NCBI RefSeq assembly: GCF_003205235.1
Contig: NZ_QJSM01000018.1
Location: 62,001 to 126,000, forward strand
Source of the DNA: Thermoplasma sp. Kam2015
GTDB taxonomy: Archaea; Thermoplasmatota; Thermoplasmata; Thermoplasmatales; Thermoplasmataceae
DNA: 64,000 nucleotides
Reading direction: 5' to 3'
Positions 1-64,000 of this stretch are shown here, in pieces; position 1 is the first letter of the stretch; each line of letters begins with the position of its first letter. Position numbers and translations under genes: made by a program. The notes beneath the pieces were generated by a model. That model saw nothing but the letters and a program-made list of their open reading frames with translations, searched no databases and was not told the DNA's origin.

Positions 1-1594
1 TGGTCCTGTTTATCTCCAGGGCCTCACCATATTTCTTCAGGGCATCATCGTATCTGTACTCCGCCATGTCTATACCGCCGAGCAGGTTCAGGGCTCCTGC
101 CTCCATGTCCTTCAGGCCCATCTTCCTCGACCTGATCAGAACATCCTGGAGAAGATCCGTTGCGGCATCATAGTCCCCCCTTCTGTAAAGTATGGATGCC
201 TTCTTGTATTTGAGCGATATTTCGTCCCTCTCATCATTGAGCTTTCCAGAGAGGCTATCAAGTAGCTCGCTGGCTCTATCATATTCGCCCTTCGATATCA
301 GAATACTGGATACATCCATGACCACGGTGAGGCTGTCGTGATCGTATGCATTGTAGCATTCCAGGGCTCTTTCCAGCTCCCCCTTTCTGTAATAGGCATG
401 GCACAGAACATATGCTGCCGGTGATTTGCTGTCTTTCCCGAAGACGAACTCCAGATCCTCTATCGCCTCATCTATCGAACCGTACATATCCACTATCTTT
501 TCTCCAGTCTGCTCTATGATCTTCATTATGTCGTTCAGGCGCCCTCCCTGTCTCAATATGTGTATCTTCTGGGCCTCATTGAGAGATCTGAAGAAATCCG
601 TCTCATACATCCTCTGTATTATGTATTCTTTTTCTGATTCTGATATATTTCGCATCACCGTTTGCTTGATCTTATCATTATCATACCTCACAACTCCATT
701 GACGAATCTTATCATGCCAGACGCCTCAAGGCTCTTCATCATCTCAAGCAGATCTGACTTCGGCTTGCCTAGAAGCGTGGAGAGATCATCTAGAGTGAGA
801 TCCCTTCCAGCCACAGCCATTATCTGTATCATAGTTCTCTGAAGTTCCGTCAGATTCCTGAGAACGCGTTCATAGTAGATCTCCGTAGTGGGTGGAACCG
901 GAAAGTAGCGGAAGGATACCTCATTTATTTCGTTTTTCTCGTTTATTAGCCCAAGATCCTTATAATATCTCAGAGCATAGCGAAAATTATCCATGTTGAA
1001 GTTTGTTATTCTGGCAATCTCTTTTACGAAATTCTCCGGCAGCTTGTAACCCATCTTCTTAGTCAAAAATACTATATCATCAAGGCCGGGTTTCTCTATC
1101 TTCAGTATATTTATGTAATCCTCACTAGCTATAAAATTTATGAATCTATCATAATCTTCAGCATCATCCGTACTGTACGTTCCTATGAAGGTTATGTTCC
1201 TGTTCCGCGTTGCTCTGCACATATAGAGCAGTATGTTCTTCGATTCTATGGTGAGCCTCTCCATTCCGTATACCGCAACCACGATCCTCTTCCTGTTGTT
1301 CTTGACGAATTCATCAAATTCCCTTATTATTTCATTCCTATCTCTGCTCTCAGTCCTTGATGTCAACTTATCCATTATAGCGTTCACGGTCTGATTCCTG
1401 TAAAGCTCTCCGATGGGAGGGGCAGCCTCGGAGACAACAAAGTAATCGAGCTTCTCCAGAGATTTCAGCAGTATCTCCAGAATATCCTTTTTCCCTATGA
1501 AGCTATCCCCAACCAGCACATATGAAGATGAGCTTTTCTGAATGCTTGATATGATAAAATCAGGAATCTCCTTGAGCGATAGCGCTTTCTCCAT
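1..1594 (-). CDS. ATPase-like winged-helix/TPR regulator (partial, C-terminus off the window)
   Basis: The reverse strand is open from an ATG at 1594 to the window edge, giving 531 residues and no stop. Residues about 20-36 hold a degenerate Walker A (GDSFIGKKD, with Lys where Ser/Thr is expected), and the presumed Walker B strand (VVAVYGMERL) lacks acidic residues at its end, so ATP hydrolysis is doubtful. A region that looks like a winged helix follows at about 230-300. From about 370 onward there are helical repeats of TPR type (for example CHAYYRKGELERALECY and SSILISKGEYDRASELL). This architecture resembles STAND/MalT-like signalling proteins. A TATA-like stretch lies near 1613-1622. The ligand or target is unknown. 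Confidence 0.7.
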   Translation of the reverse strand, partial: MEKALSLKEIPDFIISSIQKSSSSYVLVGDSFIGKKDILEILLKSLEKLDYFVVSEAAPPIGELYRNQTVNAIMDKLTSRTESRDRNEIIREFDEFVKNNRKRIVVAVYGMERLTIESKNILLYMCRATRNRNITFIGTYSTDDAEDYDRFINFIASEDYINILKIEKPGLDDIVFLTKKMGYKLPENFVKEIARITNFNMDNFRYALRYYKDLGLINEKNEINEVSFRYFPVPPTTEIYYERVLRNLTELQRTMIQIMAVAGRDLTLDDLSTLLGKPKSDLLEMMKSLEASGMIRFVNGVVRYDNDKIKQTVMRNISESEKEYIIQRMYETDFFRSLNEAQKIHILRQGGRLNDIMKIIEQTGEKIVDMYGSIDEAIEDLEFVFGKDSKSPAAYVLCHAYYRKGELERALECYNAYDHDSLTVVMDVSSILISKGEYDRASELLDSLSGKLNDERDEISLKYKKASILYRRGDYDAATDLLQDVLIRSRKMGLKDMEAGALNLLGGIDMAEYRYDDALKKYGEALEINRT

Positions 1595-1645
1595 GCTGCA
1601 GCATCTACGAATATAAATTAAAACTTTCTTCCATAAATCAAGATT

Positions 1646-2398
1646 TCATTTCATATTGAGGCTTATTCTCTTTCCAGAATATGTGGTTCTGTAAATTCCG
1701 AACTCCGGATTATCCCTGAGCTGTTCTATGCTGAATACGGGTCCCTGTTTGCAGACCTGAAGGCCACCAACTGAACACGAATCGCATATGCCAATACCGC
1801 ATTTCATTGTTCGTTCAAGAGAGAACTCAGCATCGACTTGTCTATCCTTGAGTTTCAGCATAACCCTGTAAAGCATCTGTTCAGGTCCGCACACATAGAT
1901 CTTCCTGTACACGGACAGATCCATGCGATCCAGGAGATCGTGGGGGAAACCATGGAAACCGGCGCTGCCATCATCCGTCGCAAGGAACAGTCTGCTATCA
2001 GGAAAACGGTCTGCGAATATGATCTCATCACGGGTTTTCGCAGAGATTATGGCATCCGTCTCTGAATCTGCTATGGGAAGAAGCGATGCAATTCCGGAAC
2101 CACCGCCTATTAGAAGTTTCCTGCCAGACTCGACCTGGAACCCGTTTCCATATGGACCACGTATGAAGAACTCATTTCCTGGCTGAAGTTCTATCATCGC
2201 CTGAGACGTCTTTCCATAAGCCTTCACGGTTATACCTTTCAGAGAACCTATGTATGAGAGAGACATCGGTATTTCACCGAGTCCAGGCAGCCATACCATC
2301 ACAAACTGCCCTGCCGAAATCTTCTGATCCCATCTGAAGAACAAGGTTCTTACGTTCTTCGCCTCGTCTTTTACCCTTTCCACGGTGATTCTGTTCAT
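1646..2398 (-). CDS. pyrK: Dihydroorotate dehydrogenase electron transfer subunit
   Basis: This 250-residue protein belongs to the ferredoxin-NADP reductase family and carries electrons between NAD and the PyrD catalytic subunit in pyrimidine synthesis. An FAD-binding barrel fills roughly residues 1-95 (PMSLSY near 45, RGPYG at 80-84). A nucleotide-binding domain follows (GGGSGIASLLPIA near 98, VCGPEQML near 169). A [2Fe-2S] site is seen as C200-x4-C205-x2-C208-x7-C216. The ATG overlaps the pyrD stop as ATGA, which indicates translational coupling in one operon. Length and motifs are normal for PyrK. Confidence 0.93.
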   Translation of the reverse strand: MNRITVERVKDEAKNVRTLFFRWDQKISAGQFVMVWLPGLGEIPMSLSYIGSLKGITVKAYGKTSQAMIELQPGNEFFIRGPYGNGFQVESGRKLLIGGGSGIASLLPIADSETDAIISAKTRDEIIFADRFPDSRLFLATDDGSAGFHGFPHDLLDRMDLSVYRKIYVCGPEQMLYRVMLKLKDRQVDAEFSLERTMKCGIGICDSCSVGGLQVCKQGPVFSIEQLRDNPEFGIYRTTYSGKRISLNMK

Positions 2399-3297
2399 CT
2401 TATCGCTACCCCCACCATATCGGATATTCTACCAAAGCCCTCGTCATCCATGAACGTGTTCATCTGCGATATAATATCCCTGAATATTCCTTTGCCCCTT
2501 GTGTAAAGTGCCGTGCCGATCTGCACGGCCGAAGCACCTGCCATTATATATTCAACTGCATCTTCAAAGCTGGCTATACCTCCAACGCCTATTATCTCCT
2601 TTCCAGTTTCCTTCTTGACTTCATACACATATCTTATGCCCACAGGCTTTATGGCCGGTCCGGATAGCCCACCGTAAATATTCGTCAGAACGGGTGATCT
2701 TGCCCTTATATCGATCTTCATGGACTTTACGGTATTTATGAGCACATACGCATCGGCTTTCTCTGCGGCCTTAGCAATATCAAGTATGTTTGATACGTTT
2801 GGGCTGAGCTTTGCGAACACTGGAATCTTCAACTTTGATTTAATTTCATCAACTATATCCTCAACTAGGTCAGGATCGGATCCGACCTCAAGGCCAAAAC
2901 CTTTAACATGCGGACAGCTGAGATTGAGTTCGACCGCATCACAGCCATACTCCTGCATTTTCAATCCAAGGGATGTGAAGCCATCTGCATCCGATGCAAA
3001 TATGCTTCCTATCACAGGCTTCCCCGCTCGTTTTGCTATTCTGATCTCTTCGGCAAAACTGTCTATACCGGGATTTGATAGGCCAACCGCATTGATCAGG
3101 CTATCTCCATATTCTACTATTATGGGAGTGGAATATCCATTTCTTTCCTCATTCCCGATGGATTTTGTGACTACGGCCGCGGCACCATTTTTCATCACAT
3201 CTAGCATGGTGTATCCGTTTTCATCAAGTATACCCGATGCCAGCATGAGGGGGTTTTCAAGCCTAATGCCCGCTACAGAGGTGGATAGATCTGCCAT
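2395..3297 (-). CDS. pyrD: Dihydroorotate dehydrogenase, class 1B catalytic subunit
   Basis: This FMN enzyme oxidises dihydroorotate to orotate. The catalytic cysteine of class 1 enzymes is visible at C128 in ELNLSCPHVKGFG, and the conserved lysine in VTKSIG is near residue 45. The FMN phosphate-binding strands GVGGIASFEDA and GASAVQIGTA lie near the C-terminus. The serine base of class 2 enzymes is absent, and pyrK follows directly, so the enzyme is class 1B and NAD-linked. I chose ATG 3297; a TTG at 3300 would add one residue. The length of 300 residues is typical. Confidence 0.95.
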   Translation of the reverse strand: MADLSTSVAGIRLENPLMLASGILDENGYTMLDVMKNGAAAVVTKSIGNEERNGYSTPIIVEYGDSLINAVGLSNPGIDSFAEEIRIAKRAGKPVIGSIFASDADGFTSLGLKMQEYGCDAVELNLSCPHVKGFGLEVGSDPDLVEDIVDEIKSKLKIPVFAKLSPNVSNILDIAKAAEKADAYVLINTVKSMKIDIRARSPVLTNIYGGLSGPAIKPVGIRYVYEVKKETGKEIIGVGGIASFEDAVEYIMAGASAVQIGTALYTRGKGIFRDIISQMNTFMDDEGFGRISDMVGVAIR

Positions 3298-3489
3298 CAA
3301 GAGGTTACGTTATACCAATATGTAAATGCTTTTCTGATACACTTCGAAGAGTAGAGAAATTCATGATATGATCGCGTATTCTGATAGCTATTTCAAAATC
3401 AAAATCAATTGAAGTTGAGACAAATATTTAGATATCAATATTTTAATAGAAAACTATATTTCCTGGGATGTAATATCGAGGATCGAAAT

Positions 3490-4707
3490 ATGCCTAAATT
3501 CTCACGATCTGCTGTATTGTCAATATTGCTGATACTTGCGGTTACGTTCACCATGAGGATGACAACGAACATGCTTATGACGTCTATCCCCGTACTGGCG
3601 AAGTTCACGCTGTTGGCATCCACATTCCTCACGGCGTTGCCTGTGGTGATGTACGCAGTGACAGGTCTGCTGGCAAACCTGTTCCTCAACGGTAGGATAC
3701 GGGCCTCAAGAATAGCCATATCTATAGCGGCATCGCTTTTCGTTATGGCGCTTTCTCTTCCCCTGTTCTATTTGGCTCAGAATATATGGGAGGTTGCCGC
3801 GATAGCTGCTGTGGACGGACTATCAATGGGTCTCGTTCCGCCGCTGCTGCTCACGATGATATCGCTTGCATACGAGGATATAAGGGATAACGTTCTTGGC
3901 TTTTACACCTCCGCTCTCTCCATAAGCCTGATCGCAGGTACCTTCATGCAGGGATTTCTGCTCTCTTCGATATCGGTTTCAGTTCGTGATCTCTTTCTCT
4001 ACTTCTTCCCGGTTCCCCTAATTTCGGCCTTCCTTATGCTGATACTTGCGGCGAAGATCAAGATCGATGATGGAGGCCAGAGGAGAAACATATCAACATC
4101 GACCATAATAAGGACGATACCCCGATTGTTCAGGAATCGCGGATTCAATTTCGGGTTCTATGGCAATCTGACCTATTCTTTTCCCTTTGTTATAATTATG
4201 ACCTATGGCAGCCTCATAGCGAAATACTATTCCGGTCTATCGCCAGCCATGTTCTTCTATGCCCTGACATCGTTTTTCTTTGTATCCATGATTACGAGGC
4301 TCTCCATGTCATTCCGCCCACCTGAGAATCGCTACAGGCTCATGTTCGTGTCGCTGGCCTTCACCATAGCAGGCTTTGTTGCTCTGACACTGAGCCGCAA
4401 TCCATACGAATTCGTAATCTCCATGATACTGCTCGGATTCCCGCACGGTTCCATCTATCCAATAGCGACAATGAGCGTGTCCTCATCGGTGCAGAAATCA
4501 GAAATATCTATAGCGTTTGCCACGTTCAACATAATATTCAACATACTTAATCTTGCACTCCCTGCTGCATTCGGCTACATAGCCCAGATAGCAACGATCC
4601 GCATTGCCATGCTAGTCATGATAGCACCTATGGCCTATATCTCCTATGAATCCATAAGAAACGGGATCGCCATAAGGAGACAGCGATCGGTGATCACGGC
4701 CGATTGA
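3490..4707 (+). CDS. Major facilitator superfamily transporter
   Basis: A 405-residue integral membrane protein with about 12 hydrophobic segments, starting with SAVLSILLILAVTFTMRM and TASFLTALPVV-like helices and divided by a charged central loop (about residues 195-215, KIKIDDGGQRRN). The frame is open upstream to 3409, but those residues are polar and unlike a transporter N-terminus. AT-rich TATA-like sequence near 3459-3466 lies about 27 nt before ATG 3490, so I take that start. It stands between pyrD (divergent) and HMG-CoA reductase. The substrate cannot be inferred. Confidence 0.8.
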   Translation: MPKFSRSAVLSILLILAVTFTMRMTTNMLMTSIPVLAKFTLLASTFLTALPVVMYAVTGLLANLFLNGRIRASRIAISIAASLFVMALSLPLFYLAQNIWEVAAIAAVDGLSMGLVPPLLLTMISLAYEDIRDNVLGFYTSALSISLIAGTFMQGFLLSSISVSVRDLFLYFFPVPLISAFLMLILAAKIKIDDGGQRRNISTSTIIRTIPRLFRNRGFNFGFYGNLTYSFPFVIIMTYGSLIAKYYSGLSPAMFFYALTSFFFVSMITRLSMSFRPPENRYRLMFVSLAFTIAGFVALTLSRNPYEFVISMILLGFPHGSIYPIATMSVSSSVQKSEISIAFATFNIIFNILNLALPAAFGYIAQIATIRIAMLVMIAPMAYISYESIRNGIAIRRQRSVITAD

Positions 4708-4750
4708 TCCTTCAAAGCAAGATTCGTCGGGGTTCATATATGAACAGTTT

Positions 4751-4757
4751 TTTATAA
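4751..4757 (+). promoter_or_regulatory. TATA box of the HMG-CoA reductase gene
   Basis: The sequence TTTATAA is centred 23 nt before ATG 4777 and there is no purine-rich ribosome site between them. This is the spacing expected if transcription starts at or next to the start codon, giving a leaderless mRNA. The same arrangement recurs at many genes in this window and was used to pick starts. Confidence 0.7.
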
Positions 4758-4776
4758 GGTTTGTCTATCATTGTAT

Positions 4777-6033
4777 ATGAAAACATCTGACATCTCCGGC
4801 TTCTATAAACTGTCCGTGGATGAACGTCTCCAGTTGGTGAAGGAATTTTCTGATCTTACAGAAGAGGAGGTTTCCATTCTAAAGAAGAACGGATCGCTGC
4901 CCATTGAAAAGGCCGACAAGATCATTGAGAACGTTATAACAACCATAGAGCTGCCCATGGGGATAGCTGTAAACTTCAGAATAAATGATCGGGACTACCT
5001 GATTCCGATGGCGATAGAGGAGCCGTCAGTGGTTGCCGCTGCATCAAACGCCGCAAAGGTAGCGAGGAAGAAGGGTGGTTTCAAGGCCTTCGCTACTGAT
5101 CCGTTGATGATTGGAGAAATACAGGTCTTAGATGTTCCGACGCCATACAGAGCAAAAATAGAACTGCTTGAGGAGAAGCAGAGGATCATAGAGATGGCAA
5201 ACACAAGGAGCAGAACTCTGTCATCCATGAACGCTGGAGCAAAAGACATCGAGGTTGAGATCTTCGAGAATCCATACAGGATGATGATCGTTCATCTCAT
5301 AGTCGATGTGAGGGATGCCATGGGTGCAAATGTGATAAATAGCATGTGCGAATTCATAGCACCTGAAATCGAAAGGATAACGGGCGGCCGCGTCAATTTG
5401 AGGATACTGAGCAATCTGACCAGAAACAGAATAGCGTACGCTTCTGCCGTTTTTTCAAAGGACATAATCGGAGAGGAAGCGGTCAACACCATAATAGATG
5501 CATATCACATGGCCGCCATTGATATATACAGGGCGGCTACCAACAACAAGGGAATAATGAATGGAGTGGACGCAGTCCTCATGGCAACCATGAACGACTG
5601 GAGATCCGCCGAGGCAAATGCGCATTCCTATGCAGCAGTCTACGGTTATGGACCGCTGGCAAGATATGAGAAGGACAAGAACGGTGACCTCGTTGGAACG
5701 ATCGAGATCCCGATTGCGGTCGGCACGGTTGGAGGCACAACAAGAAGCATCGACAAGGCAAGGATAGCAATGAAGATCCTCGGGGTTAAGGATTCAAGGG
5801 AATTTGCTGGTGTACTTGCCGCTGTCGGTCTAGCTCAGAACTTTGCCGCATTGAGGGCACTTGCAACAGAGGGAATACAGAGAGGGCATATGGAACTGCA
5901 TTCCAGAAACATTGCAATGTCCGTCGGAGCAGTTGGTGACGAGATCGATCGCGTCGTCGCCAGGATGCTTGAGGATAAGGACATATCCATGACGAATGCT
6001 AAAAAGATACTAGATGAGATGAGGAAAAAATAG
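4777..6033 (+). CDS. hmgA: Hydroxymethylglutaryl-CoA reductase, class II type
   Basis: This enzyme reduces HMG-CoA to mevalonate, the committed step toward archaeal isoprenoid lipids. Class II signatures are visible: EEPSVVAAAS near residues 81-90 (catalytic Glu), DAMGANVINS, GVDAVLMATMNDWRS with the catalytic Asp, GTVGGTTRS, and MELHSRN with catalytic His 375 close to the C-terminus. At 418 residues it lacks the membrane domain and insertions of class I enzymes. The open frame extends to a TTG at 4771, but the TATA box at 4751 fits ATG 4777. Thermoplasma and Archaeoglobus are known to carry this bacterial-like class. Confidence 0.95.
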   Translation: MKTSDISGFYKLSVDERLQLVKEFSDLTEEEVSILKKNGSLPIEKADKIIENVITTIELPMGIAVNFRINDRDYLIPMAIEEPSVVAAASNAAKVARKKGGFKAFATDPLMIGEIQVLDVPTPYRAKIELLEEKQRIIEMANTRSRTLSSMNAGAKDIEVEIFENPYRMMIVHLIVDVRDAMGANVINSMCEFIAPEIERITGGRVNLRILSNLTRNRIAYASAVFSKDIIGEEAVNTIIDAYHMAAIDIYRAATNNKGIMNGVDAVLMATMNDWRSAEANAHSYAAVYGYGPLARYEKDKNGDLVGTIEIPIAVGTVGGTTRSIDKARIAMKILGVKDSREFAGVLAAVGLAQNFAALRALATEGIQRGHMELHSRNIAMSVGAVGDEIDRVVARMLEDKDISMTNAKKILDEMRKK

Positions 6034-6183
6034 ATCATGTATTGCGCGCATACAAGTCAGAAGCGGCTAGAAAGCTTAAGGCCGCATCAGGCGATCCTCG
6101 ATGGAGACCTCGCAAGGGAAATCGCATTGTTCCGACGATCTGACAGCATAATGTATAAATTTAGATAATCCCTATGGAAATTG

Positions 6184-6708
6184 ATGAATGCACTTCTTCT
6201 TCTTGGAGCCCTCTCGTCTATTCTGATACTAATCATCCTGATACTGTATTTCGAACTCCAATCGCTCCGGAAGAAGCTCCTAGCAAAGGAATTCCAGATC
6301 CAGGAAACACTGCAAAGAGCTAGCTCCACGTTCAGCGAAGCCATGGCAATGAGAGAAGAAGCACAGAGGATGAAGGAGGATCTGGAACGACGGGTAGACG
6401 AAGCGCGGAGGGAATCCGTCCAGAAGAGCAAGGAGGTTGTAGCTGGAAAGGTCACGGAACAGCTAGCCCCGTTTTTTCCAAATTTCAAGTACAATCCAAG
6501 GGATGTAAGGTTCATAGGCACGCCAATAGATCTGGTTGTATTCAATGGGCTTGATTCCGGGAAGGTGGAATCAATAGTGTTCATGGAGATAAAGACTGGA
6601 AACTCGAGGATGACGGAGAGGGAAAGGAGCGTCAAGGAGGCCATAGATGCTTCGCGGGTATCGTTTGAGATATTGAGAATAGACTCAACCTTAGATCAGG
6701 TGGAATGA
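6184..6708 (+). CDS. Membrane-anchored PD-(D/E)xK nuclease-like protein (Holliday junction resolvase-related)
   Basis: A 174-residue protein with three visible parts: one N-terminal transmembrane helix (residues 2-22), a charged coiled coil (about 23-85), and a compact domain with the nuclease signature D116 in PIDLVVF followed by E135-x-K137 in FMEIKTG. That combination fits the family annotated as Holliday junction resolvase-related endonucleases. TATA-like TGTATAAAT near 6151-6159 supports ATG 6184 as a leaderless start. It stands alone, convergent with the next gene. Tethering a nuclease fold to the membrane is unusual, and the biological role is unknown. Confidence 0.72.
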   Translation: MNALLLLGALSSILILIILILYFELQSLRKKLLAKEFQIQETLQRASSTFSEAMAMREEAQRMKEDLERRVDEARRESVQKSKEVVAGKVTEQLAPFFPNFKYNPRDVRFIGTPIDLVVFNGLDSGKVESIVFMEIKTGNSRMTERERSVKEAIDASRVSFEILRIDSTLDQVE

Positions 6709-6781
6709 ACTCTGCGATTTCGGATAGACCTCTGTCCGCAGTCGCATCCCTCAGAGCTTCAATGAGGCCTCATCCACCATC

Positions 6782-7180
6782 TCATTCCCCGATCTTTCTC
6801 CACCAATATGGGTACTGGTTCAATATCTCTAGATTTGGATAAACGGCGGCGATCTTATCTTTTAAAACTGCATGTTCTATTACAGCCTCGATATATTCTC
6901 CAGCCTTCATGTCATAATCCCTTACAAGTTCCTGGGGTATCTCCAGACCTATGTGGTCATAACCCCGACTGTCCTTGAAGGTCACCGTACGGCAGATGGC
7001 CTTCTCATCTATGCTGTGGGTCGGTAATTTTAGATGTGGATCGAACACCTTTACTAGATGTACGAGCAGATATTCATCACCGTTTCCGCGTAGATTGGCA
7101 TAGCTCACAGTCTCCGCAGGTATTCTTACAATGATCTTGCCGTTTTCGTCCCTGAGCATTTCAACAAATCGTTCAGGCAT
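6782..7180 (-). CDS. Conserved hypothetical protein with possible AbrB-like strand pattern
   Basis: A small soluble protein of 132 residues. The C-terminal part (GLEIPQELVRDYDMKAGEYIEAVIE) resembles the strand-turn pattern of SpoVT/AbrB-type domains, but this is only a visual impression. The frame opens at ATG 7201 (139 residues). A TATA-like CTTTTTATAA at 7202-7210 sits only a few bases before 7201 but 26 nt before ATG 7180, so the shorter start suits a leaderless transcript better. It lies just after a decayed repeat and near an orphan methyltransferase. Function not recognised. Confidence 0.6.
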   Translation of the reverse strand: MPERFVEMLRDENGKIIVRIPAETVSYANLRGNGDEYLLVHLVKVFDPHLKLPTHSIDEKAICRTVTFKDSRGYDHIGLEIPQELVRDYDMKAGEYIEAVIEHAVLKDKIAAVYPNLEILNQYPYWWRKIGE

Positions 7181-7366
7181 CGATAATAAAATTTGTGGCA
7201 TTATAAAAAGTTAACTGTAAATTTTTTACGATTTTTTTCGGTTCAATCGAATCCTTGTATAGCAATAATGGCATTTTATATTCAGAAGACAGATGTCAAT
7301 TTTGATCGAACCGCATGATACCTTATGTTGAACGTCTTGAAAAATGGCTCTTGCATTTTCCTGGTG

Positions 7367-7573
7367 AGCTAGTTCTCAGCTGAATCTTCGGATCTTCCTT
7401 CCATCGAAGATACCCATGAATTTCCGTACATACTCACAAACCATACATCGCTATAACCACAGGCGTCTATTCGGATCGCGCCTATACTATTGGGAGATAT
7501 CTGTGCATCTCTTGCCCGAAGAAGGAGAATTACTGCTTTCCGCAAACCCCTAACTTCTCCTTAAATATTGTTC
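7367..7573 (-). repeat. Degenerate dispersed repeat, copy 1
   Basis: Read on the reverse strand, this gap holds a decayed element. It begins with GAGAAGTTAGGGGTTTGCGG, passes through an arm ending AAGAGATGCAC, then a central block GATCCGAATAGACGCCTGTGG with GCGATGTATGG, and ends with AAGATCCGAAGATTCAGCTG. The same blocks in the same order recur at 11.75, 44.5 and 62 kb, with half copies at 22.6 and 30.6 kb. It abuts the stop codon of the methyltransferase gene. No intact reading frame runs through it; it is probably a mobile-element relic. Confidence 0.7.
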
Positions 7574-7577
7574 GAAA

Positions 7578-8930
7578 TCACTCATGGCCCTCTAGATCTG
7601 CAGGCGATATAGTGTTGATGAGATTTCTGACATGCTTCAGGCCAAGATATTTCCTGACATATGGTGAGGAATCTGTATATTTGTACGTGGTCATGAAATC
7701 GCTGTCAAGAGAAGCCCTCAGCATCTCAAGCCTTTCATTGAATACCTTTCCAAGCTTTAGAGCCATCTTTGCATCGATCTCTGGTCTAAGAAATATCTGT
7801 ATTGGATTTGTCCTGTATGTCTGGCCCCTTACATAAACTCCATCTGCATCAAAAAAATCGCGAACTGGATAAAGTCCGGCCCTCCCATCCCATCTTCCAC
7901 TGTCGATGGTCCTGACGAACAGTGGATTATTCATTATTCTGGAATACATCCACTCATTCACAAGAAAGCGCTCAACCCTATAGGTCCTTCCATCGTATTC
8001 TTTAGAATTGACGAGTAAGACCTCATTTTCTCCAGAATTCATTAGAAGGTCTTCATAGTGAAGATAGAATCCTGCATCGAAGTTACCTTCTCTGCGATGC
8101 GATCTGACGTAATCATCGAAACCTGCACCAGCCCTGTAATCGTTTGATTTTTTCAATGAATACGTAATACTTCTCTCATTGGTTCCTATCTTTCTTGCCC
8201 TGAAATCAATATTATCATTATTGCCCGTAATCCTGGAAAAATGGAATATGCCCACGTTCATGCCTGTATGGTGGAATATCCGCCTCTCAAATAACAGGGC
8301 TTCTTTAATTGTGTAAGAACTCAATATCATCCGTCTTGCAAAGTTCGAACCAGCTTCTGAGAATATGAAATTTGTTGGCAGTATGTATATCATCCTCTCT
8401 ATGCCATTCCTCAGATCGTTTGCTAGAGCTATCTGATAGAGATCCTGAAGCCCAGAATTTTCAGAATTGAAATATCTCATCAATCTTTCAACCTTCCTTT
8501 TGGCGATATAGCCTATATAGAGATAAGGCGGATTTGTTATGTGAAAAGGTGGAAAATCGGATTCGATCTTGGGATAATTGGCAAGCGAGTCGTTTTTCCT
8601 TATATTTCTCGACGCAATATCTTCCGGTATACCATATTCTTTTGATCTTTTTACAGCTCTTTCTATCATTTCCTCCTGTATATCGAACATGAAGATGTGC
8701 TTCGAGAAGAATGGCACGCGGTCTTCATATGGTATATAGTTAAGGATGGGAAGGATAAGATTCCCCTCGCCACAGAACAGATCCATCCACGCATAATGAT
8801 ATAATTTATCAGATATCATCGGGTAAATGTATCTTTGAAATATATCCTCTGGTGTAAGGTGAACCCCGAGATCACGTCTTCTGTTGACATCTTCTTGATC
8901 ACTTTTCATCTGGTGATCGGTTATGTCCAT
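7578..8930 (-). CDS. DNA (adenine-N6 type) methyltransferase, orphan
   Basis: A 450-residue protein with S-adenosylmethionine-binding motif I as D50-LFCGEGN and catalytic motif IV N133-PPY136, in the order X-I-IV expected for gamma-class DNA methyltransferases (LGVHLTPEDI before motif I). The long C-terminal part, about residues 200-450, would be the target recognition region. NPPY favours adenine-N6 methylation, although N4-cytosine enzymes can look similar. No endonuclease gene lies beside it; a decayed repeat follows and a secreted-protein gene precedes. Codons are AT-rich relative to the neighbours, hinting at acquisition by transfer. GTG 8933 is an alternative start. Confidence 0.82.
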   Translation of the reverse strand: MDITDHQMKSDQEDVNRRRDLGVHLTPEDIFQRYIYPMISDKLYHYAWMDLFCGEGNLILPILNYIPYEDRVPFFSKHIFMFDIQEEMIERAVKRSKEYGIPEDIASRNIRKNDSLANYPKIESDFPPFHITNPPYLYIGYIAKRKVERLMRYFNSENSGLQDLYQIALANDLRNGIERMIYILPTNFIFSEAGSNFARRMILSSYTIKEALLFERRIFHHTGMNVGIFHFSRITGNNDNIDFRARKIGTNERSITYSLKKSNDYRAGAGFDDYVRSHRREGNFDAGFYLHYEDLLMNSGENEVLLVNSKEYDGRTYRVERFLVNEWMYSRIMNNPLFVRTIDSGRWDGRAGLYPVRDFFDADGVYVRGQTYRTNPIQIFLRPEIDAKMALKLGKVFNERLEMLRASLDSDFMTTYKYTDSSPYVRKYLGLKHVRNLINTISPADLEGHE

Positions 8931-8950
8931 CACGTTATTATTAAATTTTC

Positions 8951-9475
8951 TTACTGAGCTAAGTCTTGCGGTGGAAGCATGAGTAAAATTACGAAGTACG
9001 TCGATGCGCCTGCGGCGTTGATGAATATGATCGTATCAGGATATGGGGTGCCAGGCTTCATTGATTTTACAGCCTGCTGATTCACGAGCAGCGTTATGTT
9101 ATACGTCTGTGGAGCCGTAGTGGCATTTGTGATCTCCATATAGTTTCCAGTGGAGTTTATGTAGGTTATATTCTCCCACACATATGCGCTTCTGTTCAGT
9201 GGAGCTATGTCGTAAACGTACACAGGATCAGAGCTTGAATTCAATGTAAAATTCAGCGTTATCTTCTGCGTATACGGAGTCACAAAATATATGGAATAAG
9301 CCGAATTGTTGACTTTTTCAATATAATCTGGCTTTAGTTCAGGTTTGACGATCATTTTACCGGATACGCTGACAGAAGTGGATGAGGAAGAATGACCTGT
9401 GACTTCATAGGTCATAGCCGCAAATATTATTAAAACAGCTATGCTTATAGCAATGCTTGCCGTCTTTGAAAGCAT
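8951..9475 (-). CDS. Exported, sequon-rich protein of unknown function
   Basis: A 174-residue protein beginning with a signal or anchor segment (TASIAISIAVLIIFAAMTY), followed by a Ser/Thr-rich linker and a beta-rich extracellular region with many N-x-S/T glycosylation sequons (NNS, NFT, NSS, NRS, NIT, NST, NAT). Sequon density fits an acid-exposed glycosylated surface protein. The frame extends to 9526, but TATA-like sequence at 9495-9501 lies 23 nt before ATG 9475. It is divergent from the efflux pump gene and may share its operator region. No family recognised. Confidence 0.72.
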   Translation of the reverse strand: MLSKTASIAISIAVLIIFAAMTYEVTGHSSSSTSVSVSGKMIVKPELKPDYIEKVNNSAYSIYFVTPYTQKITLNFTLNSSSDPVYVYDIAPLNRSAYVWENITYINSTGNYMEITNATTAPQTYNITLLVNQQAVKSMKPGTPYPDTIIFINAAGASTYFVILLMLPPQDLAQ

Positions 9476-9510
9476 ACTCCTTAATTTAATATACATATAA
9501 AATGTTTTCC

Positions 9511-9536
9511 AATAATTAATTAACAAATAATTAATT
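9511..9536. promoter_or_regulatory. Putative operator: paired AATAATTAATT repeats between divergent promoters
   Basis: The 11-mer AATAATTAATT occurs at 9511-9521 and again at 9526-9536, a 15-bp period, and each copy contains the palindrome AATTAATT. The pair lies exactly between the TATA box of the leftward secreted-protein gene (9495-9501) and that of the rightward efflux gene (TTTATAAG near 9547). The MarR regulator at the end of the efflux operon is the natural candidate to bind it. Such AT palindromes are typical of MarR sites, but binding is inferred. Confidence 0.55.
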
Positions 9537-9571
9537 GATTAAGTATTTATAAGAGTTTTCTATCCACAATT

Positions 9572-11317
9572 ATGGTTCAGTACAAATGGGTTGCGCTCTC
9601 GAACACAACCATTGGAGTCCTTATGGCTTCGATTAACGGTACAATTCTTATGATCTCGCTGCCAGCCATATTCAGAGGTATAGACCTGAACCCATTCTTG
9701 CCTTCGTCATTCCAGTATCTCCTCTGGATCCTGATGGGATACATGGTTGTCACCGCTGTCCTTCTTGTTACGGTTGGCAGGCTTTCTGATATATATGGCA
9801 GAGTCAGATTGTTCAATTTCGGTTTTGCCATATTCACTGCGGGTTCCATACTGCTGTTCCTTACTCCAGGTCATGGAACAACGGCTGCCCTGTATCTCAT
9901 CGTCTTCAGAATGATACAGGCTATCGGTGCATCTTTCCTCTTTGCGAATTCAGCGGCGATAATAACAGACGCATTTCCATCAAATGAGAGGGGTAAGGCT
10001 ATGGGCATAAACCAGATCGCAGCCCTGGCCGGATCGCTGATAGGTCTGATCGTGGGTGGAATACTGGCCACGATAAACTGGCGCTACGTCTTTCTCGTCA
10101 GCGTTCCTGTAGGTGCACTAGGTACAATATGGTCCTATCTGAAGCTCAAGGATCAGTCCGTCAGGAGAAAAGATGAAAAGATCGATCTGCCAGGTAACGT
10201 CACCTTTGCAGCTGGATTGACGCTTATATTAATAGGCATAACCTATGGTCTGATGCCATACGGATCATCAAGCATGGGATGGGCAAATCCATGGGTCATG
10301 GCATCCATGATATCTGGGGCCGCCATGCTCATAGCTTTTCCGTTCATCGAACTTCATGTGGATCAGCCAATGTTTGACATGCATCTGTTCAAATACAGGG
10401 GCTTTACGTTCGGTAATTTCGCCGGATTCTTTCAGTCCATGGGAATGGGTGGGGTCATGTTCATGGTCATCATACTGCTGCAGGGCATATGGCTGCCTCT
10501 CCATGGATATTCCTATTCATCCGTCCCATTCTGGGCAGGAATATACACAATACCCATGATGGCAGGCTTCGTAATATTTGGTCCGATAAGCGGTGCCCTA
10601 TCGGATAGAATAGGCGCCAGGTTCCTGACAACCCTAGGAATGATCGTCGGTGCCGTGGCATTCATACTTCTTACATTATTCCCGTACAACTTCAGCTATC
10701 CGCCATTCGCCGCTACGCTGTTCATGATGGGCTCAGGCATGGGACTATTTGGAGCTCCAAACATCACTGCAGTGATGAATTCTCTTCCCCCTCACTACCG
10801 TGGCACAGGGTCAGGTATGAGATCTACGCTGCAAAATACTGGACAGACTGCCAGTATGGGTATATTCTTCACAATAGTACTCATCACTCTCACATCGTAT
10901 CTCTCATCATCATTCAACACGGCTTTGGCTGCTGCTGGAGCATCTATTCTCATCCCTGTATTCGACAAGATACCTGCCACTTCAGCACTGTTCTCAGCGT
11001 TCCTTGGATATAACCCAATGGCGACCATACTCGGTCTTCTACCATCTTCATTTTCTTCACTCATAAGCCCGACATCACTTTCGATCCTTGAAGGTACGCA
11101 TTGGTTCCCCCTGGCGCTTGCTCCAGCATTCATGAAGGCTCTGCATGCCTCGTTCTATGCTGGTGCAGGAATTCTTGTGATAGCTGCTCTACTGTCCGCA
11201 TTCAGAGGAAAGAGATTCATCTATGGCGAAGACACAGAATTTAAGGAGAAGATCCAAGAAAAGACTGAAACCAAGGTATCAGCGCAGGTTGAAGTAATGA
11301 GGGATGGAAAGAAATGA
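9572..11317 (+). CDS. MFS multidrug efflux transporter, DHA2 (EmrB/QacA-like) family
   Basis: A 581-residue membrane protein with about 14 hydrophobic segments. It shows the family motif A-like loop [17 protein letters not shown] near residue 70 and the antiporter-type helix [23 protein letters not shown] near 150. A second half-repeat begins near [12 protein letters not shown]. The charged C-terminal tail ([14 protein letters not shown]) is cytoplasmic. A TATA box at 9547 lies 23 nt before ATG 9572. The stop overlaps the start of the MarR gene, so pump and regulator form one operon, the common layout for autoregulated drug export. Substrates unknown. Confidence 0.9.
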
Positions 11318-11760
11318 TGGAAGAGGATTGCGAGACACTGATGGATATCTGGCATCATTTTGCCAGAGTTTATATACTTGGAAAGAAAAGAATGGAGGAT
11401 AGTCTCCAGATCATGCAGTTGAAGCCTATAGAGGTACGAATACTCCACCACCTTTCGGAGGAAAACTCAAATGTGAACAGGCTTGCAGAGATGAACTTTG
11501 TAACTCCAGCATGGATAACTGGCGTGCTTGACGATCTTGAAAGCAAAGGTTTCATAGAAAGATCCAGGAACCCAGCAGACAGGAGGGTAGTGAACGTGGA
11601 AATCACAGAAAGGGGAAGGCAGGTTCTAACTGAGAGTCATCGCATATACATCAATTTTATCAGGGAATCGATCAGTTCTTTCAGCAGGGAAGAGATAGAC
11701 GAGTTCACCAGGCTTCTGAAGAAGATCGAAGAGAGCCTTGGTGAGCTGCCCCTCAGCTGA
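11314..11760 (+). CDS. MarR family transcriptional regulator
   Basis: A 148-residue winged-helix protein: recognition core [31 protein letters not shown] at about residues 48-78 followed by the wing with [18 protein letters not shown], the DxRxxxxxLT-type signature of MarR proteins. The flanking helices form the usual dimer interface. ATG 11314 overlaps the efflux pump stop (ATGA), which supports coupling and a role as local repressor of the pump. The last codons (LPLS, stop) coincide with the terminal palindrome CTCAGCTGAG of a decayed repeat, so the original C-terminus may have been altered. Confidence 0.92.
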
Positions 11761-12066
11761 GGCTTCGGATCTTCCTGATTCAACTATCAAACTCGATCCC
11801 CATACTGCCAGATCGCAGTCTCCCGTCATTGGAAACTTTCTTTCGGATCACGTCTGGAAGAATGGTTACGGAGGTTGCGATCTCCACAGGCGTCTATTCG
11901 GATCTCATCGATCCTACCCAGTTATCATCCACTTGGTTTTCATGGATGATACAAAAAAATATGGGAAGACGATCTATAAATATTTCCATTGAAGGAAGTC
12001 CGTGTGTCTCTTGTACGAAGAGAGAGTGTTACTCCTTCCCTCAAACTCCTAACTTCTCTTTAAAAG
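11750..12066 (-). repeat. Degenerate dispersed repeat, copy 2
   Basis: Read on the reverse strand this is the longest copy: GAGAAGTTAGGAGTTTGAGG, then CTCTCTTCGTACAAGAGA (a hairpin-forming arm), CTTCCTTCAATGGAAATATT, the central GATCCGAATAGACGCCTGTGG, and the end AGATCCGAAGCCTCAGCTGA. It occupies the gap after the MarR gene and its end overlaps that gene's stop codon. About 110 bases (12067-12179) between it and the next gene hold nothing I recognise. Confidence 0.72.
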
Positions 12067-12179
12067 ATATTCAGATATGGGCTTAAGCTTCAAAAGTCTT
12101 ATCGCAGCAGTATTGATATTTATAAGTGCTGGCAGACTCGTTTTTCGCCTAATACTTCGATATTTGATATCAGATCAGT

Positions 12180-12716
12180 TCACAGATAATCGTACTTGCT
12201 GTCTTCCTCGTCCACATCATCCTCGTAATCTACCTTCTGCACTGTAACTTTATTTTCCTCTCCATTCTTCAATGATGAGACGAAGCCACCAGTAAGCGAA
12301 AAGGCTATGAGTATGGCAATTGAAGAAGGTACAATTATGAAAAAGGTGTAGATGACACCGGCATATGAATACAGGTATGTGGCAAAGTTTGAAATTGATA
12401 CTACACCGCTGGTAGAGAGCGGCAGGACTCCATAACCCACGTATTTCTCGGCGATTCCCAGAGCACCGGTTCTGAACGGGTAGAGCAGCACTGCGATTAT
12501 CACAAAAAGTCCGGAGACGGCGAGAGAACTGATGAAGCCGTTTCTCATGTTTCCAGATTTTCTTCCTCCCAGATAACCAGCTAGGGCGGGTCCAGTCACA
12601 GGTAGCCACCAGAGTATGACGGAAAAGAGTAGCATGTAGGCGAAACCAGAATAGAGTGAATACACATTTTTCTCATTCGATACCTCTTCCTTTACACCAG
12701 CCATGGAATATGCCAT
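12180..12716 (-). CDS. Four-helix membrane protein, DUF5518-like
   Basis: About 178 residues with four hydrophobic segments (near 20-40, 60-82, 105-125 and 130-155) and a charged, acidic C-terminal tail (YEDDVDEEDSKYDYL). The motif LPVTGPALAGYLGGRKSGNMRNGF resembles the glycine-rich turn of archaeal DUF5518-type proteins. The frame opens at 12761, but TATA-like AAAATACTAT lies about 25 nt before ATG 12716. It follows the phosphoglycerate mutase gene on the same strand after a 48-bp gap with its own promoter. Function unknown. Confidence 0.66.
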   Translation of the reverse strand: MAYSMAGVKEEVSNEKNVYSLYSGFAYMLLFSVILWWLPVTGPALAGYLGGRKSGNMRNGFISSLAVSGLFVIIAVLLYPFRTGALGIAEKYVGYGVLPLSTSGVVSISNFATYLYSYAGVIYTFFIIVPSSIAILIAFSLTGGFVSSLKNGEENKVTVQKVDYEDDVDEEDSKYDYL

Positions 12717-12764
12717 TGTCTGACAAAAACAAAAATAGTATTTTAGCTTATCTATGAGCAAGCA

Positions 12765-13976
12765 TTAAGATCCAAATTTCTCAGATCTGCCAGCGAGTTG
12801 CATCAATATGTCCATGACATTGTAGCTTGTTATACGCAATGCTCCAAAACTTGAGGAGAATTCGTCGAAAAACTGAACACCGTCATTCATAACACCTTCC
12901 GTGTAGAAAACGATAGGAACTGGATCACCTGAATGATCCCTGAATGAGCACGGCGTGCTGTGGTCGCCTGTTATGCATAATACGGTTCTTTCACCTATGG
13001 TTCTCAATGGTTCAAGACCTTTATCTATTTCTTCGATTACCTCTCTTTTGAGCAGATAATTCCCATCATGGCCGGCAACGTCCGTCGCCTTTATGTTCAC
13101 AAGAATGAAGTCATGGCTTTCTGTCAGCTGAACGGCCTTTTCGATTTTCCCTCTATAGTTTGATCCAACGGTTCCTGTGGCACCTGGAACGTCGAAGACA
13201 TCCATCCTGAGAAGACTGCACAGGCCCTTTAGCCATGGGCTTCCGACGACGCAGGCACCTCTCATATGGTTCTTCTCCAGGAACGACGGGATATCAGGCA
13301 CTTTGCCTGGGCTTCTGATCAGGAGTTCGTTACCGGGCAGCTTGCCATTCTTTGCCCTTTCTCTGTTGACCTCATGATTGGACAGCACCTCCCTCGCTCG
13401 ATCGAGATAGGCATTGATGACCTCTGCTGTGCGATCTGCAGACGGATCCAGCGATCTTATGCGTTCAGGTGGCAAACCTTCCTTATGCGGATCTGAATCT
13501 GTGATCCTGTCAGATAAATCTGGGCCAGACACCACCAGTGCAGCTCGATGTTCAACTCCGCTCTTTACCCTGAATTTATAGTCGCCCATATCGATGCTAA
13601 TAGCGGATGCTAGTGCATCATTGCCCCTGTTCTCCCTTCCTGCCCTCCTGTCTGTGATCTTTCCGTTTATGTTTGTGGCAAAATTTGCTCTGAAGGCCAG
13701 ATCACCGGGATTTATATTCATACCAAGCCCCAGAGCCTCAAATGGGCCTCTGCCCGGGTAGTATATCTTTGGATCATAACCGAGAAGTGACATGTGCGAG
13801 GTATCGGAACCGCATCTGATGCCAGGGGATATTGGATGCATTATTCCATTTATTCCGTGGGAAGCTATCCAGTTCAGGTTGGGCCTGAAAGCCGCCTGAA
13901 GCGGTGTTCTATTCTTCAGTTCATATCCAGGTCTGTCACCAAGGCCGTCGAGGACTATAAGTATGATGCTCTTCAT
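12765..13976 (-). CDS. apgM: 2,3-bisphosphoglycerate-independent phosphoglycerate mutase, archaeal type
   Basis: A 403-residue alkaline-phosphatase-superfamily enzyme interconverting 3- and 2-phosphoglycerate. The first metal site is LIVLDGLGDRP at residues 6-16, the nucleophile serine is in RCGSDTSHMSLLGYDP near 60, and the second metal cluster appears in ATDVAGHDG and CITGDHSTP. Length and motifs match the archaeal ApgM branch rather than the longer bacterial GpmI. TATA-like TTTATA near 14003 is 27 nt upstream. A short out-of-phase ATG-AAA-CGA-TGA lies just before the true start. Confidence 0.95.
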   Translation of the reverse strand: MKSIILIVLDGLGDRPGYELKNRTPLQAAFRPNLNWIASHGINGIMHPISPGIRCGSDTSHMSLLGYDPKIYYPGRGPFEALGLGMNINPGDLAFRANFATNINGKITDRRAGRENRGNDALASAISIDMGDYKFRVKSGVEHRAALVVSGPDLSDRITDSDPHKEGLPPERIRSLDPSADRTAEVINAYLDRAREVLSNHEVNRERAKNGKLPGNELLIRSPGKVPDIPSFLEKNHMRGACVVGSPWLKGLCSLLRMDVFDVPGATGTVGSNYRGKIEKAVQLTESHDFILVNIKATDVAGHDGNYLLKREVIEEIDKGLEPLRTIGERTVLCITGDHSTPCSFRDHSGDPVPIVFYTEGVMNDGVQFFDEFSSSFGALRITSYNVMDILMQLAGRSEKFGS

Positions 13977-14131
13977 CGTTTCATCGATTTACCTCCTGAA
14001 TATAAAGGATCAGTGGCGGCTGATAAAATAGTGGAATATATATAAGTAAATTTATATTTGATGATTAAAATTATGATTATATCTCTAACGCATGCAAAAT
14101 GTTTATAAACTGAGAGATGTATGCCTCATCT

Positions 14132-15586
14132 TCAGATCAATCCTCTGGTGGCATAGGCCTCCTGTGCAGCAGTATATGAGTATGGTTTGAACCTGTCCAG
14201 TATGGGCAGATCCTCGTACGATACCTGATCCATCACATTGAGATATTTGAGTATTCCTTGAACTGCTATATCGCCGTCCCTGACAGCACTTATGAGATCA
14301 CGATTTGGGTTCGTGGAATCTCCACCCGAGAATACGCCCTCGATAGAGGTCATCCCATTCTGGTCGATGATGGGCTCGCCATGCGGATTCAGCCTCAGTT
14401 TCTTAACGTAATCACCTAGGAAGGAATAATCAGTTTCCTGACCCGTGGCCTCGATGACCATATCCACGTTTATTGTGTATACTTTATCCTTTATTGGTAC
14501 AGGTTTTGCCCTTCCCTTTCCCTCCTTGACCATCTCATTCTTCCAGTATTTCATTGCAACTACTCTGCCGTTTTCTTTCACATATTCGAATGGAGTCACT
14601 TCCCACACATATTCAACGTTCTCCTCCTCTGCCTCCTCCATCTCCTCATCCGCATTCATGCTCGGATAACCTGGCCTGTCAACATCTCTCCTTCTGTACA
14701 TTATGTATACATGCTTGGCGCCGAGCCGGAGTGAAGTTCTGGCTGAGTCGTTGGCTGTGAAACCTCCGCCGATGACTGCTACCGTATCTCCTACATCTAT
14801 CCTTTCGCCGAAACTTGCCCTCTCGAGGAACTCTGTGGCATGCATCACATTCGGTGCATCGCTGCCTGGCGTACCGGTCATCCTGGGTTTATGATTCCCA
14901 ACACCTAGAAATACGGCATCATAACTCTTTATTATCTGATCGAATGATATGTCTCTTCCCACCTTGGTATTCAGTTTGACATCCACGCCTCTGGATATTA
15001 TGTACCCGATCTCCTTATCCAGGATGCTTTGCGGTAGCCTGTATCTTGGTATGCCAGTCTTCATGAACCCTCCAAGGGCAGGTCTCTCCTCGAACACTGT
15101 GACTTTGACACCTTGGAGGCTCAGATAATAGGCCACGGTCAAGCCTGCCGGGCCTCCTCCAATCACTGCCACCTTCTTTCCTATGAACTTTCTCTTCTGT
15201 GGTCTGAGAATCTCTCCATAGTCATCAAACTTGTCTGCAGCATAACGCTTCAGGTGCCTTATGGCTATCGGGCCCCCGCCATCGTACATGACGCACACAT
15301 CTTCGCACATATGCGTGCATACCCTGCCTATTATGGCCGGAAAGGGAAGGGTTTCCATGATGATCCTCACAGTCTGAGCCGGATCTCCAGCTGCCGTACT
15401 CCTTATGTAGCCAGATATGTCCAGACTGGCGGGGCATGCTGCAGAACACATATTACAGCCTAAGCATCTGCTTGCCTCGGCAATTGCCTCCTCATCGGTA
15501 TAATTATCCAGCGGTTCCAAATCAAACGTCTTAGCCCTTTCCCCAGGTTCAGCCTTTTTTATCCGGACTCTTTCAAAACTAAGCAT
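14132..15586 (-). CDS. NAD(P)H-dependent flavoprotein, glutamate synthase small-subunit (GltD/NfnB-like)
   Basis: A 484-residue protein with N-terminal Fe-S ligands (CLGCNMCSAACP near residues 41-52, and CTHMCEDVC near 90-98) followed by an FAD dinucleotide fold (VAVIGGGPAGLTVAYYL near 140) and an NAD(P)H fold (VAVIGGGFTANDSARTSLRLG). The closing FAD motif is EGVFSGGDSTNP. It resembles GltD and the NADPH-binding subunit of transhydrogenases. No large glutamate synthase subunit is adjacent, so the partner is unclear; ferredoxin:NADP oxidoreduction is possible. AGGTG upstream of ATG 15586 suggests a leadered mRNA. Confidence 0.88.
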   Translation of the reverse strand: MLSFERVRIKKAEPGERAKTFDLEPLDNYTDEEAIAEASRCLGCNMCSAACPASLDISGYIRSTAAGDPAQTVRIIMETLPFPAIIGRVCTHMCEDVCVMYDGGGPIAIRHLKRYAADKFDDYGEILRPQKRKFIGKKVAVIGGGPAGLTVAYYLSLQGVKVTVFEERPALGGFMKTGIPRYRLPQSILDKEIGYIISRGVDVKLNTKVGRDISFDQIIKSYDAVFLGVGNHKPRMTGTPGSDAPNVMHATEFLERASFGERIDVGDTVAVIGGGFTANDSARTSLRLGAKHVYIMYRRRDVDRPGYPSMNADEEMEEAEEENVEYVWEVTPFEYVKENGRVVAMKYWKNEMVKEGKGRAKPVPIKDKVYTINVDMVIEATGQETDYSFLGDYVKKLRLNPHGEPIIDQNGMTSIEGVFSGGDSTNPNRDLISAVRDGDIAVQGILKYLNVMDQVSYEDLPILDRFKPYSYTAAQEAYATRGLI

Positions 15587-15695
15587 GGGATCACACCTTT
15601 GCTATCTTAAATTGACTAATAAACATTCTTTAGTTTTCAGCCTGAAATTGAAACATCCAGCAATTAAAGAGTTTCTTCCATACATGCGGAAAGCC

Positions 15696-16082
15696 TCATA
15701 TATGGGGAATCACCAGCATAGCGAAGAACAGATTGAAGAGCACAATTATGCTCAATGCTATGTAAAGCCTATTCTTGGTCAGGAGGAAGGATATTAAAGC
15801 AATGATCACGCTGGTGATTGGCGTGAAGACAAGAACCCACAGGCCGGTGGCTATGAAGAAAATGCCGTCAAGATGGATCAGGCCCTCAGGTATTAGACCC
15901 AGATATATGTATTTTGAATTCACCTTTAGCTCTGGGTTGTAGCTTGCTATCTGGGCAAGGGTGAATCCAGATCCACCATTCTTTATGAAGATCAACAGCA
16001 CACCAAAAATAATGAAGAACATGCTTATGGATACACCGACTCTAAGCGCATAACTTATAGCAAGATCACGATCAAAACGCAT
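15696..16082 (-). CDS. DUF1634 membrane protein, TauE partner
   Basis: A 128-residue protein with three or four hydrophobic segments (about 15-34, 60-85, 86-105, 108-126), matching the DUF1634 family that is often encoded next to TauE/SafE-type permeases. Its ATG shares one base with the permease stop (TGATG), so the two are translationally coupled and probably work together in the membrane. An auxiliary transport subunit is the reasonable inference; no biochemical role is known to me. Confidence 0.82.
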   Translation of the reverse strand: MRFDRDLAISYALRVGVSISMFFIIFGVLLIFIKNGGSGFTLAQIASYNPELKVNSKYIYLGLIPEGLIHLDGIFFIATGLWVLVFTPITSVIIALISFLLTKNRLYIALSIIVLFNLFFAMLVIPHI

Positions 16083-17062
16083 CAGGCCTCACCCTTCTCC
16101 TCTATCTTCCTCATTACATGGTACATAATCACGATGGCAATTATGGAGATCACCGTAGATATTGCAAACTGCACATATGGAGATATCAAAATCACCCTTA
16201 TTATATAGAAGCCCTTGAGAACCATCTGTATGCCGAGAAACATCAATATTGCAAAGAATATCCATCTGATGCTTCTGTTTGTTATCCTGACAAGGATCTT
16301 GGCACCAAGAAAGGCTCCTATCAGTACCCCGATCGCCGTCGCTGCGGCTATGAAAGGCTGTATATATCCGGCATACCAGTAAATTGAGCTGCCAGTTGCA
16401 GCTGTTATGCCTATCATAAAGTTGCTTGAAGTGGTCGTAACCTTCATGGGTAGATTTATGGCCCAGTCCATCCCAAGAACCTTCAGAGCGCCACTGCCTA
16501 TGCCCAGAAGACCAGAGATCATGCCGGCAAAGAACATTATGATCTCACCCAGCCACCATCTCACTCCTGAGTATTCAACATTCTTGTGCAATCTTGCATC
16601 ATAATATGATCCAGAGAGCTGAAAGACTCTAGTTGTCCAGTCAGGCTTCAGCATCTTGGGTATTTCATATTTCCCACGCTGGATCGTGGGGACAAGAGAT
16701 CCAAGAAGAACAAATCCGAAGATGACGTAGATCAACCAGGAGAGATGATGATCGTAGATGAACACGGCTGTTAGCGATCCGACTATTGCACCCGTCGTCG
16801 TTGCAACCTCCAGTCCGACGCCGAGCCTTATATTGGCTATCTTCTCCTTGGCATAGGCGCTAGCAGAACCCGCGCTTGTGGCTATGGTGGAAATGAGGCT
16901 TGCGCCTGTCGCATAAATTATGGGTATGCCGTAAAACAGAGTCAGAACCGGAACGAGAACGGTACCGCCTCCGAGACCGGTGAGAGATCCTATTAGACCG
17001 GCGATGAAGGCACCGGCAACTATTGACAGAAATCTGATTATGATCTCAATGAGCGTTAACAT
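16082..17062 (-). CDS. TauE/SafE family permease (sulfite/organosulfonate exporter type)
   Basis: A 326-residue membrane protein with about eight hydrophobic segments and the two family glycine motifs: GLIGSLTGLGGGTVLVPVL in the first half and GMISGLLGIGSGALKVLGM in the second. Members export sulfite, sulfoacetate or related anions. GTG 17077 is possible, but TTTATAA at 17084-17090 lies 25 nt before ATG 17062, so I take the latter. It forms a coupled operon with the DUF1634 gene. A central loop of about 50 residues between the halves is soluble. Confidence 0.88.
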   Translation of the reverse strand: MLTLIEIIIRFLSIVAGAFIAGLIGSLTGLGGGTVLVPVLTLFYGIPIIYATGASLISTIATSAGSASAYAKEKIANIRLGVGLEVATTTGAIVGSLTAVFIYDHHLSWLIYVIFGFVLLGSLVPTIQRGKYEIPKMLKPDWTTRVFQLSGSYYDARLHKNVEYSGVRWWLGEIIMFFAGMISGLLGIGSGALKVLGMDWAINLPMKVTTTSSNFMIGITAATGSSIYWYAGYIQPFIAAATAIGVLIGAFLGAKILVRITNRSIRWIFFAILMFLGIQMVLKGFYIIRVILISPYVQFAISTVISIIAIVIMYHVMRKIEEKGEA

Positions 17063-17197
17063 TCTCTGCGATATCACCTTTTTTTATAAATTATTTCTCG
17101 TTATCTGGTAGTCATTAGAACAGAATCGTTAAAATTTTTCTCTATTCTGGCAGAAATACGACACAAAATGTTAATTAACTTTACAAGATAGGGAAGT

Positions 17198-17407
17198 ATG
17201 GAAAGGGATGAAGCCATCTCCAAGATAACCGATGATCTTAAAAAGCGTTATTCAGATCTGAAATTCATAGGCGCAGATTCGCTGAAACATGACGATACGC
17301 TAAAGGAATATTCGATCATAGTTAAATACAAGGTCAGGAATGAGGATAGGGCTACGGTCTATTATTTTGACGAGTCCGGAAAAATCCTAAGGCATTTTAA
17401 CCTCTAA
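17198..17407 (+). CDS. Small conserved-looking hypothetical protein
   Basis: A 69-residue protein (MERDEAISKITDDLKKRY...) with an amphipathic N-terminal helix followed by three predicted beta strands (KEYSIIVKYKV, ATVYYFDES, ILRHFNL). The pattern resembles small PepSY-like or cystatin-like folds, but I cannot assign a family. It starts at ATG 17198, about 23 nt after an AT-rich box, and uses codons typical of the window. It stands alone between two differently oriented transcription units. Confidence 0.6.
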   Translation: MERDEAISKITDDLKKRYSDLKFIGADSLKHDDTLKEYSIIVKYKVRNEDRATVYYFDESGKILRHFNL

Positions 17408-17593
17408 TATCCCAATACGACAGCGCATCGATAACTATCATCTTAATTTGAAAGCTACATCCGATCCTTAACAAGTTTATCCGGATATCAATAAATGCGA
17501 ATAAATAGAAATTATTATTTTTTAATATCTAATAATACTTTATAATAACAAGCAGAACATACTGCTTATATTTAGTCATTTAGTCTGATAATT

Positions 17594-18535
17594 ATGAAAT
17601 CTTCGCTGTTGATCATATTGATTGTTGGAATCTTGCTTATGATCCCTGCCACCGCACTGGCATCATCCGGAGCAAGCTCAATATCTGTATCACCCTCCAC
17701 GGTCTCTATCCCTGCAGGATCATCATCAACCATAAGTTATTCCGTCAAACTTGTATCTGGATCAACATGGGGCACCAGCATATCCGCCACAGCCCCTTCG
17801 GGCATAACTGTGACCTTTAGCGACAGCAGCGGTGATCCACCATTTTCCGGTACCGCTACGATCATAGTGGGCAAGACTGTATCTCCCGGAACATACACGA
17901 TCCAGCTGAGCGCAAGTGGGGACGATCCATCCACATCGCCAACGACTGTCACTGTGGATGTGACTAATGCGACTGTTTCTCCTCCATCTCCTCCACCTGT
18001 CACCCCTGCGGTTCATGTTAATTATGTGCCGTTCGTCATTGGTGGTCTCTCCATTGGTCTCTTCATAGTGTTCATTGTGCTCTTTTCTGTTTTCTTCTCG
18101 GGCTATGCTCCGATAGTCAGGTCTGCATCATTCATCATAACGGCGGCTCTTGCGCTGTATCTAATAATCTTTGATCGAATACTCTTCACGGCAGCCTACT
18201 ATCACTGGCTCGGCCTTGTCGTGTATCTTGTGCTTTCTGTTGCGATGTTTCTCATGTCTCTGTTTGGTTCGACGAGCATGCGGCGTCTCTCCCTCTACGC
18301 GCTGGCCGGAGGAAATACTCTGTTGGGACTATTGATGATATCGGATGCTGTTGCCGGACTTCCCGTTTCCTCACTTGCTGGCGTGACGAAGAACGTCGGC
18401 TGGAATTACCTCTTCGGGTTCGGCACCACCTCTATTTCGACCATATCCATATCACTTGCCTTCACCCTCCTGTTGATATTCACCGGTATCTACGCTGGAT
18501 CGTCACTTGCGTCGGCTAGATCTGGGAAAAGATGA
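17594..18535 (+). CDS. Exported protein with Ig-like domain and C-terminal membrane bundle
   Basis: A 313-residue protein with a cleavable-looking signal peptide (SSLLIILIVGILLMIPATALASS), one extracellular beta-sandwich domain (about 27-125, of the NEW3/CARDB-like kind: SVSPSTVSIPAGSSSTISYS), a Pro/Ser linker (SPPSPPPVTP) and about five transmembrane helices from residue 145 on. TATA-like TTATATTTAG lies about 24 nt before ATG 17594. This topology fits a surface-exposed membrane protein; the function is not recognised. The following 100 bases to the next gene are featureless. Confidence 0.72.
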   Translation: MKSSLLIILIVGILLMIPATALASSGASSISVSPSTVSIPAGSSSTISYSVKLVSGSTWGTSISATAPSGITVTFSDSSGDPPFSGTATIIVGKTVSPGTYTIQLSASGDDPSTSPTTVTVDVTNATVSPPSPPPVTPAVHVNYVPFVIGGLSIGLFIVFIVLFSVFFSGYAPIVRSASFIITAALALYLIIFDRILFTAAYYHWLGLVVYLVLSVAMFLMSLFGSTSMRRLSLYALAGGNTLLGLLMISDAVAGLPVSSLAGVTKNVGWNYLFGFGTTSISTISISLAFTLLLIFTGIYAGSSLASARSGKR

Positions 18536-18662
18536 TGTCTATAATCTCTTTATCGATCTGCATACGATTCTCCGATGCTCGGCTGTAGCGTTCGATTTTC
18601 GCTAAAAAAGCAGCGGTCATCGATATGGCAAAATTAAAATGGAGGGATCTTTTAGATTCAAG

Positions 18663-19508
18663 ATGGATTTCAAGGATTTTGGAAAGACCGGGGAAAAGGT
18701 TTCGAGGATCGGCATAGGCACGTATTACGATGTTAAATGGATGTTCCTCGCCAGGCTTGGAAGAAGGCCTGGTTCGGAGATGAAGATCCGGGCAATCAGA
18801 ACTGCGGTGGAGAGTGGCGTGACGCTCATCGATACTGCCGAGGTATACGGAAGTGAAGATCTGATCGCAAAGGCAGTAGATGGTGTGCCCCGTGAAAATC
18901 TATTCATGGCCACGAAGGTGTGGATAACTCATCTTTCCTATGATGCTACAATAAAGGCCTGTAGGCGCAGCCTTGAACGTCTAAATACAAAATACATCGA
19001 TCTCTATCAAATACACTTCCCGTCCCCAATCGGAGATATCGGCGGTACATTGAAGGCTATGGAGAAGCTTGTTGACGACGGTCTGATTAGATATATCGGC
19101 GTTAGCAATTTCAATCTTGACCAGCTAAAGCGTGCAATGGAACTCATGAACAGATACGAAATAGTGAGCAATCAGGTACATTACAGTCTGAGGCACAGGG
19201 GCCCTGAAAAGGATATGATAAGGTTTGCAGATCAGAACGGCTTGGCAATACTCGCTTGGTACCCTCTAGAGCATGGCGATCTCGTTAAGGACGAGGCCTA
19301 TCCCGAGGTTTTTCTCAGAGAACTGCGTACCAGATACCCTGATGTTAAAGCCTCACAGATAGCCCTTAGCTATCTGATGGATGCAAACAGATACGTGTTT
19401 CCAATACCGAGGGCATCAAATCCAGATCATGTGAGAGAAAATATAGCAAGCGTCAATTACAGATTGTCCGAGGATGACATAAGAATTCTCAGAGAGTATT
19501 TCAGCTGA
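18663..19508 (+). CDS. Aldo/keto reductase family oxidoreductase
   Basis: A 281-residue TIM-barrel NADPH-dependent oxidoreductase. The catalytic tetrad is visible: Asp in LIDTAEVYGSED, the Tyr in the same motif, Lys in MATKVW, and His in YQIHFPSP. Cofactor contacts appear in GVSNFNLDQL and IPRASNPDHVRENI. The frame opens at 18639, but AAATTAAAAT at 18631-18640 fits a TATA role 27 nt before ATG 18663, whose product begins MDFKDFGKTGEKVS, a canonical family start. The substrate is unknown. Confidence 0.88.
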   Translation: MDFKDFGKTGEKVSRIGIGTYYDVKWMFLARLGRRPGSEMKIRAIRTAVESGVTLIDTAEVYGSEDLIAKAVDGVPRENLFMATKVWITHLSYDATIKACRRSLERLNTKYIDLYQIHFPSPIGDIGGTLKAMEKLVDDGLIRYIGVSNFNLDQLKRAMELMNRYEIVSNQVHYSLRHRGPEKDMIRFADQNGLAILAWYPLEHGDLVKDEAYPEVFLRELRTRYPDVKASQIALSYLMDANRYVFPIPRASNPDHVRENIASVNYRLSEDDIRILREYFS

Positions 19509-19599
19509 CAGCAGAAAATAAGGTCAGCGCGTCTAGGCTTAGCTCTGATAGATGTAAAAGATCGATATAAAAGATTTTACAAAGACAGAAGCAAGAAAG

Positions 19600-19971
19600 C
19601 TCCGACCTTCAGGGAGGAGATGAATTGGGAAAGACATAATAATCTGGAAGGAAATACTATGTTTGTGGAAAGTCCTGTGAATAAGTACTTCATGTAAGGC
19701 ATGCAGGATACTCCCACAATAAAACCAGTTAAAAGCTGGTTTGGAATGCCTCCGCAATCCGTCCTCCAGCACTGCGGATAAAGGCATATCCAGATTGCAC
19801 GCAGACAGGGGTGCGTGCAAAGGGATCACTGATACCCCCCAGAGGGGCAACGTTTGGGACAGGAACGACCCCAAAACTCAAGAATGGAAGTTCTGCAAAA
19901 CGCTCCCAGACCGCGAGGGATGATGGAGTAACAGGAAGCAAAAGCAGAACCTCCGTCGCTTTAGCGGGGAG
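19600..19971 (+). mobile_element. IS200/IS605-like remnant bounded by two hairpins
   Basis: This gap contains two similar imperfect palindromes. The left one, CTCCGACCTTCAGGGAGGAG at 19600-19619, pairs CTCC/GGAG and CC/GG around a TTCA loop. The right one at 19951-19971 pairs CTCC with GGAG and CGC with GCG around a TTTA loop. Hairpin ends of this kind bound IS200/IS605 and TnpB elements. Between them is a frame fragment whose tail (LHADRGACKGITD) vaguely recalls the end of TnpB, but no intact transposase remains. It is best read as a deleted, non-autonomous relic. Confidence 0.5.
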
Positions 19972-19984
19972 AGTATGTCGGGGT

Positions 19985-20590
19985 TCATTTCCTTTTGAAC
20001 ATTCCAGGTCCGATTGGTATGCTGTCTGGCCTCAACGAGTTTATCACTATTGCAAAGCTTGTGTATGCAGCGAAAGCGGCGGCCAGTATACCGAAATATC
20101 CACCGGCGTGTGTCAGCGCCATGGAGGAATAGATTGATCCCGTCCCAAGAGTGAAGAACGCCATAAAAAGGAAGAGGAATGTGAGGTTGAGAGTCAGAGA
20201 GGCCATCATTGCCCCAACCCACATATAGAGTGTGAATATGCCCCATAGTATCAGTGCCCAGCCTACTGCGACAGAAGGAAGGGACGGGACGAGATGCAAA
20301 TCAACCATGATGATCATGATTGAATAGAACATCCAGAAGGATCCGTAGCTTGTGAACGCGGTGAATCCGAATGTATTGCCTCTCCTCATCTCCCAGGAAC
20401 CCGTTATGAGTTGCGCAAGTCCGCCATAAGCGATGGCCAGTGGTACAACGACGCCAACGCCATCCGATCCTATGAAGCCGGCGTTTATGAAGCTCAGCAG
20501 AAAGGTCGTGAAGGCAAATCCAGCCAGACCAAGTGGAGCCGGATCAGCACTCATAACCTTTTCTAATGTGTTCTCCGTCACCTCAATCAC
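19985..20590 (-). CDS. satP: AceTr (GPR1/FUN34/SatP) family acetate transporter
   Basis: A 201-residue membrane protein with six hydrophobic segments. The family signature is seen as ADPAPLGLAGFAFTTFLLSFINAG near the N-terminus together with GGLAQLITGSWEMRRGNTFGFTAFTSYGSFW. Members move acetate or succinate with protons. It starts at GTG 20590, inside the end of the acetyl-CoA synthetase gene (8-bp overlap), with GGGAGAGG upstream as a ribosome site. The coupling strongly suggests acetate uptake followed by activation. It ends next to the decayed insertion element. Confidence 0.9.
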   Translation of the reverse strand: MIEVTENTLEKVMSADPAPLGLAGFAFTTFLLSFINAGFIGSDGVGVVVPLAIAYGGLAQLITGSWEMRRGNTFGFTAFTSYGSFWMFYSIMIIMVDLHLVPSLPSVAVGWALILWGIFTLYMWVGAMMASLTLNLTFLFLFMAFFTLGTGSIYSSMALTHAGGYFGILAAAFAAYTSFAIVINSLRPDSIPIGPGMFKRK

Positions 20591-22526
20591 CCATGGCCTC
20601 TCCCTTGAAGCTCTCTATGGCGCTTCTGATCTCGTCAACCGATGAGGAATCTTCCAGAGTGGTGAGATCGCCCGGTATCTGATTGAGCGCAACCGCCTTA
20701 ACCACCCTCCTCATGATCTTACCACTTCTTGTCTTCGGTAGCAGCTTTACGAGTCTTATCTCATCCGGAACATATATCGGGCCAAGGTCTGCCCTGATCC
20801 TCTTGCGTATCTCGGTGATAAGCTCATGCTTATCTGCATTGGCATTTCTAGGTACCACAAATGCGGATATTGCCTCGCCTTTAACGGGATCAGGTTTTCC
20901 AAAAACAGCGGCTTCCACAGCCAGCCCAGTGGCAACGATCGCATCCTCGATCTCAATGGTACCAAGGCGATGCCCGGACACATTCATGACCTCATCTGAT
21001 CTTCCAAGAAGCCAGTAATAGCCGTCTTCATCTTTAACAGCATAGTCTCCACAGTAGTAGTATCCTGGGAATTTTGAGAAGTAAGTTTTCACATATCGAT
21101 CATCATCGTTGTTCACGGTCATAAGCATGCCTGGCCATGGCCTTCGAAACACGATATAACCCTTCTCGCCAGGCCTGGTTTCACCACCGTTATCGTCAAG
21201 TATGGCAGGGTCAACGCCCGGCAATGGGAATGTGGCAGATCCTGGTTTGAGCGGAGGAAGGCCCAGGCCCTTCTGCGGTGCTATCATGAAGCCACCTGTT
21301 TCCGTCTGCCAGTATGTATCAATTATGGGACATCTTGAGTTACCTATGACATCATAGTACCATTTCCATGCAGCCGGATTTATCGGTTCTCCTACTGTTC
21401 CAAGTACCTTGAGCGTGCTGAGATCGTGTTTCTGCGGATACTTCTCTCCAAATTTCATAAGGGTACGTATGGCTGTAGGTGAGGTGTAGAGTATGTTGAC
21501 CCTGTACTTTTCTATGATCTCCCAGAGCCGATCCGGCTCAGGATAGGTTATTGAACCTTCATACATGATGCTTGTCAATCCCAGCATGAGGGGCGCGAAT
21601 ACTATGTAGCTGTGTCCGGTTATCCATCCAATATCCGCTGCACACCACCATCTGTCGTCTTCGTCCGGATCGAATGCCCACTTCAGTGTACTCGTGACCC
21701 ATACTGAATAGCCTCCGGTGCTGTGTACAGCTCCTTTGGGTTTACCAGTCGTTCCAGAGGTATAAAGTATAAAGAGAGGATCGTTGGCGTCCATATGTTC
21801 AGGTTCGACATAGGTATGCGAATCTCCGACAATCTCATGATACCATATGTCCCTGTCCTCCGTCATATTGATTTCATTCTTCGCATGCTTTATGACGATC
21901 ACGTTTCTTACCGTGGACGTCATCTCAAGCGCTTCGTCGGCTATCTTCTTCAGCTCAACTATCTTTCCATTCCTGAATCCGCCGTCTGCGGTTATGAGCA
22001 GGACAGCCTTAGAGTCATTTATTCTCTCCGCGAGTGCTCCTGCACCGAATCCGGCAAATACGAATGAAAATACTGCCCCTATCCTAGCGGCAGCAAGCAT
22101 TGCCACCGGGGCTTCTATGATCATTGGGAGATACAGGACTATTCTGTCTCCCTTTTTTATCCCCAGGTTGAGCAGCGCTTTGGCAAGATTATTGACTCTG
22201 CGGTAGAGGCCGTCGTATGTAACGATCTTTTCTTCTCCATTCTCTCCAATCCATATATAGGCCGCTTTATTCCTCCTGTGTCTTTCCAAATGTCGGTCCA
22301 CTGCGTTATAGGATACATTCAGTTTGCCTCCAACGAACCACCTGTAAAATGGTTTTTTAGAATCATCAAGAACCTTACTCCATCTAGTGTACCAAGTGAG
22401 AATTTCAGCTTGTTTTGACCAGAAGTTTTCTGGATCCTCAAGCGATTTTCTGTATATTTCAGCATACGCGTTCATTCCTGGATTGTACACCTCATCCATT
22501 GGTAATGTCCCCTTTTGGCTTTCCAT
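20583..22526 (-). CDS. acsA: Acetyl-CoA synthetase, AMP-forming
   Basis: A 647-residue adenylate-forming enzyme making acetyl-CoA from acetate, ATP and CoA. Core motifs are visible: YTSGTTGKPKGAVHSTGGY (A3 P-loop), DTYWQTETGG (A5), GRSDEVMNVSGHRLGTIEIE (A8 hinge region) and KTRSGKIMRR (A10, the lysine acetylated in regulated homologues). Length is normal. A TATA-like CTATAAATA near 22548-22556 lies 25 nt before ATG 22526. It forms an operon with the overlapping satP gene. Confidence 0.96.
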   Translation of the reverse strand: MESQKGTLPMDEVYNPGMNAYAEIYRKSLEDPENFWSKQAEILTWYTRWSKVLDDSKKPFYRWFVGGKLNVSYNAVDRHLERHRRNKAAYIWIGENGEEKIVTYDGLYRRVNNLAKALLNLGIKKGDRIVLYLPMIIEAPVAMLAAARIGAVFSFVFAGFGAGALAERINDSKAVLLITADGGFRNGKIVELKKIADEALEMTSTVRNVIVIKHAKNEINMTEDRDIWYHEIVGDSHTYVEPEHMDANDPLFILYTSGTTGKPKGAVHSTGGYSVWVTSTLKWAFDPDEDDRWWCAADIGWITGHSYIVFAPLMLGLTSIMYEGSITYPEPDRLWEIIEKYRVNILYTSPTAIRTLMKFGEKYPQKHDLSTLKVLGTVGEPINPAAWKWYYDVIGNSRCPIIDTYWQTETGGFMIAPQKGLGLPPLKPGSATFPLPGVDPAILDDNGGETRPGEKGYIVFRRPWPGMLMTVNNDDDRYVKTYFSKFPGYYYCGDYAVKDEDGYYWLLGRSDEVMNVSGHRLGTIEIEDAIVATGLAVEAAVFGKPDPVKGEAISAFVVPRNANADKHELITEIRKRIRADLGPIYVPDEIRLVKLLPKTRSGKIMRRVVKAVALNQIPGDLTTLEDSSSVDEIRSAIESFKGEAMGD

Positions 22527-22556
22527 ATGTTAGCATATGTTAACTATATTTATAGC
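22527..22556 (-). promoter_or_regulatory. Promoter of acsA-satP with repeated AACATATG motifs
   Basis: On the reverse strand the TATA box (CTATAAATA) is followed by TTAACATATGCTAACATATG, in which AACATATG occurs twice about one helical turn apart, the second copy touching the start codon. CATATG is itself palindromic. Placed between TATA box and start, a bound protein would block initiation, so this is a plausible repressor site for acetate metabolism. Function is inferred from position and symmetry only. Confidence 0.45.
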
Positions 22557-22619
22557 TTTTGAAAAGCAATAATATTTTTCTAGAATAAATATATTATAGG
22601 TAATTCATATAATATAATT

Positions 22620-22712
22620 TATGGAAAAGTTAGGAGTTTGAGGGAAGCAGTAAAACTCTTTCTTTGGACAAGAGATGCACGAATTTCCCTCAATAGAAAC
22701 TATGTATATCAG
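22620..22712 (+). repeat. Degenerate dispersed repeat, copy 3 (5-prime part only)
   Basis: This stretch carries only the first half of the repeat family: AAGTTAGGAGTTTGAGGGAA, then AAACTCTTTCTTTGGACAAGAG and TTTCCCTCAATAG. The central GATCCGAATAGACG block and the terminal block are missing. It is directly followed by the GC-richer structured element at 22.8 kb. Confidence 0.65.
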
Positions 22713-22797
22713 ATTCGCATGAATAGATTATCCACACATGAGATAGCAGGGCACTCTCTCGAAGAGTAATAGGGCTAAGTTAGACAACGAAGCAGAT

Positions 22798-22972
22798 CGG
22801 TTTCAGCGGCATGTTCTCCGTAAGGAGAAGGGATACATGCCTCAGTCCATATGCCGAAACCGGGCTGTGGATCGATGCCCGAACGGAATGATGAATAACC
22901 TCCTCCCTCTTGCAAAGGAACGCCAGTCGGCCGATCGCTGCGGTTCAACGAAACCTCATCTGCGGGTGGAGG
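22798..22972. other. Strongly structured intergenic element (candidate ncRNA or IS right end)
   Basis: A GC-richer island in an AT-rich gap contains nested perfect stems. CGGTTTC (22798-22804) pairs with GAAACCG (22856-22862), enclosing GGCATG (22808-22813) with CATGCC (22836-22841), enclosing TTCTCC-GTAA-GGAGAA (22814-22829), a 6-bp stem with a GNRA-type loop. Next, GGGC (22862-22865) can pair with GCCC (22877-22880), and CCTCCTCCC (22899-22907) with GGGTGGAGG (22964-22972) with one mismatch. The strand is undecided. RNase P and SRP RNA signatures are absent. The remaining gap to 23088 shows nothing else. Confidence 0.5.
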
Positions 22973-23088
22973 GGAGACTAGCAACAAGCTCAGAAACTTT
23001 AGCGATGATTAGCTGACAAAAAAATTCTTTGGTTCATGCTGTTCGGCAATAATGATTTTTAACTTGTTCCTAATAAGGGAGGGATATA

Positions 23089-23574
23089 ATGACACATACA
23101 GGATTGAGATCATTCCGATCAGAAATCTCCAGGAACGTCTACGACGAAGCCTGGCTTACCGTCTTGGCCGGAAAAAACCATCGAAGGGTTCACTTGATAC
23201 GCGACGGCAGGCGGATCGTAGTTATCGATTTCAATAATGAAGATTTTGATGTATGGAGATATATATCTGACTCAGTGAGCAGAGTAGGATATATTTCGGC
23301 CGTTCTGAGATCCATGACTGAAGAGGTCCATCCCAAGAAGAAGGAGCCATTCATGGAGGTAAGAGGATTCCTGATCTATAAGAAAGATTCAAAGATATAC
23401 TGGGAGATGATCTCAGCGCAGGACATGATGGATGCAATGCAGCACGATGCGGTTACAGGAAAGAAGATAAAGGCGGATCCTCTGGATATATACTGCGGTG
23501 CCGATGGTGAGTGTCTTGACTATCTTGGAAGATCAATAGTATTTGTAAAAAAGCCAAGCACAGTGTACAAATAA
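23089..23574 (+). CDS. Hypothetical protein next to the formate dehydrogenase-like cluster
   Basis: A 161-residue soluble protein, convergent with fdhD. It has an alternating basic and hydrophobic N-terminal half (HRRVHLIRDGRRIVVIDF) and a C-terminal half with two cysteines (IYCGADGECLDYLG). The CGADGEC spacing could bind a metal or form a disulfide, but no known motif is complete. ATG 23089 follows GGGAGGGATATA, which could serve as a ribosome site. I do not recognise the family; its position suggests but does not show a link to the oxidoreductase cluster. Confidence 0.62.
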   Translation: MTHTGLRSFRSEISRNVYDEAWLTVLAGKNHRRVHLIRDGRRIVVIDFNNEDFDVWRYISDSVSRVGYISAVLRSMTEEVHPKKKEPFMEVRGFLIYKKDSKIYWEMISAQDMMDAMQHDAVTGKKIKADPLDIYCGADGECLDYLGRSIVFVKKPSTVYK

Positions 23575-23623
23575 CACATCTATATATTTTCATGAACGAT
23601 ACGACTGGATCGACGATACGTTG

Positions 23624-24451
23624 TCAAGGCAGAATGCGCTCTGGATGCGAATAGACGTTGAATCTGTCGTTTCTGAGGAAGCAGATCAGTGTTATTCCCA
23701 TTGACTCTGCAACCTGAACGGCAAGGCTTGATGGCGCCGACACGGATGCAACTATCGGAAAGCCTGCTATAAAAGCCTTCTCAACGATCTCAAAGCCAGC
23801 TCTACCAGAAACCATCAGGATGCCGGCGTCCATATCCACGTTTTCTATCATTGTATACCCGATTACCTTATCAACTGCGTTATGGCGCCCTATGTCCTCG
23901 CAGGCGATCTTCAGATATCCATCGGTATCGAAGAGTGCAGCGGCATGAACGCCGCCAGTGGTCATGAACAAGCTCTGCGCATATGCCATTTTTGCTGGAA
24001 GAGACAGGATGGTATGCAGATCTATCCGCGCGTCATCTCTTATCTTTCCATGTCGCATCAGCAGATCGGCTATGGTTGAACGCCCGCAAACACCACATGC
24101 CGAATTTATGAATCTGGTCTGCACTCTGAAGCTGATTTTCCCACTTAATCTTACTGTAACGTGATTGCGTCTGGATACCCCATCGTATTCTATCCCGTCT
24201 ATTCCATCGATATCGGCTGGGCCTGAGAGGAAACCCTCAGAATAGAGGAATCCAGCTGCCAGATAGTTGTCCATGATAGGTGTACGCATTATCACCCCGA
24301 CTCTTTCTGAATCACCGTTCAGTTCCTCAATATCAATGGCCAGAGGTTCTTCGACTGCTATGTCATCCATGGTCTTGATGAAACCCGTCTCCTGCCTGAA
24401 AGTAATTATTTCCCGCCGCGTCTTTCCAGAGGTGTGTTCACTCACCTCCAT
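23624..24451 (-). CDS. fdhD: FdhD, formate dehydrogenase sulfurtransferase
   Basis: A 275-residue protein that in known systems passes sulfur from a cysteine desulfurase to the Mo/W-bis-pterin cofactor of formate dehydrogenase. The catalytic CxxC loop is present as SACGVCGRST (C119, C122), and the family motifs TGGVHAAAL, CEDIGRHNAVDKVIG and VSGRAGFEIVEKA follow in order. I chose ATG 24451, preceded by GGTGAT; GTG 24460 is an alternative. It overlaps the DUF1641 gene end by 14 bp, which ties it to the fdhA operon. Confidence 0.93.
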   Translation of the reverse strand: MEVSEHTSGKTRREIITFRQETGFIKTMDDIAVEEPLAIDIEELNGDSERVGVIMRTPIMDNYLAAGFLYSEGFLSGPADIDGIDGIEYDGVSRRNHVTVRLSGKISFRVQTRFINSACGVCGRSTIADLLMRHGKIRDDARIDLHTILSLPAKMAYAQSLFMTTGGVHAAALFDTDGYLKIACEDIGRHNAVDKVIGYTMIENVDMDAGILMVSGRAGFEIVEKAFIAGFPIVASVSAPSSLAVQVAESMGITLICFLRNDRFNVYSHPERILP

Positions 24452-24884
24452 GCGTATCACCGCCCTTTCCCAGCGAACCTATTATGGAGAGAACAGTGCG
24501 AAGACCAGCCGCAACATCTGGATCTTTGATCATCGAATTGATCTTGATCAGGCTCAGGCTTCCACGATCTCTCTGCTCATGCGAGTGGTTGATTGCATAA
24601 GATATCCCCCTGGTTACGGTCTCAAGGATCGAGGGATCCAATGAACTCAGAAGGGAATATATCAGCAGAAGATTCGTTATGAACCTTCTATTTCGCTCCT
24701 CTGACGCCTGCTTAGATAATATGGCTATTATATCGTTCCTCTTCTCAGAAAGAGCCCTCATCATATCCAGAATTCCAGAAGTCTTGAGGCTCTTGATCAG
24801 ATCGCCAACGTCTTCCAGCCATTCTTCAATTTCCGATCCATCCGTCATTCTTTGAATATCAATCTCTTCTATCTTCTTAGCCAT
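24438..24884 (-). CDS. DUF1641 protein of the formate dehydrogenase-like cluster
   Basis: A 148-residue helical protein whose end, DPDVAAGLRTVLSIIGSLGKG, is the characteristic DUF1641 segment. Genes of this family typically sit between an FdhA-like oxidoreductase and FdhD, as here. The start codon follows the fdhA stop by one base (TGATATG) and its end overlaps fdhD, so the three genes are one coupled operon. A structural or assembly role is inferred; no catalytic residues are evident. Confidence 0.85.
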   Translation of the reverse strand: MAKKIEEIDIQRMTDGSEIEEWLEDVGDLIKSLKTSGILDMMRALSEKRNDIIAILSKQASEERNRRFITNLLLIYSLLSSLDPSILETVTRGISYAINHSHEQRDRGSLSLIKINSMIKDPDVAAGLRTVLSIIGSLGKGGDTHGGE

Positions 24885-24885
24885 A

Positions 24886-27840
24886 TCAATCGCCTGTCAG
24901 TTTGACATAATCGCCTCTTTGCCACTTCATTTCAACCATGACCCCGATCTGTGGATGTAGCTTACCAAATCTGGGATTCGTCCGGGGCATCGGGCTCATA
25001 CCATGACCGTCCTCCAGTTTCTCCATCCTCACTGGTAATTCCTTGTATGCCGGTGTATGGGCAGCTGGATCCATCAATCTGCTTGTTAGGTTATTAACAG
25101 CAGACTCTCCACTTGAATTCATCGGTATGTACAGTTCCTTACCGGTAACCCTATTTGTCACGAGAACCCTCACCTTTATGCTGCCCCATCTGGATGTTAT
25201 CCTTACAAGATCGCCATCCCTCAATCCATGTTCATTAGCCAGCTCCGGAGAGACTTCTACAAATGTGTTTGGTACCTTTTCCCTCAATCCAGCTGACCTG
25301 TAGGTTTCGTTCCCCTCATGGAAATGTTCCAGTATTCTGCCGTTGTTCAGATGGAGATCAAACTCTTCGTCAACAGAAATGGGCGGTGTATAACTTAGTG
25401 GATAGAATCTTGCCTTTCCATCAGGAAAATTGAACGTTTCGGTGTACAGCAGAGGGGTATCCTTCCCATCTTCTGATACGGGCCACTGCAGGCTCCTGAA
25501 TCCTTCGAGCCTATCATAAGAGACGCCAGAGAATATTGGCGCAAGTTCAGAAGCTTCCTGCATTATCTCAGAGGGATTGCGATAATTCCATCCAGCCCCC
25601 AATCTGTTCGCAATATCCTGTATTATCTCCCAGTCTGGTCTGGAGTTTCCCAGCGGATCGAAGACCCTGTATATTCTCTGTATCCTGCGTTCTGTGTTGA
25701 CAAAGGTACCCTCCTTCTCAAGGCTAGCGGCTGCAGGCAGAACAACATCGGCGTACTTTGCCGTCTCAGACATGAACATATCCTCAACAACCAGGAAATC
25801 CAATTTCTCAAGCTGTTTTCTTATGTAATCAGAGTCGGATCCTGTTTCCGCAAGCTCTTCTCCTATCACATACATGGCCTTTATTCTGTCGCTGTCTATG
25901 CCCTCAAGGCATGTATTGTTGTCCAGGCCTGGTTTATTCGGTATTTTGCATCCCCAGCGCTCCTCGAATTTCCTCCTTGCGTTATCATCAGAGACGTTCT
26001 GATATCCAGGTAGGTATGCTGACATAGCTCCAAAATCGCTCGCACCCTGCACATTGTTGTGGCCGCGCAACGGATAACCGCCAGTACCAGGCCTCCCGTA
26101 GTTTCCCGTCAGGAGAAGTAGATTGGAAAGTGCGGTTGAGGTGTCGCTGCCTGCCTGGTGCTGTGTTACACCCATGGCCCATATGGCACAGACATTCCTC
26201 GCATTATGGATCATCGAAGCTATCGTCTTAATTTCATCTACACCCACGCCAGAAACCTTCTCTGCGAATTCAAGCGTGAATGGTTCGAGACTTTTCAGGT
26301 AATCTTCATAGAAGTTTACGCGTTTTTGTATGAACTCCTTGGCCTGCCATCCCTGTTCTATTATGTATCTTGCAACGGCATTTATCCATACAAGATCCGT
26401 GCCCGGTTTCGGATGGATGAAGAGGTCGGCTCTCTTCGCCATCTCATGCATTCTCAGATCTGCCACTACTAGCTTCTGTCCATTGAGTTTATGCGCTCTT
26501 TTTATCCTTGCAGCTATCACAGGATGCGATTCAGCTGTATTTGTTCCAACCGCGAGTATTAGATCGGCTTTATACAGATCCATTATTGATCCTGCATCGC
26601 CACCATAACCAACAGTCCGCCATAGCCCAGTGGTTGCAGGGGCCTGGCAGAATCTCGAACTGTTGTCCACGTTATTTGTGCCGAAAACCTGTCTGGCAAG
26701 CTTCTGCATAAGATAAGCCTCCTCGTTCGTTCCCTTGGATGAGGCTATGAACTCTATGGCATCAGGGCCGTACTTCTCCTTCACCTCCCTCAGACGTTTT
26801 GCCACCAGATCAAGAGCCTCTTCCCATGTGGCCCTCCTGAACCTTCCATTTTCCCTTATCAGCGGATACGTTAATCTGTCCGGGCTGTTAACGAAGTCCC
26901 ACCCGAACTTTCCTTTTACACAAGTAGAGATCGAATTTGCAGGTGATTCTGGCTTGGGCTGGACCTTCAAAATCCTGCGTTCTACTGTCCACATTTCAAA
27001 TGAACATCCAACACCACAATAGGTACAGACCGTCTTCGTCTTTTTTATCCTTGAATCCCTCATCTTTGACTCTATATTACTCAACGCCATCACAGGATCC
27101 ATGGTTATGATAGGCTCGAAGGACTTGACAAGGTCGATCATTGTCTCTTTGGTTCTCGGATCGATGTTGGTGAGGTAACCGGCATTTCCGATCATGGTCT
27201 TCTCCATCAGCGCATTGACCGGACAGACCGTAACGCAATGCCCGCATGAAACACAGGAGGAATCATTTATCTTTGATCCTTCGTCCCATACAACCCTTGG
27301 TCTCTCCAGAGTCCAGTCTATATGTATCGTCTCATTTACCTGAACATCCTGGCATGCCTCCACACAGCGTCCGCATAGGATGCACTGCGAAGGATCATAG
27401 ACATAGAATGGGTTTGAATCATCAACTTCATAAGGTTTTTTGCTAAACTGGTACTTTTGCCTATCGATCTTGAGGTCAGCAACTGCGTTGTGAAGTTCAC
27501 AGTCTCCATTGTTGTTATCGCATACAGTGCAATACAGATTGTGATTGGCCAGGATTCTCTGCACCGCCTCCTTTCTCAGATCCTTTATTCTGTCGGCGTT
27601 ACTTATAATCGATATGCCATCCTTCGCATAGGTAGAACAAGATCGCACTATCTTTCCGTCGGCCTCTACAAGGCAGGTATCGCAGGTTTGAATTGGACCG
27701 AGGCTTGGATGGTAGCAGATATGGCTTATATCTATGCCATTTTTCATCAAGACCTGAAGGATGGTATCACCATCTTGCGCTGTGAACTCCTTACCATCTA
27801 TCGATAACGAAAGCGTTCTGTCAGCCATGATACCGATCAT
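24886..27840 (-). CDS. fdhA: Formate dehydrogenase-like molybdo/tungsten oxidoreductase, alpha subunit with NuoG-like N-terminus
   Basis: A 984-residue multidomain enzyme. The order is a [2Fe-2S] ferredoxin domain (C42, C53, C56, C68), a His-ligated cluster (H100, C104, C107, C114), two [4Fe-4S] sites (C153-C163 and C196-C206), the catalytic-domain cluster (C272, C275, C279, C307), then the bis-pterin domains. The metal ligand is C398, encoded by TGC, not selenocysteine. The residue after it is Gln (RFCQAPATTG) where characterised formate dehydrogenases have His, so the true substrate is uncertain. TATA-like TTATATAG near 27862 supports ATG 27840. Confidence 0.9.
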   Translation of the reverse strand: MIGIMADRTLSLSIDGKEFTAQDGDTILQVLMKNGIDISHICYHPSLGPIQTCDTCLVEADGKIVRSCSTYAKDGISIISNADRIKDLRKEAVQRILANHNLYCTVCDNNNGDCELHNAVADLKIDRQKYQFSKKPYEVDDSNPFYVYDPSQCILCGRCVEACQDVQVNETIHIDWTLERPRVVWDEGSKINDSSCVSCGHCVTVCPVNALMEKTMIGNAGYLTNIDPRTKETMIDLVKSFEPIITMDPVMALSNIESKMRDSRIKKTKTVCTYCGVGCSFEMWTVERRILKVQPKPESPANSISTCVKGKFGWDFVNSPDRLTYPLIRENGRFRRATWEEALDLVAKRLREVKEKYGPDAIEFIASSKGTNEEAYLMQKLARQVFGTNNVDNSSRFCQAPATTGLWRTVGYGGDAGSIMDLYKADLILAVGTNTAESHPVIAARIKRAHKLNGQKLVVADLRMHEMAKRADLFIHPKPGTDLVWINAVARYIIEQGWQAKEFIQKRVNFYEDYLKSLEPFTLEFAEKVSGVGVDEIKTIASMIHNARNVCAIWAMGVTQHQAGSDTSTALSNLLLLTGNYGRPGTGGYPLRGHNNVQGASDFGAMSAYLPGYQNVSDDNARRKFEERWGCKIPNKPGLDNNTCLEGIDSDRIKAMYVIGEELAETGSDSDYIRKQLEKLDFLVVEDMFMSETAKYADVVLPAAASLEKEGTFVNTERRIQRIYRVFDPLGNSRPDWEIIQDIANRLGAGWNYRNPSEIMQEASELAPIFSGVSYDRLEGFRSLQWPVSEDGKDTPLLYTETFNFPDGKARFYPLSYTPPISVDEEFDLHLNNGRILEHFHEGNETYRSAGLREKVPNTFVEVSPELANEHGLRDGDLVRITSRWGSIKVRVLVTNRVTGKELYIPMNSSGESAVNNLTSRLMDPAAHTPAYKELPVRMEKLEDGHGMSPMPRTNPRFGKLHPQIGVMVEMKWQRGDYVKLTGD

Positions 27841-27929
27841 TTATCTAAAATCATTATCACTATATAACAATTTTTAAAGTTATTGGAATATTAAAAATAA
27901 AGATATTCAAATTAATTTATATATAAATA

Positions 27930-28511
27930 TCATAGAGGCAAATGCATCCCAAGCGAAAAAGTCGTTACGGCTGCAAAGAAAAGATACATAAGCCATGTTC
28001 CGGTGACCAGATGAAAGAATCCTTTGGCTCGAGTCCATGCTGCCGATTTGAGAAGGCTTGCAGGAATATCCGTTATGTAGACAAAGGCCAGAAGCACGAA
28101 TAGCGTGCCAACTGGGATATCGCCCGCATTGAAGAAAACGAAGGCTCCTGTTATGCTTATCCAGAGAAATGCGATGGCCATAAAGCCATCAACGGTCGTG
28201 TCACCTTGCACATACTTGTTTATACCAAGTGCAAACCAGTGCACACCATAAGCCGTAAAGGCCGTGGCAGCCATGTACAGAACAGGTGAAGATTGGAAGG
28301 CTGAAAATATTGTAAGTCCAAGGAAAAGGTATGTGCCGGTGATAAACTGCATAAAGCCCGGCATCCATATTCCCCACTGACCAAGAACTTTATTTAGCTT
28401 TTCAGTGGTCTCTCTAGGTATTCTGAAAAATTCCCAGCCGCCCCATACATAATAACCGGTTCCAAGCCCGAAAAATCCTATAGCTAGAGGAGGTAATGAA
28501 CCTAACACCAT
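27930..28511 (-). CDS. Six-helix membrane protein, divergent AceTr/GPR1-FUN34-YaaH-like
   Basis: A 193-residue protein with six hydrophobic segments. LGSLPPLAIGFFGLGTGYYVWGG and MPGFMQFITGTYLFLG sit where AceTr proteins have their PLGLxGFxxTT and GxxQLxxGxWE motifs, so it looks like a distant member of that anion-transporter family. Placed upstream of fdhA on the same strand, it may carry formate, acetate or a related acid. The frame opens at 28550, but the TATA box at 28531-28540 lies 24 nt before ATG 28511, which I prefer. Confidence 0.65.
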   Translation of the reverse strand: MVLGSLPPLAIGFFGLGTGYYVWGGWEFFRIPRETTEKLNKVLGQWGIWMPGFMQFITGTYLFLGLTIFSAFQSSPVLYMAATAFTAYGVHWFALGINKYVQGDTTVDGFMAIAFLWISITGAFVFFNAGDIPVGTLFVLLAFVYITDIPASLLKSAAWTRAKGFFHLVTGTWLMYLFFAAVTTFSLGMHLPL

Positions 28512-28825
28512 AAAATAAAAATGGACAGATGTATAAATATCTTCTTTCATATAAATCTGATAAAATGGATCATTATAATATAGGAAAGATTAGATCATTA
28601 GGATCGGAATAGGACAATTTTTCATATGATAAAAGGATACCAGCACTTAAATTTTGTCATAAAATCATAAACTTATATTAATACCTTAAAATGAATAAAT
28701 AATATACAGAGCACTTTTTAGCATTATGTCTAAATATTTACAGTAGTAAGACATTTATTTAATAACTAATAGAATTCGGAAAATTTTTGAGAAGATTTAA
28801 ATAGATAATATCATGATGTCATGCA
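28512..28825. other. AT-rich divergent promoter region, no gene seen
   Basis: About 310 bases of very AT-rich sequence separate the two divergent transporter genes. I see the TATA box of the leftward gene at 28531-28540 and a likely TATA (AGATTTAAATAG near 28793-28804) 27 nt before the permease start. No reading frame, tRNA or repeat-family block is recognisable between them. Confidence 0.55.
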
Positions 28826-30499
28826 ATGACAGAGCAAGACACGTTTGTAAAGTCTACAACTTCCGATAAGAGATTCAGAAAAGAGCTCACCACTATTGAT
28901 CTTCTCTTTCTGAGCCTCGGAGGAATTATCGGATCGGGATGGTTGTTCGCTGCTGCGGGAGCGTCTATGCTAGCTGGGCCGGCCGCCATACTGTCATGGA
29001 TCATAGGCGGTCTGATAGTGCTGGTAATTGCGCTGGTCTATGCAGAGCTTGGGGGTATGATCCCCAGATCTGGGGCGATCGTAAGATACGGGCAGTATTC
29101 CCACGGTGGCCTTGCAGGATTTTTGTTCGGCTGGGCATACTTCCTCAGTGCTGTATCCGTACCTGCAATAGAAGCAGAGGGTGTTATAACATATGCGGGC
29201 ACATATGTGCATGGGCTAGTTACAAGTACTGGTGTACTCACAGCACCTGGAATTGTGCTTGCTGCTCTGCTGATGCTTGGATTCTTCTTCTTGAACTACT
29301 TCGGCATCAAGGTGATGGGTAAAACAAACACCGGTATGACGTGGTGGAAACTTATAATCCCTTCAGCGACAGTTGCATTGCTTCTTGCTGTACACTTCAA
29401 CATAAGCAACTTCTTCCTGAAAACCGGCTTCGTCACCTATGGCTGGTCAAGCGTGTTCGAAGCTATCTCCATTTCGGGCATAGTCTTCTCGTATCTCGGT
29501 TTCAGGCAGGCACTTGATTATGGTGGTGAAGCGAAGAATCCCCAGAGATCGGTTCCGATAGCTACCGTTCTTTCAGTGATCATAGGTATTGCACTATACA
29601 CACTGCTTCAGGTTGTCTTCATAGGCCAGGTCAACTGGACAGCTGTTGGTGTCGCTCCAGGGCAATGGGCAGATCTGCAGGGTGGAGTTGTTACCGCACC
29701 ATTTGCGACACTTGCCAGCTCTGCCGGCATGGTTTTCTTGGCCTATTTCCTCTTTGCTGATGCGTATGTGTCGCCTTCAGGTACGCTCAATGTTTATCTG
29801 GGCACATCTCAGAGGACGCTCTATGGGCTTGCAACCTTGGGCTATCTTGGAAAATCAATGTCTGATGTGAATGCGAAAACCAGGGTACCTATTCTGCCAT
29901 TGATAGCATCGTTGATCATAGGTTACATATTCTTCGCGCCGTTTCCAAGCTGGTACAAGCTCGTTGGCTTCATATCATCGTCAACAGTATTCACGTACAT
30001 AGTGGGCGGATCGGCGCTCCAGGTATTCAGGAGGGAGGCATCGGAACTCAAGAGGCCATTCAAGCTGAAGGGCGCATCAATACTCAGCCCCATTGCGTTT
30101 GTCGGTGCCACGCTGATCGTATACTGGAGCGGATGGCCACTTGTCGCATACCTCGTCATTGCAATACTGCTGGGACTCCTGGTGTATCTGGTGTTCTATG
30201 CGGCTGGGAAATCAGCTATAAACATCTTCTCAGGGAAGCATTTCAAGGGCGGAGCCTGGCTTCTTGCGTATATGGGCGTAATAACGCTACTATCATATTT
30301 CGGTGAGAAACCATACGGAGGAACTGGACTCATTCCGTTTCCATGGGACTTCCTAGTTATGATAGTGGTAGCCATAGCATTCTATTACTGGTCTGTTTAC
30401 AGCGGGTTCAAGACCGATGAAATAACGGAGATAATAGAGACCAATATGCAGTATCTTCCTTCAGAGGAGGTTGCATCAGGGCCTGCCGGCAAAAAATAA
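28826..30499 (+). CDS. APC superfamily amino acid permease
   Basis: A 557-residue membrane protein with about 12-14 hydrophobic segments. The first helix carries the unwound substrate-binding motif LSLGGIIGSGWLFAAA, and the helix 2-3 region has AELGGMIPRSGAIVRYGQYSHGG, both typical of APC permeases. A further conserved segment is FSYLGFRQALDYGGEAKNPQRSVP. It probably takes up amino acids from peptide-rich acidic habitats; the precise substrate is not visible. A T-rich terminator-like stretch follows the stop directly. Confidence 0.92.
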   Translation: MTEQDTFVKSTTSDKRFRKELTTIDLLFLSLGGIIGSGWLFAAAGASMLAGPAAILSWIIGGLIVLVIALVYAELGGMIPRSGAIVRYGQYSHGGLAGFLFGWAYFLSAVSVPAIEAEGVITYAGTYVHGLVTSTGVLTAPGIVLAALLMLGFFFLNYFGIKVMGKTNTGMTWWKLIIPSATVALLLAVHFNISNFFLKTGFVTYGWSSVFEAISISGIVFSYLGFRQALDYGGEAKNPQRSVPIATVLSVIIGIALYTLLQVVFIGQVNWTAVGVAPGQWADLQGGVVTAPFATLASSAGMVFLAYFLFADAYVSPSGTLNVYLGTSQRTLYGLATLGYLGKSMSDVNAKTRVPILPLIASLIIGYIFFAPFPSWYKLVGFISSSTVFTYIVGGSALQVFRREASELKRPFKLKGASILSPIAFVGATLIVYWSGWPLVAYLVIAILLGLLVYLVFYAAGKSAINIFSGKHFKGGAWLLAYMGVITLLSYFGEKPYGGTGLIPFPWDFLVMIVVAIAFYYWSVYSGFKTDEITEIIETNMQYLPSEEVASGPAGKK

Positions 30500-30520
30500 T
30501 TTATTTTTCTTATTTTTATC
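30500..30520 (+). terminator. T-rich terminator after the permease
   Basis: Immediately after the permease stop the sequence reads TTTATTTTTCTTATTTTTAT, a run of T clusters of the kind that ends archaeal transcription without needing a hairpin. Confidence 0.45.
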
Positions 30521-30614
30521 ACGTTAGATGCATAATAATGATATTACGTCAAAATGATCGGGTAGAGTAGGATATCTGATATTAATGTAGACATATTCTT
30601 AAACCTATAATAAT

Positions 30615-30736
30615 GGGAATGGTGCAGGCCGAATATGCGCCGGTTGACATCACAATATGGAGCTTCTTCATAGCATATAAGCACAGGCAGATATCCCCCG
30701 ATGAAAGGAAGTTCGTAGATTCAACTGAGGGGTAGT
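30615..30736 (+). repeat. Degenerate dispersed repeat, copy 4 (3-prime part only)
   Basis: This gap holds only the second half of the repeat family: GGTGCAGGCCGAATATGCGC matching the central block, a GACATCACAATATGG segment, then AGGCAGATATC and the end GATTCAACTGAGGGGTAG. The first half is absent, complementing copy 3, which has only the first half. The rest of the 337-base gap shows nothing but AT-rich promoter sequence for the next gene. Confidence 0.65.
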
Positions 30737-30836
30737 TTGCTTTCATCGATCAATATATTCTGTGGCACTGAACATTCGGTCGCAAGAAACATTAACCCAG
30801 ACATAAAATTAATCTATTGCAAAGGGATTAGACCAT

Positions 30837-31703
30837 ATGACGAGCAGAGCAGGGCTGTATTTCTCCTATACCAAACCAAAGGTATGGTCTTTGCTCGTTT
30901 TTGTCGGCGCAATAGGCGCTGTCATAGCTGTACCATATTTCACGATATATTATTCACTCCTGATCCTGCTGGCAGTCGTATCGATAATGCTTGGATCCAT
31001 GGGCGCTGAGGCCACGACCAACTATATAGATAAAGATATAGATGCAGTTATGTCCCGTACCATGAAGAGGCCGCTGGTAACAGGAAAGATAAAACCTAGA
31101 AACGGTCTCATATTCGGATTGGTTCTTATGTCTGCATCTATTGCACTGCTCCTTATCTTCGGAAAGGTGTATGCAGCGCTTTTTATGGTTCTTGGGCTGT
31201 TTGACAACGTTTTCGTCTATTCATACCTGACGAAGAGACGAACACCATGGAACATCATTCTAGGTGGTTTTTCTGGTGGTTTCCCGGTGGTCATCGGCTG
31301 GTATACAATAACGGATAAATTTTCAATCCTCCCATGGTTCTTGTTTTTGCTTGTGGTCGTTTGGATACCGATACATGTATGGAGTCTTGCATACAGATAC
31401 AGAGATGACTATAACAAGGCGCACGTACCTATGATGACATCAATACATAATGACAGGATATCCGCAATATGCATATCATCAGCGGCAATTATTCTTTTTG
31501 CCTTCTCCATAATCCCTGTATTCTTCAAAGTGATGCCCTATACATATATGATTCTAGCTTCAGCCATAGCCATTCCAATGATATTCTATTCAATAGTATT
31601 TGTCAGGCATCCCGATAGAAAGAATTCTCTGAAGCTATTCATATACAGCAGTCCTTATCTGGCCATAATATTTGTTCTGGTGCTAATTTTCAGGTTTCTA
31701 TAA
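30837..31703 (+). CDS. ctaB: Protoheme IX farnesyltransferase-like UbiA prenyltransferase (heme O synthase)
   Basis: A 288-residue polytopic prenyltransferase. The first Asp-rich motif NYIDKDIDAVMSRTMKRPL and the second loop KRRTPWNIILGGFSGGFPVVIGW match the CtaB/CyoE branch of UbiA enzymes more closely than the geranylgeranylglyceryl-phosphate branch. It would farnesylate heme B to heme O for a terminal oxidase. A later conserved motif, WIPIHVWSLAYRYRDDY, also fits. TATA-like ATAAAATTAAT lies about 28 nt before ATG 30837. No oxidase subunit genes are adjacent. Confidence 0.88.
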   Translation: MTSRAGLYFSYTKPKVWSLLVFVGAIGAVIAVPYFTIYYSLLILLAVVSIMLGSMGAEATTNYIDKDIDAVMSRTMKRPLVTGKIKPRNGLIFGLVLMSASIALLLIFGKVYAALFMVLGLFDNVFVYSYLTKRRTPWNIILGGFSGGFPVVIGWYTITDKFSILPWFLFLLVVVWIPIHVWSLAYRYRDDYNKAHVPMMTSIHNDRISAICISSAAIILFAFSIIPVFFKVMPYTYMILASAIAIPMIFYSIVFVRHPDRKNSLKLFIYSSPYLAIIFVLVLIFRFL

Positions 31704-31849
31704 TAATTTGAATTAGGAAAGAAGAGGCCGTTATCACTCATCGTTTACATCCTAACATCTCATGTCTTCATTCTTCAAGCCACATCTGCATGAGGAAAAT
31801 CACAATATTTATTAAGGTCGCATTATTTGCTGTCTATCGGTGTTGATCA

Positions 31850-32218
31850 ATGTCATTGGATGCTTCAAGGAAGACTAGCAAGGCCTTAACCTCAGAAATA
31901 GAAGTGCTCTCCACAATATCTCGGGAGAACGGATCTGAAATTTGGAGGGATATTGCGCAGAGGCTTGCATCTGGAAGGAGGAGATATGCTTCTGTTAACC
32001 TTTATAAGATCGATAGGTATGCGAAGGATGGGGATGTAATAGTGGTGCCAGGCACTGTCCTCGGCGTAGGGAAGATAAGCAAGAAGGTTACCATAGGCGC
32101 ATACAAATTCTCTAGATCTGCAATAGAAAAACTTTCTAATTCAGGTTGCGCATTCATGAACATATCGGAGCTGGCAAAGGACAATCCCAAGGGGACAAAT
32201 GTAAAGATAATGAGGTAA
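31850..32218 (+). CDS. rpl18e: Large subunit ribosomal protein L18e
   Basis: A 122-residue protein with the L18e/L15 fold. Typical segments are WRDIAQRLASGRRRYASVNL, DGDVIVVPGTVLGVGKISKKV and the YKFSRSAIEKL helix. It is the first gene of the conserved archaeal L18e-L13-S9-RpoN operon. A TATA-like TATTTATTAAG near 31806-31816 lies 39 nt upstream, which leaves a short leader with GGTG as ribosome site, unlike the leaderless genes around it. Confidence 0.97.
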   Translation: MSLDASRKTSKALTSEIEVLSTISRENGSEIWRDIAQRLASGRRRYASVNLYKIDRYAKDGDVIVVPGTVLGVGKISKKVTIGAYKFSRSAIEKLSNSGCAFMNISELAKDNPKGTNVKIMR

Positions 32219-32222
32219 GATC

Positions 32223-32633
32223 ATGAGAGTAATTGATGCTTCTGGTGCTATTTATGGACGGCTTTCGGCCTATGTGGCTAAGAGACTTCTGGAAGGGGAG
32301 GAGATTACCATAATCAATGCCTCCAAAGCAGTTATAACGGGTAATAGGTCTTTCGTAATTGGAAAATTCAAGGAACGCCTGGACATAGGAAGCGTCAGAA
32401 AAGGTCCGTACTATCCAAAGACACCAGAGAATATACTCCGGAGATCCATAGGGGATATGCTTCCTAAAAAGATAACGAAAGGAAAAGAAGCACTTTCAAG
32501 GTGCAGGGTATACAGGAATGTTCCATCAGATATTGAAAAGGATAAAATAGAAAAGATCGCGGATGTGCTAACAGACAAGGTCTCAGGTATTATAACCCTT
32601 GAGGATCTTTCCAAGGAGCTAGGAGGTTATTGA
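32223..32633 (+). CDS. rpl13: Large subunit ribosomal protein L13
   Basis: A 136-residue archaeal L13 (eukaryotic L13a type). It begins IDASGAIYGRLSAYVAKRLLEGEEITIINASKAVITGN-style, the standard N-terminal motif (split here by the fold around IDA and GRL), and continues with GPYYPKTPENILRRSIGDMLP. Only four bases separate it from L18e and one from S9, so the genes are cotranscribed and probably translationally coupled. Confidence 0.97.
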   Translation: MRVIDASGAIYGRLSAYVAKRLLEGEEITIINASKAVITGNRSFVIGKFKERLDIGSVRKGPYYPKTPENILRRSIGDMLPKKITKGKEALSRCRVYRNVPSDIEKDKIEKIADVLTDKVSGIITLEDLSKELGGY

Positions 32634-32634
32634 A

Positions 32635-33033
32635 ATGGATTATATCATTACAACTGGAAAAAGAAAGACAGCCGTTGCTAGAGCTGTCGCAAAAAAGGGA
32701 AAGGGTATTGTCACTATAAATGGCTATCCTGTTGAATTATACCCAGTAAGGGTTCTTCGCAATAAGATAATGGAGCCTCTGATCCTTGCTGAAGACAAGG
32801 CCAAGGACTTGGACATCGCAGTTAAGGTAAGAGGTGGCGGTGTAACTGGTCAGGCAGATGCATCTCGTACTGCAATAGCCAGGGCCATCGTGAAATATCT
32901 CAACGACACAGATCTGGAGAACCTTTTCAGGCAGTATGATCGTACACTCATAGTCAACGACGTACGTATAAAGCTGCCCAAGAAGGCTGGCGGTCGTGGC
33001 GCCAGAGCAAAGAAACAGAAATCTTACAGGTGA
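32635..33033 (+). CDS. rps9: Small subunit ribosomal protein S9
   Basis: A 132-residue S9 with the signature GGGVTGQADASRTAIARAIV (about 74-93) and the basic C-terminal tail RGARAKKQKSYR that reaches the ribosomal P site; the final Arg is conserved in the family. It overlaps or touches the next gene rpoN within a few bases. Confidence 0.97.
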   Translation: MDYIITTGKRKTAVARAVAKKGKGIVTINGYPVELYPVRVLRNKIMEPLILAEDKAKDLDIAVKVRGGGVTGQADASRTAIARAIVKYLNDTDLENLFRQYDRTLIVNDVRIKLPKKAGGRGARAKKQKSYR

Positions 33034-33038
33034 TATGG

Positions 33039-33257
33039 ATGATAATACCTGTGAGATGCTTCAGCTGTGGTAGGGTTATCGCCTCGGATTATGGCCGTTA
33101 CATTAAACGCGTGAATGAGATCAGATCCGAGGGCAGAGAGCCAAGTCCTGAGGAGATCGAAAAGATCTTCGATGATCTCGGAATAGAGCGATATTGCTGC
33201 AGAAGGATGATCGTTTCGCACGTTGATCTGATAAACGAGATAATGCCCTTTTCTTGA
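33039..33257 (+). CDS. rpoN: RNA polymerase subunit N (Rpb10 homologue)
   Basis: A 72-residue zinc-binding subunit of archaeal RNA polymerase. Zinc ligands are C7-FS-C10 near the N-terminus and C53-C54 in YCCRRM, the exact Rpb10 pattern. The frame reaches GTG 33030, but the universal start MIIPVRCFSCG is at ATG 33039, five bases after the S9 stop. The stop codon TGA at 33255-33257 lies directly against the first base of a tRNA gene. Confidence 0.97.
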   Translation: MIIPVRCFSCGRVIASDYGRYIKRVNEIRSEGREPSPEEIEKIFDDLGIERYCCRRMIVSHVDLINEIMPFS

Positions 33258-33330
33258 GGGGCCGTGGGGTAGCTTGGTATCCTGCCAGCTTGGGGTGCTG
33301 GTGACTTGAGTTCAATTCTCAACGGCCCCA
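33258..33330 (+). tRNA. tRNA-Pro (anticodon GGG)
   Basis: A complete cloverleaf is visible. The acceptor stem is GGGGCCG (33258-33264) paired with CGGCCCC (33323-33329), then discriminator A at 33330. The D arm is GGGT...ATCC. The anticodon stem CCAGC/GCTGG encloses loop TTGGGGT, giving anticodon GGG for proline. The T arm TTGAG/CTCAA encloses TTCAATT. CCA is not encoded. No intron is present. It begins one base after the rpoN stop, so it is likely transcribed from the ribosomal protein operon and cut out by RNase P. Confidence 0.95.
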
Positions 33331-33821
33331 TCCCTTAATTTATATATCTAATTTTAATTTCAGCGAAGTTCGATCTTCTATGAATTAGTATATTCCTTTA
33401 TTTTAGGGATGATATACAAGGACTCCTATCAAGGTGGACTTATTATATATTTTATATTCATTGCTTAGTTTAATATCATATTTTTCAGCAACGATTCAGG
33501 CTTACGATGTACCTTTCATAGCTGAAGTCCTGGATTTGATGTTTTTCGCTTCATTTTAAAATGCTGTTCCCTAAATCTGAGGGTTTCTTTCGAATTGTTC
33601 ATTCTTGAAGTCTATATTTGTTCCAATTTTGGCAGGATCTCTCCAGAAATTATAAACGCTCTCTATGCAAGCATGGGAATCCGCCTGCAAGTTAGATATG
33701 CATCTGACAGCAATAATCGGGATAGACCACGACTAATCTTAGCTGATATGCCTATGGCTAGATATCGGATCCTTCCTGAACATGTATTTTCAATCAGAAA
33801 TAATAGAAGTTTTTTCAGTGG
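33331..33821. other. AT-rich gap with no recognised gene
   Basis: About 490 AT-rich bases follow the tRNA. A weak rightward frame starting at 33595 (for example EIINALYASMGIRLQV) runs on into the antisense of the next gene; it matches no family I know and could be a gene fragment. Poly-T tracts near 33331-33360 and 33400-33500 could end the tRNA transcript. No blocks of the dispersed repeat family are evident. Confidence 0.4.
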
Positions 33822-34307
33822 TCAAGATTTGTACCTTTTTTCCATTACGAAATCGTCCCCATCAATATCCTTAACTTCGAATCCATTCTTTTTATAAAAC
33901 AGTACGCCAATACTGTTTTGTTGGTGAACGTATAATCTCCATTCTACAATACCTTTCGTATTCATAATTTTCTCAGCCTCAGACAACAATAATTTTCCTA
34001 TTCCTCTGCGTGTGTATTCTGGCTTTAGGTATAGGCGGAGTAATTCAGCTTTATCAGCAATGATCTTTAATTCTATGAATCCAGTCAGTGTTGAATTTAC
34101 AAGAGCGCCAAGGAAAATTGTATCAAAGTTTGATAGAGACCTTATTATCTCATTTAAAATTTTTTCCTTAGAATACTTCTCACTTATCCAGCGCTCGATG
34201 AATTCGTTACTGTAAATGTCTCTGTATGTCCATCTCCATGATTCTCTGGCAATTTCAATCAGGGCATCTACATCTTCAGCTGCCAATCTTTTGACCGTGA
34301 TCTGCAT
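33822..34307 (-). CDS. GNAT acetyltransferase, PaiA-like polyamine acetyltransferase
   Basis: A 161-residue GNAT protein. Acetyl-CoA pyrophosphate-binding motif A is YLKPEYTRRGIGKLLLSEAEK (about 93-113), followed by YVHQQNSIGVLFYKKNGF. The N-terminal ARESWRWTY and IYSNEFIERWI resemble, as I recall it, the structurally studied Thermoplasma PaiA that acetylates spermidine and spermine, so this is a paralogue or close relative. Codon use is more AT-rich than neighbouring genes, and the 5-prime end is partly duplicated upstream. Polyamine acetylation is inferred. Confidence 0.85.
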   Translation of the reverse strand: MQITVKRLAAEDVDALIEIARESWRWTYRDIYSNEFIERWISEKYSKEKILNEIIRSLSNFDTIFLGALVNSTLTGFIELKIIADKAELLRLYLKPEYTRRGIGKLLLSEAEKIMNTKGIVEWRLYVHQQNSIGVLFYKKNGFEVKDIDGDDFVMEKRYKS

Positions 34308-34362
34308 TCATGTCCCTTTCCATCCAAGCGGGTTTCCTATCAATCTTTTCGTTGACCGTGAT
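34284..34362. repeat. Imperfect direct repeat across the start of the acetyltransferase gene
   Basis: CAATCTTTTGACCGTGAT at 34284-34301, covering codons just after the acetyltransferase start on the other strand, recurs as CAATCTTTTCGTTGACCGTGAT at 34341-34362 with an insertion. The copies are about 57-61 bases apart. This could be a local duplication of the gene start or a paired regulatory site. Confidence 0.5.
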
Positions 34363-34442
34363 AGGCCCGTAAGCCGACGACTTAGGTCATATTTCAGAAA
34401 CGGTTATACCTTTTAATATAATAAAGGGATAGAACTGAGTTC

Positions 34443-35423
34443 ATGAAGAGCTTCTTGGATTGGGAATTGGAGCTTCACAGTAAGGTGGAGGAGGTTAACG
34501 AGAAACTCCTTGATACGGTTAGAAGTGAGGAGCCTGATTTAGACAGAATGGCTAGATATACCATTGAGGCGGGTGGAAAACGTTTTCGGCCATTGCTTAC
34601 AATACTTGCCTACGAATCCAGCACCGATGAGCCTTATTTTAAGATTCTGGATCTGGCAGCGGGATATGAACTCATCCATACTGCCAGCTTGATACATGAT
34701 GATATAATAGATAATTCGCCCATGAGAAGGGGAAGACCAACGTTGAGTTATAAGGAAGGAATAAACAACGCAATAGTGGTAGCCGATTATCTCTTTGCCA
34801 AGGCCTATGAACTCGGTTCCAGATACGGTCCAGTTGTATCTAAGGTTATGGCAGATGCATCCAGCAGGCTGGCCGAGGGTCAGATTCTGGAGGCATTCAA
34901 CCTTGGAAATCTCAATATTAAAGAGGAGACCTATTACAAGATAATAGAGAATAAGACAGCTCACTTTTTTGAAGCCTGCGCCAAGGGAGCTACGATAGCT
35001 GCAAATGCCGATCTAAACACAAGAAATATGCTTTCTGGCTTTGCATTCAATCTCGGCATGGCATTCCAGGTAACAGACGACATTCTGGATATAACCGGAG
35101 ATGATAAGTATACAGGGAAACCAACATTCGTAGATATAAAGCATGATGCACTCACGCTTCCTATAATCTATGCGTTGCATAATTCTGAACAGGCAGACAG
35201 GGAGAAGATCATAGGAATGATCAATGGCAGCATAGAGATAGATAAGGATCTGCTCAAGAAAATATTTCTGAGAAGCGGATCACTGGATTATTCATTTGGC
35301 ATAGCTAAGCGCTTCATAACAACCGCAATGGAATATCTGAAAGGTGTGACAAGATCGCCGGACATAGATCTGTTGATGGAACTTGCCCTGATGGTCATAG
35401 ATAGAATAGAGATCTACAGATGA
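34443..35423 (+). CDS. idsA: Polyprenyl diphosphate synthase (geranylgeranyl or longer)
   Basis: A 326-residue trans-isoprenyl diphosphate synthase. The first aspartate-rich motif is D86-D87-IID90 followed by RRGRP; the second is FQVTDDILDITGDD. Residues four and five before the first motif are small (A81, S82 region), which leaves room for C20 or longer chains, as needed for archaeal diphytanyl lipids. GGKRFRP near the N-terminus binds IPP. AT-rich TATA sequence near 34412-34422 lies about 27 nt before ATG 34443. Confidence 0.93.
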   Translation: MKSFLDWELELHSKVEEVNEKLLDTVRSEEPDLDRMARYTIEAGGKRFRPLLTILAYESSTDEPYFKILDLAAGYELIHTASLIHDDIIDNSPMRRGRPTLSYKEGINNAIVVADYLFAKAYELGSRYGPVVSKVMADASSRLAEGQILEAFNLGNLNIKEETYYKIIENKTAHFFEACAKGATIAANADLNTRNMLSGFAFNLGMAFQVTDDILDITGDDKYTGKPTFVDIKHDALTLPIIYALHNSEQADREKIIGMINGSIEIDKDLLKKIFLRSGSLDYSFGIAKRFITTAMEYLKGVTRSPDIDLLMELALMVIDRIEIYR

Positions 35424-35534
35424 CGGAAAAATTTGGATCATATTCAATAAGGCATGATTGCCCATGCGAAATTTCGGGTGTTATCCCCTCTTCAGAAATG
35501 GTTTGGATATATGTATGAAAAATGAGGTAGTGAT

Positions 35535-36698
35535 ATGAGACCAAGAATACTGTTATATACAGGAAAAGGTGGAGTTGGAAAGACATCCATAGCAGCAGCA
35601 ACTGGCGCATTGCTGTCCTCAAAGGGACACAAGACGCTGATAATTTCGACAGATCCTGCTCACAGCCTTGGTGACGCGTTCGGTATGGAGATAGGTCACA
35701 GTGTGAAGCAGCTTGGAGAAAATCTGTATGGCCAGGAAGTGAGTGTTGTCCAGTCCATAAACGAACACTGGGGTGAGCTGAAGGATTATCTGAGATCGCT
35801 GTTCCTCTCGCAGGGTCTGGATCCGGTTTCGGCAGATGAGATAGCCACGCTTCCGGGTTTTGAAGAGGCCTCTGAGCTTTTGTATCTGAGAAACTATTAT
35901 TACGATGAGGAATACGATACGATAATAATGGACAGCGCGCCCACAGGTGCTGCCCTGCAGTTGTTATCATTCCCTGAGGTGATGACATGGTACATGGACA
36001 AGCTTTTCCCCATAAGCAGAAAAACTGCGAGGGTAGCACGTCCTTTATTGAAGCCTTTTGTCGATATACCGCTGCCTGAGGATGCGGTCTTTGAAAACAT
36101 AGATCTGCTCTACAGGCAGCTCACAGACATAAGGAAAATACTGACGAACAACGATGTTACGTCCATTCGCCTTGTGACTAATCCGGATAACATGTCGTAC
36201 AGTGAAACAAAGCGTGCCTATACCTATCTTCTGCTATATGGATACCCAGTTGACGCGGTGATAATCAACAAGATACTCAGCGATGAGACCGGAGATTTCT
36301 TCGAAAAGATGAGAGGAAGTCAGAAGGATATAATAACTGAGATGGAAAATTCGTTTGTGGACATCAAAATATTCAAGGCTAGGTTGTTGCAGGAGGAACC
36401 TATAGGGATAAAGAAGCTGGTTGAGCTTGGACAGCTCATATATGGAGACGAGGATCCATATAAGGTTTTCTACAAGGGCATGCCTATAAAATACACAAAG
36501 AATGGGGACAGATACCTGCTCAAGATAAAGATGCCATTTGCTGAAAAGGAGAAACTCAACTTGTTCAACCACGGAGGGGAGCTAACAATAGAGATAGCTA
36601 ACTGGAAGAGAGTGTTCTATCTCCCAGAATCCATATCCGATAAGAGGCCTGTATCAGCGGAATATTCAAATGGATATTTGAATGTAATACTTGAGTGA
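35535..36698 (+). CDS. ArsA/Get3-type ATPase with C-terminal HSP20-like domain
   Basis: A 387-residue deviant Walker-A ATPase: GKGGVGKTS at residues 10-18, switch I STDPAHSLGDAFG near 36, and switch II DSAPTGAALQLLSFPE near 134. The last 80 residues (YLLKIKMPFAEKEKLNLF ... YSNGYLNVIL) read as an alpha-crystallin/HSP20-like beta sandwich known to be appended to some ArsA proteins. No arsenite efflux gene is adjacent, so a Get3-like role in membrane protein targeting or a chaperone role is as likely as arsenite pumping. Confidence 0.88.
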   Translation: MRPRILLYTGKGGVGKTSIAAATGALLSSKGHKTLIISTDPAHSLGDAFGMEIGHSVKQLGENLYGQEVSVVQSINEHWGELKDYLRSLFLSQGLDPVSADEIATLPGFEEASELLYLRNYYYDEEYDTIIMDSAPTGAALQLLSFPEVMTWYMDKLFPISRKTARVARPLLKPFVDIPLPEDAVFENIDLLYRQLTDIRKILTNNDVTSIRLVTNPDNMSYSETKRAYTYLLLYGYPVDAVIINKILSDETGDFFEKMRGSQKDIITEMENSFVDIKIFKARLLQEEPIGIKKLVELGQLIYGDEDPYKVFYKGMPIKYTKNGDRYLLKIKMPFAEKEKLNLFNHGGELTIEIANWKRVFYLPESISDKRPVSAEYSNGYLNVILE

Positions 36699-36702
36699 TC
36701 AG

Positions 36703-36879
36703 ATGGACATAGAGATAACTATAAAGGTATCGAAAAAAACCTACGAAAGGCTGGAACGCCTGTTTTACCTTGCGTTGCTCCCCAAAAATTTCCAGGAATT
36801 TCAGAAGGAGATCAGGAAGGAAAATGTTCCAAAGCGCGAAAGCGAAAAGGACAGATTCAGAAAGATTGAGATAAAATAG
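36703..36879 (+). CDS. Small basic protein, possible ribbon-helix-helix
   Basis: A 58-residue protein beginning MDIEITIKVSKKTYERLERL, a short strand followed by a helix, as in ribbon-helix-helix DNA-binding proteins, then a highly charged tail (EIRKENVPKRESEKDRFRK). The start codon follows the ArsA-type gene stop by four bases, so it is in the same transcript. The frame can also start at TTG 36691, overlapping that gene. Its link to the ATPase is positional only. Confidence 0.6.
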   Translation: MDIEITIKVSKKTYERLERLFYLALLPKNFQEFQKEIRKENVPKRESEKDRFRKIEIK

Positions 36880-36938
36880 CCAGTATTCAGTTGTGAATAA
36901 CGCTGAAAATTAATATACATTTTTTCACTACTATCGAT

Positions 36939-38477
36939 ATGAAGGCGCTCATAGAGGAAGATCTGTTTTCAAAGATAGGGATCAGTGAGGTAAATTCTGG
37001 AGTATATGATGGGGCCTGGGCGAATCCATCAGGCAAGATGCTGACAGTGCGGAGCCCGATTGACGGAAGCGAAATTGCCAAGATATCTCTGGCCACAAGG
37101 CAGGATTATGACAGAATGGTCTCAAAGGCCATAGAGGAATTCAAGAAATGGAGAATGATACCGGCGCCAAAGCGGGGATTAATAATAAGAGAGATAGGCG
37201 AGGAGCTAAGAAAGGAAAAGAAGAACCTTGGAAAGATCGTGACGATAGAGGCCGGCAAAACGCCATCCGAGGGAGAAGGAGAGATACAGGAGATGATAGA
37301 TATATCGGATCTTGCGCTGGGTCTCTCAAGGCAGCTCTACGGTCTCACCATTGCCAGTGAACGTCCCTATCACAGGATGTATGAGCAGTGGGTACCGCTT
37401 GGTCCTGTTGCAGTCATAACTTCATTCAATTTCCCAGCATCGGTATGGTCATGGAATGCATTCATTGCAGCAGTCGATGGAGATGTTGTGATATGGAAGC
37501 CGTCCTCTAAGGCGGCGCTCACAGCTGTAGCCGTCATGAAGGTTATCGAAAGGGTTCTGAAGAGGAACAATGCGCCCAACATATTCTTCCTGCTTGTAAG
37601 CTCGGGTTCCGAGGGTGGAGACTGGATTACAAACGATCCAAGAATACCTCTTGTTTCATTCACAGGATCTGTGCCGGTTGGAAAGAAGATCTCAGAAAAC
37701 GTTGCAAAGAGACTTGGAAAGAGCATACTTGAGCTGGGAGGAAACAATGGTGCAATAGTTTCAGATAAGGCGGATATAGATCTGGCGCTTAGAGGCGTGG
37801 TTTTCGGTGCACTGGCCACTGCCGGGCAGCGCTGCACCACCACCAGGCGCGTAATTGTGCATGAGAAGATATACGACGAATTCCTGGAGAAACTAAAGAA
37901 CGCATATTCAACCATAAAGGTCGGGGATCCCAGAGATAAGGGTGTGCTGGTTGGTCCACTCATAGATGAGGATGCGGTGCGCGATTACGAAAATGCAATA
38001 GATGCAGCTATAAAGCAGGGTGGGAAGCTCGTATATGGTGGTAAAAGGATCAATCTGAAAGGCTACGAGGGCGGCCATTACGTCATGCCAACAATAATAG
38101 AGGCAAAACCCGATATGCCAATCGTCAAGGAGGAGACGTTTGCACCAATTCTCTACGTGATGAAGTACCGCACCATAGAGGAAGCTCTTGAGATTCACAA
38201 CTCGGTTCCGCAGGGTCTGTCGTCATCCATATTCACGACTGATCTACGGGAGGAAGAGGCCTTCCTGTCTCCATATGGATCGGATTGCGGGCTTGCGAAC
38301 GTCAACACAAGCACCGCTGGTGCTGAAATAGGCGGTGCCTTTGGAGGGGAGAAAGATACTGGAGGGGGAAGGGAGAGCGGAAGCGATGCCTGGAAGTACT
38401 ATATGAGGAGGCAGACCGTTACAAAGAACTGGGGCCAAACGCTTCCTCTGGCGCAGGATGTGGTTTTCGAGTTCTAA
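36939..38477 (+). CDS. NAD(P)-dependent aldehyde dehydrogenase (ALDH7-like)
   Basis: A 512-residue aldehyde dehydrogenase with oxyanion N164 in SFNFPASVW, general base E265 in LELGGNN, and nucleophile C299 in AGQRCTTTRR. FTGSVPVGKKI binds cofactor. The overall wording (NTSTAGAEIGGAFGGEKDTGGGRESGSDAWKYYMRR) resembles the antiquitin/aminoadipic semialdehyde branch. TATA-like TTAATATACATT lies about 26 nt before ATG 36939. The true substrate is unknown; it begins a run of acyl/aldehyde catabolism-type genes. Confidence 0.9.
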   Translation: MKALIEEDLFSKIGISEVNSGVYDGAWANPSGKMLTVRSPIDGSEIAKISLATRQDYDRMVSKAIEEFKKWRMIPAPKRGLIIREIGEELRKEKKNLGKIVTIEAGKTPSEGEGEIQEMIDISDLALGLSRQLYGLTIASERPYHRMYEQWVPLGPVAVITSFNFPASVWSWNAFIAAVDGDVVIWKPSSKAALTAVAVMKVIERVLKRNNAPNIFFLLVSSGSEGGDWITNDPRIPLVSFTGSVPVGKKISENVAKRLGKSILELGGNNGAIVSDKADIDLALRGVVFGALATAGQRCTTTRRVIVHEKIYDEFLEKLKNAYSTIKVGDPRDKGVLVGPLIDEDAVRDYENAIDAAIKQGGKLVYGGKRINLKGYEGGHYVMPTIIEAKPDMPIVKEETFAPILYVMKYRTIEEALEIHNSVPQGLSSSIFTTDLREEEAFLSPYGSDCGLANVNTSTAGAEIGGAFGGEKDTGGGRESGSDAWKYYMRRQTVTKNWGQTLPLAQDVVFEF

Positions 38478-38617
38478 GACCACCGCATCTATCCTTCCAT
38501 TGGCGTGCGAACATCGCATGCCACTCATTTTATTGTTTTATGAAGCGATCCACATAATAGAGCCGTTTAAAATTTTTCATAGATCATGCAGGCTTTACCC
38601 TGCTGATATGAAATGCG

Positions 38618-39391
38618 TCATTTTCCCATGAACACCGGTCTCCTTTTATCTCTGAACGCCGCAACGCCCTCTACGAAGTCATGCGTTGAGGCAAGCTTTG
38701 ACTGTTCCTCCGCCTCGAGCTCCAGGAATTCTTCGAAGTCAAAGTAAAGCGATCTGTTTATGAGGATCTTCCCGGTCGAATAGGCAGCAAAAGGACCATG
38801 GGATATGATATTCGCCGTATTCCTTGCCTCAGATAATGGATCCTCTGCCAACTCCAGCAATCCGGCTTTTTCAGCACACTCCGCCGAAAATTCGCCTCCT
38901 AGGAGCAGATGTCTGCTGAAGCGGCCTCCCGAGCGTCTTGTGATTATATAACTCAATCCAGTATCTGGAGCAAGTCCAATACCCTGAAAAGCGAGGATGA
39001 ACCGGCTTCTTGGCGATGCATATACAAGATCGCATATGAACGCCAGACTTATGCCAGCACCGGCAGTAATACCATCGATTGCACTTATGAATATCTTTCT
39101 GCTGTTTCTGATCTTTCTGGCTATAATGTGGAAAGAATCCTTTAGATCGGATCTCAGAATTTTCTGCGTTATCTCATCTGGAGCATCGTTCAGATCTGCA
39201 CCGGCCGAAAATGAATTGCCGGAACCTGTTATTATCACGACCCTCACGGATTCATCTTGATCTGCGCAGTCGATAGCGTTTATCAGTTCTGATCTTGTTT
39301 CGGCGTTTAGTGCGTTCATTCTTTCTGGTCTATTTATGGATATAATAGTTACAGAATTATCTCGTTCTGTGTTGATGTATCGATATTGCAT
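38618..39391 (-). CDS. Enoyl-CoA hydratase/isomerase family protein
   Basis: A 257-residue crotonase-fold enzyme. The first oxyanion-hole segment is SFSAGADLND and the second AIDGITAGAGISLAFICDLVYAS. The later segment GIGLAPDTGLSYIITRRSG has Asp where PaaG-type isomerases do, and no Glu at the usual first hydratase position, so isomerisation is at least as likely as hydration. TATA-like TATTTTAATATG is 24 nt before ATG 39391. It is divergent from the short-chain dehydrogenase gene. Confidence 0.87.
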   Translation of the reverse strand: MQYRYINTERDNSVTIISINRPERMNALNAETRSELINAIDCADQDESVRVVIITGSGNSFSAGADLNDAPDEITQKILRSDLKDSFHIIARKIRNSRKIFISAIDGITAGAGISLAFICDLVYASPRSRFILAFQGIGLAPDTGLSYIITRRSGGRFSRHLLLGGEFSAECAEKAGLLELAEDPLSEARNTANIISHGPFAAYSTGKILINRSLYFDFEEFLELEAEEQSKLASTHDFVEGVAAFRDKRRPVFMGK

Positions 39392-39517
39392 GCATTAATG
39401 ATAGCACACTTCATATTAAAATATAGAAGAACCTAAGGATATGAATTCTTCACTGGAGAATTTGTATCATTAAACGAACATGAAAAAATTAACTATAATT
39501 GGTATGATGCGCTATTC

Positions 39518-40276
39518 ATGGATTTGAAGGGGAAAGTGGCCGTTGTAACTGGTTCAGGAAGGGGCATAGGGAGAGAGATTGCAGTATATCTGGCTAGGCA
39601 TGGGGCAACAGTTGTAGTAAACGTGAAGAAGAGAATTGAGGAAGGCAACGAAACGCTTGCAGAGGTGAAGAAATACAGCGATGGTATGATGGTTCAGGCC
39701 GATGTATCGAGCCGGTCTGGAGCAAAGTTGCTTGCGGATCAAACCCGCAGGCAATACGGAAGATGCGACATACTGATCAATAATGCTGGGTTGGGCATAG
39801 GTATGCCATTTCTGGAATGCGATGACAGGCTCATAGAAAAGATGATCTCTTCAAATTACCTCTCTGCAGTCTACTGCACTCAGGAGTTCTCGGAGATAAT
39901 GCCAGAAGGCAGCTCGATAATAATGATGGCATCGTTTGCAGGCATTAGACCAATGATGTATCTGTCGCTGTACGGAAGCCTTAAGGCAGCCATAATGAAG
40001 CTCACAGAGTATCTTGCCCTTGAGTTGAGGTCAAGACGTATAAGGGTCAATGCACTGGCCCCGTCGATCGTAAAGACAAAGATGGGCGAGAGCCTCTTAG
40101 ATTATCTGCACATGACAGAGGAAGAATACGCATCAAAGCACACGCTAACTAGCAGCATAATATATCCTGAGGAGATCGCAGGTGCAATAGGTTTTCTTTT
40201 GGAATCTCCAAATATAACTGGCCAGACTCTGGTCATTGACTCCGGTCAGTCGCTGATGGGAGATCTATTCATGTAG
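39518..40276 (+). CDS. Short-chain dehydrogenase/reductase (FabG-like)
   Basis: A 252-residue classical SDR. The cofactor motif is TGSGRGIGREIA at 12-23, the structural NNAG motif is INNAGLG, and the catalytic residues are Ser in MMASFAG and Tyr/Lys in YGSLKAAIMK. Its closing segment AIGFLLESPNITGQTLVIDSGQSL is typical of 3-oxoacyl reductase-like members. AACTATAATTGG lies 23 nt before ATG 39518. Its position next to an enoyl-CoA hydratase relative suggests hydroxyacyl-CoA turnover. Confidence 0.9.
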   Translation: MDLKGKVAVVTGSGRGIGREIAVYLARHGATVVVNVKKRIEEGNETLAEVKKYSDGMMVQADVSSRSGAKLLADQTRRQYGRCDILINNAGLGIGMPFLECDDRLIEKMISSNYLSAVYCTQEFSEIMPEGSSIIMMASFAGIRPMMYLSLYGSLKAAIMKLTEYLALELRSRRIRVNALAPSIVKTKMGESLLDYLHMTEEEYASKHTLTSSIIYPEEIAGAIGFLLESPNITGQTLVIDSGQSLMGDLFM

Positions 40277-40280
40277 AATT

Positions 40281-40291
40281 TTTATAAATAT
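40281..40291 (+). promoter_or_regulatory. TATA-like box facing the antisense of the HpaB-family gene
   Basis: TTTTTATAAAT lies just after the dehydrogenase stop, with a GTG at 40311 about 26 nt downstream, the spacing of leaderless starts here. The only frame it could drive is a 69-codon frame antisense to the end of the next gene that looks non-coding, so an antisense RNA or a chance box in a terminator is more likely. Confidence 0.3.
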
Positions 40292-40362
40292 GTGAAATGA
40301 AATAGGTGATGTGAGGACGTCAACTAGCATCCGGCTGGAATGTACATTTCTAAGAACGCCGA

Positions 40363-41823
40363 TCACTTATCCAGCCTTTCCTTCACTCCGGATGCATAGA
40401 GCGCCAGATCCTTGCTTCCGTCGTAGATGTAGGATCTGTAAAGTTCGAGGATGCTGGCCTCTATTGATCCTTCAGCATGGATCATGGCTGTGGAGAAGAG
40501 CGCTCCGAAGGATGAGATGATCTCCTTTGTCAGAGAGATGATCCTCGATCTCGTGACGGAATCCGTTCCCTTTTTGCCCGTCATGTATTTGCTGAGATAT
40601 TTCATCTCATCAGGATTCTCAAAGTCTTTCGAGGATGGAAGCGTGGCAGCCAGGCCACCGGCTACGTCCACAAGATGCTTTATGACATCCATATAATTCT
40701 CGTTTGCCACAAGTTTCCCAACATTCGTGATCACCTTATCGGGTATCTGGATTCCAGTTGCAGGATCTGCCTTTGATTCATATGCAGCCAGATAACCTGT
40801 ACTTCTAAGCAGCTCTTTATACTTTATAATTTCAACAACATCCCTCCTGATATGTGATTTGTCGTCCACACCATTGAATTCAGCCAGCAATTTTCCAAGC
40901 CCAACTAGCAGGTCAGCCATCCCCGTTCTGTATGCTATGGCGGTGAATCTATGAAATGTAGGAAACATCACAGCCACGAAGCCCGCATACTGCCATTCCC
41001 CTGCCAGAAATACACGATCCCATGGTACAAAGACGTCGTCAAAGATCGTGATGGATTCGGTCTCAACATTCTCCCTTCCCATAATGAACCATGGATCATC
41101 GTTGGCGGACTCAACAGCTTTCTCAGGTTTTGATATCATTTTGAGTCCTTTAGCATTTGCTGGTACTGCAAAAGCCACAGCATAGTCCGCATCATCCTTG
41201 GTCATTGCCCTGGTCGGGATAACTATGATCTCATTGGCCACAGGCCCCTGCGTTGTGTGTGCCTTTGCACCTCTAACAACTATGCCATCATTGCTGCGCT
41301 TCACAATATGCACATACATATCGGGATCCGACTGTTCGCTTGGTCTTAATGAGCGATCCCCTTTCATATCTGTCTGGGCCACGGCGAGTGCCAGATCATT
41401 TTCCGCTACATATCTGTAAAATTTTTCAATCCGATTGAAATAGGTTGTTCCTAGCCGGGAATCGATCTCCTTTGCCGCTATCAAAAGCGCGAAAATTGCG
41501 TCTGATCCTATTGCCTGAATTATATTGAATGTACCTCTGCCCATCCTTGTAGTTTTGTATATCAGATTGAATCTATCAAGCAGATCCTCAGTTTTCCTCG
41601 GAATCTTATAGAAACTGCTTATCTCTCCATACTCCCGATCCTGATACACCAGCATATCCCTATATTTCTCATCTTGCTGCCATTTGTAGATAAGTGAGGC
41701 GTGCTTTACAGCCGTTCCCAGTTGAGGATGATCTGCAACATTCTTAACGTTCATTCCCTTATAGTAGACAACCCTCCCATCATCGAGGCTTTTAAGATAA
41801 CGATCGACGTCGTATATAGACAT
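40363..41823 (-). CDS. HpaB/4-hydroxybutyryl-CoA dehydratase family flavoprotein lacking cluster cysteines
   Basis: A 486-residue protein with the acyl-CoA-dehydrogenase-like fold of 4-hydroxyphenylacetate 3-monooxygenase and 4-hydroxybutyryl-CoA dehydratase. Flavin-site segments VRGAKAHTTQGPVANEIIVIP and FVPWDRVFLAGEW are clear. The dehydratase ligates a [4Fe-4S] cluster with three Cys and one His; here the His is kept in TFHRFTAIAY but the protein contains no cysteine at all. It cannot bind that cluster, so a hydroxylase or unknown activity is more likely. No HpaC reductase is adjacent. Confidence 0.82.
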   Translation of the reverse strand: MSIYDVDRYLKSLDDGRVVYYKGMNVKNVADHPQLGTAVKHASLIYKWQQDEKYRDMLVYQDREYGEISSFYKIPRKTEDLLDRFNLIYKTTRMGRGTFNIIQAIGSDAIFALLIAAKEIDSRLGTTYFNRIEKFYRYVAENDLALAVAQTDMKGDRSLRPSEQSDPDMYVHIVKRSNDGIVVRGAKAHTTQGPVANEIIVIPTRAMTKDDADYAVAFAVPANAKGLKMISKPEKAVESANDDPWFIMGRENVETESITIFDDVFVPWDRVFLAGEWQYAGFVAVMFPTFHRFTAIAYRTGMADLLVGLGKLLAEFNGVDDKSHIRRDVVEIIKYKELLRSTGYLAAYESKADPATGIQIPDKVITNVGKLVANENYMDVIKHLVDVAGGLAATLPSSKDFENPDEMKYLSKYMTGKKGTDSVTRSRIISLTKEIISSFGALFSTAMIHAEGSIEASILELYRSYIYDGSKDLALYASGVKERLDK

Positions 41824-41968
41824 AATGTATCATATTATCATGTTAGGATAAGGCTTAAACCTTATTGTCCGCATTACCTGAAGAAATATATTGTATCTTT
41901 ATGCTTCCATAATTTCACCAAGACATAACTTATTCGCTTTGCTATGGCTATGATATGGACATCGTCGC

Positions 41969-43192
41969 TCATGATATGCTTCTGTTCAGCGTTTCATATC
42001 CTTTGGAATACCATACGATGGACCCGATAAGCCCAACAGACCATGCGGCGGTCGCAAAGATCATGTAGTTGTAAACTGATATACCGGAAAGTGCGAATAT
42101 GGAGATTATGTAGAGAGAGTAAGCCACACCCCTAACGGTTGCTATACCAAGACCGCGGTATCTCGTAACAAAGAGTTCAGTTTGCAGGATCTCCCTGACC
42201 GCCCAACCAAGTTCTCCGAAGAATGCGTTCACCACAAGGAGGATCACAAAGATATCAAACGGTAGCCTGAAGTAAATGTAAAGCAGGAATATCGACATGG
42301 AAACCGTCCCCCCGGCATATGCCATGACGGAGAGTAACCTTCTGCCTACCCTGTCGACAAAAGCAAGGATGGCATAGCCGAAAACGGCCTCACCAAGTCC
42401 GTATATGAAAGGTATGATGGATGTGTATTTTGGATATTCATATGGACCAAGAATATCAGCCACAAGTGCGAATGTCAGTACTATTGTTATGGCGAAAAGC
42501 ATTAGAACCATGATGGGGACGGGTGAACCAAACCTCTGATCTGTGAGCTCGGGATAATGCGAGGAGACAAAGGACCATCTCAGGCTTTCTGGCAGTTTCA
42601 GACGAGTCACTATAGCTATGATCACGCCTGATAAACTCATCGCCAGAAAGATCATCTTCTCTGTGAATATACTGTAGCCAGCTACAATAAATACGGCAGA
42701 AATAGCTGCAACTCCTGCATTCGCGCTGTTGGAAACCAGGACAAGAACCTTACCCCTGTATCTGATGGGGAATTGTTCTGCTAAGAATGCAAGAGATACT
42801 GTTTCTTCACCGCCAAACCCGAATTCTGCTATGAATATGGATGCCAGTATTCCGATGAAATTTGTAGATAATATGATACCTATTATTCCGGCGATTCCTG
42901 AGGATATGGTGGTGATGAATAGTTTCTTTCTGCCGATCTTGTCAGAGAGGTATCCAAGTATGAGATTCCCAGCAAGTAGTCCGACTGGCGACGACACCAA
43001 TACATAGATATCATTGGATGGGCTTATGAATGGCCATTGAGTGACTAGTGGGGCCGTGACCAAAAGTAAACCCCAGACGAAGAAACCGGATATCATTGTC
43101 AGGGCCATTATAGTATGCGTTCTGTTCCATCGTGCACTGTCCAAGAAATTCCTAACATCATTATAGGTTGAAAATTCTACATCATTTTCCAT
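41969..43192 (-). CDS. MFS transporter under TPP riboswitch control (probable thiamine transporter)
   Basis: A 407-residue carrier of about 12 segments with the MFS loop LGYLSDKIGRKKLF near residue 80 and a repeat, FVDRVGRRLLS, in the second half. A THI-box riboswitch lies in its leader and contains its ribosome-binding site, so expression answers to thiamine pyrophosphate. Uptake of thiamine or a pyrimidine precursor follows naturally. Archaeal TPP riboswitches upstream of MFS-type thiamine transporters have been described in Thermoplasma-related species, which agrees with this layout. Confidence 0.88.
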   Translation of the reverse strand: MENDVEFSTYNDVRNFLDSARWNRTHTIMALTMISGFFVWGLLLVTAPLVTQWPFISPSNDIYVLVSSPVGLLAGNLILGYLSDKIGRKKLFITTISSGIAGIIGIILSTNFIGILASIFIAEFGFGGEETVSLAFLAEQFPIRYRGKVLVLVSNSANAGVAAISAVFIVAGYSIFTEKMIFLAMSLSGVIIAIVTRLKLPESLRWSFVSSHYPELTDQRFGSPVPIMVLMLFAITIVLTFALVADILGPYEYPKYTSIIPFIYGLGEAVFGYAILAFVDRVGRRLLSVMAYAGGTVSMSIFLLYIYFRLPFDIFVILLVVNAFFGELGWAVREILQTELFVTRYRGLGIATVRGVAYSLYIISIFALSGISVYNYMIFATAAWSVGLIGSIVWYSKGYETLNRSIS

Positions 43193-43198
43193 AGTTTT

Positions 43199-43276
43199 CC
43201 CTCCGCCGGTATTACCCGGATCAGGTTCAAGGGGTCGATCCTTCCGGATCCTCTCAGCCCCTCACGGAGCTCCCCC
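43199..43276 (-). promoter_or_regulatory. TPP (THI-box) riboswitch
   Basis: On the reverse strand all core pieces are present in order: GGGGCTGAGAGGATC, CCCTTGAACCTGATCCGG and TAATACCGGCGGAGG. P1 can form between CTCCG (43265-43269) and CGGAG (43201-43205). The 3-prime strand of P1 overlaps the Shine-Dalgarno GGAGGG at 43199-43204, six bases before the transporter ATG. Ligand binding should stabilise P1 and hide the ribosome site. A TATA-like ATTATAATATC near 43306-43316 predicts a transcript start close to the aptamer. Confidence 0.96.
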
Positions 43277-43392
43277 ATTCTTATGCTTGATTTTAATGCG
43301 ATATTATAATGTTATTTTGCTTTTGCTATGTCTGTGAAATAGTTCAGGCTTCAGGCAATTTCAATGAGGATGAAGTATATGATAAGGAAGAC

Positions 43393-44367
43393 TTATTTCA
43401 GATCTAGTATTTCGCCGTTGTCGCTCTCCTCAATCGGTTGCTCATCCCCAGGTTTCCAGTATGGCTCACGAAGTGCTACGGCCTTTCTGAAGAGGTCCTT
43501 AAGGACGTTTTCTTCAGTTATGCCCTTGAATGGAATGTTCGTATCGGATCTCATAAGGCATGTTTTGAATTCGCCGCGAGAAGTGATCCTGAGCCGGGTG
43601 CAGTGAGCGCAGAAATCAGGATTACGCTGAGGTTTTACGAATTCAACCTTCACTAGCCCCGCATCGCTTCTGATCAGATACCTAGGTCTGTTGTGCAGAT
43701 CGTTGTATTCCACGCCTATTGATCTTTTTCTTATTTCCTCTTCTATTGGGTTGAGGCTAACGTGATATTTTCTGTATTCTTCGGAAGATTCGCCCTCTCT
43801 ATCCGTCTCATACTCTATGAGTTGCAGTATCGCGTTGTTTTCCGCAGCGATTTCCAGCATTCTTGGTATATCCTTCACATTGAGATCCTTTAGAACCACA
43901 AAATTGATCTTCACAGGAGTAAGTTTTGCATCGTTGGCTGACCTCACAGCTTCGATAACGCGCTTCAGCATCCATGTTCCGGTTATGAAATGAAATCTCT
44001 CATCATCCGGCGAGTGCAATGATATATTGACCCTATCGAGGCCAGCCGCCTTGAGATCCTTGGCAATCTTTGGAAGCATTGTGCCGTTGGTTGTCATAGA
44101 TATATTCCCATTAATGTGCCTTCTGATCCTCTCTATTATCTCAACAATATCTGGCCTGAGAGTTGGTTCTCCGCCAGTTATCTTGATCTTGTTCACTCCA
44201 AAATCATGCGATATCTTCACTATTCTTTCGATCTCGTCCGGTGTAAGTTCCTCGCCGTTGATATCAGTACCCTCCATATGACAGAAGAAACATTTGAAAT
44301 TGCACGTAGTGTTAAGCTGGATTCTGAGACTTAACACCGGCCTTCCGTATCTGTCAAATAATGGCAT
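43393..44367 (-). CDS. moaA: GTP 3',8-cyclase MoaA
   Basis: A 324-residue radical SAM enzyme for the first step of molybdopterin synthesis. The SAM cluster is C22-x3-C26-x2-C29 in CNFKCFFCH; the C-terminal substrate cluster is FCAHCTRLR with a third Cys in [18 protein letters not shown] is the GGE motif. It lacks the usual double-glycine tail. The frame extends to 44448, but the family start [11 protein letters not shown] is at ATG 44367, with AT-rich TATA sequence about 21 nt before. It serves the formate-dehydrogenase-like enzyme and other Mo/W proteins. Confidence 0.94.
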
Positions 44368-44476
44368 TTGAAATATAGAGTGATTTATCGTTAATAACCT
44401 TATCCTGAATCGAAGACGACAAATTTGAATCTTGTACCTGAAGTTCACATAACTTGAAATTCGGTACTGTTATAAA

Positions 44477-44746
44477 CAAAATTGGAAGTTCGAGGGAAAC
44501 GGCAAAAACTCTTACCTTTAAGGAAAAATATACTAATTGGTCTCAATGGATGGATTTATAGATTCTCTCTGCAATTCTCTTTTTTACTCCAAGAAAAACA
44601 GGTGGTATAATTCGTGAACAATATCGGTGCGATCCGAATTTACATCTGCAGATATCGTGATGTATGGACTATACAGGATATACCAACACAGGCAGATATA
44701 TCCTTATTGAAAGGAAGTACGAAGATTCAGATGAGGAGTAGATCAC
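44477..44746 (+). repeat. Degenerate dispersed repeat, copy 5
   Basis: This 590-base gap between moaA and EF-1alpha holds a near full-length copy: AATTGGAAGTTCGAGGGAAA, AAAACTCTTACCTTTAAGG, the central GGTGCGATCCGAATTTACAT with ATATCGTGATGTATGG, ACACAGGCAGATATATCC, and the end AGATTCAGATGAGGAGTAGA. A frame in the second half reads GRYILIERKYEDSDEE before a stop, and the homologous part of copy 6 reads similarly, so the repeat may once have been coding. The remaining bases carry the EF-1alpha promoter. Confidence 0.72.
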
Positions 44747-44876
44747 CCGGTGAAGAGCCATGGCTTAGATTTCCAAGCATCTTCTTTCGTAACATTGCCA
44801 TCTAATGATCGTCAATTCGATTCCAAAGGCGAATTTGTACCGTTGTCTACGGTTATAGAGGTAAGCCCACGAAAAA

Positions 44877-44956
44877 GCTAAATAAGGATCAATATATTAG
44901 GGTTCAAACTGCGAGATATTGGTAATTCTCGAGTATTGATAAAAAAGGTGAAAATA
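44877..44956 (+). promoter_or_regulatory. Promoter and short leader of EF-1alpha with a small hairpin
   Basis: A TATA-like GCTAAATAAGG near 44877-44886 predicts a start near 44907, leaving a leader of about 50 bases. In it CGAGA (44912-44916) can pair with TCTCG (44927-44931), and AAGGTG precedes the ATG by eight bases. The gene is therefore leadered, in contrast to many neighbours. Confidence 0.45.
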
Positions 44957-46231
44957 ATGGCAAGTCAGAAACCACACCTAAATCTGATAACGATAGGTCA
45001 TGTAGATCATGGAAAATCTACATTGGTAGGACGGCTACTATACGAGCACGGCGAGATTCCAGCACATATTATAGAAGAGTATAGAAAGGAAGCCGAGCAG
45101 AAGGGTAAGGCAACCTTTGAGTTTGCCTGGGTCATGGACAGATTCAAGGAAGAGAGGGAGAGAGGAGTTACTATCGATCTTGCACACAGGAAGTTCGAGA
45201 CAGACAAGTACTACTTTACTCTGATCGATGCTCCTGGACACAGAGACTTCGTCAAAAACATGATCACAGGTACAAGTCAGGCAGATGCTGCAATTCTCGT
45301 CATATCAGCCAGAGAAGGAGAAGGTGTGATGGAGCAGACCAGGGAACACGCATTCCTGGCAAGGACACTTGGTGTTCCGCAGATGGTTGTGGCCATAAAC
45401 AAGATGGATGCCACAAGCCCACCGTACAGCGAGAAGAGATACAATGAGGTAAAGGCCGATGCTGAAAAATTGCTCAGATCCATAGGCTTCAAGGATATAT
45501 CGTTCGTGCCCATAAGCGGCTACAAGGGCGATAATGTTACAAAGCCGAGCCCGAACATGCCATGGTATAAGGGCCCAACACTTCTTCAGGCACTCGACGC
45601 TTTCAAGGTACCTGAAAAACCGATAAATAAGCCTCTCAGGATTCCAGTTGAGGATGTGTATTCAATTACCGGTATAGGTACAGTGCCTGTCGGTAGAGTG
45701 GAAACCGGCGTTTTGAAGCCTGGCGACAAGGTCATATTCCTGCCTGCAGATAAGCAGGGAGATGTCAAATCCATAGAAATGCATCATGAGCCCCTGCAGC
45801 AGGCTGAGCCAGGAGATAATATAGGTTTCAACGTTAGAGGTATCGCGAAGAACGATATCAAGAGGGGAGACGTATGCGGGCACCTAGACTCACCGCCAAC
45901 GGTTGTTAAGGCATTCACGGCTCAGATAATAGTGCTGAACCATCCAAGTGTCATAGCTCCAGGTTACAAGCCTGTCTTCCACGTTCACACAGCACAGGTT
46001 GCCTGCAGGATAGATGAGATTGTTAAAACTCTGAATCCTAAGGATGGTACAACCCTAAAGGAGAAGCCAGACTTCATCAAGAATGGAGATGTAGCCATAG
46101 TGAAGGTAATACCGGACAAGCCACTCGTCATTGAAAAAGTTTCAGAAATACCCCAGCTTGGCAGGTTTGCCGTACGTGACATGGGACAAACCGTGGCAGC
46201 TGGTCAGTGCATAGATCTGGAAAAGAGGTAA
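44957..46231 (+). CDS. tuf: Translation elongation factor 1-alpha
   Basis: A 424-residue GTPase delivering aminoacyl-tRNA. G1 is GHVDHGKST at 10-18, followed by the G3 motif [15 protein letters not shown], the G4 motif NKMD and the effector loop [11 protein letters not shown]. Domains 2 and 3 follow with [13 protein letters not shown] and the usual C-terminus. The frame reaches TTG 44936, but MASQKPHLN at ATG 44957 has a ribosome site and is the known archaeal start. S10 follows four bases later, giving the conserved EF-1alpha-S10 pair. Confidence 0.98.
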
Positions 46232-46235
46232 TTCT

Positions 46236-46550
46236 ATGGTCTCCTATAAGGCAAGGATCTCACTGAGTGGCACTGAACATAGGGTGGTTGACAGAGTATG
46301 CAATGAGATCAAGGAGATAGCAAGCAGGACCGGCGTGGAGATACACGGCCCAATGCCACTGCCAACCAAGAGGCTCGTAGTTCCCGTCAGGAAGAGCCCT
46401 GACGGTGAAGGTACGAACACATGGGATCACTGGGAGATGAGAATTCATAAGAGGCTGATAGATGTTGACGCTGACGAGAGGACACTCCGTCAGCTTATGA
46501 GGATCCCAATTCCTGATGGAGTACAGATTGAGATTCAGATCAAAAGTTGA
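46236..46550 (+). CDS. rps10: Small subunit ribosomal protein S10
   Basis: A 104-residue S10 with [21 protein letters not shown] at the N-terminus and the conserved loop [22 protein letters not shown]-type segment (split around PLPTKR and VPVRKSP) followed by [19 protein letters not shown]. It follows EF-1alpha by four bases, a placement conserved in archaea. A T-rich run follows its stop. Confidence 0.97.
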
Positions 46551-46575
46551 TTTTTTAATTTTTAATAAATTAAAT
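46551..46575 (+). terminator. T-run after S10 merging into the EF-2 promoter
   Basis: TTTTTTAATTTTTAATAAA follows the S10 stop. The T clusters can end the EF-1alpha-S10 transcript, while the TTAATAAATTAAA part is centred about 23 nt before the EF-2 ATG at 46590, as for leaderless genes. One short stretch thus seems to end one unit and start the next. Confidence 0.5.
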
Positions 46576-46589
46576 TCGGGTGTTTATTT

Positions 46590-48788
46590 ATGGGAAGAAA
46601 GGAAGACAATATAGAGAAGGCTCTTAAAATTGTAGAGCATACGGAACTTGTAAGAAATATAGGTATAGTTGCCCATATCGATCATGGTAAGACCACGCTC
46701 AGCGATAACCTTATCGCCGGTGCTGGAATGATGAGTGAGGAGCTGGCCGGAAAACAGCTGGTTCTAGATTATGATGAGCAGGAACAGGCAAGAGGCATAA
46801 CGATAAATGCTGCAGTAGCCTCCATGGTTCACTCCTTCCAGGGTAAGGAATATCTGATCAATCTTATTGATACGCCCGGTCATGTGGACTTCGGAGGGGA
46901 CGTTACAAGAGCCATGAGGGCTGTGGATGGCGTCATTGTAGTTGTGGACTCAGTTGAGGGTGTAATGCCACAGACTGAGACCGTTATAAGGCAAGCCCTC
47001 AGAGAGCATGTTAAGCCGGTTCTCTTCATAAACAAGATAGACAGGCTGATAAACGAACTGAGACTGAACAGCGATGAGATGCAGAAGCGTTTCACAAAGA
47101 TAATAACTGATGTAAACAGGCTAATTACGAAATACGCGCCTCCTGAATTCACGAAGGACTGGCAGGTATCCGTGCAGGATGGGCGTGTCGCTTTCGGTTC
47201 AGCTTACAACAACTGGGCCATATCAATACCTTCTATGGCTGAAACTAAGATAACGTTCAAGGACATCGTTGAATATGTAAAGAATGGAAAGCAGAAGGAA
47301 CTTGCGCAGAAGAACCAGCTGCATAAGATAATACTGAACATGGTCATAAGGCATCTGCCCGATCCAAAGACCGCTCAATCCTATAGGATAAAGCAGATTT
47401 GGAAGGGTGACCTCGATTCTGAGGTCGGAAAGGCCATGATTAACTGCGATTTCAAGGGTCCAGTGGCCATGATGGTGACGAAGATCATCATAGATCCACA
47501 TGCCGGAGAAATAGCAATAGGAAGATTGTTCAGCGGCACCGTTAGGAAAGGTACCGATCTATACATATCTGGAGCTGGGAAAGGTAAGGTGCAGACTCTG
47601 GCAATGATGGTTGGTCCAGACAGGATACCTGTGGATGAAGTAACGGCAGGAAACATAGCGGCTATAGTGGGCCTTAAAGGAGCGATCGCAGGAGCCACAG
47701 TCTCATCTCTTGAAAACATGGTTCCATTCGAGCCTATGATACATTACTCTGAGCCCGTGGTTACGCTTGCCATAGAGGCAAAGCATACTGCAGATCTGCC
47801 GAGACTTATAGAGGTTCTGAGAGATATATCAAAGGCAGATCCGTCCATACAGGTTGATATAAATCAGGAGACGGGTGAGCACCTGATATCTGGCATGGGT
47901 GAGCTCCATCTTGATGTGACGCTTTACAGGATAAAGAATGACTACAAGGTCGAGGTCGAAACCTCCGATCCGATAGTGGTTTACAGAGAAACCGTGGAGA
48001 AGAAGGGCGGCCCATTTGAAGGAAAGTCTCCAAATAAGCATAACCGTTTCTACTTTGAAGTGGAACCGCTGAAACCAGAAGTGATACAGGCAATTGAAGA
48101 TGGTGATATACCGCAGGGATCGAAGTTCAAGGATAAGAAATCCCTGATCGAGTTGCTGGTCAGCAAGGGTATTGACAGGGAGGAGGCCAGAGGACTGGTC
48201 TGCGTAGAGGGCACCAACATCATGTTCGACGTGACGAGAGGTATTCAGTACCTGGATGAAACCATGGAACTGCTGATCGAAGCATTCGTTGAGGTCATGA
48301 ATAGGGGTCCACTGGCCAATGAGAAGGTCTTCGGAGTCAAGGCAAGGCTCGTCGACGCCAAGCTGCACGAGGACAGTATTCATAGAGGCCCAGCTCAGGT
48401 CATTCCTGCGGGAAGAAATGCGATATACGGTGCGATGTGCGAGGCAAAGCGCGTGCTTCTTGAGCCTGTTCAGAGAGTATTCATAAATGTACCGCAGGAG
48501 GAGATGGGCGCAGCTATAAATGAGATACAGCAGAGGCGCGGTATAATCGAGGACATGAAGCAGGAAGGCGAGGAAATATCGCTCACTGCAAAGGTTCCAG
48601 TCGCCGGCATGTTCGGATTCGCATCCGCCATAAGGGGTGCAACCGGAGGAAAGGTTCTCTGGAGCTTCGAGAACGCCGGTTACCAGAAAGTGCCGCCTGA
48701 GTTGCAGGATTCCATAGTGAGATCCATCAGGGAAAGGAAGGGCCTTAGGCCAGAACCATACGATGCGGATTATTACGCATCTATGTGA
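46590..48788 (+). CDS. fusA: Translation elongation factor 2
   Basis: A 732-residue translocation GTPase. G1 is AHIDHGKTT near residue 29, the switch region EQEQARGITINAA, G3 DTPGHVDFGGDV and G4 NKIDR. The later domains carry GMGELHLDV and, near residue 600, SIHRGPAQVIPAGR, whose His is the diphthamide site of archaeal and eukaryotic EF-2. Full length and intact. It appears to have its own promoter behind S10. Confidence 0.98.
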   Translation: MGRKEDNIEKALKIVEHTELVRNIGIVAHIDHGKTTLSDNLIAGAGMMSEELAGKQLVLDYDEQEQARGITINAAVASMVHSFQGKEYLINLIDTPGHVDFGGDVTRAMRAVDGVIVVVDSVEGVMPQTETVIRQALREHVKPVLFINKIDRLINELRLNSDEMQKRFTKIITDVNRLITKYAPPEFTKDWQVSVQDGRVAFGSAYNNWAISIPSMAETKITFKDIVEYVKNGKQKELAQKNQLHKIILNMVIRHLPDPKTAQSYRIKQIWKGDLDSEVGKAMINCDFKGPVAMMVTKIIIDPHAGEIAIGRLFSGTVRKGTDLYISGAGKGKVQTLAMMVGPDRIPVDEVTAGNIAAIVGLKGAIAGATVSSLENMVPFEPMIHYSEPVVTLAIEAKHTADLPRLIEVLRDISKADPSIQVDINQETGEHLISGMGELHLDVTLYRIKNDYKVEVETSDPIVVYRETVEKKGGPFEGKSPNKHNRFYFEVEPLKPEVIQAIEDGDIPQGSKFKDKKSLIELLVSKGIDREEARGLVCVEGTNIMFDVTRGIQYLDETMELLIEAFVEVMNRGPLANEKVFGVKARLVDAKLHEDSIHRGPAQVIPAGRNAIYGAMCEAKRVLLEPVQRVFINVPQEEMGAAINEIQQRRGIIEDMKQEGEEISLTAKVPVAGMFGFASAIRGATGGKVLWSFENAGYQKVPPELQDSIVRSIRERKGLRPEPYDADYYASM

Positions 48789-48806
48789 TCATTTTTTATT
48801 TTTCAC
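48789..48806 (+). terminator. T-rich terminator of EF-2 inside the tail of the next gene
   Basis: Just after the EF-2 stop the + strand reads TCATTTTTTATTTTTCAC. These T clusters are the Lys/Asn codons that end the convergent BtuF-like gene, so the signal is embedded in coding sequence. Confidence 0.4.
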
Positions 48807-49565
48807 AAAATTTTCTTTTATTTTGTTTATCCAGGGAAGCACATCCGTTATGAACGAAGGGCCATGATGCGCGAAGAAATCGTATTTTGAAGGTGTCACA
48901 TAAACATTTCCATTTCTATACGCCTTCATCTCAGTCCAGCCTCTCTCCTTCATAATGCCCTCTACAGATAGGCTTCGGAACATCTTTGGCTCGAATATTA
49001 TCACATCAGGATCGGCCTTACGCACAAAATTGAAATCAGGCTCGAGCCATTCTTTTCTCTGATCAGCATATATGGATGGCATGCCCATGAAGGTCAGGGC
49101 ATCAGTTATATAGCTGTATGCCCCGAAGGAAACAGGCCCACCCAGATCTAGTTCTATATAACTGGTCATATCGCCTTCCACTGGAACCGGTATGCTTCTC
49201 AGCAGCCTGTGGTAAAGATCCCTTGCCTCCTTGATCGAATCAACCTCAAAGCCCACGCGCATGACAAGATCAGCTATTCCGGCTACCGTAGAGGGAAGCT
49301 CAAATTCCACAACATTATAACTCTGCGAGAGTTTTTCGTAAAGTGCATGCGGATACCCGGATATGATGAATATCACATCTGGATCGATCTGTGATAGCAG
49401 ATCCATGCTCACGGTTCCGTAGCTGCCGACCTTCCTCTTGTTTCTGGCATCCTCAGGATGGACGCAGAACGCAGAGGTACCAACTATGTTATCGCTTTCT
49501 CCTATCATGTAAAGTATCTCGGTGACTGCCGGGCTCAAAGATACTATCTTACTGTATTTCCCCAC
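48789..49565 (-). CDS. BtuF/FecB-like substrate-binding-fold protein without signal peptide
   Basis: A 258-residue protein of the cobalamin/iron-siderophore binding fold (IVSLSPAVTEILYMIGESDNIVGTSAFC at the N-terminus; DPDVIFIISGY and DPDVIIFEPKMF for the two lobes; a long linking helix near 115-135). It begins directly with the mature fold from GTG 49565 and lacks any export signal or lipobox, so it seems cytoplasmic. No ABC permease is adjacent. A cytosolic cobalamin- or metal-handling role is possible. The next ATG upstream is out of phase. Confidence 0.75.
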   Translation of the reverse strand: MGKYSKIVSLSPAVTEILYMIGESDNIVGTSAFCVHPEDARNKRKVGSYGTVSMDLLSQIDPDVIFIISGYPHALYEKLSQSYNVVEFELPSTVAGIADLVMRVGFEVDSIKEARDLYHRLLRSIPVPVEGDMTSYIELDLGGPVSFGAYSYITDALTFMGMPSIYADQRKEWLEPDFNFVRKADPDVIIFEPKMFRSLSVEGIMKERGWTEMKAYRNGNVYVTPSKYDFFAHHGPSFITDVLPWINKIKENFVKNKK

Positions 49566-49712
49566 ATGGTGTTATATTGAATCATCTAATGTGCCTTTCT
49601 GTGATAAATGCTGTATAACTTATCAAATGAAACGTGGAAGGCTTTATCCAGGGCATTTTTTCATTTTGTATCTCTTCAGCAACGGTTTTTTCCATGCACG
49701 GATCTTAAATCT

Positions 49713-50111
49713 ATGGCAGGAAATCTACTGATAATTGACAATCTTGATACTGATTATCCCCTCGTCAGGGAAAGTTTGAGAGAATACGAGGAATATTCAC
49801 TGCTCATAACCGACGGTATAATAATGGATTTCTCTGAACTGCCTGATGGTGCAAAGATACAGCGCATATTGACTGTATATCAGCTCATCAGATCCATCGT
49901 TGACGGCCCTAACACTCCATATATAATACTGGCCAGATCTGATATAGTGAATTCCTGGCCATATCAGGATCTGGACAATCTCTACGATTCCATGAGGATG
50001 AAGACGTTCTATTCAGGCTGTGATATAATCTTTATGGTCGTTGGCGGGCGCCTGATCTTCAGGAATATGCTGCATGGTGAGGTTTATGGGGAGGAGTACG
50101 CCCAGTACTAG
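49713..50111 (+). CDS. Unknown protein, first gene of the divergent polymerase operon
   Basis: A 132-residue protein beginning MAGNLLIIDNLDTDYPLVRE. Alternating hydrophobic strands (YSLLITDGIIMDFSEL, TPYIILARSDIVNSW, CDIIFMVVGGRLIFRN) suggest an alpha/beta fold similar to a truncated RecA-type core, but no Walker A motif is present. Its end overlaps the next gene by 26 bases and that gene overlaps the polymerase, so three genes form one coupled operon. The frame is open from 49608, but those residues look non-coding. Family not recognised. Confidence 0.6.
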   Translation: MAGNLLIIDNLDTDYPLVRESLREYEEYSLLITDGIIMDFSELPDGAKIQRILTVYQLIRSIVDGPNTPYIILARSDIVNSWPYQDLDNLYDSMRMKTFYSGCDIIFMVVGGRLIFRNMLHGEVYGEEYAQY

Positions 50112-50325
50112 ACAGGCGATTGACAGCCTTATATCAAGAATGGAGGAGATGAAGAAGGTGATGCGTGCTGGCGATGGAGAAATTCTTGAAGAGCTGATCA
50201 GGTCTGGAAAGATGCATGCTGCAGAGATCTCCTATGCAGGCATTGATGTGGACTTTGGGCTTCTGTTATACATGCTTATAGAGGTGGTCAAACGTACATC
50301 GATGCCAGGGGATCGGATCAGGTGA
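50086..50325 (+). CDS. Unknown small helical protein, second gene of the polymerase operon
   Basis: A 79-residue, mostly helical protein (STRQAIDSLISRMEEMKKVMRAG, then GLLLYMLIEVVKRTSMPG). ATG 50086 follows GGTGAG by five bases; ATG 50074 is an alternative. It starts inside the preceding gene and its stop overlaps the polymerase start (GTGA), so expression is tightly coupled. Small partner genes upstream of a divergent polymerase recall the damage-inducible PolB2 operons of Sulfolobales, but homology is unproven. Confidence 0.6.
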   Translation: MGRSTPSTRQAIDSLISRMEEMKKVMRAGDGEILEELIRSGKMHAAEISYAGIDVDFGLLLYMLIEVVKRTSMPGDRIR

Positions 50326-52175
50326 CAGTTTATGAATACTCTGGCGGCAAGGTAAAGAAAAGGTTCTTCAGGAATACATCATGGATATTTGTTACTGGCG
50401 ATAAATATGATATGGACGCTCTTTATGCCCAGCTTGACTCGACTAATTTGAGGTATGAATACAGCACAATGCCGGATATCTATGGCTACAGGGATGGTAT
50501 AAAAATATGGATAAGACCATCACGCGCCAGGAGATTAGGCGATATAATCTTTTCAGCCATAGGCTATGGAAGAAAATACAGGGTATACAACGCAGATATA
50601 GATCCGGTGCTGCGCTTCATGGCTTCAAATGGGCTGTCCTTTTTTGAGATGCAGACTCCATACGATATGGATCCCGATTTGGATGTGGCGCTTGTAGAAT
50701 GCAGAAAGGGCGTATGCAACGTTGATGGAGAGCTGGTGAGTGAAAGCAAGTTTTATGATCGCATGATGGATGCCCAGGTCATAATATATGATGATCCAAC
50801 TCTATTCTACAGAAAACTGGACGCAGTCGGAATACGTGCAAGGTTTTATCCAGGGAGGTCTTTCATTTCATACGGGCAGATATCATACAGAGATTCGTAT
50901 CTTGACATCCCGGGTAAGATAGCAATAAATTCCAGATCCTTTTTCTATGCGGAAAGCGGCCTCAGTGGTATATACGAGGTATCCAGGGTCTCCTTCTTAC
51001 CGCCGCTTTATGTATCAATAGTGACGCCTGGAACGGCCGTCTCATCCATGGAACTTGCAGAGGCGGTTAGAAAGGGGATGCTTGTTCCATTCAAGAAGGA
51101 TGATCATGAGAATCCAAAGACCAAATACGAGATCATGGACAAGGACCGCGGTGGACTGATATTTCAGCCTTTGCCTGGAGTTTATACTGATGTGTACGAG
51201 ATCGATTTTTCATCCATGTACCCAAGCATAATAGTGAAGTACGGCCTCACCCCTGGCAGGATAGGGTTTTTACCGGAGGCCCTGGAGGGGCTCCTCAACA
51301 GAAGGCTTCTTTACAAGGCCATAGATGGAGATAACGACGTTTACCATAGCAGAAATGTTGCACTGAAGTGGCTTCTTCTCACGTCATTTGGATACACTGG
51401 ATATAAGAATGCAAAATTCGGAAAGATCGAGGTTCACGAGAAGATTACTGAAATAGGAAGAAAGACCCTGGCAGAGGCCATAGAGGTGGCGCATGAGAAC
51501 AATTTTGAGATGATACATGGGATAGTGGACTCGCTGTGGATAAGTGGATCGGGTGAAATAGACATGGTTTTAGCAGAGATAAAACGCCGCACCAGAATAG
51601 ATATAGTGCTGAGTGGTCATTACTGGTGGATCGCATTTCTGCCCGAAAGAGATGGAACCGGATCGCCATCAAGATACTTTGGTCTCGATCGGTCCGGTAA
51701 GTACAAGATACGCGGCTTGATGATCAGGCGTTCGGATGTACCGGAGATATGCAAGGTATTCCAGATGGATGCGCTTAAAATCCTCTCCGAATGCCACGAT
51801 CTGAACTGCATCCAGGAAAAACGATCGGAGGTAATGGATCTTGAGCAGCGTTACGTCAAGAATCTTAGGCATTATCCGCGTTCTTATTTCATCCTTTCCA
51901 GGAAGGTTACTAGGAGACCGGAGGAATACCACGTGAAGAACCTCACCAGATCCGCACTGGAGATCTACGACAGAAGTGCACAGATCATGCCGGGGCAGAT
52001 CATAAATTACTATGTTGTTGATGAAGGGAAGAGGATCGTAGACTTTGACGGAGAAGACCGGATAGACTACAAATATTATTCAAGGTATCTTGAAAGATCT
52101 TTTGAGGAGATAAACTTCCTCTTCGATCAGGATAAAAGGATCAGGCGTTTAGAAGATTTTCAATTCTCTCAGTGA
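50322..52175 (+). CDS. Divergent family B DNA polymerase (PolB2-like, degenerate motifs)
   Basis: A 617-residue family B polymerase, shorter than the usual 770-800. Motif A is intact: YEIDFSSMYPS with D295. Motif B is changed: K349-WLLLTSFG where Kx3NSxYG is expected. Motif C reads HGIVDSLW, keeping the catalytic second Asp (D403) but replacing the first Asp and Thr of DTD with Ile-Val. No convincing 3'-5' exonuclease Asp/Glu motifs are seen in the first 230 residues. It starts at GTG 50322 within the preceding gene. Proofreading is probably absent and polymerisation uncertain; a damage-tolerance or structural role is inferred. Confidence 0.85.
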   Translation: MTVYEYSGGKVKKRFFRNTSWIFVTGDKYDMDALYAQLDSTNLRYEYSTMPDIYGYRDGIKIWIRPSRARRLGDIIFSAIGYGRKYRVYNADIDPVLRFMASNGLSFFEMQTPYDMDPDLDVALVECRKGVCNVDGELVSESKFYDRMMDAQVIIYDDPTLFYRKLDAVGIRARFYPGRSFISYGQISYRDSYLDIPGKIAINSRSFFYAESGLSGIYEVSRVSFLPPLYVSIVTPGTAVSSMELAEAVRKGMLVPFKKDDHENPKTKYEIMDKDRGGLIFQPLPGVYTDVYEIDFSSMYPSIIVKYGLTPGRIGFLPEALEGLLNRRLLYKAIDGDNDVYHSRNVALKWLLLTSFGYTGYKNAKFGKIEVHEKITEIGRKTLAEAIEVAHENNFEMIHGIVDSLWISGSGEIDMVLAEIKRRTRIDIVLSGHYWWIAFLPERDGTGSPSRYFGLDRSGKYKIRGLMIRRSDVPEICKVFQMDALKILSECHDLNCIQEKRSEVMDLEQRYVKNLRHYPRSYFILSRKVTRRPEEYHVKNLTRSALEIYDRSAQIMPGQIINYYVVDEGKRIVDFDGEDRIDYKYYSRYLERSFEEINFLFDQDKRIRRLEDFQFSQ

Positions 52176-53241
52176 GTATGCTTACGGGTACGTCGTATAT
52201 GCTTATCATCTTCTTTACACCTTCACCGCGCCCCTGTCCTTCCAGTGTCGCACTTATCATACCGTTGTTCTCCAGTTTCCTGATCCTGTCATAGAGATTG
52301 ATGTCTCTCTTCCCATACTGTTCAGAGATCATGCTCAGATTCTGCGATACGCAATCTAGATCGGTGAATTTTGAAGAGGAAAGGCACCTGCATACGGCGA
52401 GCAGGACCAGTAGATCTTCGTAATCCATGGATGCAAGCTTGCTTTCGGTTACGAATGGACTTATCATGGATCTTGCGGCCCTGACATCATCAAAGCTGAT
52501 CTTTGCAGATCTCCTGTATTCGGCTATGTGCGCGGCCTTGGCCAGTATGTCTATGCCAACACGTGCGCTGCCGTACTCCGCCGAAACCTCAGCTATGTAA
52601 TCCAGCACATCGTCATCGTATCCTCCATCCACCAGAGACTGCAAAGCACGATTCACCACGATCTGATATATCTCATTCTTTGTGTATCTGCGAAACTTCA
52701 TCTCCCCAAACATTCCGTAAGATTTCCTGATCTTTGAATCGAAAAGTATGGCAGGATCTTCCATCACCACGAATATCGTAGATATGTTCACATCGAAGGA
52801 GTCCTTGGATCTGAAAAGATAGTAGAGTCCATCATAATCACCCTTCAGTATGTTGGAGGCCTCATCTATGACAAGAATAACGTTCTTTCCCTGATCCTTC
52901 AAAAGGCTCTCGATCCTTGTGAACAGGCTGGCATATGAAGATCTCTCCGGTACTATGATCCCGAATCTTGAAAGAAAATCAATGAGGACATTCTTCACAT
53001 ATCTGTAGGCGATTGCGTTGACATAGACAACATGAGGATCCTTAACCTCCCTTGCAAGATACCTCATTGTCACAGTTTTGCCCGTTCCAGAATCCCCATA
53101 AAGTATCAGATTGGTGGTTATGCCATTCTTAGTCGGTTTTATAACCGTTTCCATTATTCTGGTGAGTTCGGCATCCCTAGCTATGAGCCGCTCTGGTATG
53201 AACGATGATTCCAGTATGGATGGATTTATTAGGATGACCAC
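52141..53241 (-). CDS. cdc6: Orc1/Cdc6 family replication initiator ATPase
   Basis: A 366-residue AAA+ protein with Walker A GDSGTGKT at 49-56, Walker B VILVIDEA at 121-128 and a C-terminal winged helix from about 285. The sensor 2-like helix includes YGSARVGIDILAKAA. It starts at GTG 53241, 24 nt after TATA-like TTGATAAATATAA, a consistent leaderless GTG. Its 3-prime end overlaps the polymerase gene tail to tail by 35 bases. Only 30 bases lie upstream before the next gene, so no origin-like region adjoins it. Confidence 0.93.
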   Translation of the reverse strand: MVILINPSILESSFIPERLIARDAELTRIMETVIKPTKNGITTNLILYGDSGTGKTVTMRYLAREVKDPHVVYVNAIAYRYVKNVLIDFLSRFGIIVPERSSYASLFTRIESLLKDQGKNVILVIDEASNILKGDYDGLYYLFRSKDSFDVNISTIFVVMEDPAILFDSKIRKSYGMFGEMKFRRYTKNEIYQIVVNRALQSLVDGGYDDDVLDYIAEVSAEYGSARVGIDILAKAAHIAEYRRSAKISFDDVRAARSMISPFVTESKLASMDYEDLLVLLAVCRCLSSSKFTDLDCVSQNLSMISEQYGKRDINLYDRIRKLENNGMISATLEGQGRGEGVKKMISIYDVPVSILTERIENLLNA

Positions 53242-53271
53242 GTGCCAAAATCAGGATATTATATTTATCAA

Positions 53272-54603
53272 TTATGATATGGGTTTTGCCTTGGTCTCTG
53301 GCGCAAGAGTCACGGTTACGATGAAGCCGACGAACTCAAATATTGCGAAGAACAGGAGGCCAGAGGACATGCCAACGCTGTCTGTTATCAGGGGGAAGGC
53401 AAAGACGCCGAGTATGGCACCTATCCTCGATGCGGCAGTGGCGATGCCCATGGCCGTTCCCCTAATTCGCGTTGGAAATATCTCCACAGGATAAACGTAC
53501 GTGAGGTTTGTCGGGCCGATATTGTGGAACAGATGCATGAGGGCAAAGGCAGTGAATATCATTATGAACGGCATTGTCCTGTGATCGGCATAGAGTGCAA
53601 ACGTCAGCAGAGAAACACCAGCCAAACCGAAACCTACTGATTGCAGCAATTTGCGGCCCACACGCTCGATCAAAATGAGGCATATCACAAAGCCCACAAT
53701 GACAGGAAGATCCTCGAGCAGCGTGGAAAGTATGCTGTTGATCGCGGATACACCAACAGATACAAATATGGAAGGAGTGTAATTCCATACCCCATAGCTT
53801 GAGACATCGTAGGAGAACCAAGCCAGGCTTGCGAATATTATGAGTGGCAGATATGATCCGGTGAATACAGATTTATAGGAGCTGGATCCCTTCTCCACCA
53901 TGGGCAATTCAACGTCAGTGTATCCAACTTCTTTTCCTATGTCGTCCGCTATCTTTTTCGCTTCATCCTCCCTGCCGGCCTTTACAAGCCAGTACGGGCT
54001 CTCTGGCAGCGCACGTCTGGCAAGTATTACGATTATGGGCACTATTGCGCCAACGGCGTACATCCAGCGCCATGACGTAGATCCGAATCTGTATATGAGC
54101 GGTATAGATATGACGTAGAACACTATCGATCCTATGGTCCACATGAATATGTTGAATACCAGGAAACGGCCCCTCGATCTCCTCGGTGAGAACTCAGCCT
54201 CTATTGATGAGCTGAGCGGGTAGTCTGCGCCTATACCTATTCCTGCGAGAAGCTCAAAGATGAAGAACTCGTAGAATGTGGTTGAAAGAGCGGTTAAGAT
54301 CAGAAAAAGGCTCGTTATGGCGAGATCGTAAGTGTACATCCGTTTCCTTCCGATCCTGTCGGAGAGATGCCCCATGCTGAAGCTTCCCAGGAACATTCCT
54401 ATGTATATTGCTGAAGCTGCCAGCGAGACATATATTGCCCTTACCAGTATGTAGGCCTGCAGATATGTGAGAGCAGCTGAGAATATCGAGAGGCTGAAGC
54501 CATCCATGAAGACACCCATGGAAGATAGTATCGTAACTTCTATGAAGGTTGGCGTTATCTTCATCTGGTCAAAGGCTGGATGGCTGCTCTTAAATTCGAC
54601 CAT
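53272..54603 (-). CDS. MFS transporter, sugar/metabolite:H+ symporter type
   Basis: A 443-residue carrier with 12 hydrophobic segments. Motif A GHLSDRIGRKRMYTYDL lies after helix 2, the helix 4-5 region has GIGIGADYPLSSSIEAEFSPRRSRGR, and the second half has LIERVGRKLL and PTRIRGTAMGIATAASRIGA. These are hallmarks of the sugar-porter and aromatic-acid symporter branches. It ends 30 bases before the cdc6 start on the same strand, and its terminal codons overlap that promoter. Substrate unknown; a neighbouring glycerate kinase hints at sugar-derived acids. Confidence 0.9.
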   Translation of the reverse strand: MVEFKSSHPAFDQMKITPTFIEVTILSSMGVFMDGFSLSIFSAALTYLQAYILVRAIYVSLAASAIYIGMFLGSFSMGHLSDRIGRKRMYTYDLAITSLFLILTALSTTFYEFFIFELLAGIGIGADYPLSSSIEAEFSPRRSRGRFLVFNIFMWTIGSIVFYVISIPLIYRFGSTSWRWMYAVGAIVPIIVILARRALPESPYWLVKAGREDEAKKIADDIGKEVGYTDVELPMVEKGSSSYKSVFTGSYLPLIIFASLAWFSYDVSSYGVWNYTPSIFVSVGVSAINSILSTLLEDLPVIVGFVICLILIERVGRKLLQSVGFGLAGVSLLTFALYADHRTMPFIMIFTAFALMHLFHNIGPTNLTYVYPVEIFPTRIRGTAMGIATAASRIGAILGVFAFPLITDSVGMSSGLLFFAIFEFVGFIVTVTLAPETKAKPIS

Positions 54604-54757
54604 AGAAGATTATGCCAATGCAAGTCAAATACTTTTTTAAAAAATTCTCATGAAAAACCCAGGAAAAACGTTCATTTTTATGATTAAGATGGGCTTCGCT
54701 ATGCATAAATGGTCATGGCGATGTAATCATTATTATATCCATAGACATTGAGGAAGT

Positions 54758-56017
54758 ATGGCCTTCACATTCAAGAATGCCAGAGAGATCTACACAAGCG
54801 AAAGGAGACAGTTTATACTGGACATATTGAAGCGAACGTTTGATGAACTGGATCCATCGAGGGTGATGGCCAGTGCAGTCGAAGATCTCGATATTTCAAA
54901 GTACTCCCGCATATTTGTGATGGGATTTGGAAAGGCATCATATGAAATGTATGCTGGCATCAGAGATCACGTGAAAAGCAAGCTTGCATACGCTGGCATA
55001 ATAGTGCCGGTAGATCAGGATGTCCAGGGATTCCCAGAGCTTGAGGTTCTGAGGGGGACACACCCTTACACTTCAAACATGTCCGTGTCCTCATCTCGCG
55101 TGCTCCTATCAAAGATAAAGCCTGGCCCTGATGATCTTGTTATTGTGCTGATCTCAGGTGGTGGTTCATCTCTTTTCGAGATACCAGAGGATGGCATAAC
55201 GATTGAACAGATATCTGAGATATCGAAGAGAATGATGCAGGCATCCGCCGATATATACGAGCTCAATACGATACGATCATGCCTCTCTTCGGTTAAGGGT
55301 GGAAAGCTGGCAAAATTCCTGTATCCAGCCAGCATCGCAGCATACATAATATCCGATGTTCCTGGCGATGATGTATCCATAATAGCCTCTGGGCCGCTCT
55401 CTGAGAACAAACTTGATCCTGTGTCCGTATATCAGAAATTCAAGGATGTCATAGGACTGAATATCGATCGCTTTCTGAAGACGTCTATGATAGAAGATGA
55501 ATATTTCAGGAAAATACAGACAAAGATCGTGCTATCCAACAGGGATTTTGTGAGAAAAATAGAAGCTTATGTTGGTGAGCCCATAGTATCAATTGGATCA
55601 GGAATAAGCGGAGACGTTGATCATGTCTCAGATAGCATAATCGCCATAGCTGAAGCAATTTCAAAGATCAAGGGAAAGTCATTCTGGATGGTCATGGGCG
55701 GCGAAACGACTGTCAATGTCAGAGGAAAGGGCATAGGTGGGAGAAATCTTGAGATCTCTCTCCTGTTTCTTAAGAAATGCACATTCAGCGATTTCCTCTT
55801 CATAAGCATAGGAACAGATGGAATTGATGGAGTGAGCCCGGCTGCTGGTGGTATAGTAGATTCTTCTCTTAAGAAAAGAATAAGTGAAGATGAGATCGAT
55901 GAGGCATTGAAGAACAACGACAGCTACACTCTTCTTTCAAAGTACGGATCTGCCATAATGACAGGCAGGACAGGAAACAACGTCTCGGATCTGATGATCG
56001 CCTATGTCTCTATCTGA
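54758..56017 (+). CDS. D-glycerate 2-kinase (MOFRL family)
   Basis: A 419-residue kinase that makes 2-phosphoglycerate from glycerate, the last step of the non-phosphorylated Entner-Doudoroff route used by Thermoplasma. Family motifs are VMGFGKASYEMYAGI, the nucleotide-site loop VLISGGGSSLFEIPEDGI, RSCLSSVKGGKLAKFLYPA and DVPGDDVSIIASGP, then the MOFRL segment GIGGRNLEISL and GTDGIDGVSPAAGG. It agrees with the enzyme characterised from T. acidophilum as I remember it. TATATCC near 54733 is 25 nt before ATG 54758. Its tail overlaps the convergent hydrolase gene by 16 bases. Confidence 0.94.
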   Translation: MAFTFKNAREIYTSERRQFILDILKRTFDELDPSRVMASAVEDLDISKYSRIFVMGFGKASYEMYAGIRDHVKSKLAYAGIIVPVDQDVQGFPELEVLRGTHPYTSNMSVSSSRVLLSKIKPGPDDLVIVLISGGGSSLFEIPEDGITIEQISEISKRMMQASADIYELNTIRSCLSSVKGGKLAKFLYPASIAAYIISDVPGDDVSIIASGPLSENKLDPVSVYQKFKDVIGLNIDRFLKTSMIEDEYFRKIQTKIVLSNRDFVRKIEAYVGEPIVSIGSGISGDVDHVSDSIIAIAEAISKIKGKSFWMVMGGETTVNVRGKGIGGRNLEISLLFLKKCTFSDFLFISIGTDGIDGVSPAAGGIVDSSLKKRISEDEIDEALKNNDSYTLLSKYGSAIMTGRTGNNVSDLMIAYVSI

Positions 56018-56550
56018 TCCTCAGATAGAATCTTAGCAATCTCGTCAGATCGCACTATCCTTGCCCCATAGACCTTCACAAAGTAATCCTTCCAGTTCCT
56101 GTCTATCCTTGCTGCAACAGCATCTTCAACGATCATTATGTGATAGTTTCTGTAGAGTGCATCAGCGGCAGTATGCCTGACGCATATGTCCGCGTCCAAG
56201 CCTATTATCACAACGGTATCTATGCCATGGGACCGCAGGATGATATCAAGATTTGTTCCATAGAATCCGCTGTAGGTATGTTTTTCCACTATGTAATCAC
56301 CAGACTCAGGCCTGATCTCATCGATCACCTCTGATCCTGAGTCGCCCTTCATGGAATGCTGGCCCCATATGTTCATCTCTGGATCGTCTGGGTAATGACT
56401 GTCATTCGTGTATACAACTGGAAGTCCTGCGTTTCGGAAGGCCTCTATGACCATTCTCGACGGTTCTACAGTCTTAAGAGCTTCCGGAGTTGCCAGCCTT
56501 CCGTGAACGAATTCGTTAACCATATCAACTACTATCAGTGCAGCCTTCAT
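56002..56550 (-). CDS. pncA: Nicotinamidase/isochorismatase family hydrolase
   Basis: A 182-residue cysteine hydrolase. The catalytic triad is D9 in IVVDMVNEF, K91 in IVEKHTYSGF and C124 in GLDADICVRHTA. Metal-site residues D51 and H53 lie in TNDSHY. This set fits nicotinamidases, which turn nicotinamide into nicotinate in NAD salvage, and a T. acidophilum homologue has, to my memory, been solved as a nicotinamidase. Its coding end overlaps the glycerate kinase gene. ATTTTATCC about 23 nt upstream is a likely TATA box. Confidence 0.9.
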   Translation of the reverse strand: MKAALIVVDMVNEFVHGRLATPEALKTVEPSRMVIEAFRNAGLPVVYTNDSHYPDDPEMNIWGQHSMKGDSGSEVIDEIRPESGDYIVEKHTYSGFYGTNLDIILRSHGIDTVVIIGLDADICVRHTAADALYRNYHIMIVEDAVAARIDRNWKDYFVKVYGARIVRSDEIAKILSEDQIET

Positions 56551-56655
56551 AATGTATAAATCAAATGATAGGATAAAATTTTTCTTTATATCTAGAAATT
56601 AGTACCGAACAAAAGTTCGGAACATTCAGATGAAATTATACCTCTCTTTAAGTTT

Positions 56656-57144
56656 TTATGGGCAGGGCCCATTCGTAGATGTCTGGCCATAGATCGAAAC
56701 GATCTCGCGGTAGCCTAGCTTTCTGTAAAAGTCCTGCGCTATGAGATTCAGCGAAGGGAATTCGGCCGTGATCAGTATAATGTCCCTCTCCTTGAGTGTG
56801 CTTCTGAGAGCCTCTATTAGCATTTTTCCTATCCCCTTCCTCCTGTATTCAGGCATGACATAGAACTCTCTGATCCTGGCTTCGTATTTTGGTGTGTAGT
56901 ATATTCTGAAGAGTATGTCGGCCATGAGAATGCCGACAACCTTCGAAGAGTATTCTGCCACCAAAAGCACATGCGCGTCATCATTGAGTATCTTCGTGAG
57001 GTATTTCTCGATGTCCGGTTTGGACTCCTCTGAAACCGTGAACGAGCAATCGAACTCCGAGTTCAACCTCTTCAGCCTGAGCAGTTGATCCATGACCTCT
57101 GGGAGGTCTTCCTTCTTCATCCTTCTAATATTTGTGTTCACCAT
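56656..57144 (-). CDS. GNAT family N-acetyltransferase
   Basis: A 162-residue single-domain GNAT. Motif A is FYVMPEYRRKGIGKMLIEALRSTL (about residues 91-114), with motif B NLIAQDFYRKLGYREI. The N-terminal region begins TNIRRMKKEDLPEVMDQLLRL. It starts inside the end of the malic enzyme gene (20-base overlap), so the two are coupled. The acceptor substrate is unknown; co-expression with malic enzyme may be incidental. RimI-like protein N-terminal acetylation is one possibility. Confidence 0.85.
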   Translation of the reverse strand: MVNTNIRRMKKEDLPEVMDQLLRLKRLNSEFDCSFTVSEESKPDIEKYLTKILNDDAHVLLVAEYSSKVVGILMADILFRIYYTPKYEARIREFYVMPEYRRKGIGKMLIEALRSTLKERDIILITAEFPSLNLIAQDFYRKLGYREIVSIYGQTSTNGPCP

Positions 57145-58471
57145 TTGGCATCCTCTTTATCAATCCGAGATCCATTAGCTTGGAATAGATATTCCTATTG
57201 CTCTCTATTATCTCTCTCGCGCGTCTGTAAAAGCCCTCCTTGCTATCATTTTTCCTTGCCAGGCCTAATTCCACAGTCTTAGAGGCAACAGCAGATGCAA
57301 GGCGTGGGTAGAGCTCCCATTCCTCCATGGTTGGTACTATCTTTTCCTCGCTGGGCTCCTCCACAAAGTTGGCGATTTCGTATGATGCAGCGACCATAAC
57401 ATCAAAATTGACCCCCTTTGCTCTGGCATCCAGAACGCCACGGAAAACGCCTGGAAAGACTAGACTGTTATTGATCTGATTCGGAAAGTCACTTCTTCCA
57501 GTTGCAACTATTCTGGCTCCGTTTTCCTTGGCCTCCTCCGGCCACATCTCCGGTATCGGATTTGCCAAAACAAATACTATGGCATCCTTATTCATCCTCC
57601 TCACAACTTTGCTGTCTATGGTATCAGGACCTGATTTGGCAGCTGATATCAGAAGGTCTGCGCCTTCTACGGCATGGGAGAGGTCACCCTTGATCCTTTC
57701 TCCATTTGTTTCGATGGCTAGCTGATATTTCCATGGATTATTTATCATGAGTGAATCTATGTCCTCGCGCTCCGGCTGGAGGATGCCCTTTGAATCGACG
57801 AGTATCATATTCTTCATCTTGAAACCTGCAGCCTTGAAGAGAAAAGCCGCAGCTATGTTCGCTGCACCGGCGCCGTTGAATACAACTTTTACCTGATCGA
57901 TCTTCTTTCCAACAACCCTCAATGAGTTTATCACACCTGCCAGAGTTATCGATGCGGTACCCAGCTGGTCATCATGCCATACTGGTATGTTCATCTCCTT
58001 CTGCAGGGTCTCGAGTAGAAAGAAGCATTTAGGGCTCTCTATATCCTCAAGGTTTATTCCACCGAATGAAGGCTCAAGAGCCTTTGCCACGCTGACGAAT
58101 TCCTCTCTTGATTTTACCCTTATGGGGACGGGGATCGCGTTTACCCCGCCAAGATAGTTGAATATAAGCGCCTTCCCCTCCATAACAGGCATCGCGGCCT
58201 CTGGCCCTATGTTCCCAAGGCCTAGGACTCTAGTACCATCCGTCAATATAGCTATTGAATTCCATCTGCCTGTCAGTTCAAAGGAGAGATCCGGATCGGA
58301 CGCTATCTTCTTTGAAACGGCAGCAACACCCGGAGTATACCATATTGAAAAATCATCCAGACTTCGGACAGGAACCTTTGATATTGTCTGTATTTTTCCC
58401 TTGAAGTACTCAGAATATCTGAGTGCATCTTCATTGTATTTCTCGGTTCTTTCCTGATCTTCCATTATCAT
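57125..58471 (-). CDS. NAD(P)-dependent malic enzyme
   Basis: A 448-residue enzyme converting malate to pyruvate and CO2. The segments WYTPGVAAVSKKI, TDGTRVLGLGNIGPEAAMPVMEGKA and WHDDQLGTASITLAGVINSLR are the malic enzyme signatures, followed by the dinucleotide fold VVFNGAGAANIAAAFLF and the conserved VLANPIPEMWPEEA. It has no phosphotransacetylase extension. The frame opens at 58519; AATTTAATAATT centred near 58493 suits ATG 58471 (or 58465). It is coupled to a GNAT gene. Confidence 0.94.
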   Translation of the reverse strand: MIMEDQERTEKYNEDALRYSEYFKGKIQTISKVPVRSLDDFSIWYTPGVAAVSKKIASDPDLSFELTGRWNSIAILTDGTRVLGLGNIGPEAAMPVMEGKALIFNYLGGVNAIPVPIRVKSREEFVSVAKALEPSFGGINLEDIESPKCFFLLETLQKEMNIPVWHDDQLGTASITLAGVINSLRVVGKKIDQVKVVFNGAGAANIAAAFLFKAAGFKMKNMILVDSKGILQPEREDIDSLMINNPWKYQLAIETNGERIKGDLSHAVEGADLLISAAKSGPDTIDSKVVRRMNKDAIVFVLANPIPEMWPEEAKENGARIVATGRSDFPNQINNSLVFPGVFRGVLDARAKGVNFDVMVAASYEIANFVEEPSEEKIVPTMEEWELYPRLASAVASKTVELGLARKNDSKEGFYRRAREIIESNRNIYSKLMDLGLIKRMPNGEHKY

Positions 58472-58583
58472 CGTAGAAAGATAACCGTCAATTATTAAAT
58501 TGTTTCTACGGCAATTCACGTAGAGCCATGACGAATAAAGATCATTGTTTTATCTTCAAAGGAAATTATGAAGAAGAATATAT

Positions 58584-59477
58584 ATGGAAAATGTAAAGCT
58601 CAGATGGGATCTCATTCTAAGGCCGTATATAGATTTCGTTGAAAAGAACTATCCGGACATCACAAACGAGGAAAAATTTCGTATATTGACAGATCGATTG
58701 ACGAACAACGAAATAAAGAACAGGGTGCTCCTTCATGATAATGATGTTGTTGCCTATGCCTTTTACGTTGATTCTGTGTATGGCGATCGATGCATAGGAA
58801 ACATAGGATTTTTAGACGAGAAATATTTCAATGAGGCGAGGGTATCTAATCTCCTGAACTGGATAGAAATAAACTCCGATGACAGGATGATCTTTCTAGA
58901 TGAGATTTTCAATGCCAGCGAAGATGCTGAGAGGGTGCTTAAAGACAGGGGATACTCCACGCTGTCCAGGATCAGGATGACTGCTGATTTATCATCCATC
59001 AGGTACGGGCACGAAGAAATAAAATTCGAAAAGTTCGATGAAAAGATGATTCAGGAGTTCTCAGATGCTGAATTCAAGGCCTTCACAGGAACGGAAGATC
59101 AGATCCTGCTACCCAGGAGCAGGGAAATGCGCGTGAAATACCTTGCCGATGAAATAGGCGGGCAGGAGACAGCCATCATACGGGATGCAAGTCTTGTTCT
59201 GATCGATGATGGAATTAAAGCTGGCCTTCTTTCAGTTTCATATGCTGGATCGAATGATCCTTATTTCTCAGATATATTCGTTGATCCAGAGTATAGGAGA
59301 AGAGGTATTGCAAGCAGTATGATCTCTACTGCAGCCTCAAGCCTCAAGCAACTAGGATATAATTCAGTATCGCTGATAGTATCGGAAAATAATCCGGCAA
59401 TTGAACTCTACAGAAAGATGGGTTTCTCATATTCAGGCCAGAGAAAGTATACGATACACTACCGCATAAGAACCTAA
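58584..59477 (+). CDS. Two-domain GNAT acetyltransferase
   Basis: A 297-residue protein with two GNAT-like halves. The C-terminal half is complete: IFVDPEYRRRGIASSMISTAASSLKQLGY (about 231-259) followed by VSENNPAIELYRKMGFSYSG. The N-terminal half (1-140) keeps the fold pattern but lacks the RxxGxG/A pyrophosphate loop, so it is probably inactive. This resembles mycothiol-synthase-type tandem GNATs, but no such thiol pathway is evident here. AATATATATGG overlaps the start codon; the real promoter may be near 58547-58556. Confidence 0.8.
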   Translation: MENVKLRWDLILRPYIDFVEKNYPDITNEEKFRILTDRLTNNEIKNRVLLHDNDVVAYAFYVDSVYGDRCIGNIGFLDEKYFNEARVSNLLNWIEINSDDRMIFLDEIFNASEDAERVLKDRGYSTLSRIRMTADLSSIRYGHEEIKFEKFDEKMIQEFSDAEFKAFTGTEDQILLPRSREMRVKYLADEIGGQETAIIRDASLVLIDDGIKAGLLSVSYAGSNDPYFSDIFVDPEYRRRGIASSMISTAASSLKQLGYNSVSLIVSENNPAIELYRKMGFSYSGQRKYTIHYRIRT

Positions 59478-59612
59478 GAGGTAGGCATGTCAATAATTTC
59501 CAATTCATATAACACGAAACTCTTAAATTACGCAGATGTATCCAAAGATGAATAGAGATAGAATGATAAGATCTACATATTTGGGCGTTCATATAAAGCC
59601 AGTGGTGAATAG

Positions 59613-60344
59613 ATGAGTGAAGTTGAAGATCTGCTTAAGACAGCCGATAAGAATTTCGAGAAGGAAAAGTACGTTGACTCGCTGAGGGATTATCTCGCTG
59701 TAATAGACAAGGTTGAAGATGAAGATTTGAAGGCAGAGGTCTACTACAAGATATCTCAGATATATCATTACCTTCAGAAGGATGAACCTCAGAATGCACT
59801 CAAGTATGCCCAGATGTCTCTGGACACGCATACAAAGCTGGGAGAGAACGATCTTGTGGTACTGGATCTGATAAACATAGCCTCGATACTTATGGATTCA
59901 GGAGATAAGAAGGGAGCAATAGAAAAACTGGATACGGCAATACAGAAGGCTAAAGATATGGGTGATGACGAGATCCTGTTGATAGCCCTATCCTCAAAGG
60001 CTGGAATTGTGGCGCAGGAAAACAAGGAGGAGGCTCTGAAGCTCTATGAGGAAGTTATGAAGAAGAGCCAAGAAATAGGAGACATAGACGATTATTTCGA
60101 CGCCGTTCAGGGAATAGTTAATATAGTCAGGGAAGAGGATGAGCACAGGGCATTTGAGATGATAATGAAGGCCATAGAAAACCTCGAAGATTATATCGCC
60201 GGAATAAAGAACAAGAAGGAGAGGAAGGATCTGGCAGATTCATTTTCATATCTGTATGATACAGCGTCAGATATCGCCATGTCCATAGGGGATGTGGATC
60301 AGGCTATGGAGATCGCCAAGAGGTTGCAAAAGATGACATCATAA
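59613..60344 (+). CDS. TPR-repeat protein
   Basis: A 243-residue helical, acidic protein with about five tetratricopeptide repeats: LLKTADKNFEKEKYVDSLRDYLAVI, AEVYYKISQIYHYLQKDEPQNALKYAQMS, VLDLINIASILMDSGDKKGAIEKLDTAI, and LIALSSKAGIVAQENKEEALKLYEEV. Such proteins are binding scaffolds. TATA-like TTCATATAAAG lies 20 nt before ATG 59613. It is convergent with the next gene, the two stops separated by one base. Partners are not visible. Confidence 0.85.
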   Translation: MSEVEDLLKTADKNFEKEKYVDSLRDYLAVIDKVEDEDLKAEVYYKISQIYHYLQKDEPQNALKYAQMSLDTHTKLGENDLVVLDLINIASILMDSGDKKGAIEKLDTAIQKAKDMGDDEILLIALSSKAGIVAQENKEEALKLYEEVMKKSQEIGDIDDYFDAVQGIVNIVREEDEHRAFEMIMKAIENLEDYIAGIKNKKERKDLADSFSYLYDTASDIAMSIGDVDQAMEIAKRLQKMTS

Positions 60345-60345
60345 T

Positions 60346-60828
60346 TCAAGAGGTATAATTTTTCTTTTCCTCAATCTCCCTGATGAAATCAGATACATCT
60401 ATATTTTCATCAACCAGAACACTGAGCAATACAGTCTGAAACGAGAGATATTTTGTATTTTCCATCAGCGATCTTGCTCTGGTTATGGCTTCCTTCTTAG
60501 TCATTTTTCCGGATGCTGCGGCAGCATCCAGTATTCTGTCTATTATGGGTTTATCGGCATTGCTGGAAAAGAGCGTTTTTTCATCAACTGTGAAATCCAG
60601 CGGAACCACAACTCCACCGGTGCTGAAATTGGGGGAATACGCATCTCCCTTTTTCGCCAGGAGCCCTTCTGCAGTTGCCACCTCCACAAATTTCCTGACT
60701 ACGTCTGGCGGCAACATCTTTCTCCTGAAAGATATGACATTTATGAAATCCTGAATTGTCAGAGAAGCCGGGCGCTTCATGTCTGCCGACACAATAGCGA
60801 TGAGCTTCCTGGCAGAATCCTTATCCAT
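60346..60828 (-). CDS. DUF2240 family protein
   Basis: A 160-residue archaeal protein. The first part (SARKLIAIVSADMKRPASLTIQDFINVISFRRKMLPPDVVRKFVEVATAEGLL) looks like a winged-helix or helix-turn-helix domain, and FSTGGVVVPLDFTVDEKTLF fits the DUF2240 core. ATG 60843 is possible, but TATA-like AGTATTTCTAG near 60852 lies about 25 nt before ATG 60828. The gene is divergent from the repair fusion gene. A DNA-binding role is only inferred. Confidence 0.76.
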   Translation of the reverse strand: MDKDSARKLIAIVSADMKRPASLTIQDFINVISFRRKMLPPDVVRKFVEVATAEGLLAKKGDAYSPNFSTGGVVVPLDFTVDEKTLFSSNADKPIIDRILDAAAASGKMTKKEAITRARSLMENTKYLSFQTVLLSVLVDENIDVSDFIREIEEKKNYTS

Positions 60829-60903
60829 GGAGGAATGATACATGATACCTAGAAATACTTTTCATAGGATCAAGTATTTAAGGTTCGCAGCGTTGAGATT
60901 AGG

Positions 60904-61848
60904 ATGGATCTTGAGGACTTTGATCTATATTCATATTTTTATAATCTCGTGAAGCAGATACCTGATGGGTATGTGACCACTTATGGAGATCTTGCTGAGG
61001 CGCTAGGCGATCCGATAGCTGCCAGGGCAGTTGGCTATATGCTCTCTATCAATGAGGATCCGGATGGCATTCCATGCTACAGGGTGGTTCTTCATGACGG
61101 AACGGTGGGAAACTACACGCATCCTCTTGGGCCTCAGGAGAAGGTGCGGCGACTGAAAGCTGATGGGATCCCAGTTGTTTCAGGCAAAATAGAGGATTTT
61201 GAACATCATAGATTCCGGGATTTCAGGACAGATTACCCCCTGAAAAAGATGCAGGAATACCAGAGAAAGATAGCGGAAGAATACAATGAATATGGCCCAG
61301 AAAAATTTGATTTGATAGAGGCCTTCGACGTGTCGTATACCGACAGAATGGGGTTTGCCTCTTCCGTCGTACTGCATGGTGAAGAGATAAAATCCTATGT
61401 GTTCAGCGACAAGATCCGCTTTCCATACATACCGGGGTATCTGGGATTCAGGGAGTTCAAGTTCATAAGACGACTTTACAGAAATGCCGATTTGCTTTTC
61501 ATAGATGGAAATGGGATACTTCATCCTAGGTACGCTGGGCTTGCAACCCATGCCGGTGTAATTCTGAATACCAGTGCCATAGGTGTGGCGAAGCATCTGA
61601 CCAGATCCACGAAGCGGGATGAATATCTTTACATAGGTGGGATATTGGCTGGTATGATCATAAGGAAAAACATCATCGTGAGTCCGGGAAACAGATTCAG
61701 CGTGAGTTCGGCGGCAATGACAGTAAAAACACTGTGGGGCGATAAATACCCATGGCCTCTCAAGCTGGTGCATCAGCTTAGCACTATGCACATAGATACG
61801 GGTGGCAGGATACTTGAACTCGATGCAGAGTCCATTTCCGCCAGATAG
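60904..61848 (+). CDS. O6-alkylguanine alkyltransferase-like domain fused to endonuclease V
   Basis: A 314-residue repair fusion. Residues 1-95 form an alkyltransferase domain: [13 protein letters not shown], the arginine finger R41-AVG, and active-site P57-C58-Y59-R60, where Tyr replaces the His of canonical PCHR. Residues 110-314 are endonuclease V: D142 in [20 protein letters not shown] with E184, D201 in [10 protein letters not shown], and H216 in THAGV. The second domain cleaves next to deaminated bases. A bifunctional protein of this design is known from Ferroplasma. TATA-like GTATTTAAG lies 27 nt before ATG 60904. Confidence 0.95.
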
Positions 61849-61945
61849 CCTGATAATTTCAAGATTATGTTGATCGATTAGATGTTCACAAACTGCATGA
61901 GATGGATAATTCAAAACGTCTAACTGGTGCACTAATACATTTATC

Positions 61946-62213
61946 AGCTAAATTTGAAGTTTGGAGGAAGCGGTAAAACTCTCTCTTCGTATAAGAGATA
62001 CACGGGCTTCCTTCAACAAATGTATAAATTGCATTTCCATGCTTTTGCATCCTCAGCGATAACCAGATGGTACGATACATGAACGGTATAGATTAAACTC
62101 TAATTTAAGCCTGCGGATATCACGGTATAGGTCTTGTATGGAATATACATGTAGAGGCAGATATCTCTTCGATAAAAGGAACATCCGAAGATTCCGCTGA
62201 GGGTAGATCACGC
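61946..62213 (+). repeat. Degenerate dispersed repeat, copy 6
   Basis: The 359-base gap holds a near full copy in forward orientation: TTTGAAGTTTGGAGGAAGCG, AAAACTCTCTCTTCGTATAAG, GATACACGGGCTTCCTTCAA, then GCCTGCGGATATCACGGTAT, AGAGGCAGATATCTC and the end CCGAAGATTCCGCTGAGGGT followed by AGATCAC. That end overlaps the stop codon of the decarboxylase-like gene, as at the MarR gene. A short frame (KTLSSYKRYTGFLQ) in the first half is interrupted later. Confidence 0.72.
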
Positions 62214-63290
62214 GTACTTCGTAAGCGACTCCTTTGCCCTCTCCATGAACTCTAGCGGTATCTTGGGTTCACCCTCAGCCAATTTACCCTCAATGCAGAT
62301 CTCACCTATTGCATCTGAAATCTCTTTAAGTTCGGAATCGCTTTCAGCGATTATCACCACAGATGGTCCTGTGTCTATTGATAAGCTTACGGAATTCCCG
62401 CGCAATCTAAAATCCATGATATTTTTCACGATTTTCATTGTTCTGTCTGTCCATACTAAAGATGCGGATGACATCAGGATTGAATGCATCTTGAGTGTGC
62501 TGCCAAGAGCGGTTCTCATTATGGTATCCGCATCAAATTCCATGTTCAGGAAGTCAAGTACTGCCTGTCGCTGATAGGAGGCCCATGCATTGTAGAATGG
62601 CGATCTCAAGGCAGCTGAATGCGCGTCCTCAGTGCTCATATTGCCAGATAACGGAATCGCACAGATCGAGATCTTGTTTCCATTAAAGGGCAGATTCAGA
62701 GAAAAGGAACTGTCATGGGAATATCCTGAGTCAGATATCCACAGAGAAAGCGGACCATTGACGGATTTGGATCCTGACCCTGATGCAAGTCTGGCTATCT
62801 TCGAAACGAATGGGCCATCTCCGATCGATTCTTCACCAAAGACGGCCCTTGCGATAGATCTCGCAGCTGCGGCCGCCATAGAGGCAGATTCTCCAAGTCC
62901 CTTTGCGTTATCGTATTTTCTCTTCATTGAGACATAAAGATGAAATGAACCCCTCACTGAATATATGTTACGGAACACATGCAGCGCCTTTATGGCTCTT
63001 CTCTTCACGCCTTCGTCTTCCACTCCGTCGAATATGACACTGTCATTGCCAGCATCTTCGGTCAGCATAACAGCGGAGTATGCCTCAGAAAAATCTGTGT
63101 TAATTGATATAGAAGGAAAGTTGGCTATGTTGAATGTACTGTCGTAATAGCCGAGGAATTTTATCACACCCGTTATTGGATATCCAGATCCATAGAATAT
63201 TTTACCATAAGATGGAACCGCATCGTATCTTCCTGTAGGAGAGTACAATCCTCTGCTCCTGATCAGAGATACAAGACGTGTTGTATACAC
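62208..63290 (-). CDS. Mevalonate diphosphate decarboxylase-like GHMP protein
   Basis: A 360-residue GHMP-superfamily protein aligned by eye with diphosphomevalonate decarboxylase: PITGVIKFLGYYD (normally PIALIKYWGK), AKGLGESASMAAAAA (P-loop), SGSGSKSVNGPLSLW (normally SGSACRSxYGG, so Arg is replaced by Lys) and SIDTGPSVVII, which keeps the catalytic Asp. Thermoplasma uses a modified mevalonate route through 3-phospho- and 3,5-bisphosphomevalonate with several decarboxylase homologues. This could be the bisphosphomevalonate decarboxylase or a further relative. GTG 63290 lies 25 nt after TATA-like GTATTTATATG. Confidence 0.8.
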   Translation of the reverse strand: MYTTRLVSLIRSRGLYSPTGRYDAVPSYGKIFYGSGYPITGVIKFLGYYDSTFNIANFPSISINTDFSEAYSAVMLTEDAGNDSVIFDGVEDEGVKRRAIKALHVFRNIYSVRGSFHLYVSMKRKYDNAKGLGESASMAAAAARSIARAVFGEESIGDGPFVSKIARLASGSGSKSVNGPLSLWISDSGYSHDSSFSLNLPFNGNKISICAIPLSGNMSTEDAHSAALRSPFYNAWASYQRQAVLDFLNMEFDADTIMRTALGSTLKMHSILMSSASLVWTDRTMKIVKNIMDFRLRGNSVSLSIDTGPSVVIIAESDSELKEISDAIGEICIEGKLAEGEPKIPLEFMERAKESLTKYA

Positions 63291-63417
63291 ATTATAATAT
63301 TCAATTCACATATAAATACTGTGATATTGGCCGTCTTATTTGGTGAACGGTATTTCCGATCTGAAAAACAGATATACGGTGGGAAATTAGCATAACTTTA
63401 ATCTATCATGTATTATT

Positions 63418-64000
63418 ATGCTATATATGGATAGTTTCTGGAAGAAGAAGCTGGACGAATTCAATACTGATAGAAAAAATCAGGAATACGAGAGATGGGT
63501 TGCCAGCACCTTGACGCCCTGGAATAGGCAAACGGGGTATAAGGAGAAGAAATATCAGAATTCATCCGAGATCACGTTAAAGGAGATATATACAAGGGAA
63601 GACGTTCCGGACGTAGAAAAGAGGCTTGGAATGCCGGGTGAATATCCATTCACCAGGGGTATATACCCAAACATGTACAGGGGCAAGCTTTGGACCATGA
63701 GGATGTTTTCTGGTTTCGGCACGCCGGAGGATACCAACAGGAGACTGCACTATTTGATTGAAAATGGAGAAACCGGTCTCAGCATAGCCTTTGATATGCC
63801 GACGCTTTACGGATATGATGCAGATAACCCAAGATCCGAGGGGGAAATAGGCAAATGCGGTGTGAATGTATCAACGCTAAAGGATATGGAGACCATATTC
63901 AGGGGCATAGATCTTGGAAAGGTTTCAACCTCCATGACGATAAATGCACCAGCGGCCATTCTGACAGCCATGTACCTGGCCATAGCCAAAAAGCAGGGTG
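63418..64000 (+). CDS. mcmA: Methylmalonyl-CoA mutase large subunit (partial, N-terminal part)
   Basis: The frame runs open to the window edge with about 194 residues. It reads as the N-terminus of the B12-dependent mutase: [59 protein letters not shown] and [17 protein letters not shown] are the substrate-domain signatures of the catalytic alpha chain. The enzyme interconverts methylmalonyl-CoA and succinyl-CoA in propionate or branched-chain catabolism. ATG 63418 lies 21 nt after ACTTTAATC; ATG 63427 is an alternative. The B12-binding part is not in this window. Confidence 0.94.

Follow-up and report, generated by a model that had tools for sequence, protein, structure and literature searches.

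The window, that is, the whole stretch of 64,000 nucleotides analysed here, comes from Thermoplasma sp. Kam2015 (source assembly of 1.79 Mb in 63 contigs), and its forward strand carries three consecutive genes: a 132-aa gene assigned below to iRadA (49713..50111), a 79-aa gene for PPB2 (50086..50325) and the 617-aa polymerase PolB2 with a GTG start (50322..52175). On the reverse strand, a second Orc1/Cdc6 paralog (52141..53241) with Cdc6_lid and AAA domains meets the trio tail to tail. Genes 1 and 2 overlap by 26 bp and gene 2 overlaps the polymerase by 4 bp, so translation of the trio is likely to be coupled, and the polymerase gene, with its stop, runs 35 bp into the 3' end of the convergent orc1/cdc6. 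An earlier note on this DNA had described the same coupled three-gene layout tail to tail with Orc1/Cdc6, and this was borne out, its coordinates, gene overlaps and motif statements all being correct on rechecking. A candidate regulatory box, GGCATTTTTTCATTTT, is found on the forward strand at 49652..49667, 61 nt before the iRadA start, a position that is conserved in relatives.

The third gene product was matched by Pfam DNA_pol_B (E=1.5e-17) and by the NCBIfam equivalog NF004416 (792 bits against a cut-off of 516), profile matches to PolB in the PDB reached 2e-61, and the fold matches of its predicted model (pLDDT 87) were archaeal PolB structures. Thus a family B polymerase core is present by Pfam, NCBIfam, PDB profiles and fold search. 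The protein is 99% identical to that of the nearest Thermoplasma MAG, and 77% and 60% identical to those of two same-genus genomes. The earlier note had placed it in the PolB2 group with a link to a damage-related neighbourhood, and the family searches and the literature (PMC4104785, PMC11791011, PMC7390963) agree with this.

Residues were compared in an alignment of PolB2 with the genome's own canonical PolB (L001). Motif A is DFSSMYPS in PolB2 versus DFKSMYPS in L001 and keeps the Asp D295 (codon at 51204..51206, forward strand). Motif B is KWLLLTSFG (residues 349-357; 51366..51392, forward strand), and in the alignment LKWLLLTSFG stands against IKVLMNTFYG, so that NTFYG has become LTSFG while K349 is kept, and in motif C (51522..51530, forward strand) GIVDS stands in place of GDTDS, with I401-V402-D403 for D-T-D; the first Asp is lost and D403 is kept. 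The altered motifs B and C were seen in both the family and the own-PolB alignments. In the alignment with L001, ExoI, ExoII and ExoIII had no counterpart in PolB2, the ExoIII-bearing stretch was missing and the exonuclease domain was reduced. All of these residue changes and the loss of exonuclease motifs had been stated by the earlier note, and we also looked for an intact DTD or exonuclease motif elsewhere in PolB2 and found none. Among 34 aligned relatives, D295, K349, V402 and D403 were invariant and I401 was at least 90% conserved; these substitutions are thus maintained by selection. The loop that precedes the palm also carries the D(K/R) motif, with an invariant D275 (D275-R276 in the window).

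The same residues raise the question of whether PolB2 is catalytically dead and serves with iRadA and PPB2 as a DNA-binding scaffold or fork-regulating factor, which is how the family was first interpreted (PMC4104785) and was implied when the earlier note called the polymerase degenerate. The replacement of the first catalytic Asp of motif C by Ile, the lost Asn of motif B and the loss of all exonuclease motifs fit this reading, but strong selection has preserved the Asp of motif A, the second Asp of motif C, the Lys of motif B and the polymerase fold, and Sulfolobus Dpo2, which has the same loss (IID), is reported to be active and needed for targeted mutagenesis (PMC11791011). The substitution at I401 is therefore no sign of inactivity, since in Sulfolobus islandicus these residues of PolB2 are 401-IID-403 and the enzyme is reported to be active (PMC11791011). 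The residue losses behind the description "degenerate" stand, and we regard a dead PolB2 as unlikely. PolB2 of Thermoplasma is most likely an active, proofreading-free lesion-bypass polymerase.

Many PolB2 relatives have a C-terminal tail whose sequence resembles a PCNA box, with better QxxLxx(F/W)F versions in QITLSKFF (L051), QRVLTSFF (L050), QSDLSWWF (L064) and RVSLEDWF (L063). The window PolB2 has a weak version, IRRLEDFQF (IRRLEDFQ, residues 607-614, at 52140..52163 on the forward strand), coded inside the orc overlap, and this weak tail may recruit PolB2 to the clamp. The 35 bp of overlap (52141-52175) thus code both for the PCNA-box-like tail and for the Orc C-terminus.

The earlier note had taken the two small genes as unknown, an unstudied accessory pair, which was wrong, because they are PPB2 and an inactivated RadA (iRadA) and have already been modelled in one complex with the polymerase. 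PPB2 is a small helical protein with the N-terminal arm MGRSTPSTR. Its MGR start was invariant in 34 of 34 aligned relatives and R9 was at least 90% conserved; the published PPB2 arm is "MGRT" with Arg3 and Arg9 (PMC11791011). By its sequence, the 79-aa protein is PPB2 (arCOG07300), as MGRS...R9 agrees with the published arm.

The 132-aa protein had no Pfam or NCBIfam match, and hhalign and hmmsearch gave no significant match between Thermoplasma-type iRadA and RadA, so a fold search was used. Its AlphaFold2 model (pLDDT 79, pTM 0.75) matched RecA/RadA folds in the PDB, RadA 2zud and Csm2-Psy3 5xyn (TMq about 0.5-0.66), and the Foldseek matches were RadA, Rad51 paralogs, RecA and the RecA-like part of BcsE (E 2e-5 to 1e-3). 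The P-loop motif is absent from the aligned sequences, the N-terminal domain is lost, and only D34, G35, R51, Q57 and W82 were invariant in 31 sequences. A longer iRadA in a more distant relative (L080) scored above the Pfam Rad51 cut-off and was aligned with RadA by hhalign (probability 94.5, E=8e-8), so it represents an intermediate form. The predicted fold, the gene order and this intermediate together suggest that Thermoplasma iRadA is an inactivated minimal RadA-like subunit of RadA origin.

The gene order iRadA-PPB2-PolB2 was found in relatives, with the trio in nearly all PolB2-bearing ones, and within the family nearly all PolB2-carrying genomes have both the trio and the convergent Orc. 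The absence of the trio from related genomes, which would have spoken against the earlier note, was thus checked and the trio was found there. A natural iRadA-PPB2 fusion of 219 aa was also found (L046:3366-4025), in which the MGRT-type arm is kept internally as VGRT. We conclude that the window operon is a PolB2 mutasome operon of the already described kind, PolB2 with two partner proteins. The divergent catalytic residues, the very short iRadA and the loss of the trio in a few related genomes might instead be taken as signs of decay, the trio being a remnant that no longer has a function, but all three reading frames remain open in about 40 genomes, with polymerase identity down to about 30-45%, the PolB2 and PPB2 motifs are invariant and the upstream box is conserved. 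The remnant reading is already contradicted by this conservation and we give it practically no weight.

Compared with the PolB2 (Dpo2) mutasome operons of Sulfolobales and other archaea and bacteria, iRadA-PPB2-PolB2 is one of the published orders (PMC11791011, PMC4104785, PMC7390963), and the window shares with them the first motif C Asp changed to Ile, the absent proofreading, the PPB2 MGR[TSN] arm with Arg9, the orc1/cdc6 neighbour and the PCNA-box-like tail. However, the window iRadA is only 132 aa and cannot be recognised by sequence, the Orc gene is convergent with its 3' end overlapping polB2, and a promoter box is described here. The Sulfolobus homolog is reported to have polymerase activity and to act in mutagenesis, and a model of the complex has been published (PMC11791011). 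An analogy with bacterial Pol V (UmuD'2C-RecA), in which an error-prone polymerase works with a RecA-family protein and a small arm-bearing subunit, has also been published (PMC11791011), but the Pol V polymerase belongs to family Y and not B, and the subunits are non-homologous except for the RecA/RadA fold. Taken as a whole, it is highly probable that the trio is the PolB2 mutasome operon. In the corresponding complex, PolB2 would be bound to one iRadA and a PPB2 trimer, iRadA would be a RadA-derived scaffold that has lost ATP binding, and the N-terminal MGRS arm of PPB2 would be inserted between polymerase, iRadA and DNA.

The genome has two main Orc proteins, the window Orc and L111, which are 25% identical to each other. 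Within the family (f1), orc1/cdc6 converges on polB2 in every PolB2 locus, mostly with a 3' overlap of 12-84 bp; f3 relatives keep the trio, with no orc gene inside the fetched stretch. When the window-type Orc was called at 200 bits or more, it was found in every PolB2 genome of the family and was absent from four genomes, all without PolB2 (G005, G022, G025 and G032; three of the four are incomplete, 68-85%). A single Orc was found in the f4 and f5 genomes searched, PolB2 being absent from f5 and kept in 4 of the 5 f4 genomes searched. The conserved adjacency to orc1/cdc6 could mean that the operon serves replication initiation, with the convergent Orc1/Cdc6 as origin binder and PolB2 at or near the origin, and Makarova and colleagues proposed a role in alternative initiation or origin regulation (PMC4104785). 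However, it is the other Orc (L111) that is of the type general in relatives, including those without PolB2, the second Orc was lost together with PolB2 in the family, and the damage regulator of Sulfolobales is a non-initiator Orc (PMC9738581), so we consider the initiation reading very improbable. The second Orc co-occurs with PolB2 and the box and is a candidate regulator.

The family consensus of the box is a tandem CTCATTTT-CTCATTTT, present at 26 of 30 loci 58-65 nt before the iRadA start, where a match allowed at most 4 mismatches to the 16-mer consensus; 0.6% of random windows matched this well. With a weight matrix derived from the very sites that it then scored, a value of at least 10 was reached by 27 of the 30 family sites against 1% background, and all nine f3 sites scored at least 6.9, but the box was not found upstream of iRadA in f4 (0 of 4) or f2 (0 of 1). 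By these counts the box goes with the second Orc in f1 and f3 and is missing from f4, where PolB2 is present and the second Orc is not; the exception is f2, which has the second Orc and no box. The exact pattern CATTTNYTCATTTT occurred 94 times versus 9 for its reversed form in 61 genomes, and 69 versus 5 times within the family. One relative (G004) had no good copy. In the window itself the box is degenerate and T-rich, and another window site and the reversed control scored equally, so it was rejected as a stand-alone finding and it is its conserved position that speaks for it. A box before the orc gene was seen in only three genomes (L039, L042, L043), and autoregulation was rejected.

In Sulfolobales the PolB2 operon is damage-inducible (PMC9738581, PMC5817253) and a non-initiator Orc is the damage regulator (PMC9738581). 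The Orc1-2/DDRE (ANTTTC) regulon there resembles the present case in having a candidate regulatory Orc paralog (PMC9738581, PMC5817253) and a T-rich, non-palindromic element upstream of the core promoter, and the family consensus box contains ATTTTC. However, the candidate box repeats an 8-bp unit in tandem, about 60 nt ahead of the start codon, and its variants CATTTACTC and CATTTGCTC break ANTTTC, so with this motif not strictly conserved we did not file the box as a DDRE.

The box was also found before other genes, and these targets, the PolB2 operon apart, vary between genera. In one related genome (G019) a nurA-herA-mre11 operon (L152:214-3400; NurA, HerA and calcineurin-like phosphoesterase by Pfam) has the box 66 nt upstream, radA, which follows a 43-aa leader frame, has it 309 nt upstream, and small-protein genes have it at about 60 nt. 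A box upstream of radA or nurA in general was rejected, since radA had it only in G019 and nurA only in G019 among the family genomes checked. Six of the 13 box matches of G019 have near-identical downstream sequence; they seem to be repeats of a single mobile element and do not count as independent. By eye, this repeat (L144, L146, L150, L151, L153, L154) is IS605/TnpB-like and carries the box upstream, as though a mobile element relied on this promoter signal too.

A protein search for one of the small-protein families found it in ten family genomes, and in each of the ten the box stood 66 to 90 nt ahead of the matched start, including two (G014 and G030) missed by the exact pattern. Members of 66-99 aa with the pattern LDxIRxLExERxGIxELRK...LYGYYLxWL follow the box at L156, L174, L177, L178, L182, L185, L186, L195, L201 and L202; they had no confident Pfam match, and in several genomes the next gene downstream resembles a class I aminoacyl-tRNA synthetase. 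A second box-linked family of 60-78 aa (GRKEQLxxDVxMIRDVA...) was seen at L143, L145, L157, L179, L189, L214, L284 and L285, sometimes with several copies per genome. At another locus (L180:209-2064, G034) three frames come after the box: one of 35 aa, one for a cytosine-5 DNA methyltransferase and one for an HhH-GPD DNA glycosylase.

The conserved box, its presence before repair genes and its absence in f4 without the second Orc suggest an Orc-controlled damage regulon. DNA damage would probably turn the operon on through the upstream tandem CATTT/TCATTTT box, and the likeliest regulator is the neighbouring second Orc1/Cdc6, although we hold damage control of the operon through box and Orc to be somewhat short of an even chance. 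Equally tentative is the wider proposal of a Thermoplasmatales DNA-damage regulon, in which the second Orc1/Cdc6 would act on a tandem operator of the consensus type about 60 nt before the start codon, with the PolB2 mutasome operon as near-universal family member and nurA-herA-mre11, radA, the 60-100 aa protein families and the mobile element as genus-specific ones. Our literature search found no description of a damage-response operator or regulon in Thermoplasmatales, so the new part of this analysis is the box with its co-occurring Orc, and the damage regulon built on them is a hypothesis that we would still bet slightly against.

The window operon adds Thermoplasma to the organisms with this known lesion-bypass machine, and it shows how far iRadA can shrink, to 132 aa, with the gene still kept. 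If confirmed, the more important result would be that the box, together with the repair genes that share it and the co-occurring Orc paralog, provides a concrete candidate for a damage-response regulon of Thermoplasmatales, which, if true, would be a euryarchaeal counterpart of SOS.
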